From: Dethiosulfatarculus sandiegensis
GTDB taxonomy: Bacteria > Desulfobacterota > Desulfarculia > Desulfarculales > Desulfarculaceae
Assembly: GCF_000931935.2 (NCBI RefSeq)
Contig: NZ_AZAC01000010.1
Coordinates: 1-35,000, forward strand
Direction of reading: 5' to 3'
Length of the DNA stretch: 35,000 nucleotides
Positions within the stretch are counted from its first letter, which is position 1, and the number at the start of each line of letters is the position of its first letter. The notes under the pieces are model-generated. The model did not search any database and was not told the origin of the DNA. It saw only the letters and a program-made list of their open reading frames with translations. Positions 1 through 35,000 of this stretch are shown here, piece by piece. A program made the position numbers and the translations under genes.

Positions 1-64
1 TGTCAGGAAGTTTAAGCCTTACTTTTATATCGAGCACCTGCCATTGTATGGTTGTACTAGCCAT
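1..64 (-). CDS. 5' end of a gene that leaves the window
   Basis: An ATG at 62-64 on the minus strand opens a frame with no stop up to the window edge (21 codons visible, beginning MASTTIQWQVLDIKVRLKLP). An AAAGG stretch lies a few bases upstream as a possible ribosome binding site. The start codon overlaps the stop codon of the 27-residue ORF in front of it, which points to translational coupling. In PqqD/nucleotidyltransferase RiPP clusters a HPr-kinase-like protein often sits here, and such proteins tend to begin with a similar hydrophobic strand. That assignment is only a guess from context and a few residues. Confidence 0.3.
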   Translation of the reverse strand, partial: MASTTIQWQVLDIKVRLKLPD

Positions 65-140
65 ATGTTGCCTTTACCATGGAGCCGCCGATTCTTGCCA
101 AGAAGCCTTCAGGGGAAATGCCACTTTGTTGATCAATCAT
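57..140 (-). CDS. 27-residue small ORF, possible RiPP precursor
   Basis: The ATG at 138-140 overlaps the stop of the preceding small ORF, and its TAG stop overlaps the ATG of the next gene, so the three frames are stitched together. The peptide begins MIDQQSGISPEGF and ends with ARIGGSMVKATYG. A Gly-Gly pair eight residues from the end could be a leader cleavage site, but this is speculation. A weak purine-rich stretch (GGGAG) lies very close to the ATG. No family is recognised. It may instead be the C-terminal part of the preceding ORF after a frameshift. Confidence 0.25.
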   Translation of the reverse strand: MIDQQSGISPEGFLARIGGSMVKATYG

Positions 141-264
141 TCTCCCAGCCACCACTCTTTTGATTCTTGTATTCTTCTTGCGCCCCAGCGCTCTTAACCA
201 AGTCCGAAACCAGATAACTTGCCACCACCGGGGTCACCAAAGCGGCATCTGCCGTTTTCTTTAT
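133..264 (-). CDS. 43-residue small ORF with no standard start, possible RiPP precursor or its remnant
   Basis: This frame follows the PqqD-like gene directly. It encodes KKTADAALVTPVVASYLV, then a segment rich in charged residues ending SGGWEND. The codon in front of KKT is ATA, so an ancestral ATG may have been lost. The nearest usable starts are TTG/GTG at 235-240, which would shorten the peptide to about 34-35 residues. There is no convincing ribosome binding site. Its size, its place beside a PqqD-like protein and its amphipathic middle fit a RiPP leader-core peptide, but no known precursor family is recognised. In the PqqD frame just after its stop there is also a Gly-rich open stretch, so the choice of frame here is uncertain. 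Confidence 0.25.
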   Translation of the reverse strand: MKKTADAALVTPVVASYLVSDLVKSAGAQEEYKNQKSGGWEND

Positions 265-271
265 GCAAGCT

Positions 272-574
272 CTACAGGGGAGTAGAGTTCCGTGTCTGTT
301 TTTCTGCGGTGATGATTCCTTTCTCGAGCATGTCGTCAATGGCCCCGTTCACCAGGGCCAAATTTTCCTTGTCCAATTCATAATTCAGCCGAAAATATTC
401 CATAATCTCGTTACGTATTTTGCCGTTGCACATCTCAAAGATTTCAAAAGCGGTTTCATTGAGGATATGCACCTCTTCTTCGGCTTTGTCATTGCGGCGA
501 TAAATCACATAGCCATCACCTGTGTCTTCGCCAATGTCACATTTATTTTGATAGAGTTTACTATCGTTGATCAT
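272..574 (-). CDS. PqqD-like protein (RiPP recognition element)
   Basis: A 100-residue protein with the PqqD fold pattern: a beta hairpin region (GYVIYRRND), the typical segment ILNETAFEIFEMCNG around residues 37-51, and a C-terminal helix pair ending in the DMLEKGII type motif. PqqD proteins bind the leader of a ribosomal peptide and hand it to a modifying enzyme. The ATG at 574 has an AGGGAG ribosome binding site just upstream. It lies 8 bases after the nucleotidyltransferase stop, so both belong to one transcript. No radical SAM partner is visible on this strand in the window. The peptide it serves may be one of the small ORFs just downstream or may lie past the left edge. Confidence 0.7.
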   Translation of the reverse strand: MINDSKLYQNKCDIGEDTGDGYVIYRRNDKAEEEVHILNETAFEIFEMCNGKIRNEIMEYFRLNYELDKENLALVNGAIDDMLEKGIITAEKQTRNSTPL

Positions 575-582
575 GACGCTCC

Positions 583-1665
583 CTACTTGCCCATTAGGCG
601 CAACAGACGCACTCCGCCATATAAAGACCGGGGCAAGCGCAAATTAGTGAAAAGAATATCCGCAGGCATGGGGGAAAATACTTTTTCCCCAAAAACCTGA
701 GCCATTTGCCGCCGGTTTTGGCAAGAGGCCAATCGCACACGCAATGCTGTAAGTAGCGGCGCTTTTCCGGGGTCGGCCAAGAGGACTTGGTTTATAATAA
801 AGCGGCAACTATTCTGGATCCGGTAGGTTCCACCTCCTGCATTTTGATATTGGTCACGCGCATCCGTCCCCAAAGTCTGAGCCAAAAGATTCAAGGCCAA
901 AAAAAGGGCCTTTTCCACACGCAACTTCTGGGCCTGATCAATGGTGTAAAGCCAGTCCAGGTTGGGATTTGATTTTAGGAGAAAATGTATATCCATCAGA
1001 TGCCTAAGCTTTTGCCAATAGTGCTGTGGGCCGTGGCAGGCCAGCATTAAAAGGCAATCTTCATCTGACAGGGTGTGGCAGGTGCGGCCCGCAATGCCGC
1101 ACTCCACCTTGCGGGAAAAAAAAGGCTCTACATCACTAAACGGGCTAAAGGGGCCGGTTAGTGGTTTTATATGTAGATCCAGAACCAAGTCACCACGCAG
1201 CAGCGTAAAAACCCCTTTGCGCCTTTCAATCGGTTCCACTACTTCTCTTTTTTTCGGGAAATAATATGTAAAGCCATCAGATATTAATAGGCTTAGGGCA
1301 AAATCAACCTGTTCAGGCCGGACCAAAAGATCCAGGTCCGCATAAGAACGCAAATAGGCATTTTTGTAATGCCTGTTCGCCAGGGCGGGCCCCCTGAATA
1401 CCAAGGTTTCAATCCCCCCCTGTTTCAAACAGTGCAATATAGCTTTGAGTTGTTTTTGTAACTTATCAATACGCGCCTGATGAGTCACCCTGGCTAACAA
1501 GCGATCATGGCCCGAAAAATCACCGGATATCGGAATGCCTTTTAGTTTATGACGCAAAAAGGGCTCAATGCCGTGAGCTTTGGCAAAAGCCACAAGACCG
1601 GAAATATCTGTCAAACAGGGCGAACCACCCTGGATAAAAGCGCGTATTTCACTAAGATAATTCAT
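583..1665 (-). CDS. Uncharacterised nucleotidyltransferase family protein
   Basis: A 360-residue protein of the uncharacterised nucleotidyltransferase type (NTase_5-like) common in RiPP and capsule clusters. The catalytic region is LVFRGPALANRHYKNAYLR followed by the S-Y-A-D-L-D-L-L-V segment, which supplies the two metal-binding aspartates, and a later DLVLDLHIK strand supplies the third acidic residue. Such proteins often accompany PqqD-like and HPr-kinase-like proteins in lasso-peptide-like and Scm-type cassettes; their substrate is unknown. I place the start at the ATG at 1665 rather than at the TTG four codons earlier. No clear ribosome binding site is visible. The gene starts only about 100 bases from a truncated transposase, so its native promoter may have been replaced. 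Confidence 0.7.
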   Translation of the reverse strand: MNYLSEIRAFIQGGSPCLTDISGLVAFAKAHGIEPFLRHKLKGIPISGDFSGHDRLLARVTHQARIDKLQKQLKAILHCLKQGGIETLVFRGPALANRHYKNAYLRSYADLDLLVRPEQVDFALSLLISDGFTYYFPKKREVVEPIERRKGVFTLLRGDLVLDLHIKPLTGPFSPFSDVEPFFSRKVECGIAGRTCHTLSDEDCLLMLACHGPQHYWQKLRHLMDIHFLLKSNPNLDWLYTIDQAQKLRVEKALFLALNLLAQTLGTDARDQYQNAGGGTYRIQNSCRFIINQVLLADPGKAPLLTALRVRLASCQNRRQMAQVFGEKVFSPMPADILFTNLRLPRSLYGGVRLLRLMGK

Positions 1666-1739
1666 AAAAAACAACAAATTTAAAGGTTATAAGCTACCGC
1701 CACTTCCACCGACTCTACATTCTTCCTGCGGAAGGGTAA

Positions 1740-2132
1740 GGCAGAGTCCATACCGAAATCGTGGCTGATTGCGTTCAGGCCACTCTGCAAGCCAGCATAC
1801 GAAGAGAGGAGGGCATCAAAGGTGCCATACATACCGATTGCTGGCGTGGTTATAATGGTTTGGTCAACTTGGGTTACCAAAAGCATTTTCGTGTCCACCA
1901 TGGCCGTGTTAAGTTCGGTAGCTGGCGCGACCACAAAAACGGCCTTGAGTCCTTCTGTTCATTCGCTAAGGCGAGGCTCGAGAAACTTTATGGCATGAAC
2001 CGGTACACATTTTATCTGTCCCTAAAGAAGTCGGAGTTCGGGTTCAATAACAGAAAGGAAAGCATCTATGCTATCCTTCTAAAACTCTTCGGGGAAACAC
2101 CTCTGAACTGGGCAAACACCTTGATTTTATAG
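1740..2132 (+). pseudogene. IS1595-family (ISXO2-like) transposase, N-terminally truncated
   Basis: The frame from about 1740 to the stop at 2132 gives the C-terminal half of an ISXO2-like DDE transposase. Recognisable parts are the HTDCWRGYNGL segment with the catalytic Asp, the VHHGRVKFG strand, and the HKNGLESFCSFAKARL segment with the last catalytic acidic residue. The usual N-terminal zinc ribbon and the first catalytic part are missing, and an in-frame TAA lies at 1737. No terminal inverted repeats were found. It abuts a truncated integrase on the other strand, so it is a relic and not an active element. Confidence 0.75.
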
Positions 2133-2545
2133 GAGGCAAAAACAGGGACGATAAGCCTTTCCCTCGACCTATAATCACGAGAAACACTGAACGGCTTTTT
2201 AGGTGGGATAACGTGCTTTTTGAAATGTCTTTCCGCTAGCTTTTTGGTGGTTGGTGCTTTCCGTGCCTTGCTCCTAGTGGTGGTGACATCTTCACCTTTA
2301 TCACGCTTGGCAAGATACGACCTGGCTTCTTTGTGGCCCAAGTTAATTGGCAATCTACAGTAAGACCAAGTGAATAGTTTTATTTGCCTGACTTCAAGAG
2401 TTCTGCACTCACGGAAAAATACTTTCCGGTCTGTGGGCCTGATCCGTCCACTTAAGCCTGAACTTTCCGTATCCCACTTAACATATTCTTTACCCGTTGG
2501 CGCTAAGTTGTTTAAGAGCCTCTTGGTAAATCCTGGCATTTTCAT
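2066..2545 (-). pseudogene. Tyrosine integrase, N-terminal fragment
   Basis: The 159-residue frame begins like P4-type phage/island integrases: FTKRLLNNLAP, then a KWDTESSGLSGRI segment, a K-V-F-F strand, NLGHKEAR, a K-R-D-K-G-E-D helix end, and a core-binding domain start with a LAERHFKKHV helix and R-L-I-V-P. The normal protein has about 400 residues with a C-terminal R-H-R-Y catalytic domain. Here similarity stops near 2130, where the IS1595 relic begins. The catalytic domain is absent, so it cannot recombine. It marks a former integrative element next to the left-hand cluster. Confidence 0.65.
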
Positions 2546-3582
2546 CTCGTAACAGCCGGGAGGCTTTGTTTTATTTTCTGTTGACGAAAGGCCCGTGTAA
2601 TATTGAAAAATTTTATAAGAGTGACTTCTTCTAACAGTTACTCTGAGGACCTTTATTGTTGGCTATCATTTAACAGTAACCCGTTTATTGTTCTGTACAA
2701 TTTTTTTATCAACCCAGGAAAGCCTGATTTTGGATACCATATGGGTGCCAGATTACCCCAATTAGATGGAATCTTAACGTATTACTACAAAATTGCAAAT
2801 CCTGTAAGTTCAATAAATACAGCTAGTAAATAAATCCGGGTAAGCTTGCGTAAATGGTCCTGGAAGAGCTTAAATCCTCAGGACTTAAATTTTTGCAAGT
2901 TTGAATTGTGCCCCAGACGACAAACTATTTATAAGTAGTTTAAAGTACTGCATTGTTGGGCGAGATTCCCCTCAGCTTGCAGCTTTTCTATAGAGGTTAG
3001 GAAGATTACCTTATAGCTTCTCTTCGTAAGTCGATAACCACATGAATTTGTTTAACATGCTTAGAAATAGAAGAAAGACTGTATTGTCAATTCGAAATAT
3101 ACAAAAACTTTACACTTTGCCTGTCAACTCTAATTTTTAAAAATAGTCAGGTTAAGGGTGTCGGATAGGTTGGATTCAATGTGAATTAAAAAATCCATGA
3201 ATGGATTCATTAAAGGTAATCACACTATATTAGATTAAGTAACAGGCTTTTTGAAACAAAATTAAACCTCCTGATTTTACCTTAATATATTATATATTTT
3301 AAAACTTGTTATTAATGTGGTACGAGTTTTTTCCTTTGGCTTTATGCCCATATAACACTAGGCATGAATAGTCCACACATTTTATTGTGCCAATCCAGAT
3401 AAGCCTAAGCGCTCTGCTTACCGGCTCAGCCCTTTATGGCGTAGCAAACCCTACGATTCAACCCCATATCAAAAGGCAACAAAACTTCCATGAATAGACA
3501 AGAGAAGAGGACTAAATTTTTTATCTGGTGATCTAAAGTAAAACCGATACGATGGGGGGAAAAGGCACAAAGAGCCATATAT
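2546..3582. other. AT-rich stretch without a recognisable gene
   Basis: About 1 kb between the integrase fragment and the IS3 relic. One open frame at 2603-2833 has low-complexity, unfamiliar content and no ribosome binding site. The AT content is clearly higher than in the chromosomal genes to the right, which fits an accessory, transferred segment. No tRNA, repeat array or terminator was seen. Confidence 0.4.
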
Positions 3583-3918
3583 GTGAGCTCACAAAACTTT
3601 ATAAAATATAATTTACCTGGGTGGGGTTCTGCTGCTATATCGATTTTGTGCTACCTGGAATTTTTAGTGGAGTACGGCACGCAATGGTCAGCCATCAGTT
3701 CGATAGCTCCCAAAGTGGGTTGCACCTGCGAGACCCTGCGGCGCTGGGTGAGGCAAGCCGAGCGTGATCAGGGTCTTCGCACCGGTACGACAACATCAGA
3801 GCGTGAAGAGCTCAAGCAACTGAAACGTGAGAACCGTGAGCTACGGCGGGCTAATGAGATACTGCGCCAAGCGTCGACGTTTTTCGCCCAGGCGGAGCTC
3901 GCCCGCCTACGGAAGTGA
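3583..3918 (+). pseudogene. IS3-family transposase OrfA, 5' truncated
   Basis: From about codon 30 the protein is a typical IS3 Orf[18 protein letters not shown], a helix-turn-helix [10 protein letters not shown], then the leucine-zipper region [19 protein letters not shown]. The first 28 or so residues do not resemble the usual start of this family, so the natural 5' end and left inverted repeat are lost. It overlaps the following OrfB frame by 4 bases, as expected for the programmed-frameshift layout of IS3 elements. Confidence 0.75.
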
Positions 3919-4710
3919 TGGTTTCCTTTATCGACAATCAACGCCAGGCCCACGGGGTCGAGCCGATCTGCGCGATGCTGCCGATCGCCCCGCCGGTCTA
4001 CTATGAGCACAAGGCCAGACAGGCCAATCTTAAGCGCCTGCCGAAAAAGGCCAAGCGGGATGCCTATCTGAGCGTTGAGATACGCCGGGTGTGGAATGAT
4101 AACTTCCGGGTTTATGGAGCGCGCAAGGTATGGCGCCGGCTTCTTCGTGATGAAATAGAAGTGGCCGGTGCACGGTGGAGTAATGGGTCTGACCGGTGCA
4201 GTGAGGGGCAAGAAGGTTAGGACCACCACGCCGGAAGATGACGCTTTTTGTCCGACCGACTTGGTCCGGCGCAACTTAACGGCCGAGCGTCCCAATGAGC
4301 TGTGGATCGCCGATCTCACCTATGTTTCGATCTGGCTTGCCCTCGCCTACGTGGCCTTTATCATCGATTTATTTGCCCGCATGATAGTGGGCTGGTGGCT
4401 ATCAAATTCGCTCAAAACAGACCTGCCCCTTAGCGCTGACAACGCCATGGCCGAATCGGTTATCGGCTTATACAAAACTGAAGTGATCAACAAACAAGGC
4501 CCCTGGAAGCATCGCCAGGCCGTGGAATTCGCCACTTTGGCTTGGGTGGATTGGCTCCAACAACCGGTGCTTGTTGGAGCCAATCGGAAATATCCCGCTT
4601 GCCGAGCTGGAACAGATGTATGATCAGGATAAACAGGGTCAGACCATGGTGGCCGAGACTCAAACAAAAACCTCTCCGGATTTCCCGGGGCGGTTCAGTA
4701 TGAAACAACG
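3915..4710 (+). pseudogene. IS3-family transposase OrfB, frameshifted and internally deleted
   Basis: The reading moves through three frames. Positions 3915 to about 4155 give the N-terminal HTH region (VSFIDNQRQAHGVEPICAM and VYGARKVWRRLLRDE). About 4180-4560 give the catalytic part starting MGLTGAVRGKK, with ELWIADLTYV holding the first catalytic Asp. From about 4560 a further frame gives the C-terminal N-N-R-C-L-L-E-P-I-G-N-I motif. After SNSLKTDL the sequence jumps to SADNAMAESVIG, so about 50 residues with the second catalytic Asp (the HHSDRG region) are missing. The element is dead. The 3' boundary is approximate because no right inverted repeat was found. Confidence 0.75.
4550..4584. 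repeat. Perfect 14-bp inverted repeat with 7-base loop
   Basis: ATTGGCTCCAACAA at 4550-4563 is the exact reverse complement of TTGTTGGAGCCAAT at 4571-4584. It lies inside the IS3 OrfB relic exactly where the reading frame shifts. There is no T tract after it, so it is unlikely to be a terminator. Confidence 0.85.
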
Positions 4711-5070
4711 CCTTGGTGCGGTTCCTATGAAAGGGATGGTGATTTTGTTGGTATAGCCTGGTTTGGATTCACTTTTGACATCTCCCCGGCATAGACAACA
4801 AACCTGATCAACACCTCCCTTTTTTTCCGTGACCAGAACTTCATCCGGAAGGTTGGATTTTTGCAGAACTTGTTGACTACGTCCCAAGCAGACTGCCCGG
4901 GCAATGGCTTTTCATGATAAAATCAGCGATTGACAAGGAGATGAATCCAATACTAACATCTATAGTAACTTGTTAAAATTACAAAATAATATCGTGAATT
5001 ATTTCACGGAGCCATGATAGCCGCATCAAGAGCGATTCTTAATAATTTTTTTTTATAAAAGGAGTTCCAC
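4711..5070. other. Intergenic stretch, no gene supported
   Basis: Between the IS3 relic and the His-rich gene. A minus-strand open frame at 4660-4887 contains a CCLC motif, but it overlaps the IS relic and has only a TTG start, so I do not call it. The last 100 bases are AT-rich and probably carry the promoter of the His-rich gene. Confidence 0.4.
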
Positions 5071-5331
5071 ATGGAAGGAAATCACGAGCATAAACATCTT
5101 CATAATCATGAGCATTCCCATGTTCATGAGCATAAACATTCCCACGGGGAGGAGACACACACGCACCAACATACTCATACCCACGAGCATGAACACTCCC
5201 ACGAACACAGCCACGCACATTCACACGGTGGTGCAAAAGAGATCCATGATCACGATCATACCGGTGAGCACGGCCCTCATGATCACGACCATCCTGCGCA
5301 TTCTTCAGAAGTTCATGAGCATAACCATTAA
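5071..5331 (+). CDS. Small His-rich metal-binding protein
   Basis: An 86-residue protein in which more than a third of residues are His, mostly as H-x-H or H-E-H steps with Glu, Asp and Ser between them. No signal peptide or membrane segment is visible, so it is probably cytoplasmic. Such His-rich proteins (Hpn-like, or the His-rich loops of nickel chaperones and zinc transporters) bind Ni, Zn or Cu and act as stores or buffers; the metal cannot be told from sequence. The ATG has a good AAAGGAG ribosome binding site. It stands alone, with AT-rich spacers on both sides. Low-complexity sequence makes homology uncertain, but the frame is clearly real. Confidence 0.7.
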   Translation: MEGNHEHKHLHNHEHSHVHEHKHSHGEETHTHQHTHTHEHEHSHEHSHAHSHGGAKEIHDHDHTGEHGPHDHDHPAHSSEVHEHNH

Positions 5332-5838
5332 AAATTAAGGAAGTTTCTCTAAATTTTTATTGGTTTAAAACCGGTGGTAAACCGGGAACTACAGGTGCGG
5401 CCTGATTAAGGTAACATCTATTGTTCACCGGCCTGGAAATAACAGGTCATGTCTCCGGCAATCCCGGGATTGTTTTACCCCAGATGGTAACAAGGAAACA
5501 AACAATAAATTACCTCGAAAAAACCTCTTAATATGGAAATCAATCATCCATCAAGACATACTGACAATGTGACTACTAACTATGCCAAATCGGGAAATGG
5601 CATATATTTTCATAAATCCTTTTTCAATTCGTACTTCCTCCGAAAAATCAACCGTACATCCGAAGAGTAACTTATTGATATAACAGCTATTATATAACAA
5701 GTACCAGTTTAATCCCCATTTTTAATATTTAAAATTAATAGTAATATACGTACCTGAAACTAATGATTTAATATTAAGAATTATTAGTAAATAATCTCAT
5801 GATATTTTTTCAAACACCCAACTTTATTCCTATTTTTA
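5332..5838. other. AT-rich intergenic region ahead of the RiPP operon
   Basis: No gene supported. A 45-codon frame at 5533-5670 lacks a ribosome binding site. A 14-base palindrome CAATCCCGGGATTG lies near 5459-5472. The region becomes strongly AT-rich toward 5700-5840, as expected for an upstream regulatory region. Confidence 0.45.
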
Positions 5839-5868
5839 TTGCCATAACCAACCTCTCCAATTTATATT
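5839..5868 (+). promoter_or_regulatory. Sigma70-like promoter of the RiPP operon
   Basis: TTGCCA at 5839-5844 (5 of 6 match to TTGACA), an 18-base spacer, and TATATT at 5863-5868 (5 of 6 match to TATAAT), in an AT-rich setting. Transcription would begin near 5875 and leave a leader of about 85 bases before the precursor ATG. Confidence 0.45.
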
Positions 5869-5960
5869 AAATATGCTTGTATATGCTTGCCCAATTCCAC
5901 AACAAAAATAACTTCGAAAAAGGGCCTCTTCAGGTGAGGTCCATACAAAGGGAGGAACAA

Positions 5961-6449
5961 ATGGGCAAAGAAAAAGACTTCCGGAAAAAAGCTCCGGGAA
6001 AGGCCTTTACCATTGTTGCCGTAGAAGAAGATGTCGCTCAAATGGCTAAAGGTGACAAGACCTGGAAGAAAAACGGACTCTTTACAATCCAGGAAGTAGA
6101 AGAAGAAGCGGCTTTAATGCCAAAAGGTGACAAGGATTGGGCAGAGCCTGCCATCTACCGGATACTGCCTGTCGATGTGGAAGAATCCGTAATGGCCAAA
6201 GGGGATCGCACCTGGAAAAAAGAAGCGGTTTTCCGCATAGTGCCGGCCGATAGCGAGGAATCGGTAATGGCCAAAGGGGATAAGGACTGGGCCACTGACG
6301 ATGTCTATTGCATCATCCCGGTGGAAGAGGATGAGGCCATGATGGCCAAGGGTGATCGCACCTGGAAGAAAGAAGGAGTCTACAGCATTGAACCGGTGGA
6401 GTTGGGCCCGGATCAGATGGCCAAGGGAGACAAGGACTGGAAAAAATAG
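5961..6449 (+). CDS. Multi-core RiPP precursor-like protein with six KGDxxW repeats
   Basis: A 162-residue protein. After a 14-residue basic start (MGKEKDFRKKAPGK) it consists of six tandem 25-residue units starting at residues 15, 40, 65, 90, 115 and 140. Each unit has a hydrophobic strand (pattern x-[FY]-x-I-x-x-V/A), an acidic stretch, then M-(A/P)-K-G-D-(K/R)-(T/D)-W. KGD lies at residues 30, 55, 80, 105, 130 and 155, with Trp five residues after each Lys. Units 1, 3 and 5 end in (K/R)TWKK; units 2, 4 and 6 have KDW. I start it at 5961 because a perfect GGAGG lies 5 bases upstream; the frame is open further upstream but without such a site. It is followed after 3 bases by a SPASM enzyme. 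The motif resembles the streptide core AKGDGW. Function as a RiPP substrate is inferred. Confidence 0.8.
   Translation: MGKEKDFRKKAPGKAFTIVAVEEDVAQMAKGDKTWKKNGLFTIQEVEEEAALMPKGDKDWAEPAIYRILPVDVEESVMAKGDRTWKKEAVFRIVPADSEESVMAKGDKDWATDDVYCIIPVEEDEAMMAKGDRTWKKEGVYSIEPVELGPDQMAKGDKDWKK
6003..6446 (+). repeat. Six tandem 75-bp coding repeats
   Basis: The coding repeats have a period of 75 bases (25 codons) with the last unit 2 codons shorter. Conservation is strongest in the ATGGCCAAAGGxGA block that encodes M-A-K-G-D. Odd and even units differ consistently after GD, so the array looks built from duplications of a 150-base pair of units. Confidence 0.85.
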
Positions 6450-6452
6450 CCG

Positions 6453-7859
6453 GTGCCGTCTTTGCAACAAAATATAAAGCCGGCATATTCATTTTCCTTT
6501 GAATCCGGCTTTATAATCAGGCAAGAGCGTTCTTCCGGACTGCTCTTTGCCAGGGGCGGAACACCAGCCTGGGAGTTGGACCCCTATCACACGGATTTTC
6601 TGCGCCTTCTTTACCTGGGTGGAGGCTATGAACAAGCATGTTCAGCGGTAATGCAGCTCCACCGCCTGGAACATTTTGCACCACAAGTTGAGATCCTCAC
6701 CCAAATCGGGGTCCTGACTCCCTGTAATCAAACAAAACAATTACCGAAACCTTTGTTTGCCGATCTTGTTGATCAAGTGCGAACTGGACGGATCAAGGCG
6801 CAGGGGTTTGAATGTCTGGCAGGCCCAAGCTCAATAACCTTGTATGTAACCATGAAATGCCAGCAAGACTGTGATTTCTGCTTTCTCACCCCAAACGTAA
6901 AGGCACTGCCCCAGAAAGTCGGTTTGGATGATTGGCTTTCGGTTATGGACCAAGCCGCGGACATGGGAATCCCCGGCCTGGCCATTTTAGGAGGAGAGCC
7001 AACCCTATACCCCGATATGCCGGAAATAATAAAAAAGGCCGGAGAATTAAAAATTCCCCTGGCCTTGACCACCAATGGACTTTTCATTCCCGAACCATTG
7101 CTCAAGGCCTTGGAGGAAAATCCCAATTCACTGATCTGCCTATCCCTGGAATCACCGAGAAAACACATTCATGAAAAAACCGTGGGGCAACCTGAGCATC
7201 TGGTTTTTGCCAATTTGAAAAAAATCGCTGCCAGAGGGATCAGGTTCAATGTGAACACAATTGGGCTGGGACAGCCTCTGGAAGACCTGAAGGAAATATA
7301 CGATCTCTGCGCCGAACTGGGCGCAGAGGTCTGGTTTTTAAACCTGCTATATCGTAATGGACGATCAGACGTTAATTTCCCGGGCAACCTCTGGTATGCA
7401 GAGGTTGATAAAGCCCTGCGCCAATATGTTGCCGACCAGAACACATCCACATCATATCAGCTCTTTGGCTGCCAGCTTTATTGGACCTATACCGCCTCCC
7501 AATACCAGGCCAAAGTCCTTCCCACCAGATACAACAAACTGATATCCGGCTGTTCGGCCGGGGCCTATCCTTTGGAAATATTGCCCACCGGCGAAGTGCT
7601 TCCCTGCATCAATCTGCCTTACCCAAAATATGTAGCCGGTAATATAAAAGATAACAGCCTGGAGGATATTTGGTTCAACGCACCGGTTTTAAATAAAATT
7701 CGCCAAAAAACCAAGATTCCGGACCAGTGCCGGGGTTGCCATTTGGTCAAAATTTGTCAAGGCGGGTGTTTGGCCCGAAGAATCAAGCCGCATGATCCAT
7801 TAGTGAATCTTCCAGACCGTCTCTGCCCGGTTTTGAATGAGGAGGACCTGGTGTCATGA
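6453..7859 (+). CDS. Radical SAM/SPASM peptide maturase with N-terminal PqqD-like domain
   Basis: A 468-residue protein. Residues 10-90 look like a fused PqqD-type leader-binding domain. The radical SAM cluster motif is C136-x3-C140-x2-C143, followed by GGEPTLYP at 180-187, which binds SAM. The C-terminal SPASM domain has the full set: C367-x12-G380-x4-C385, C426-x2-C429-x5-C435-x3-C439, and C458, so two auxiliary Fe-S clusters are expected. Relatives such as StrB/SuiB, PqqE and AnSME modify peptides, here most likely by cross-linking side chains in the repeats encoded 3 bases upstream. The start is GTG at 6453; it has no strong ribosome binding site, suggesting coupling to the precursor. The next gene overlaps it by 4 bases. 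Confidence 0.85.
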   Translation: MPSLQQNIKPAYSFSFESGFIIRQERSSGLLFARGGTPAWELDPYHTDFLRLLYLGGGYEQACSAVMQLHRLEHFAPQVEILTQIGVLTPCNQTKQLPKPLFADLVDQVRTGRIKAQGFECLAGPSSITLYVTMKCQQDCDFCFLTPNVKALPQKVGLDDWLSVMDQAADMGIPGLAILGGEPTLYPDMPEIIKKAGELKIPLALTTNGLFIPEPLLKALEENPNSLICLSLESPRKHIHEKTVGQPEHLVFANLKKIAARGIRFNVNTIGLGQPLEDLKEIYDLCAELGAEVWFLNLLYRNGRSDVNFPGNLWYAEVDKALRQYVADQNTSTSYQLFGCQLYWTYTASQYQAKVLPTRYNKLISGCSAGAYPLEILPTGEVLPCINLPYPKYVAGNIKDNSLEDIWFNAPVLNKIRQKTKIPDQCRGCHLVKICQGGCLARRIKPHDPLVNLPDRLCPVLNEEDLVS

Positions 7860-9214
7860 CTCAAAAAATTCCTTCTAAAAGGCGTTTGTTTCGCCTTATT
7901 ACTCTGGGCTGCTCAAAAAACCAAGTCGATTCGGACAAACTCTGCACACTGTTAAAGGAAAACGGCTATAGCGCTGCAAAGGGATCCCAAAAACCGGATG
8001 TAATATTTTTAAACACCTGTTCTTTCACCCATGAGGCCCGGGAGGCTACTTATAAAAGAGTGGAAAACCTGGCCCGGCAATCTGAAAAACTGAATTGCTA
8101 TTTTGTGCTCTTGGGCTGCCTGCCCAATTATCTGGACCATAATCAAATAAAGATGTCCCTGCCTGTCCATGCCCTGGTCACGACAGACTGCTACTTGCTC
8201 CTCCCGGAAATCTTGGAAAAGATGTTTACAAACCGGCCATTCAAGTCAAATCCTGCTCCAGAATCATTTGCCCGATTCCTCAAACTGAGCCCAACCGCCT
8301 CGTCTATAAACCAAAGTGCTTTTTTAAAACTCTCTGAGGGCTGCTCCAATAAATGCACTTTTTGCTCAATACCGCTCATTAGAGGACCTTTATACTCCCG
8401 CTCTGCCGAAGAGATAGTAAAAGAAGCTAAAATGTTAACAGAGTCAGGAGTATTGGAGCTGAACCTGATAGGACAGGAAATAACAGCCTATGGACAGGAC
8501 CAGCCAAACCTGCCGGACCTGGCCGGGCTTTTGCGGCTTTTACTTAAAAACACCCAAGCAAAATGGATTCGCCTAAATTATTGTCATCCCACGAATTTTA
8601 CAGAAGAACTCATAGATTTGACGGCAAGCGAACCAAGGATATGCCCTTATTTGGATCTGCCCCTGCAGCATATCAGTCAACAGATGCTTAAAGCCATGGC
8701 CAGAGGCTACAGCTCTGATCAGGTCTTCAGGCTGCTGGATAAGCTTTTCCGAAAAATCCCCAGACTACAGATAGTCAGCTCCTTTATTGTTGGCTTTCCG
8801 GGAGAGACCCAAAAACACTTTAATGAGTTGCTTGAGTTTATAGACCAGGGCTGGTTCCGGTATATAAATGTCTTTCCATTTTCACGGGAAACAGGAACCA
8901 GGGCGGAACTGTACCCAAACAACAATTCCAGCCGGGAGATAAAAGAGCGGCAAAGAATTCTCACCCAAGCCCAGCGCCAAGTATTCACCAAACAGGCGCT
9001 AAAATGGAAAAGTGAGTCAATTTCCGTAATTCTGGAAGGCCCTAACCGAGATTTCCGTTTTAAAGACTCCTATCCCCTGATGGGTCGCAGTTTGTGGGAC
9101 GCACCGGAAGACGCCAGAGTTTTTCTGCGCACCAACTCCGAAAGCTTCCCCAAAGGCATAATAAAGGCCAAAATTGAAGGCAGGGACGGATACGACCTCC
9201 TGGCGGTTTCGTAA
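7856..9214 (+). CDS. RimO/MiaB-like radical SAM methylthiotransferase
   Basis: A 452-residue protein with all three parts of the family. The N-terminal UPF0004 domain has C19 (LGCSKNQVDSD), C55 (NTCSF) and C88 (LLGCLPN) for the auxiliary cluster. The radical SAM domain has C163-x3-C167-x2-C170, with the neighbouring RSAEEIVKEA and YLDLPLQHIS motifs. A TRAM domain fills the last 70 residues (GRSLWDAPED to GYDLLAV). The overall pattern is closer to RimO, which methylthiolates the beta carbon of an Asp in ribosomal protein S12, than to tRNA-acting MiaB. Some RimO-typical residues are changed (NTCSF for NTCGF; NYCHP for the usual YLYP). It overlaps the SPASM gene by 4 bases (ATGA), and a GAGGAGG site precedes it. 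It may be a paralog that acts on the KGD repeats, or simply the cell's RimO. Confidence 0.8.
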   Translation: MTQKIPSKRRLFRLITLGCSKNQVDSDKLCTLLKENGYSAAKGSQKPDVIFLNTCSFTHEAREATYKRVENLARQSEKLNCYFVLLGCLPNYLDHNQIKMSLPVHALVTTDCYLLLPEILEKMFTNRPFKSNPAPESFARFLKLSPTASSINQSAFLKLSEGCSNKCTFCSIPLIRGPLYSRSAEEIVKEAKMLTESGVLELNLIGQEITAYGQDQPNLPDLAGLLRLLLKNTQAKWIRLNYCHPTNFTEELIDLTASEPRICPYLDLPLQHISQQMLKAMARGYSSDQVFRLLDKLFRKIPRLQIVSSFIVGFPGETQKHFNELLEFIDQGWFRYINVFPFSRETGTRAELYPNNNSSREIKERQRILTQAQRQVFTKQALKWKSESISVILEGPNRDFRFKDSYPLMGRSLWDAPEDARVFLRTNSESFPKGIIKAKIEGRDGYDLLAVS

Positions 9215-9223
9215 AGGATTGCA

Positions 9224-10084
9224 ATGAAAGGATCACTTAAAATAGAGCGCTTATCCCTGAAAAGAGATCTTAACGGAATTGTAGAGCTCCACCGCAGTGA
9301 ACTGTCGGATCAGAAAAGCCTGCCTAATGATAATGATCTCAAGGGCTGGTTCAACCTGGGCGGCCCCTGGCTGGCAAAGGAGCTGGCCCAAAGCTACCTA
9401 AAAACCATGCTTAAGTGCAATGCGGCCATATTGGTGGGATACTTGGAAGGCCGTTTGGTCGGAGAAATTGAGATCGAACCCATTGATGAAAAAAACGCTT
9501 ATCTGGCCATAATCAATATTCACAACAGTCTCCAAGGCTCCGGACTGGGTAAAAACATGCTGCTTCATGCTTTTGCCTTTTTAAGGAAAAGGGGTTTTCT
9601 CAAGCTGATAACCATGCCGGAAAGTCACGCCCTGGGGTTTTACGCTAATTTGGGCTTTCAAAAAAACCTTACCAGATACGAGGTAAGTCAAGACAGCCAA
9701 GACGAAACCACCCATCAACTTTGGCAAGAAGAAAATAAAATACCTGGGGAAAATATCCTGAACCTTGGCAACAATCAGCCTCCCATACACCACCACAACC
9801 AATTTCACATGAGCTATCCCAAACTCATAGGCAAAAAAAGCGCCGCGCCCTTTATTTGGAAGAACCGCGATGCTCCTATATGGCTGGGTTTTTCAGGGGA
9901 AGACAAATCCAATCCGGCCTGGTCTTTTTTATGGGGAGAAGCGCCTTCAGACTGGGTCCGGCTGTTTAATGAGCGGGCCTTTCAAATGGGTTATCCGGGT
10001 TGGTTCAGTTTTTGCGGGGAAAAACATCTTGGCTCATTGTCGCCTGTGGATCAGGTGGAATGGTGGGAAAAAAGGCTTGATTAA
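9224..10084 (+). CDS. GNAT-family acetyltransferase with unknown C-terminal domain
   Basis: A 286-residue protein. Residues 5-155 form a GNAT domain: the acetyl-CoA loop is QGSGLGK at 104-110, followed by the GFYANLGFQ motif typical of the last helix. Residues about 160-286 form an extra part rich in Trp, Gly and aromatic residues that I do not recognise. It starts 9 bases after the methylthiotransferase with an AAAGGA site, so it is the last gene of the same operon; the next gene is convergent. Acylation of Lys or of the N-terminus of the matured peptide is one option; self-protection of the producer is another. Both are inference from position. Confidence 0.75.
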   Translation: MKGSLKIERLSLKRDLNGIVELHRSELSDQKSLPNDNDLKGWFNLGGPWLAKELAQSYLKTMLKCNAAILVGYLEGRLVGEIEIEPIDEKNAYLAIINIHNSLQGSGLGKNMLLHAFAFLRKRGFLKLITMPESHALGFYANLGFQKNLTRYEVSQDSQDETTHQLWQEENKIPGENILNLGNNQPPIHHHNQFHMSYPKLIGKKSAAPFIWKNRDAPIWLGFSGEDKSNPAWSFLWGEAPSDWVRLFNERAFQMGYPGWFSFCGEKHLGSLSPVDQVEWWEKRLD

Positions 10085-10093
10085 CTCTTTATC

Positions 10094-10984
10094 TCACTCA
10101 AGCTTTTTCAGAGCCAGGCTGGCCTTGATATTGCCCTGCCTTGCAGCCCGCTCATACCAGTAAACAGCCCTTTTTCGATCCAGGGGTGCGTAGTAATCGC
10201 CCAGCATGGCCTGGGCTCCGCTGTGACCCAGTTTGGCGGTTTTTTTAAGCCACATGATAGCCTTTTCCTTGCTTTTCTCCCCCGCCTTACCTTTGAGGTA
10301 AATATAGTAGAGCCTGAAGGCGGCCTTGGCCTGGCCTTTTTCGGCCGCTTTTTCATAATAAACTGACGCCCGGGCATAATCCGATTTTTGGCCGGGCTGG
10401 GGAAACTCAAGGCTGTGCCCTTTGTCATAGGCCGTTTCAGCCTCAGACCAGGGAGGCCTGGTCTGGGAACGACGGAAGCGCCAGTCATGCTCGCCGCCCA
10501 GTTTACCGCATCCCGGTGGTCCGGTTTTGTTGCGGTTAATCCCCGCACCCGTGGGGTCGGCTGAATAAATCACTGCCTGATGCCCCGGCTTGGGCTGGCC
10601 GTTATTCACCGAATGCCACGAAGCAGTGGCACTGTTCCTTATAATGGCCTTTACCTTGCCCCTGGCCACCTCCCGATAAAAATAGCCCTGTCTGGGCACC
10701 AATACGGACAACTCGTCACCAACCCTGGGCAGGCAAACAGGGTCTGATCTGGGGCATTTTGAACTATCAGGGCTTAAAGGAGGACCTTTGTGATCACAAG
10801 GCCCCCAGATAAGAATGGTGAGAGTCTCCGGGCCTGTGGCCGTTATATTGCCCAAAAGGGTTTCTGCCGACACCGGGTTTGCAATAAAAAAGAATGCAAA
10901 AATAAAAACAACTGACAACCCGGCTCTCAAACTGATTCCTGAGAGGTTTGAGGCATGCCTCCAGCCTGGGGCTTTAATAACCAC
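10094..10984 (-). CDS. Exported Sel1/TPR-repeat protein
   Basis: A 296-residue protein starting at GTG (10984) with an AAGG site 7 bases upstream. It has a long basic n-region, a hydrophobic segment GLSVVFIFAFFFIANP and a likely signal peptidase site after V-S-A near residue 40. The middle (about 45-180) has several Cys and an SH3-like strand pattern, and is unfamiliar. Residues about 195-290 form Sel1-like repeats (Y-A-R-A-S-V-Y-Y-E-K-A-A, then A-I-M-W-L-K-K-T-A and A-V-Y-W-Y-E-R-A-A). Sel1 repeats act as protein-binding scaffolds, often in the periplasm. It converges with the GNAT gene with a 9-base gap. Confidence 0.65.
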   Translation of the reverse strand: MVIKAPGWRHASNLSGISLRAGLSVVFIFAFFFIANPVSAETLLGNITATGPETLTILIWGPCDHKGPPLSPDSSKCPRSDPVCLPRVGDELSVLVPRQGYFYREVARGKVKAIIRNSATASWHSVNNGQPKPGHQAVIYSADPTGAGINRNKTGPPGCGKLGGEHDWRFRRSQTRPPWSEAETAYDKGHSLEFPQPGQKSDYARASVYYEKAAEKGQAKAAFRLYYIYLKGKAGEKSKEKAIMWLKKTAKLGHSGAQAMLGDYYAPLDRKRAVYWYERAARQGNIKASLALKKLE

Positions 10985-11315
10985 TCAGACACCTTTCTCC
11001 CAAAAGGAACTTGGCAATTACCTGGTCTAATCAAGAGACTTCATAGTAAAGTATACACATAGAAAAAAATACTTTTCCACTGTACATATTATGGCTGCGC
11101 AAATAAGGGTGCACTTGGGAAGATATCCCTTTACACCAACCGACTGCTTTGTATCATCGGTTATTTTGATTCAGGTGAACTTGCCCTTTAAAGGCCCGTA
11201 ATTCACCGAACCGGTTTGAGCCGTCACAGATTAACAGCTTATATTTAATTAAAAAACAACAAGTTGCGTTCTTTTTCCACCAAATGTTGATTAACCGTTT
11301 TTTCGGAAGGCGATC
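10985..11315. other. Divergent intergenic region
   Basis: Separates the minus-strand Sel1 gene from the plus-strand membrane protein gene, so it should carry promoters for both. It is AT-rich near 11040-11095 and 11235-11275. No gene, tRNA or clear operator was recognised. Confidence 0.4.
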
Positions 11316-11735
11316 ATGCTTAAGGAGTACTTGATCCTGACAATCAGTGTATTGATCACAGCGATATTAAGCTCTCTTATCCTTGCTTTTATTTTTTCCC
11401 CTCTGGCCGCCAAATTCCTTAAGCGGCCTTTTTCCTATAAACATTCCTGGCTGTATCTTGTTTTGCAGGACACCTTGGGCCACTGGCTCATGCTTTTGAT
11501 TTATTTTATGTTGGGAGGCTACCGACCCGCCGTATCCCCAGTCCCCCAATTCTGGCTGGAAAACCTGGCCGCCATTTTATTCATTGGCCTGGCCTTAAAT
11601 AAATCCTGGTTAAAAAATAAAGGAAGCATACCCAACTTAAAAGGCTTGGGGCTGGCAGCCTGGGGAACTTTTCTGATACTGGTCAAGGACGCCATCATGC
11701 TTGCCTGTTTCTACTGGTATATGACTCGACCTTAA
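11316..11735 (+). CDS. Small integral membrane protein, function unknown
   Basis: A 139-residue protein with four likely membrane helices at about residues 6-33, 45-68, 82-97 and 112-136, separated by short basic loops (KFLKRPFSYKH and KNKGSIPNLKG). No catalytic motif or known family was recognised. The ATG has a GGAAGG site about 5 bases upstream. It appears to be a single-gene unit, followed by 335 bases before a tRNA gene. The frame is clean and its codon use resembles the neighbouring genes. Confidence 0.6.
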   Translation: MLKEYLILTISVLITAILSSLILAFIFSPLAAKFLKRPFSYKHSWLYLVLQDTLGHWLMLLIYFMLGGYRPAVSPVPQFWLENLAAILFIGLALNKSWLKNKGSIPNLKGLGLAAWGTFLILVKDAIMLACFYWYMTRP

Positions 11736-12070
11736 TAAGCTAAAAGGCGCTGCTCCCGGCTTGCTTGTAAAGACAAATGGGGCGTGTTAACCTTTTTGGA
11801 ATGCACTGTGGTTTAGGCGAAAATTTCCGTGTCAAAAAGGAGTTAGCCTTCAATCAATGGATCAGGGCCTGGTTTTGGCGTCACCTTCCCCGGGCAAACG
11901 TTTTAAAGATCAGGGCCCAGGCAATTTGATTCATCCTTCTGAACACGGATTCTAAAACGACCGCCAAATTTTTTTTAAGGAAAGTTAGATTTTTATAGTG
12001 ATGGAATGCCATGAATCTAACATCACGGCTTGACCACAACCCGCGCATATAGTAAATACACCAGGCAAAT
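11736..12070. other. Intergenic region before tRNA-Ser
   Basis: No gene supported. The last 100 bases are AT-rich and probably contain the tRNA promoter, but no clear -35/-10 pair was assigned. Confidence 0.4.
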
Positions 12071-12163
12071 GGAGAGATGACCGAGTGGCCGAAGGTGCTC
12101 GCCTGCTAAGCGAGTGAGGGGTTAAAAGCTCCTCCGAGGGTTCGAATCCCTCTCTCTCCGCCA
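12071..12163 (+). tRNA. tRNA-Ser (anticodon GCT)
   Basis: A class II tRNA of 90 bases plus an encoded CCA (12161-12163). Acceptor arms GGAGAGA and TCTCTCC pair fully, with G as discriminator. The anticodon stem CTCGC/GCGAG encloses CTGCTAA, giving GCT, which reads AGC/AGT. The long variable arm (GTGAGGGGTTAAAAGCTCCTC) is typical of tRNA-Ser, and the T loop is GGGTTCGAATCCC. Confidence 0.95.
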
Positions 12164-12177
12164 GATAAGCATATTAG

Positions 12178-12218
12178 ACAGGGCCCGGGGCGATATTCCC
12201 CGAGCCCTGTTTTTTTGT
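12178..12218 (+). terminator. Rho-independent terminator of tRNA-Ser
   Basis: A GC-rich stem formed by ACAGGGC-CCGGGG and CCCC-GAGCCCTGT around a short CGATATT loop, followed by a run of T. It lies 15 bases after the tRNA CCA end. Confidence 0.85.
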
Positions 12219-12242
12219 ATCACCAGCAGAAAAGAGCCGACT

Positions 12243-14099
12243 ATGCTGTTCGCCCAGATCATAGCCTTTATCCTGGTCATGGTGGTCTTTGAGGCCTACA
12301 CACCATCTCCTCCCACTCTTTCCTGGTTTGAGACCCTCTTCGCCTGCCTGCTGGCCGCTTTCTGGCTTTGGCTGGGAATCAAATTCGCCGGTCTTTTTTT
12401 CATCAAAAAGGTTCAGAGTGAAGGATACGCAAAAGACCCCGGCTCCCGGGCCCGGGCCTTTGTGGCCAAGGCCCATGCGGCCAGTGTTGCCTGTTTACTG
12501 TTCATGATCACTGCCCTGGACCTTAAAGCCCACCTGCTTCGGATACCCCACCTGGCCGAATCCGAGACCCTTTTGGGATTAAGCGCAGTGATTTTATTTT
12601 TCCTGCTTTCCCTGCTGGTCTGGGCCACGGTTTACCCGGTTGAAGAGCGTGTTTTAGGTCAAAGCCTTTCCCGCAAAAACTACATACTGGGCCAGGCCCG
12701 TTTTGTGGCTCCCGTGACCTTTCCCTGGTTCATGGTGGTGGTCTTAAGGGACCTTTTCAGTTTTTTGATTCCCCACGGCAGGGAACTTTTAAGCACCCAG
12801 GCCGGAGATATCGCCTTTTTATTGATTTTTCTTCTTATCATGGCCGCTTTTTTCCCGCCCTTGATCAGGGCGTGGTGGGGATGCCGCATCTGGCCCCAAG
12901 GCCCGGTTCGCGACTTGGCGGAAACGGTCTTGTCCCGGGCGGGTGTGAAGGTTTCAGCCATCCTTTCCTGGCCCATCTTAAACGGCCAACTGCTCACCGC
13001 CGGGGTGCTGGGGGTCTTTTCCAGGTTCCGTTATCTCCTGCTCACCCCTGCCCTAACCAGGGAGCTCACCCCCAGTGAACTGGCCGGGGTGGTGGCCCAT
13101 GAGGCGGGCCATGTTCACCATAAACACCTGCAAAAATATCTTTTCTTTTTTATCGGCTATTTTGTGGCGGCCTATGCCCTGACCGAGCCCTTGAGCCTTT
13201 TGTTGCAGGGGGGCTTGTACATTCTTTCCGGATGGTCCTGGGGCGCTAACATGCTTAGCCAGGAAGGCCCGGGAACAGCAGCCATAAGCCTTTTCATGGC
13301 CCTGCCCCTTGTTATTTTGATGGTCGTCTACCTGCGCTATATCATGGGCTATTTCATGCGGAACTATGAACGCCAGGCTGATTTTTTCGCTCTTCGCTTC
13401 ATGGGTGAGGCCGGGCCCTTGAGTCTGGCTCTGGAAAAGGTGGCCCTGCTCTCAGGCGATATCCGCCAAGCCCCTTCCTGGCACCATTTTTCCATTGCCC
13501 AAAGGGTGGAAGCCCTGGAAAGAGCGGAAGATGACCCGAAGGTCATAAAAATTCATGCCCGCAACCTGAAAAAATCCTTAAATATTTACTTAATCTGCCT
13601 GCTTTCACTGGCCGTATTGGGCTGGATTGCCCAAGGCATGGATCTTTCCCAGGGCTTAAGGCGGGCCACCATTGTCAGGCTGATGGAAAACCAGCTTGCC
13701 CAAACACCTTTGGACCCCAACCTTTCCATGACTTTGGGAATTATGAAATACGAATCCGGCCAGGAAGAAGAGGCCCTGCATTACCTGAGGCAAGCCGTGA
13801 GGCTGGCCCCCAGACACGCGGAAGCCTTAAACAGCCTGGCCTGGTTCTATGCCACAGCCAAGGATAAGGCTTTAAGAAATCCGGCCCAAGCCCTGGCCCT
13901 GGCCCAGCGAGCAGTGCAGATCGCTCCCCTGCCCCATATCTGGGACACCCTGGCGGAGGCCTTTTTTATAAACGGACGTCCCGATCTGGCCCTGAGTGCG
14001 GCCCGGGCGGCCCTGGCCGCAGGCCCCACCCAAAGGAAAGAATATTTCCTCAGCCAGATCAAACGCTTTGAGGAGGCGCTCAAAAACCGGAAACGCTAA
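12243..14099 (+). CDS. M48-family membrane metalloprotease with C-terminal TPRs
   Basis: A 618-residue protein. The N-terminal third has several membrane helices (about 2-17, 32-54, 80-95, 108-130, 155-177 and 186-206). The zinc site is HEAGH at 286-290, with the third ligand in NYERQAD (E376, with D380). Further membrane segments flank the site (about 297-320, 343-370 and 452-470). Residues about 485-610 form TPR-like helices (Y-E-S-G-Q-E-E-E-A-L-H-Y-L-R-Q-A). M48 proteases of the HtpX/Ste24 type clip misfolded or membrane proteins; a TPR tail suggests a partner or substrate platform. The ATG is preceded by AAAGAG. It seems to be monocistronic between a tRNA terminator and a hairpin. Confidence 0.8.
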   Translation: MLFAQIIAFILVMVVFEAYTPSPPTLSWFETLFACLLAAFWLWLGIKFAGLFFIKKVQSEGYAKDPGSRARAFVAKAHAASVACLLFMITALDLKAHLLRIPHLAESETLLGLSAVILFFLLSLLVWATVYPVEERVLGQSLSRKNYILGQARFVAPVTFPWFMVVVLRDLFSFLIPHGRELLSTQAGDIAFLLIFLLIMAAFFPPLIRAWWGCRIWPQGPVRDLAETVLSRAGVKVSAILSWPILNGQLLTAGVLGVFSRFRYLLLTPALTRELTPSELAGVVAHEAGHVHHKHLQKYLFFFIGYFVAAYALTEPLSLLLQGGLYILSGWSWGANMLSQEGPGTAAISLFMALPLVILMVVYLRYIMGYFMRNYERQADFFALRFMGEAGPLSLALEKVALLSGDIRQAPSWHHFSIAQRVEALERAEDDPKVIKIHARNLKKSLNIYLICLLSLAVLGWIAQGMDLSQGLRRATIVRLMENQLAQTPLDPNLSMTLGIMKYESGQEEEALHYLRQAVRLAPRHAEALNSLAWFYATAKDKALRNPAQALALAQRAVQIAPLPHIWDTLAEAFFINGRPDLALSAARAALAAGPTQRKEYFLSQIKRFEEALKNRKR

Positions 14100-14103
14100 T
14101 AAA

Positions 14104-14141
14104 AAATCCCGGCGGCCTTTTATTGAAGGTCGCCGGGATTT
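14104..14141. terminator. Bidirectional hairpin terminator
   Basis: A 14-bp stem (AAATCCCGGCGGCC with GGTCGCCGGGATTT, one G-T pair) and a 10-base loop, between the convergent protease and acyl-CoA dehydrogenase genes. On the minus strand it is followed by a six-T run, so it is a better terminator in that direction. Confidence 0.75.
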
Positions 14142-14307
14142 GCTGGAAAACATCTTCAACCAACTGAAATTACTAATCTTATAATAGATCAATAATCAGC
14201 CGCTTATCATCTTATGGGTGAATCTATACCCCGCTGCCGTTTGCTCTCCTTTTTCGGCTTTGGCCGGTTCAGAAGCGTATCGAACCTTGAAAACCGGATC
14301 GATTTCC

Positions 14308-15453
14308 TCAGAGCCCCAGAAAACGATCAGCGATGATCATCAACTCTATTTCCCTGGCCCCTTCATATATCTCCAGAATCTTGGCATCCCGATAAAGGCG
14401 GCTGATATCGTATTCCGCCAGGTAGCCATACCCTCCATGCACCTGCAAGGCCTCGTCCACCACCTCCACCGCCGTGCGGGCTCCGTACCATTTGGCCATG
14501 GAGATAAGGGCGTGGTCCACCTTGCCCTTATCCACCTGACAGGCGGCCTTGTAATACAAATTCCTGGCCGCTTCTATTTTGGTCGCCATATTGGCTATCT
14601 TAAGCTTGATGGCTTGAAACGCGCCCAAGGGCTTGCCGAACTGCTCCCTGGTGCGGGCGTGTGTAACGGCCCTTTCCATGGCGCCTCGGGCCAAGCCCAC
14701 TCCCTGGGCTGCCACATGCAGCCTGGTGCGGTTGAAAAACTCCATAAGTTGTTTAAATCCAGCGCCTTCTTCACCCACTAAATTTTCTTTGGGAACCCGC
14801 AGGTCTTTAAGGGCCAGTTCAGCGGTGTCGTTGGCCCGGATACCCATCTTGCCGGTCAGCTTGCTTGCCTCATACCCCGGTCTGTCCGTTTCCACACAGA
14901 TAATGCTGTATCGCTTGTGGGGATTGGGATTCTCCGGGTCTGTCTGGCAGAAAATAAAGACAAAATCGGCAATAGTGCCATTGGTAGTGAACATTTTCTG
15001 CCCGTTTATCACATACTCGTCACCTTGTTTTTCCGCCCTGGTGGTGACCATGGTGACATCAGAACCTGCGCCGGGCTCGGTTATACCGAAACCACAGATA
15101 GCTTCACCCAGGGCCAAGGGGGTGAGCCATCTCTTTTTCTGTTCTTCGTTGCCAAATAAAAAAACCGTCTCCGCCCCAAAGGTGGTTGAGGTGCATTGCT
15201 GGCCACAACCGGGATCCACCGCCCAAAACTCCTCGTTGATAAGGGCGAACTCAAAAAAGCCGAATCCCGGCCCTTCGTATTCCTCCGGAATCCAGGTGCC
15301 CACAAAACCCAGCTCGCCGGCCATTTTCCAGAGCTCGCGGGAAAATTTCTCCTGGGCGTCCAGTTCTTCAGCCAGTTTACTAAACTCGCCTTTGGCAAAC
15401 TCCCTGGCCGCTTTTATGATTTCCTTTTGCTCCCGGTCCAGCTCATAGTCCAT
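14308..15453 (-). CDS. Acyl-CoA dehydrogenase
   Basis: A 381-residue FAD enzyme of the usual length. It has the family signature GFGITEPGAGSDVTMV, then the beta-barrel region, and a C-terminal helical domain with GARTAVEVVDEALQVHGG and a YLAEYDISRLYRDA segment. The catalytic base is the Glu in LEIYEGAREI. It removes two hydrogens from an acyl-CoA and passes electrons to ETF. It is the third gene of an etfB-etfA-acd operon, 31 bases after etfA, with a GGGGG site. Substrate chain length cannot be told from sequence. In anaerobes such operons serve oxidation of fatty or aromatic-derived acyl-CoAs. Confidence 0.9.
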   Translation of the reverse strand: MDYELDREQKEIIKAAREFAKGEFSKLAEELDAQEKFSRELWKMAGELGFVGTWIPEEYEGPGFGFFEFALINEEFWAVDPGCGQQCTSTTFGAETVFLFGNEEQKKRWLTPLALGEAICGFGITEPGAGSDVTMVTTRAEKQGDEYVINGQKMFTTNGTIADFVFIFCQTDPENPNPHKRYSIICVETDRPGYEASKLTGKMGIRANDTAELALKDLRVPKENLVGEEGAGFKQLMEFFNRTRLHVAAQGVGLARGAMERAVTHARTREQFGKPLGAFQAIKLKIANMATKIEAARNLYYKAACQVDKGKVDHALISMAKWYGARTAVEVVDEALQVHGGYGYLAEYDISRLYRDAKILEIYEGAREIELMIIADRFLGL

Positions 15454-15484
15454 TTTCGCCCCCTTTTAAGGTTTGGACGCTCAC

Positions 15485-16447
15485 TCAAGCCGCGCAGATG
15501 CCCGCCACTTTTTCAGTGATCAAGGGCAACAACTCCAGGATATCTCCCACAATGCCGTAGTGGGCCACCCCGAATATGGGGGCCTTGGGATCTTTGTTCA
15601 GGGCTATGATCGTCTTGGCGCTCTGCATGCCTGCCAGGTGTTGAAACGCCCCGCTGATCCCCAGGGCCAGATATATATCCGGCTTCACAGTCTGGCCCGA
15701 TGTGCCCACCTGCCTGCTTTTATCCAGCCACCTTTTGTCGGCCACCGGCCTGGAGCAGGAAACCACTCCACCGAGGGCATCGGCCAGTTCCTGGGCCAGG
15801 GCTATATTCTCCGGCCCACCGATTCCCCTGCCCACACTGACCAGGATCTTGGCCGCCGTGATATCCACATCACCTGCCGCCTGTTTAAGGTACCCCAAAA
15901 ACTTGACCGCCTGGTCATCAGGTAAAACGGCCGCCACCTCGCGTATTTTTGCCTCTGCTCCCGGTTCAGGGGGATCAAAAGCGCCGGGCCTTACAGTGGC
16001 CACACAGGTTGAGGCGTTTTCACACTGCCATTTGGCCTCGAGCTTGCCGCTGTAGACCATGCGGGAGCCCTTTAACAGGTTTTCCCCATATTCCAGGGCA
16101 GTGACATCCGGTGCAAAAGGAGCCTCCAGGGACTCGGCCAAAGCCGGAGCCAGTTCCATACCCCAGGAAGTGGCCCCCAAAAGGATGACCTGAAACTCCT
16201 CGGAAACGCAAAAATCCAATATTGCCTTTAGCCAAGGCTCACCCAGGGGGGGATCCAGCCTGGGGTCCTTAAGCTCAATAACCTCACTGCACAACAGGCT
16301 CAGCTCCCGAGTCAGGAATTCGGTTTCCGAACCCGGCACCAATGCCTTCACCTCCCCGGCGTTCAGTTTTGCAGCCGCGCCCAAGGCCTCCAGGGTGATT
16401 TCCCGCAGCTCGCCCTCCCTGTGTTCGGCAATCACCAAAACGCTCAT
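15485..16447 (-). CDS. etfA: Electron transfer flavoprotein alpha subunit
   Basis: A 320-residue protein with the N-terminal ETF domain and the C-terminal FAD-binding domain. The diagnostic FAD region is present: SRPVADKRWLDKSRQVGTSG, followed by KPDIYLALGISGAFQHLAGM and the I-I-A-L-N-K-D-P-K-A-P-I-F segment. With EtfB it forms a heterodimer that takes electrons from the acyl-CoA dehydrogenase encoded next and passes them to a membrane quinone reductase. The start overlaps the etfB stop by 4 bases, with a GGAGG site inside etfB. The order etfB-etfA-acd argues for one functional electron-transfer unit. Confidence 0.93.
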   Translation of the reverse strand: MSVLVIAEHREGELREITLEALGAAAKLNAGEVKALVPGSETEFLTRELSLLCSEVIELKDPRLDPPLGEPWLKAILDFCVSEEFQVILLGATSWGMELAPALAESLEAPFAPDVTALEYGENLLKGSRMVYSGKLEAKWQCENASTCVATVRPGAFDPPEPGAEAKIREVAAVLPDDQAVKFLGYLKQAAGDVDITAAKILVSVGRGIGGPENIALAQELADALGGVVSCSRPVADKRWLDKSRQVGTSGQTVKPDIYLALGISGAFQHLAGMQSAKTIIALNKDPKAPIFGVAHYGIVGDILELLPLITEKVAGICAA

Positions 16448-17235
16448 TTCAGGCCTCCTTTTTGAGCCAGCAGGTCAACCAATACTTGGGCCTGTTCCTG
16501 GGGAGACCCCTCAATCAGATCGACTTCGCCCTTAACCACGGGCTGGTTCAAGCCTATTGTTTCAAGCCTTAATCCCTCACCGGCATCTTCCAGCCCCTCT
16601 AGGCCCAGATCATCTCCATCCAGCACTTCCAAGGGTTTTTTGCGCACCTTGCGAATGCCCATCACCGAAACATAGCGAGGCTCGTTTATGCCGGTCTGAA
16701 TGGTGAGCAGGCAAGGCAGGGGCAGGGTCAGCTCCTCTTCCATGCCACCTTCCAATTCCCTTTTGACCTTTAGTTCAGAGCCCTGTTTTAAAATGGAGGT
16801 CACCATGGTGGTGAAATTAAGCCCCAGCTTGCAGGCCAGGGCCGGGCCGGTCCAGGCCAGGCCGTCATCAGAGGCCTGCACCCCGCAGAGCACCAGGTCG
16901 TAGCTCCCTTTTTTGGCCGCCCTGGACAAAATATCGGCCGTTGTGTGGCCGTCACCGGGAATCAGGTCTTCATCGTCAATCAGAATGCCTTTTTCACAAC
17001 CCATGGCCATGGCCCTGCGCAGGGTGTCTTCGGCCTCTTCATCGCCCAAAGAAAGCACGGTTACGCTCCCGCCGTGTTCTTCAGTCAATTTTAGAGCCGC
17101 TTCCACTGCGTACAGATCCCACTCGTTGATATCAAAAACCAGGTCTTCCAGGTCCAGGGAGACCTCCTCGGGAATCAATTCCAGTTCAGCCTCAGCCGTC
17201 TCGGGCACGTGCTTGGCGCAGACCAGAATATCCAT
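16444..17235 (-). CDS. etfB: Electron transfer flavoprotein beta subunit
   Basis: A 263-residue protein. It starts MDILVCAKHVPET, has D-I-N-E-W-D-L-Y-A-V-E-A-A-L near residue 35, the AMAMGCEKGILI region, LVLCGVQASDDG, and a late P-R-Y-V-S-V-M-G-I-R-K motif, all typical of EtfB. No ferredoxin domain is fused and no bifurcating partner such as bcd/hydrogenase is visible nearby. A GGAGG site lies 4 bases before the ATG. It leads the operon; its promoter must lie in 17236-17500. Whether this ETF bifurcates electrons cannot be decided here. Confidence 0.92.
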   Translation of the reverse strand: MDILVCAKHVPETAEAELELIPEEVSLDLEDLVFDINEWDLYAVEAALKLTEEHGGSVTVLSLGDEEAEDTLRRAMAMGCEKGILIDDEDLIPGDGHTTADILSRAAKKGSYDLVLCGVQASDDGLAWTGPALACKLGLNFTTMVTSILKQGSELKVKRELEGGMEEELTLPLPCLLTIQTGINEPRYVSVMGIRKVRKKPLEVLDGDDLGLEGLEDAGEGLRLETIGLNQPVVKGEVDLIEGSPQEQAQVLVDLLAQKGGLK

Positions 17236-17496
17236 GATGCCTCCTTAGTCAGATAGGAAAGCTAGGATGTAGCTATAAACGAATTGAAATTAGCACACAA
17301 CTCTACCAAGGAGCAAGGATTTGCTTACTCTACGGTTTTAGCTGTCAGGAATGTATGGAAAAAAGGCAGTGCAAGATCTTCCCTTGAGGCTATCAGACAA
17401 AAACATAGATAACACAACAAGATCACAGATTATTTTAGCTATGAATTTTTGACCGGCCATCCCCGCCCCCCGAGGAAGCCTTTGAGCGTTTTTACT

Positions 17497-17606
17497 GGGC
17501 CCCAAAAACCTCCGATTTTAGGGGCGCTCTTCCGGGGCCCCCAAAATCTCCGATTTTAGGGGTGGTTCCGGGGCCCCCGAAAATCTCCGATTTTAGGGGT
17601 GGTTCC
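17497..17606. repeat. Three tandem 36-37 bp units, each a hairpin
   Basis: Units begin at 17497, 17534 and 17570. Each has GGGGCCCC, then AAAATCTCCGATTTTAGGGG and a short TGGTTCC-type linker. CCCC-AAAAT and ATTTT-GGGG can pair around CTCCG, so each unit folds into a small stem. The array begins 15 bases after the stop of the DUF1343 gene on the minus strand and ends 260 bases before etfB. Units 2 and 3 are nearly identical and unit 1 is diverged. The remaining 17236-17496 holds no gene. Confidence 0.8.
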
Positions 17607-17621
17607 CCGGCGCGGATAAGT

Positions 17622-18809
17622 TCAATACATAAGAAAAGGCTCCGTGCGGCTTAGCCAATCAGCCAGGCCGGACTGCCAGGCTTGCTCCAGCTCCAGGGCC
17701 GGAGTGCCCTTTTGCAAAAGATCCACTGCCCGGCGATCACCCAAAATCAGATCCAGGGGCCTTTTTTCATATTCATATTCATAAGGTGGCTGCCGCAAGG
17801 TGCATAACCCAGGGTGAACCCTGTTTATGGCGCTCAATACAGCCAGGCTGGCCCGCAAAGTCTTGAAACGATCCGGGTCAGTTACCTGAAGCTGAAAGCC
17901 TCCGCAGACCTCTCCCTGGTACTTATGGAAAGTCGGCTGAAAAAATACGGGCCGCAGAAAAGCTCCGCTTAAGGCCTCTTTTTCAACAGCCTCACTAACC
18001 GCCCAGGGGTCAAGGCCCGGAGCCCCAAAAAGCTCAAAAGGCCTGGTGGTTCCCCTGCCCTCACTTAAACTCACCCCTTCCAAAAGAACCTGGCCCGGAT
18101 AAACCCTGGCCGAGGAAAAAGAAGGCAGGTTGGGCGAAGGCATCACCCAGGGCTGACCAGTGGTGGCAAAGTCTTCCCCCTGCCACCCCTCAAGGGGGAT
18201 CACCTTAAGATCCAGATCCAGTTTCAGCTCAAAAGCGACGAGTTCACCCAACTCGCCCATGGTGAGGCCATGGCGCAGGGGCATGGGGTGAGGCCCCACA
18301 AAGCTGGCCAGGTCCTTGGGCAGAATAGGCCCTTCCTCTCCCCTGCCCAGTGGGTTGGGCCGGTCCAGAATCCAAACCGCCACCCCCTGGCGGGCCGCCT
18401 GTTTCATACAGGCCAATACCGTGTTGAAAAAGGTATAAACCCGGCAACCGACATCCCACAGGTCCACCAAAAGGATATCCAGGTTTTCAAGCATATGGGA
18501 CTGGGGAGCCCTGTGCTCGCCGTAAAGTGAGTAAACCTTAAGCCCCAGCCTGGGATGAACCGAATGGTCAGACTCCACCATATTGTCCTGTTTTTCAGCG
18601 AAAAAGCCATGCTGAGGGCTGAAAAGGCAGGTCAGGGCGTTATCTGAAACCCTTTGCACCAATTCGGGTGCGGGCTCAAAGGTGCGGGTGAGGCTGGCCG
18701 GGTTGCACAAAAGCCCCAAACGCGCCTTTTTCAATGCGTCAGGGGTTTTGTCCGCCAAGGCTTCCAATCCGGTGCGAACGATTTTTTTGGGAGGTATATA
18801 CTTGCTCAT
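17622..18809 (-). CDS. DUF1343 / NamZ-like exo-beta-N-acetylmuramidase family protein
   Basis: A 395-residue protein with the family hallmarks: LGLLCNPASLT near the start, LFSPQHGFFAEKQD, LLVDLWDVGCRVYTF, ILDRPNPLGRG, MPLRHGLTMGEL, and PSPNLPSFSSARVYPG with the catalytic region. Characterised members (NamZ) release N-acetylmuramic acid from peptidoglycan fragments, so a role in wall recycling is likely. I start at the ATG at 18809 (MSKYIPPKKI); the longer frame begins with TTG and adds 24 unfamiliar residues. No signal peptide is visible from either start, unlike many secreted members, so a cytoplasmic recycling role is possible. Confidence 0.8.
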   Translation of the reverse strand: MSKYIPPKKIVRTGLEALADKTPDALKKARLGLLCNPASLTRTFEPAPELVQRVSDNALTCLFSPQHGFFAEKQDNMVESDHSVHPRLGLKVYSLYGEHRAPQSHMLENLDILLVDLWDVGCRVYTFFNTVLACMKQAARQGVAVWILDRPNPLGRGEEGPILPKDLASFVGPHPMPLRHGLTMGELGELVAFELKLDLDLKVIPLEGWQGEDFATTGQPWVMPSPNLPSFSSARVYPGQVLLEGVSLSEGRGTTRPFELFGAPGLDPWAVSEAVEKEALSGAFLRPVFFQPTFHKYQGEVCGGFQLQVTDPDRFKTLRASLAVLSAINRVHPGLCTLRQPPYEYEYEKRPLDLILGDRRAVDLLQKGTPALELEQAWQSGLADWLSRTEPFLMY

Positions 18810-19145
18810 GCCCAAGTATATAAAACTGGCCCCGGAGCTACAAGCCCGGGGCCACACGGAAGGAAGGGAGGAAAAATCCAATCTAACCCGAGCGGGAGAG
18901 GGGGGATCCGCTCAAGTAATGGAATCAGCTCCAGGACCACCCTGAAACTATTCCTTCCATGATAAAAAGGTAATACCCCATATTAATACTGTCAATAGTT
19001 TACCTATAAATTAAATCAAGCATTTCCCAACAGCTTAATTGACAGAATTATTCTATATTATTAAACTGTTACACAATTAAATATAACCATATGATTTCCT
19101 TTTTCCGGTTATTCCACCTTTTTTGCCAAGCAAGGGGAAAATCCT
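18810..19145. other. AT-rich divergent intergenic region
   Basis: Lies between the minus-strand DUF1343 gene and the plus-strand asparaginase-like gene. 18965-19110 is strongly AT-rich and should contain the promoter of the latter. No gene or specific operator was recognised. Confidence 0.4.
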
Positions 19146-20252
19146 ATGCCAAAAACGGAATTCATCCGCAGACATATTGGAGAACACCATTCGCACAACC
19201 ATCACCATTTGCATCATGGTGCGGGTCATGACAACTGCCCGCCGCCTTTGGTTGAGTTAAAAAGGGCGGGGCTATACGAGTCTCTACACAGGGGGGCAAT
19301 CGTGCTCTCAGACCCAACCGGAAGGGTGGAAAAAAGCCTGGGACACCCTGCCATGCCGACCTATCTCCGCTCCGCGGCCAAACCTTTACAGGCCCTGCCG
19401 GTTATAGAGACCGGGGCAGCCGACCGTTTTCAGTTAACGGACTCCGAGCTCGCTGTGATGAGCGGTTCATTGAACGGAGAGGATTTCCAGGTAAAGGCAG
19501 TGCGGAGCATCCTGAAAAAGGCGAATCTAACTGAAGACCTGCTTGATTGCGGGGTGCATCGCCCCAGTCACCGGCCAACAGCCAAGGCCATGCTTTCCCA
19601 GGGCATAAAGCCCCTTCCCATTCACAACAACTGTGCGGGAAAACACGCGGCCATGCTGGTTCTCTGCGCACACCTGGGTTTTGACCCGAAAGGCTACACT
19701 GAAAAGGGCCACCCCGTGCAAAACCTTATCCTGGAGACAGTGGCCCAACTCTGCGACTATCCGGCAGAGCAAATCGGCCAGGGTATAGACGGCTGCGGTG
19801 TGCCTGTCTTCAGGGTGCCCCTGCACTCTCTGGCCGGGGCCTACGCCCGTTTGGCCGCGCCGGCCAGGGCCAACCTCACACCTGAACGCATTCAGGCCGT
19901 AGAAAGGCTGATGAAGGCCTGCCTGGCTCATCCGGAGATGATAGCCGGCCACGAAAGGCTCTGCACCAGGTTGATGCAGGCCGCCCCCAATCGCTTTTTG
20001 GCCAAGACCGGGACAGAGGGATCATATGCCTTGGCCATCCCTGAACTTGGCCTGGGCGTGGCTCTTCAGATAGAAGACGGGGCCATGCGGGCCCTGGCTC
20101 CTTGTGTCTCGGAAATCCTGCACCAATTGGGCATACTGGACCATCAACTGCTTGATGGTGAGCTCAAAGACCTCCATAAACCGGTTTTGAAAAACCACCG
20201 CTCCCAGGAAGTGGCCCAATTGAGCCCTGTATTTGATCTGGATCTAACCTGA
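19146..20252 (+). CDS. L-asparaginase II-type protein with His-rich N-terminus
   Basis: A 368-residue protein of the thermolabile asparaginase II family, found in rhizobia and many other bacteria. Family landmarks are VELKRAGLYESLHRG, YLRSAAKPLQALP, SGSLNGEDFQV (usually S-x-x-H-x-G-E), a NNCAGKHAAMLV nucleophile-region motif, DGCGVPVF, KTGTEGSYAL and the final D-G-A-M-R-A. The expected activity is hydrolysis of L-asparagine to aspartate and ammonia. The first 33 residues are extra and include about ten His in HSHNHHHLHHGAGH, a likely metal-binding tail. The ATG has an AAGGGG site. It is a single-gene unit, closed by a strong hairpin 29 bases after the stop. Confidence 0.8.
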   Translation: MPKTEFIRRHIGEHHSHNHHHLHHGAGHDNCPPPLVELKRAGLYESLHRGAIVLSDPTGRVEKSLGHPAMPTYLRSAAKPLQALPVIETGAADRFQLTDSELAVMSGSLNGEDFQVKAVRSILKKANLTEDLLDCGVHRPSHRPTAKAMLSQGIKPLPIHNNCAGKHAAMLVLCAHLGFDPKGYTEKGHPVQNLILETVAQLCDYPAEQIGQGIDGCGVPVFRVPLHSLAGAYARLAAPARANLTPERIQAVERLMKACLAHPEMIAGHERLCTRLMQAAPNRFLAKTGTEGSYALAIPELGLGVALQIEDGAMRALAPCVSEILHQLGILDHQLLDGELKDLHKPVLKNHRSQEVAQLSPVFDLDLT

Positions 20253-20281
20253 TCTGAAATGCCTTTCTTCTGGTCAAGTTG

Positions 20282-20319
20282 CGGCCGGTCAGGTGCGGAT
20301 TGTCGCCCTTGACCGGCCG
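20282..20319 (+). terminator. Strong stem-loop, probable terminator
   Basis: CGGCCGGTCA at 20282-20291 pairs perfectly with TGACCGGCCG at 20310-20319, and the inner bases extend the stem. Only three T follow, so termination may be weak or the stem may mainly protect the transcript end. Confidence 0.6.
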
Positions 20320-20875
20320 TTTGACTATGCCCCCCTTAGCCGATGGCTGAAGACGCTTATAAGTTGCGCAAACTTTTCTTAGTATGCAGAATATTACTAG
20401 AGCAACCGACACCAAGTATTTCAACCGATTATTGCCATTCGCTAAAGCCACAAGGCGCGGCCCGGATAACAACCTCGCCGAAACATGTGGTCTATCTACT
20501 TGAGAAGTTGAATTAATCCACAGAGCTTAACCATCCAGTTGTAACACCCTTGATGCCGTAAAAATAAAAAACTGAAGAAACAGCCCGTTACATCTTTTTT
20601 TCCACATAGGTTGATCTACTGCCGGAGAGCTCCTGACCTTATTGAAGCCCGGTTTAAAAGCTGGTCCCTCGGTAAGCCGGGATTCAGGTAATGGTCAAAG
20701 AAGTAAAAACCACCGGAAAGCTAATATTTATTTATTAATATACTAAAAAAGCAAACAAACTGAGAGCGTCTTAAAGGCGCCCCTGACCTGAAGGTTAAAC
20801 CGGTTGGAAAAGTCCCTTAAAAAGATAATTCAGGCGTAAAACCGAAAAATTAGCCCTGGTTTATTGGAGTTTTCT
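20320..20875. other. Intergenic region upstream of the sensor kinase
   Basis: About 550 bases without a supported gene. A stretch near 20390-20500 reads faintly like the end of an IS66-type transposase (D-N-N-L-A-E), but the match is too short to call. AT-rich patches near 20725-20760 may hold the promoter. Confidence 0.35.
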
Positions 20876-23800
20876 TTGAAAACCAAAATCCCGCGCATAA
20901 TCACAAGGTTTATCATCCTTGTCGGCCCTATTTTTCTTATCTTCCTCATTGGGGTGAGCCTCATTACCAATCATCAACTGAAAAAATATACGGATAAGAG
21001 CCAGGAGGCGGCATACGGCCACATCCTGAACAGCATGATCTCCGCCCTTACGGCCAAAAACAATCGGCTCAAGGCCACTCGCATGGTCGATCACTATATT
21101 ACTAACTTTCAAAGCTCCATCATCAGAGACCTTAGCAATCAATACTATATCCACGATGATCAAAAGGTTTTCCCGTTAATCATTAACCAAAAAGGCGAAA
21201 TAGTCATGCACCCCCGGCTTAAGCCCGGGGACGACTCCCTGGTCGGAGCCCCCTTTATTCAAAAAATCCTCAAGCAAAAAAATGGACAACTGAATTTAAC
21301 GTATAAGGGCCGGGAGTCGTGGGCCATTTTCAGGTATTTCGGCCCCTGGGAGTGGACTGTGGGCTTTACCATGCCGCTTAAGGTGAAATACCAGGACGCC
21401 AACCAGCTTAGGAATATTCTGCTCTTTATAACCGGGCTTTTTTTTACGGCTCTTCTTTTGGCGGTGATCTTTTTGGCCTTGCGTCTCACCAAGCCTTTTG
21501 TCTTGCTCACAAACGCCGCAGCCCAACTGGCTGAGGGGAATCTCGATCAAAAAATAGAGCTCAAGGGCAAAGACGAAGTTGCCATTCTGGCAAGATCCTT
21601 TGCCGCCATGCAGCAATCCATTCGGGAAAAAATCACCGCCCTGGACCAGAAAAACCAGCAACTGGAAGAATCGGAATCAAGGTTTCGCTCCCTGGTCGAA
21701 ACCACTCCGGCCTGGGTCTGGGAAATGGACGCAGACGGTTTTTACACCTATGTCAGCCCAAAAATTAAAGAGCTTTTGGGTTATGAGCCCGATCAGCTGA
21801 TAGGTAAACACTTTACCGACCTGATGTTCGAAAACGAGCGCTCCGAGTCGGTTGAAAAACTATATAACGCCCTAAAAGCAGGGCAAAATTTGATAACCAT
21901 GGAGAAGCTGTGCCTGCACAGTGAGAAAGGGGAGAAAATTCTTCTTGAAAGCAATTGCGCGCCTATTTTCGATAACCATGATCAGTTGATCGGATATAGG
22001 GGAATTGATCAGGATATTACAGTGAGAAAACAAGCCCTTAAGACCCTAAAGGACTCCGAGCATCGCTACCGGGTGTTGTTCGACAATGCCAATGACGCAG
22101 CTTTTATTATCAAAAACCGGAAGATAGTAGATTGCAACAAACGTTCCTTGGAGATCTTCAAATGCAGCAGACAGGACATTTTGGGTAAAAGTCCGGATGA
22201 ACTTTCTCCGGAAATCCAGCCCAATGGAAAAGCATCCCGGGAACTCTCTGATCTTTTTCTTAGCACAGCGGACCGAAAAGGCCGGACAGAGTTCAGCTGG
22301 ACCCACAGGCGATATGACGGCGCCCTCTTTCTGGCCGAAGTCTCTTTGAACGTAATTGAAATAGCGGGAGAACTTTACGAACTTTCCATTACCCGGGACG
22401 TCACCAAGCGCAAGCAAGCCGAAGAAGCCCTGCATGAATCGGAATATCGTTTCCGCAGCCTATTGGAACAATCGCCTTTGAGCACTCTTATCTTCCGGGC
22501 TGACGGAGCCCTGGTCTTTATGAATAAGGCCTTTAGCAGGCTATGGAATCTGACCCCAGAGCAAGTGGAATACTTTTACACTGAATATAATATATTCAGG
22601 ACATCAATCCTTCGCTCTCAAGACATTTCACAGACTGTTAAGCAGGCTTTTGCTGGAAAAACAGCCAAAACCAAGCCGATTTTTATCCAGTCCCTTCCCA
22701 TCCAGAACCCTTTGTTTAAAGAAACCCGATTTCCTCCCCGCTGGCTGGTTGTCTTTGCCTATCCGGTAAAAGACAGCAAGGGCAACCTAAAGCAAGTGGT
22801 CCTTACCTATGAAGACAATACGGCGGCAGTTCAGGCGGAAAAAAGGCTCAGGGAAAGTGAGGAAAAATACCGGCTGTTGTTTGAGGAGGCCGGGGTGCTT
22901 GTCTCTGTCTGCGATCGTCAGGGCCGGATAATCATGGTGAATAATCTTTTGGCCGGCTTGTTGGGTAAAACCCCACAGGAGCTTCTGGGAACACCAACAG
23001 ATCCCATTTCTTCGGAATATTTCCGGAACATCAAACCCATAATGGATGAAGTCATGGACACAGGGGAAAAAAGGCGGCTGGAGCATTCGGTGGTTCTGGC
23101 CAATGAAAAGCGCTTTTTACTCTCCAGTTTTCAACCGGTATGGGCTTCAAAAGGAGAGATCACCTCCGCCCAGGTAATTTCCCAGGACATCACCACCCGC
23201 AAACAGGCTGAAGACGCTATCCAGACCATGAATCAACGCCTTGAGACCATGGTGGAAAACCGCACCCGGGAACTGGCCCGGGCCAAGGAAGCAGCAGAAG
23301 CGGCCAACCGTTCCAAAAGCGCTTTTCTGGCCAATATGAGCCATGAAATCAGGACCCCCATGAACGGGGTCATTGGCCTGGCCGAACTCCTTTTAAACAC
23401 ATCCTTGGATCAGGAACAGCTGGAATACGCAGCCGGTATTAAAACTTCTGCAAAATCACTACTTTCGGTAATAAACGATATTCTTGATTTCTCCAAGATA
23501 GAGGCGGGAAAATTGACTCTGGAGTCAATTCATTTTTCCTTGCGTGAAACTCTTTATGAATCCCTGCGCCCTTTGGCCCCCAAAATTCATGAAAAGGGCT
23601 TGGAGCTGATAGTAAATGTCTCTGACAAAACCCCGGACCAACTGATTGGGGATCCTGGCAGACTGCGTCAGGTCATTATCAATCTGGTCAACAATGCTCT
23701 TAAGTTCACCAGCAGAGGTGAGATACTTTTGTCTGTGGATTCTGCCTTTCAACCTGGGGAGCCAAAAGCCTCCCTGGAATTTAAAATAAAGGACACCGGC

Positions 23801-24865
23801 ATCGGTATTGCCTTTGACAAGCAAAAAGATATTTTCCAGGCCTTTGAACAGGCCGACGGCTCCACCACCCGCAAATTCGGCGGAACCGGTTTGGGGCTCG
23901 CCATTGTTAAACATCTGGTAGAGATGATGGGTGGCGAAATGGGGCTGGAAAGCCTTCCCGGCCTGGGAAGCAGCTTTTCCTTCACCCTTGACCTGCCCAT
24001 AGATCAGGCCTCTTCAGCCCCGGCAGGCAAAGACCAAACACAATTACGAGGCATGACAAGCTTACTTGTCTGCCCCAACAAATCTTTGCGCGGCTTTTTG
24101 GCAGAGCATTTGATTTCTTGGAATGTCGAACCTCAGGATGCAGCCAGCGGAGAGCAGGCCTGGGACAGGCTCAAGTTGGCTGCTCGTGAGAATAACTCCT
24201 TTGACCTGTTGATAGTGGACTGCCTTTTACCAGACCTGAAAGCTCCTGATCTGGTTCAACGCATGCGCAAACATCCCATACTGAAAGCCACCCCGGTAAT
24301 CATACTCACCACGGCAGACCAAAGCGGAGATATTTGCCGCAGAAGCGGCCTTGATCACTCGGCAAGCCTGTCCAAGCCTGTTAAGCCAAAGGATTTAGTG
24401 CGGAGCATAAACAAACTCTTGGGACTGAAATCAATAATCCAACCCAAACCGGCCCCTGACGCCTCCCCTGAAAGACCCGGGAGCAGCCCAGGCCTGCATA
24501 TCCTTTTGGCTGAAGATATGCCGATAAACCAAAAGGTAGCCCAACGCATGCTGGAAAAAATGGGTCACAAAGTCACCTTGGTGGAAAACGGAAAGGAGGC
24601 GGTGGAACTCACTGAATCAACTCAATACGACCTGATATTAATGGATGTGCAGATGCCCAAAATGGATGGCTTTGCAGCCACCAAGGCCATTCGCGCCAGG
24701 GAAACAGACAAGCATATCCCCATAATCGCCATGACCGCCCATGCCATGAAGGGAGACAAGGAAGCCTGCCTGGAGGCCGGTATGGACAGCTACATTCCCA
24801 AACCTGTAGATCCTGAGGTGCTGGCCGAGGCATTGCGCCGGCTTTCGGCCAAAACCCAAAAATGA
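20876..24865 (+). CDS. Membrane hybrid sensor histidine kinase with four PAS domains and two receiver domains
   Basis: A 1329-residue protein. I start at TTG 20876 because GGAG lies 6 bases upstream; a TTG four codons earlier lacks a site. Order of parts: membrane helix about 11-30; periplasmic sensor about 31-175 with a Cache-like end (PWEWTVGFTMPL); helix about 180-205; HAMP about 205-255; PAS domains at about 270-385, 390-515, 520-660 and 665-785; coiled coil; HisKA with phospho-acceptor H823 in MSHEIRTPMNG; HATPase with a DTGIGI box and FGGTGLGLAI; a first receiver about 1055-1180 with D1115; a second receiver about 1195-1315 with D1257 in LMDVQMPKMDG. The first receiver lacks the acidic pair near its start and looks degenerate. 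No response regulator gene is adjacent, so its target is unknown. Confidence 0.9.
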   Translation: MKTKIPRIITRFIILVGPIFLIFLIGVSLITNHQLKKYTDKSQEAAYGHILNSMISALTAKNNRLKATRMVDHYITNFQSSIIRDLSNQYYIHDDQKVFPLIINQKGEIVMHPRLKPGDDSLVGAPFIQKILKQKNGQLNLTYKGRESWAIFRYFGPWEWTVGFTMPLKVKYQDANQLRNILLFITGLFFTALLLAVIFLALRLTKPFVLLTNAAAQLAEGNLDQKIELKGKDEVAILARSFAAMQQSIREKITALDQKNQQLEESESRFRSLVETTPAWVWEMDADGFYTYVSPKIKELLGYEPDQLIGKHFTDLMFENERSESVEKLYNALKAGQNLITMEKLCLHSEKGEKILLESNCAPIFDNHDQLIGYRGIDQDITVRKQALKTLKDSEHRYRVLFDNANDAAFIIKNRKIVDCNKRSLEIFKCSRQDILGKSPDELSPEIQPNGKASRELSDLFLSTADRKGRTEFSWTHRRYDGALFLAEVSLNVIEIAGELYELSITRDVTKRKQAEEALHESEYRFRSLLEQSPLSTLIFRADGALVFMNKAFSRLWNLTPEQVEYFYTEYNIFRTSILRSQDISQTVKQAFAGKTAKTKPIFIQSLPIQNPLFKETRFPPRWLVVFAYPVKDSKGNLKQVVLTYEDNTAAVQAEKRLRESEEKYRLLFEEAGVLVSVCDRQGRIIMVNNLLAGLLGKTPQELLGTPTDPISSEYFRNIKPIMDEVMDTGEKRRLEHSVVLANEKRFLLSSFQPVWASKGEITSAQVISQDITTRKQAEDAIQTMNQRLETMVENRTRELARAKEAAEAANRSKSAFLANMSHEIRTPMNGVIGLAELLLNTSLDQEQLEYAAGIKTSAKSLLSVINDILDFSKIEAGKLTLESIHFSLRETLYESLRPLAPKIHEKGLELIVNVSDKTPDQLIGDPGRLRQVIINLVNNALKFTSRGEILLSVDSAFQPGEPKASLEFKIKDTGIGIAFDKQKDIFQAFEQADGSTTRKFGGTGLGLAIVKHLVEMMGGEMGLESLPGLGSSFSFTLDLPIDQASSAPAGKDQTQLRGMTSLLVCPNKSLRGFLAEHLISWNVEPQDAASGEQAWDRLKLAARENNSFDLLIVDCLLPDLKAPDLVQRMRKHPILKATPVIILTTADQSGDICRRSGLDHSASLSKPVKPKDLVRSINKLLGLKSIIQPKPAPDASPERPGSSPGLHILLAEDMPINQKVAQRMLEKMGHKVTLVENGKEAVELTESTQYDLILMDVQMPKMDGFAATKAIRARETDKHIPIIAMTAHAMKGDKEACLEAGMDSYIPKPVDPEVLAEALRRLSAKTQK

Positions 24866-24970
24866 CCTACCGGTCATATTATTCCTTAAGTCCTCAATCT
24901 AATCTAATAAAAATGGATCTATTCGAAATAACATAAAAATTAGGTTGAATCCATAACGGCGCAATTGACC

Positions 24971-25807
24971 TTATACTTTGCTTCTTGTGGCAACACCGAT
25001 CACATAGGAATGCCGGGCTTCCCGCAACAAAGGCGCCCGGGTTAAAAAATTCAAATGGGCAAGCACCTTGTGCTTTGTGGAAAAACCAATTACATACATT
25101 CGGTATTCTTCAAAAGGCGATTCGGTCAATACCTTTTCAAACTGTTTTATTGAATATTTATTCAGATACTCACCAGGGCGATGGCGAAGGTTATTTATCC
25201 CTTCTCAACGCAAGCAGGGCGGATTACTGTCCCAGGTGCGGGATTTGTAAAATTCCTGCTTCATCATACGCCTGGCTGTGTTTAAAATAGTCTTGTCTGA
25301 AAAAAAGAGCCGCATAAAAGATACGGGGAAGATTCGGAGCATGTGGGTTGCATGCCAGTGCCCCCAGCCCACAGCGCCAAAATTGAGTTTGCCTCCTGGT
25401 TTAAGTAGTCTGTAGGCCTGTTCCGGCATAAGGGACGGTTCCTTAATGTACTCCATGGCATCAATAATCAAGACCAAATCAAACTTTATCTTACCCAGGC
25501 CTATTTGCTCTGTCTGATTGCAGCTAAAAACAACCTTATCCTTCAACTCCGGAGCCAATTCCCGCTTCAGGTTCTCGGTTGTTTCTATTTCCCGACTGTT
25601 TATATCACATCCTACAACATGCCTCGCGCCCTGCCCGCCGAGATAGCAAGTCCTTCCCCCAATGCCGCAGCCAATATCCAGAACATCTTTGCCTTTCAAA
25701 TCCAGATTCGGATACCTGGCAATAAGATCCGGTGAGCTGTCCCTTTGCCAAAACCAATAATCCTTATAACTATTATCTGTTGTCTGTATGGCTTGAGAAT
25801 TGGCCAA
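24971..25807 (-). pseudogene. SAM-dependent methyltransferase interrupted by an in-frame TGA
   Basis: The first 200 codons (25807 to 25208) encode a class I methyltransferase: DVLDIGCGIGGRTCYL is the SAM-binding glycine motif, V-G-C-D-I-N binds the ribose, and FDLVLIIDAMEYI and LLKPGGKLNFG follow. The frame stops at TGA (25205-25207), then continues open in the same frame for 77 more codons to TAA at 24971. These read as a natural C-terminus (EGINNLRHRPGEYLNKYSIK, and later a basic helix and a R-H-S-Y-V-I-G-V-A strand). The full 278 residues match the usual length of such enzymes. The likely cause is a nonsense mutation; readthrough or selenocysteine insertion is possible, though I see no convincing SECIS hairpin. 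Substrate unknown. Confidence 0.7.
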
Positions 25808-26272
25808 TTAGCGTTTCTTGGCCAGAAAATAAAGGATTTACTCGGAAATATCAGGCACACCCTTTATCCTTTTGGTTCTAAACCATGTAGTTCATCCAAC
25901 TTTCCATAATTAATAGACTGGACCTAAAAAATGATATCTACGAATTGATTTTATAGGATTCATTTCTTGATACTATTCTCCTAAGCCATCGACGATTTAC
26001 CAATCAGAAATTGAAAGACAGCCTAAACCTGGAATCGTTATAGGAGTGCAAGCCGGGAACCGATGACAAAGTCGAAAAACAAAAAAAGTTAACTATTTGT
26101 TTTCTCAAGGGTAAGTTAACTTAGGCATCTGGCGGGATCTTTGGATAGCCTTTCATTCCGTCTTTCGTGATAGAGCCTGACAGCCTGTTTTCATAAGTCA
26201 ATCGAAAAAAGGTGGTCAATAAAAACAGCGGCCCGAGGAGAAGTTCATCTTAAACAGAGGCTCAAAACCCCA
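25808..26272. other. Intergenic region, no gene supported
   Basis: Lies between the methyltransferase start and the terminator of the minus-strand tRNA-Ser. No frame with a ribosome binding site and no repeat was recognised. AT-rich parts near 25810-25990 probably contain the promoter for the methyltransferase. Confidence 0.4.
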
Positions 26273-26304
26273 CAAAAAAACCCCAAGCGCCTAAAGCACT
26301 TGAG
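26273..26304 (-). terminator. Rho-independent terminator of tRNA-Ser(GGA)
   Basis: Read on the minus strand: CCTCAAGTGC, loop TTTAG, GCGCTTGGGG, then seven T. The 10-bp stem includes two G-T pairs. It begins 12 bases after the tRNA CCA end. Confidence 0.85.
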
Positions 26305-26315
26305 GATTTTATAAA

Positions 26316-26408
<93 letters not shown>

Positions 26409-26651
26409 GCTGGCGGCTTTCAAATACCTCAAGCAGAAATACCGGAAACTTAACTGCCTGTCAACTGCCTGTCAGTATTTTCCCTGGATATTGCCCAACA
26501 GGGAGTTCGACCGGCTTTTATCGGCCCTTTAAAGCCGGATGCTATGGATTTTTTAAGATGGCCCGCAACTCGAATTTCCCTTGAGTGGATTGGATTTATC
26601 GGCCAAATGAGAGACAGAAACTTTTGCTTGAGGAGAGCTTATCTTAAAACC

Positions 26652-28004
26652 TCAGATCACCATCAAGGGACGACGGGAAGTGGTTTTGCGTTTTCCTTTT
26701 TTGGCGGTGGAGCGCATACTCTCCTTGGCCATCTCTTTCCACCCGGGACGAAGGTCAAGAGCAGCCATGGGCAACCTGCCCTGTTCCACGGCCTGCAAGA
26801 CAAGCATTTGCAGGCCCTTTTCAGAGTCCCCGAAAAGGTCCTGGGAAACCCTTTCCACCTCCTGAAAAAACGCTTCTACATAGCTTCTATGCTCAGGATC
26901 TTCAAGGTTGAATGTTCTTGAAGTAAAAGGCGGCTCGCCCAAGGACGGTTTAGGGGCGCTTTTTTGGCTCTCCAGAAAAGAACTGAAAGCCTTGACCGCC
27001 GGGTCACCGTAAAGATCCTCCGGATCCACCTTGTTCAAACCCTTTGGTGAAACCCGGTCAAACTGAACCTTGATCCAATCCGCATAATCCGCTCCGTGGA
27101 TATCGGCCTGGCGCCTTGCCCTGTTAAAGGACGACCAATCCGGCGATTCCCACTTAGGGGCAAAACTGTTGAAATATGGAGCCAAAAGTCCCAACTTATG
27201 TTTTCGGGCCTGTTCCCAGGCAAAACAAAAGGCCTCGGTCCTTTTGAACCAGGGTATTTCCCGATTTTCAGGATGAGCTCTGCTTAACAGCCTGGCCTCC
27301 AACTGCCTTTCCTCTGTGTTCAGTTCAGGGGGCATTAAAATGGATTTAACTTGGGCCTTCTTAAGCACACTGGCCACTTGAGGGTCTGTGCTTTCAGACA
27401 AAAGGGCCAGGTCATTTTGTCCCGGGCCTTGTGTGCTCACATCCAGGTTTTCCACCACTTCCTCGAGCAGCTTTTTAAATTTACCCAGGCTCAACCCGGT
27501 CAGGTGCGGAGCCAATCGAAGATAGAGTTTTTCCGCCAAAGAGCTGGAGGGCGTCATCTCAATTTGGTTAGCTTCAGGTTTAGTCAAAGAATCCTCTTCA
27601 ACCGACGCAGTGACGGGTTTTTCCGGTGCTTCACCATCTGGTTCCATTTGGTCGGCGTCATCAATAATATACTTTCTTTTGGGTTTTGCCCTTCCCACTG
27701 CCTTAAGGCCTTTTATGGTAATCTTAGCTTTTAAAGGTCTGCCCGGCCCGATCTTAATAAATTCAATATAACCCTGTTCAGCCAACCCTTTAAGCTGTCG
27801 GGTCAGAAGTTGCTGGGGCAATTCGGTTTTCCGACGGATATTGGTGGTGGTTGTCCAGTTCCCCTTCTCAGTCATACTGGCCAAAGCCAACAGCACTTTG
27901 CGCCTGGCAGGCGGCATCTCCGACAGCGCAGCAGATAATCTGGCCTTAAGGTCATTTGAGGCCGGACGGCGATCGGGATGATTTTTTTCCATTTCTGGCG
28001 ACAA
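26652..28004 (-). CDS. Winged-helix DNA-binding protein, function unknown
   Basis: A 450-residue protein. Residues about 30-105 form a winged helix: P-P-A-R-R-K-V-L-L-A-L-A opens the first helix, LPQQLLTRQLKGLAEQGYI is the recognition helix region, and FIKIGPGRPLKAKITIKG is the wing. Residues 110-160 are acidic and Pro-rich, probably a linker. The rest is mostly helical, rich in Lys, Glu and Trp, and not recognised. It ends with a basic tail (KKGKRKTTSRRP). The TTG start at 28004 is supported by GGAG 6 bases upstream; an ATG 4 codons later is the alternative. The shape suggests a regulator or replication/plasmid-type initiator-like protein, but no family is assigned. It stands alone on the strand. 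Confidence 0.6.
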   Translation of the reverse strand: MSPEMEKNHPDRRPASNDLKARLSAALSEMPPARRKVLLALASMTEKGNWTTTTNIRRKTELPQQLLTRQLKGLAEQGYIEFIKIGPGRPLKAKITIKGLKAVGRAKPKRKYIIDDADQMEPDGEAPEKPVTASVEEDSLTKPEANQIEMTPSSSLAEKLYLRLAPHLTGLSLGKFKKLLEEVVENLDVSTQGPGQNDLALLSESTDPQVASVLKKAQVKSILMPPELNTEERQLEARLLSRAHPENREIPWFKRTEAFCFAWEQARKHKLGLLAPYFNSFAPKWESPDWSSFNRARRQADIHGADYADWIKVQFDRVSPKGLNKVDPEDLYGDPAVKAFSSFLESQKSAPKPSLGEPPFTSRTFNLEDPEHRSYVEAFFQEVERVSQDLFGDSEKGLQMLVLQAVEQGRLPMAALDLRPGWKEMAKESMRSTAKKGKRKTTSRRPLMVI

Positions 28005-28125
28005 GTTGCCACTCCGCTGACCTTAAGCCATATAGTCATTTCGGTTTGGTTACAGGAGATCAAAAAAACCGGATTTTATTTAGTATAGACCTGTATTGTC
28101 ATATTTTTTATTCCGTTATGCAAGG

Positions 28126-28890
28126 CTAAGCCAAGAGGAATTCCGTTAATGCCTCATTCACCATCTTGTATTGCTCAAGATTAACCATATGCCCAGCTTT
28201 GTCGAACTCCCTGATTTGAGCTCCTGATATTTTTTCAGCCAGGAATCTGCTGTATTTCAATGGAGTCAGCTTGTCCTTGGTTCCCACCATAATCAGGCAC
28301 GGCCTATCAACCCCACTTATGGCTTCCCTAAGGTCAAATTCATCGCAGGCCATAAAATCTCCCCAAAGGACCTGGGGGTCGGTCTGTGCCATCAGCTCAA
28401 TCCCCATGGCCAGGGTTCTGGCATCTGCTTCATCCGCATAGGCATTTTTAATAATCAATTCCACAGTGGGGATAAATTCGCTTTTAATACCACTTAAAAT
28501 TGCGGGCAGCACCTTTAGCCTGGCTCCGGTGCCCATGAGTATAATCCCTCTGATCAGATCCGGTCTGGACAGGGCTACGGTCATGGTTATGGCCCCGCCC
28601 ATGGAATGACCCATTAAAAACGGTTTCACAGGACCGGCCTCCAGGAACTGAATCACCCAGTCTGCATAATCTTTGATATGTTCTTTACCCGGGCCTTTTG
28701 TTGCCCCATGCCCCGGCAAATCAAGGGCGCAGCTGTTAATGCGGGGATCCAGGCCGTTCAATTGGGGGAGCCAGCTTTGCGAACTGCCGCCTGCGCCATG
28801 AACCAATAGCAAATCTGCGCCCTCAGGGTCATGGGGGCTGCGGCTGATCCTGTATCCCATATCCTTGTCTTTAAGATGTTTATTCCACAT
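28126..28890 (-). CDS. Alpha/beta hydrolase
   Basis: A 254-residue alpha/beta-fold enzyme of typical length. The oxyanion region is LLVHGAGGSSQSW, followed by ALDLPGHGATKG. The nucleophile elbow is MGHSMGGA with the catalytic Ser, the acid lies in VGTKDKLTPL, and the catalytic His in DKAGHMVNLEQ. A cap region of about 60 residues separates the Ser from the Asp. The substrate is not predictable; esters, lactones or C-C bonds are all possible. The ATG at 28890 has GGGAG about 9 bases upstream. No partner gene is adjacent within 120 bases. Confidence 0.85.
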   Translation of the reverse strand: MWNKHLKDKDMGYRISRSPHDPEGADLLLVHGAGGSSQSWLPQLNGLDPRINSCALDLPGHGATKGPGKEHIKDYADWVIQFLEAGPVKPFLMGHSMGGAITMTVALSRPDLIRGIILMGTGARLKVLPAILSGIKSEFIPTVELIIKNAYADEADARTLAMGIELMAQTDPQVLWGDFMACDEFDLREAISGVDRPCLIMVGTKDKLTPLKYSRFLAEKISGAQIREFDKAGHMVNLEQYKMVNEALTEFLLA

Positions 28891-29362
28891 AAAACCATTC
28901 TCCCGAACAACCTTGGGTTATCAGCGCCCAGCACCAAAAAAAAACCACTGCCGGAAAAGGCTGCCTGTAAACCGGCCCTCCTCATCGTACAGCCGGAAAA
29001 GCATATACCTGTATCACCTAAGAATAAACAAAAACCTCGAACCTGACAGGAAAATCGGTTAGCCAATGATTTTTACAGACGCCAAAAGGCCAGGGCCGGC
29101 GTGGCGCCGACCCTGTGGGAGGAGGGGAAAGGCCAGATGCCTTTCGGATAATGAGGATGCCCTTACAAGGCTTCCGGGGCCTCGGCAGGTTAAAGGCAGC
29201 TTCCCGGGACATTAAGGGCATTCAAGGTATGCAACCTGATTGGTGCATTGACCTCACCATCCAAGTACCAAGAGGAGAAGAACATGTCAAGCAAAAAAAC
29301 AACATATTGTGTTACGTACCATACAATGACACGAAATATAGAGGACTCCACCTGTTTGAGTT
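28891..29362. other. Intergenic region, no gene supported
   Basis: About 470 bases between two minus-strand hydrolase genes. The open frames here (for example at 29115-29366) have no ribosome binding site and unfamiliar composition. The part just upstream of 28890 must hold the hydrolase promoter. No repeat or terminator was recognised. Confidence 0.4.
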
Positions 29363-29989
29363 TTAGGGCATGTCAGCCAAATAATTTTTAACATGCTCCA
29401 TTAGTGCACTCTCATGTCCTCCATAGAAATGATCAACCCCTTTAAGGGTTATCAGATGCACCGATGCACTCTGTGAACGGGAATAGGCTTCCAACTCCTC
29501 TATTTGGTTAAATTCATCCCTATCCCCGGAAATAACCAATAACTTATTGTTTTTATTAGGCCATTTTGGAAGCCTCTCTAATTCTAAAGGCGGTGAAACC
29601 CATATTGCGCCTCTTAAATGAGGATATTTTAGCGCCGCTTTTGCGGCCATCAGTGCACCAAAAGAATACCCCATCCAAATCTGACCCAAATCCGAGTGCA
29701 CTCGCAACCAATCAGCTGCGGCTAGAACATCTTCCACCTCTCCTATGCCCTGATCATAAGCTCCGGTTGAACGTTCCACTCCGCGAAAATTAAAACAAAG
29801 GGTCTGCCAACCTTTTTCCAAGGCCGCCCGGTTCAAAGCACTGACCACATTATTGTTCATGCTTCCGCCGTAAAGGGGATGGGGGTGAAGAATAAGCGCC
29901 TGGCCTTGACACCCATCCTTGGGAAAGGCCAAGGCGCCTTCCAGCACTACACTTTCGTTGACTTTTATAAAAACCGATTCCTCCCGCAT
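29363..29989 (-). CDS. Alpha/beta hydrolase of the COG2945 type
   Basis: A 208-residue protein close to the usual 205-220 residues for this family. Landmarks are LILHPHPLYGGSMNNNVV, TLCFNFRGVERSTG, the nucleophile motif WMGYSFGA, V-I-S-G-D-R-D-E with the acid, and GVDHFYGGHE with the catalytic His. No signal peptide. I start at the ATG at 29989 (MREESVFIKV), which has AGGAG 8 bases upstream; the longer frame adds 37 unlikely residues. The substrate is unknown. It is divergent from motA, with about 210 bases between the starts. Confidence 0.8.
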   Translation of the reverse strand: MREESVFIKVNESVVLEGALAFPKDGCQGQALILHPHPLYGGSMNNNVVSALNRAALEKGWQTLCFNFRGVERSTGAYDQGIGEVEDVLAAADWLRVHSDLGQIWMGYSFGALMAAKAALKYPHLRGAIWVSPPLELERLPKWPNKNNKLLVISGDRDEFNQIEELEAYSRSQSASVHLITLKGVDHFYGGHESALMEHVKNYLADMP

Positions 29990-30143
29990 TTGTCTTTCTC
30001 CTAATTTAGCACCCCCAATTAAAAGGGCGGCCTTTTGGTTAAAGGGAAATATATGCCGAGCATTTTTGGTAAGCAGGCCCCTCGGCAGTTCATTTAACAT
30101 GCCAACTAATTGAGATAACAGTAATTTTTTGAGTTTTCAACAG

Positions 30144-30160
30144 TTGGCACGTTGTTTGAA
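30144..30160 (+). promoter_or_regulatory. Near-consensus sigma54 promoter for motAB
   Basis: TTGGCACG (30144-30151), four bases, then TTGAA. The -24 element is perfect; the -12 element has A in place of the C of TTGC. It lies about 45 bases upstream of the motA ATG. Flagellar genes are often controlled by sigma54, which supports the call, but the -12 mismatch lowers it. Confidence 0.4.
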
Positions 30161-30202
30161 TAACAATTAGGCAACATTACCCAGCAAGCAAAGGTACAGC
30201 CC

Positions 30203-31033
30203 ATGTCCAAGAAAAAAATCCTGCAATTATGCACCTTGGGAGTTCTTCTTTTAGCCGCGCTGATCATCGCAGGTGATCTTACCATGTTCATTAATCCGGG
30301 AGGTCTGCTTCTGGTTTTAGGCGGCACTCTGGCCGGTGTTTTTCTGGCCTTCCCCACCCATACCCTTGCCGGTCTGTGGAATCAGCTTTCTGAAATCAAC
30401 AAAAAACGCAATCTGAACCAGGAAACCCTGACCAAGATATTTGTACATCTGGCCAGGATGCAACGCACTGAAGGGGTGCGCACCCTGGAGGCCCAGGCTA
30501 AACGCACCGGCAATATTTTTCTGGAGATGGGTGTTGCCATGGTGGTGGATGAAAAACCCGCCCAGCAAATCAGGGAACGCCTGGAACAGGAATTCGACTT
30601 TATGGTCTCTCGCAGGGAAGGCCAAAGGGCGGTTCTCTCCCTTATGGGCAGGCTGGCCCCGGCATTTGGCCTGGCCGGCACCATGATCGGCCTTATCCGC
30701 ATGCTCCACACCATAAGCGATCCCACAGAGGTGGCCGCAGGAATGAGCGTTGCCCTTTTGACCACCTTCTACGGAATCATGCTGGCCAACTTGGTAATCC
30801 TGCCTTTGGAACGCAAGCTAAATGAAAAAAACCGGGCCGAAGCTGTGGAGATGAGCCTTATCACCGAAGGCATTATGGGGCTCTGCACTGAAGAGAACGG
30901 CGCCGCCATGTACGCCAGGCTCAATTCCTTCAAGTTCGCCCGCACTGACGAAGAAATCCATTTCTCTGGCAACTGGTTCAATCAGATAAAGGGCATGGTT
31001 CCCCAGTTAAGGAGGTCTGATAATGACTCCTGA
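30203..31033 (+). CDS. motA: MotA-type flagellar stator subunit
   Basis: A 276-residue MotA/PomA-like protein with four membrane helices at about 7-25, 30-50, 145-170 and 180-200. The N-terminal pair contains NPGGLLLVLGGTLAGVFLAFP, typical of MotA. The third and fourth helices contain the Pro-rich MGRLAPAFGLAGTMIGLIRM and the M-S-V-A-L-L-T-T-F-Y-G-I segments that line the ion path. A cytoplasmic loop between helices 2 and 3 carries many Arg and Glu for rotor contact. With MotB it forms the H+ or Na+ channel that drives the flagellum. AAAGG lies 8 bases before the ATG. The motB start overlaps its end by 11 bases. Confidence 0.88.
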   Translation: MSKKKILQLCTLGVLLLAALIIAGDLTMFINPGGLLLVLGGTLAGVFLAFPTHTLAGLWNQLSEINKKRNLNQETLTKIFVHLARMQRTEGVRTLEAQAKRTGNIFLEMGVAMVVDEKPAQQIRERLEQEFDFMVSRREGQRAVLSLMGRLAPAFGLAGTMIGLIRMLHTISDPTEVAAGMSVALLTTFYGIMLANLVILPLERKLNEKNRAEAVEMSLITEGIMGLCTEENGAAMYARLNSFKFARTDEEIHFSGNWFNQIKGMVPQLRRSDNDS

Positions 31034-32087
31034 TACCGGTTCAAGCGGAGTTACCCTGGACAACTATTTACCCGAGGGAATTATCTCCCGAGGGATGCAG
31101 AGCAAGGCGGACCCGCCCTCAAGACAAGACACTACATCCTCCGGGGGGCGATTCAATTCCAGGCAGCGCCCTTTGTCCCGCTTTACCCAAGGAGAACAAA
31201 GCCCCAACTTTTATTTATCCTTAAGTGACCTGATGAGCCTTTTGCTGGTCTTTTTTGTACTGATCTTTTCCTTGAGTGAATACAAAATCAGCAACCAGCC
31301 GGAAAGGGAACAGCCGGAAACAAAAGTGAAAATGGTTGACCGCCTGGCTCTGGTTCACGTCGAAAAGCCTAAAGGGATCGATCCCTTTGCTGATCCTCCT
31401 CTCTTTGCAAGCCTCACCCCCAAGCCCAGCAAAGAGGAGACCAAGACCGAAAAATCCCCGGCACAGGCGGTAAAGCCGGTTCGCTTGGATGATCCTCCGG
31501 TGCCTTGGGTGACTCACACTCAAAAGGGACCATTGATGGCTCTTTTGACTCAAAGCACGACTCTGCCCGCAGCGGCAGTCCCTGAGGAAGAAAAAAACTT
31601 AACCGCATTGCTTAATCAGGTGCGAAAAGAGGTTAAAAAGGCAGCGCCTGAAGGAGTGGAGTTGGAATCCCTGCCAGAGGCCCTTATTGTGCGCCTCCCT
31701 GAATCCATTACCTTTGATTCAGGCCAGGCCCAAATCAAACCGGGCATGCTGGACGCTCTACAACACCTGGGAAGAATCTTGGCCGACCACAAGGGTTATC
31801 AGGTGATAGTCAGTGGCCACACGGATAATCTGCCCATAAACAACGAGCAATTCGCCAGCAATTGGGATCTTTCCGCGGCGCGGGCCGCCTCTGTGGCCAG
31901 GAGCCTGCTCAAACAGGGATTGAATAAACGAGACCTCACCATCCAGGGCCTGGCGGACCAAAGACCCATCGCCTCCAACCAGACGAAGCAGGGCCGCGGT
32001 TTAAACCGGCGGGTGGAGATTGAGCTCAGGTCACCGCAAGTAAAAAGCGCGGCCCAGAGCAGAACCTCAGCCGGGGATCTGGGCTAA
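31023..32087 (+). CDS. motB: MotB-type flagellar stator subunit (OmpA-like domain)
   Basis: A 354-residue protein. It has one membrane helix at about 68-87 (LSDLMSLLLVFFVLIFSLSE); its Asp is the ion-binding residue of MotB. The cytoplasmic part before it is about 65 residues, longer than the usual 25 or so. A linker of about 110 residues with many Pro and Lys follows. The peptidoglycan-binding OmpA/MotB domain lies at about 215-340, with ITFDSGQAQIKPG, VSGHTDNLPI and L-S-A-A-R-A-A-S-V-A-R motifs. It overlaps motA by 11 bases, so the two are translated together. It converges with the YbaK gene with only 8 bases between stops. Confidence 0.87.
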   Translation: MTPDTGSSGVTLDNYLPEGIISRGMQSKADPPSRQDTTSSGGRFNSRQRPLSRFTQGEQSPNFYLSLSDLMSLLLVFFVLIFSLSEYKISNQPEREQPETKVKMVDRLALVHVEKPKGIDPFADPPLFASLTPKPSKEETKTEKSPAQAVKPVRLDDPPVPWVTHTQKGPLMALLTQSTTLPAAAVPEEEKNLTALLNQVRKEVKKAAPEGVELESLPEALIVRLPESITFDSGQAQIKPGMLDALQHLGRILADHKGYQVIVSGHTDNLPINNEQFASNWDLSAARAASVARSLLKQGLNKRDLTIQGLADQRPIASNQTKQGRGLNRRVEIELRSPQVKSAAQSRTSAGDLG

Positions 32088-32095
32088 ACCCATTA

Positions 32096-32578
32096 TTATA
32101 TGGCGACCTCCACCAGGGTGGGGTCAAGCACCCTTAACATGTCTTTTGTAGAAATCTTGGCCAGAAAGCCCCTTTTACCGGCGTTTAGGTAAACGTAAGG
32201 CAGATCGGCTATGGTCTTTTCCGCATAGATAGGCATTTTCTTCCTGGTGCCAAAGGGAGAGGTGCCTCCGACCAGGTAACCGGTATGCAGGGTGGCTGTC
32301 TTGGGCTGACAAGGCTCCACACTTTTCACCTTAATCGCTCTGGCCAGATTTTTGGTTGATACCATGGCATTGCCGTGCATCAATATTATAAGAGGCTTGT
32401 TATTCTCATCCTCCATGATCAAGGTCTTTATGACCATGGTTTCATCCACGCCCAAGGCCTCTGCCGCAACCTCTGTACCACCATGTTCCACATACTGATA
32501 AAGATGGGGCTCAAAATCGACCTTATGGGCCCTGAATTCGCGAACCGCAGGGGTAACGGGGAATTTATTTTTGGCCAT
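32096..32578 (-). CDS. ybaK: YbaK/EbsC-type Cys-tRNA(Pro) deacylase
   Basis: A 160-residue protein spanning a complete YbaK domain. Landmarks are the early TPAVREFRAHKV, the catalytic Lys in MVIKTLIM, and the GGTSPFGTRKKMPIY loop (family G-G-x-S-P-x-G-x-K-K). These enzymes hydrolyse Cys-tRNA(Pro) formed by mistakes of prolyl-tRNA synthetase. AAAGGA lies 6 bases before the ATG. It is a free-standing gene between two plus-strand genes. Confidence 0.88.
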   Translation of the reverse strand: MAKNKFPVTPAVREFRAHKVDFEPHLYQYVEHGGTEVAAEALGVDETMVIKTLIMEDENNKPLIILMHGNAMVSTKNLARAIKVKSVEPCQPKTATLHTGYLVGGTSPFGTRKKMPIYAEKTIADLPYVYLNAGKRGFLAKISTKDMLRVLDPTLVEVAI

Positions 32579-32662
32579 TTTTTATCCTTTTGTTTTTTGC
32601 AATACCTGTTTCCAAAAGCATGGCCCGGTTTATACCGATAACAGTATACAGGGAGGCGGACC

Positions 32663-33079
32663 ATGGGCTCAATTCTGATCCAGGGTATACAACGTCTGTT
32701 TACAGGCTTCAACCTGTCTCAACCCATGCAGGGGTGGGAGGGAATCTCCTGGGGAGCCGGGTATGACCAGGTGAAGATCAGATTTCCCGAGGCAAAACAA
32801 GTTTCAGGAGAACTGGTGATTGAAAACCAAGATCCAACACCCAAACACTACAGCATAACCCTCTCCTTTAACCAAACCAGGCAATTAAGCCAGGTGAGCC
32901 TCAACTTTAAGGGCAGCAATGAAACCAGTGAATTCAGTCGTTTGAGCCAGGAATTAACCGAAAAATTCGGTCTTCCTTCAACCACCACCCAAGACAGCAA
33001 GATCTGGGTGAAAGATGAGACTCAAATAGAACTCTCCGCTTCTCCTGAAGGAGGAGTTGTTTTGAATGAAAAAGCCTGA
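32663..33079 (+). CDS. Hypothetical 138-residue protein
   Basis: Not recognised. A strong GGGAGG lies 6 bases before the ATG, so the frame is real. The protein is mostly beta strands, with GWEGISWGAGYDQVKIRFP near the start, then HYSITLSFNQTRQLSQVSLNF and SQELTEKFGLPSTTT. This pattern is often seen in small uncharacterised proteins that compare expected and observed surface strands (a plausible lipocalin- or jellyroll-like sheet), but no fold is assigned. No signal peptide or membrane helix is visible. It is divergent from ybaK and lies 119 bases ahead of the Fic-fold-like gene, so an operon is possible but not shown. Confidence 0.5.
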   Translation: MGSILIQGIQRLFTGFNLSQPMQGWEGISWGAGYDQVKIRFPEAKQVSGELVIENQDPTPKHYSITLSFNQTRQLSQVSLNFKGSNETSEFSRLSQELTEKFGLPSTTTQDSKIWVKDETQIELSASPEGGVVLNEKA

Positions 33080-33198
33080 GAATATCTTATAGTCAGGCGT
33101 AAGTGTGGTCATATCTCCCTCATATCAACAAGTTCCGTTTACCTTTCACCTTTTTTCTGATATTTATTAAGAAAAAATAACTTTTTGGGGGAGAGTCA

Positions 33199-34278
33199 AT
33201 GACTCAGGATGCTGTTAAGCATGACCTCTTAACTTTAGACCTTGAATCCGCCTTACGCCTGGCCCAGGCCTCTCGCATTGTGGGCAGCCTGGAAACTTTG
33301 GAACAGGTGTGGCCTTTTTGGGCCGGTTTCAGCAAGGGACCGCTGGCCGCCATGTTGGCGACTACAGAAGCTGAACTTTTGGGTTTTAAGGTGGATTTAG
33401 CCGAGGCGCTTTTCCTTGGCCCGGAGAACACGCCCTCCCGACCGAATCAAGGTATGCGCCTGGCCATAGGCATAACAAGTTATGTACGGGAATTAGCCGC
33501 CCTTCCCACGGACAGGCAAATCACGCCTTCCAGGGTGAGCGAGGTCCTTTATGGGCTTAGTGCACCTCATTTGGCCAGAACCAGGCCCCTGATAGACGAG
33601 CAGGAGGCAAGCGATCACCTTTCCGGCGCACCAGTCTGGACCCTGGCTCCCAAGTGGCTTAAGTCCGGTCTGCCGGCCTTATGGGTTGCCGGACTGGCCC
33701 TTGCTTCCTGGGAAAGGGACGGGCCGGAGCACAAACACCGTTCAGTGGGCGGCAGGTTGCTATTATCTTGCCTTGGACCAAGGTTGGGGTTGCCGGGCCA
33801 GAGCTTCACCCTTTTGGGCGTTTGCCTGGATGAAGTGGCTTTTACCGATCATGGCGGCATGGAAACCCTTTTGAAGGAAGTAAGGGAAGAAGGAGCCTGG
33901 CGCAGGTTTGTGGAGGCGTTTTTAGCCGCGGCGGAACTATCGGCTGACTGGGTAAAAAAAACCGTCTTAAGTGTACAACAATTGAATCTGGATCATCAGG
34001 ATCTCATAGACACCTGGATAAGGGCGCCAAGGCACCCTAAAAGACTGTTGGATCTCTTAGTGGTTAAACCGGTGATCGATATCCCTCAGGTAGCCAATGA
34101 CCTGGATGTGACCCAAAGGACAGCCGGACTTTTGGTCTCTAAACTGGAAGAACTCAACCTCCTGGTGGAAACGACCAACCAAAAAAGAGGAAGGCGATAC
34201 GCCTACGCGCCTCTTTTGGAATTGCTCCAACCTGGTTGGACGGAAAACTTCCTAAGAACCAAAAAGGAATCAGAATAA
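33199..34278 (+). CDS. Fic-fold-like (DUF1612-type) protein with C-terminal winged helix
   Basis: A 359-residue protein. Residues about 40-200 resemble the helical core of Fic-related DUF1612 proteins: A-M-L-A-T-T-E-A-E-L-L-G as the inner helix, GMRLAIGITSYVREL, and a segment HKHRSVGGRLLLSCLGPRLG at 178-197 that sits where Fic proteins have HPFxxGNGRxxRLL. The His and the G-R-L-L are kept but the middle of the AMPylation motif is lost. Residues about 285-350 form a winged helix (IPQVANDLDVTQRTAGLLVS). It may be a transcription regulator built on a dead Fic fold. The ATG has GGGGGAGAG upstream. Confidence 0.6.
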   Translation: MTQDAVKHDLLTLDLESALRLAQASRIVGSLETLEQVWPFWAGFSKGPLAAMLATTEAELLGFKVDLAEALFLGPENTPSRPNQGMRLAIGITSYVRELAALPTDRQITPSRVSEVLYGLSAPHLARTRPLIDEQEASDHLSGAPVWTLAPKWLKSGLPALWVAGLALASWERDGPEHKHRSVGGRLLLSCLGPRLGLPGQSFTLLGVCLDEVAFTDHGGMETLLKEVREEGAWRRFVEAFLAAAELSADWVKKTVLSVQQLNLDHQDLIDTWIRAPRHPKRLLDLLVVKPVIDIPQVANDLDVTQRTAGLLVSKLEELNLLVETTNQKRGRRYAYAPLLELLQPGWTENFLRTKKESE

Positions 34279-34359
34279 CCTTGGTGGCTTTTCATCGTCG
34301 AAAAAGAATTGAACAGTCAAGCGGTTAATCTTGCGGAATTTCCCACAGCCAAATATAAA

Positions 34360-34397
34360 AAATAACCGCTTTACCAGTTTAGGTAAAGCGGTTATTT
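34360..34397. terminator. Perfect 16-bp hairpin, probable bidirectional terminator
   Basis: AAATAACCGCTTTACC and GGTAAAGCGGTTATTT flank a 6-base loop. On the minus strand it is followed by a T-rich tract, so it may be a second terminator of the rRNA operon; on the plus strand it can end the Fic-like gene transcript. Confidence 0.65.
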
Positions 34398-34417
34398 AAT
34401 GAACAAAAAATCATGGC

Positions 34418-34455
34418 AAAAAAAAGCCCCTCAAGGTTTTTAGGCCTTGAGGGGC
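34418..34455 (-). terminator. Rho-independent terminator of the rRNA operon
   Basis: On the minus strand GCCCCTCAAGG and CCTTGAGGGGC form an 11-bp stem, followed by eight T. It begins 9 bases after the 5S 3' end. Confidence 0.88.
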
Positions 34456-34463
34456 AAAAATTG

Positions 34464-34580
34464 AATCCGGCGGCGTCCTACTCTCCCACACAAGAAATGT
34501 GCAGTACCATCGGCGCTAAGGAGCTTAACTTCTGTGTTCGGGATGGGAACAGGTGTGGCCTCCTCGCTATCGCCACCGGA
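34464..34580 (-). rRNA. rrf: 5S ribosomal RNA
   Basis: About 117 bases read on the minus strand. The terminal stem pairs TCCGGTGGCG with CGCCGCCGGA. Conserved parts include CCACACCTGTTCCCATCCCGA, GAAGTTAAG and GGGAGAGTAGG. It closes the operon just behind the 23S gene. Confidence 0.92.
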
Positions 34581-34665
34581 AAACTTTATTCTATTATCAT
34601 AAAATTGATAGAGCGTTTGTTGTATTCGACACTTCGTTGAGTCCGAAGAGGACATAGAAATTAAA

Positions 34666-35000
<335 letters not shown>

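What the first reader, a model, noticed from the sequence alone, without database searches (positions are those of the whole stretch)
5839..10084. Four-gene RiPP-like operon: repeat precursor, SPASM maturase, RimO-like methylthiotransferase, GNAT
The sequence shows a sigma70-like promoter, a repeat protein with a strong ribosome binding site, then three enzymes with gaps of 3, -4 and 9 bases. SPASM enzymes with a fused PqqD-like domain and a tandem-repeat substrate directly upstream are the hallmark of radical SAM RiPP systems. I know of no described system that joins a SPASM maturase, a RimO-type enzyme and a GNAT on a KGDxxW repeat substrate, though absence from my knowledge is not proof of novelty.
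Basis: partly seen in the sequence, partly recalled or inferred. Interest (0 to 1): 0.95.

Follow-up and report, generated by a model that had tools for sequence, protein, structure and literature searches.

The report
Six-core streptide-like peptide operon
A bacterial operon encodes a protein carrying six copies of a short Lys-Gly-Asp-x-x-Trp motif, followed by a relative of the enzyme that staples streptide peptides, a spare copy of a ribosome-methylthiolating enzyme type and an acetyltransferase, which together are predicted to turn one protein into several stapled peptides that likely carry an added methylthio group, a combination that would be new.

The parts
5839..5868 (+). sigma70-like hexamers TTGCCA-18-TATATT (weak)
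   Evidence: 10 of 12 matches, but 5 sites found in the region against 6.3 expected by chance
5950..5956 (+). ribosome-binding-like GGGAGGA before the precursor start
   Evidence: sequence
5961..6449 (+). precursor, 162 aa, six 25-residue units
   Evidence: NCBIfam TIGR04079 (KxxxW peptide) only 13.8 bits against cut-off 35
6048..6065 (+). core motif 1 KGDKTW
6123..6140 (+). core motif 2 KGDKDW
6198..6215 (+). core motif 3 KGDRTW
6273..6290 (+). core motif 4 KGDKDW
6348..6365 (+). core motif 5 KGDRTW
6423..6440 (+). core motif 6 KGDKDW
6453..7859 (+). radical SAM/SPASM maturase, streptide (StrB/SuiB) type, 468 aa
6489..6725 (+). N-terminal RRE-like winged-helix part of the maturase (residues about 13-91)
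   Evidence: secondary structure of the model and alignment to SuiB from residue 14; boundaries approximate
7856..9214 (+). RimO-like methylthiotransferase paralogue, 452 aa
   Evidence: TIGR00089 335.7 bits (cut-off 251), TIGR01125 334.2 (cut-off 356.95); three other enzymes of this kind in the genome
9224..10084 (+). GNAT acetyltransferase with about 120-residue C-terminal extension, 286 aa
   Evidence: PF00583 42.7 bits; QGSGLG acetyl-CoA-type motif; homologue next to the maturase in L025

Best explanation
The operon encodes a six-core precursor, a radical SAM/SPASM enzyme related along its whole length to the streptide maturase SuiB, a fourth RimO/MiaB-type methylthiotransferase and a GNAT acetyltransferase, and it likely makes a streptide-like stapled peptide that would be methylthiolated and acetylated. 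Predicted steps: (1) the RRE part and the repeated acidic leader-like stretch in each unit bring the core to the maturase; (2) the maturase joins the invariant Lys to the invariant Trp of each KGDxxW, giving a ring one residue wider than streptide's KGDGW ring; (3) the RimO-like enzyme adds a methylthio group, most plausibly to the invariant core Asp, as RimO does to an Asp of ribosomal protein S12 (chemistry recalled, not from a call); (4) the GNAT acetylates a Lys side chain or a new N-terminus, as tailoring or as self-protection; (5) a protease encoded elsewhere cuts the units apart. Shown: gene order, repeats, homologies, the extra methylthiotransferase copy and the GNAT's recurrence in one diverged KGDGW locus. 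Inferred: every chemical step.
Against: No experiment. TIGR04080 and TIGR04079 cut-offs are not reached (130.2 of 500; 13.8 of 35), though none of the 11 relative maturases scanned reaches 500 either (best 387.9). The core spacing is KxxxxW, not KxxxW. None of the six relative loci read has a methylthiotransferase near the maturase. No precursor homologue at E 0.01 in the protein database. No exporter or protease gene in the operon, unlike the MFS gene at 4 of 6 relative loci. In the tree the rows nearest to the window group are, where named, called S12 methylthiotransferases, and the branches are long. A count of departures from conserved RimO columns did not single the window enzyme out: 54 of 158, but the own housekeeping RimO departs at 46 of 162. 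The GNAT model is poor (pLDDT 50), so its extension stays uninterpreted.
Confidence: 0.6

Rival explanations
1. Streptide-like crosslinked RiPP in which the RimO-like enzyme is not a tailoring enzyme but a spare or immunity enzyme, acting on ribosomal S12 or tRNA, co-transcribed by chance or to protect the ribosome.
For: Characterised members of this protein family act on S12 or tRNA (recalled); the enzyme still scores 334.2 on the RimO model, close to the cut-off; its departure from conserved RimO columns is of the same size as the own RimO's; the six KGD-W relative loci read lack it.
Against: Own RimO, MiaB and an MtaB-like enzyme and one normal S12 are present; the gene sits between maturase and GNAT with a 4-base overlap; its closest relatives P0014 and P0015 form a supported group with it (100/99), although branches are long.
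Confidence: 0.22
2. The maturase makes another bond: Lys/Arg at position 4 of the core to Trp, or the ring partner is a residue outside KGDxxW, rather than Lys1 to Trp6.
For: Position 4 is always basic (K in 4, R in 2 of 6), and the spacing differs from KGDGW; SPASM enzymes make many bond types (recalled).
Against: Position 4 switches between Lys and Arg while Lys1, Gly2, Asp3 and Trp6 never vary; the KGD plus Trp frame is the one shared with 5 of 5 KGDGW relatives.
Confidence: 0.15
3. The repeat protein is not a peptide precursor: the units are a structural or binding repeat, and the enzymes modify the intact protein, which works as a whole (for example as a metal- or ribosome-binding scaffold).
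For: No protease or transporter in the operon; 162 aa is long for a streptide-type precursor (the single-core ones of L026 and L029 are 24 aa).
Against: L025 shows a multi-core protein whose cores are canonical streptide cores, also evenly spaced but at 42 residues; linkers diverge while the core motif stays fixed (15 pairwise comparisons, 33-62% identity over 24 residues, core included).
Confidence: 0.15

Closest known systems
Streptide / KxxxW RiPPs (StrA-StrB, SuiA-SuiB; TIGR04079, TIGR04080)
   Same: KGD plus Trp core, full-length SuiB-type maturase with RRE and eight SPASM-part cysteines, precursor directly upstream
   Different: six cores in one precursor, KxxxxW instead of KxxxW, added RimO-like enzyme and GNAT, no MFS exporter, below both curated cut-offs
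L025 locus, bacterium BP5.bin90 (uncharacterised)
   Same: multi-core precursor (3 x AKGDGWKTM), SuiB-type maturase, homologous GNAT in the same order
   Different: canonical KGDGW spacing; no methylthiotransferase match on that contig
RimO, ribosomal protein S12 methylthiotransferase (TIGR01125; PDB 4jc0)
   Same: same domain layout, both three-Cys sets, 31% identity to the own RimO, E 1.2e-56 to 4jc0
   Different: below the RimO equivalog cut-off, TRAM domain below its cut-off, in a RiPP-like operon, extra to the housekeeping copy
Other Lys-Trp or Trp-linked RaS-RiPPs (WGK/tryglysin, darobactin)
   Same: radical SAM/SPASM C-C bond formation at Trp (PMC13361665 and PMC8326336, passages seen)
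   Different: other core motifs; the WgkB model scores 69.9 against 130.2 for TIGR04080

Membership tests
Streptide / KxxxW RiPP | maturase passes TIGR04080 (cut-off 500) | tested here: not met
   130.2 bits, though it is the best model; six relative loci also miss it, 218.6-387.9
Streptide / KxxxW RiPP | precursor passes TIGR04079 (cut-off 35) | tested here: not met
   13.8 bits; controls L025 51.6, L029 35.6, L026 33.9
Streptide / KxxxW RiPP | Lys and Trp four residues apart (KxxxW) | tested here: not met
   six of six cores are KGDxxW, five apart
Streptide / KxxxW RiPP | SuiB fold over the whole length, RRE to SPASM | tested here: met
Streptide / KxxxW RiPP | Lys Cbeta to Trp C7 bond | not testable with these tools
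   needs expression and MS/NMR
Streptide / KxxxW RiPP | exporter next to the maturase | tested here: not met
   none in the operon; MFS at 4 of 6 relative loci
MiaB/RimO methylthiotransferase family | passes TIGR00089 (cut-off 251) | tested here: met
   335.7 bits
MiaB/RimO methylthiotransferase family | three N-terminal Cys plus CxxxCxxC | tested here: met
   C19, C55, C88 and C163, C167, C170
RimO (S12 methylthiotransferase) equivalog | passes TIGR01125 (cut-off 356.95) | tested here: not met
   334.2 bits; own housekeeping RimO 415.4
RimO (S12 methylthiotransferase) equivalog | TRAM domain | tested here: inconclusive
   PF18693 22.6 bits against 27
GNAT acetyltransferase | Pfam PF00583 and acetyl-CoA motif | tested here: met
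   42.7 bits against 20.7; QGSGLG at 104

The most novel reading that the evidence does not exclude
The first RiPP pathway using a RimO-family methylthiotransferase: one protein yields six Lys-Trp-stapled peptides whose ring encloses a beta-methylthio-aspartate, a residue otherwise known (from recall) on the ribosome, so that a ribosome-modifying enzyme has been recruited to peptide natural-product chemistry.
Probability: 0.4. Interest if true: 0.87.

Novelty: new variant of a known kind. Interest (0 to 1): 0.72.

Why it matters
If right, it takes the streptide chemistry, which the review passages I saw describe for single small peptides of streptococci (PMC13361665), into a multi-core format with a wider ring, and shows a methylthiotransferase moved from the ribosome to a peptide product. 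That would offer a short, iterated substrate for studying how these enzymes choose an Asp, and a C-S bond-forming tool for peptides. It also points to a GNAT-linked, multi-core branch of the KGD-W peptides (window and L025) beside the MFS-linked ones.

Tried and rejected
Precursor search in the protein database: 77 candidates, none at E 0.01. Maturase search: 12 proteins at 1e-20; P0001 is the window's own, P0009-P0012 (26-28% identity) were not used further. Maturase profile at E 1e-45 over genomes, with at most four candidates scored in the genomes listed: only the window's own in 395 genomes of its phylum, only the starting genome in 339 of L025's phylum and in 398 of L029's phylum, so the family is rare and patchy. 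Sixty close genomes with the single protein: 40 of 60 match at 1e-15 (own included), but the 45 places besides the window's own all start at query residue 111 or later, so they lack the N-terminal part. Genome contigs: 44 loci, of which five match nearly the whole maturase (L025-L029); the other 39 are partial and were not read further apart from a motif scan. Viral contigs: 45 loci, none matching the N-terminal part before residue 92; the MAKGDxxW pattern gave 70 stretches with one match each, of which one frame, 1,062 residues long, holds two KGD..W, taken as chance. Plasmids: 3 records, one with KGDGW. RimO conserved-column count: its control failed, so it is not used; two rows of the nearest outgroup (P0023, P0092) were in that alignment but left out of the background of 38. 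Structure of the GNAT: too poor to search. L027 was left out of the precursor count because its contig starts 67 bases before the maturase frame. Literature (open-licence PMC only): searches joining methylthiotransferase or methylthiolation with RiPP terms listed no paper whose title or abstract start names such a pathway; streptide with KGDGW gave 0 papers, streptide with GNAT one review. I saw passages of PMC8326336 (its one 'methylthio' hit is a reference entry) and PMC13361665 and opened no other paper; PMC13063428 (ribosomal protein thioamidation, 6 RimO and 18 RiPP hits) was seen in listings only.

Full report
Observation. The window holds four same-strand genes: a 162-residue precursor (5961-6449), a 468-residue radical SAM/SPASM protein (6453-7859), a 452-residue RimO-like protein (7856-9214) and a 286-residue GNAT (9224-10084), with gaps of 3, -4 and 9 bases. 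The precursor has six units at exactly 25-residue spacing, each ending M-A/P-KGD-K/R-T/D-W; units 1, 3, 5 read K/R-T-W-K-K and units 2, 4, 6 read K-D-W. In 24-residue comparisons the units are 33-62% identical, yet K, G, D and W never vary; 0 of 20,000 shuffles hold two such motifs. The promoter-like site is not above chance. The operon's coding GC (0.46-0.51) is near the window mean of 0.49 but below that of several downstream genes (0.54-0.58), and its upstream region is A+T-rich (GC 0.34); I drew no conclusion on transfer.

Relatives and their peptides. Protein search gave a 77% relative (P0002) and six more at 29-44% identity (P0003-P0008). Genome contigs gave five loci matched over nearly the whole maturase (L025-L029), and plasmids one more (L192, Macrococcoides canis pB8). 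KGDGW lies upstream of the maturase on the same strand in L025 (three copies, 42 residues apart), L026, L028, L029 and L192; L027 begins 67 bases before the maturase frame and cannot be judged. So 5 of 5 judgeable loci carry the motif (AKGDGW in four, SKGDGW in L028), each with KGDGW spacing; of the loci read, the window alone has KGDxxW. The L025 precursor passes TIGR04079 with three stretches (51.6 bits; L029 35.6; L026 33.9, just below the cut-off of 35). MFS transporters accompany the maturase in L026, L027, L029 and L192 (4 of 6), a PPDK-like protein in L028, and a GNAT in L025.

The GNAT. Window and L025 GNATs align at 29% over 182 residues, E 3e-17 for the pair. In L025's genome the only match to the window GNAT at E 0.001 (1.3e-12) is the gene next to its maturase; the genomes of L026-L029 have none. 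In the window's phylum 0 of 344 other genomes have a match at E 1e-8. A shared, otherwise rare GNAT beside two multi-core KGD-W precursors whose maturases are only 27% identical is the strongest sign that it belongs to the pathway. It rests on two loci.

The RimO-like enzyme. The genome holds four such enzymes: this one, a RimO above the equivalog cut-off (415.4), a MiaB (454.6) and an MtaB-like one (344.4 on the partial match, cut-off 357.05). The window enzyme reaches 334.2 on the RimO model (cut-off 356.95), keeps both three-Cys sets, and groups with P0014 (74%, a fragment) and P0015 (42%) with support 100/99 in a tree of 72 rows, with long branches that the program flags. The next rows, where named, are called S12 methylthiotransferases, so the tree does not decide the substrate. 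The genome search found one S12, with the usual RVKDLPGVRYH motif. A column-departure test was not informative: the own RimO departs nearly as much (46 of 162 against 54 of 158). At the six relative loci no methylthiotransferase lies near the maturase (motif scan).

Mechanism. Known from recall: RimO adds a methylthio group to an Asp of S12. The only invariant acidic residue of the six core motifs is the Asp of KGD. The simplest pathway is Lys-Trp crosslinking by the maturase, methylthiolation of that Asp, and acetylation by the GNAT, with cleavage by an unlinked protease. Genes and homologies are shown; each reaction is inferred. I put Lys-Trp (or near-neighbour) crosslinking at about 0.75, action of the RimO-like enzyme on the peptide at about 0.6, and Asp as its site at about 0.45.

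Known or new. It works like a streptide pathway but fails three defining tests of the peptide and enzyme (both family cut-offs and the KxxxW spacing) and lacks the neighbouring exporter, so I do not file it as a member. Searches for papers joining methylthiotransferase or methylthiolation with RiPP terms (open-licence PMC only) listed none with such a pathway by title or abstract start. The combination is best called a new variant of a known kind. Its weak point is that the full four-gene set has been seen once.

Noticed in passing
window 583-1677 (-): NTP_transf_5 nucleotidyltransferase (PF14907, 150.5 bits), a family recalled as sometimes lying near PqqD-type RiPP operons.
   Followed up: no
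window 3583-4623 (+): IS3-like transposase pieces in several frames (weak HTH_21 and rve matches, just below cut-off) with an ALIL frameshift pseudoknot at 3876-3992 (Rfam RF01497).
   Followed up: partly
window 5071-5331 (+): 86-residue very His-rich protein, no Pfam match; possibly metal binding.
   Followed up: no
window 12243-14099 (+): M48 peptidase with TPR repeats, 2 kb downstream of the operon; a possible but unlinked protease for the precursor.
   Followed up: no
window 10094-10984 (-): Sel1-repeat protein with a signal-like N-terminus (by eye), convergent with the operon.
   Followed up: no
L025 9201-12228: Uncharacterised three-core canonical KGDGW streptide-type locus with GNAT in a bacterium BP5.bin90 MAG.
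   Followed up: yes
L192 2168 and 2249-4748 (Macrococcoides canis plasmid pB8): Plasmid-borne KGDGW peptide with MFS transporter and radical SAM maturase; the peptide is not in the listed gene table.
   Followed up: partly
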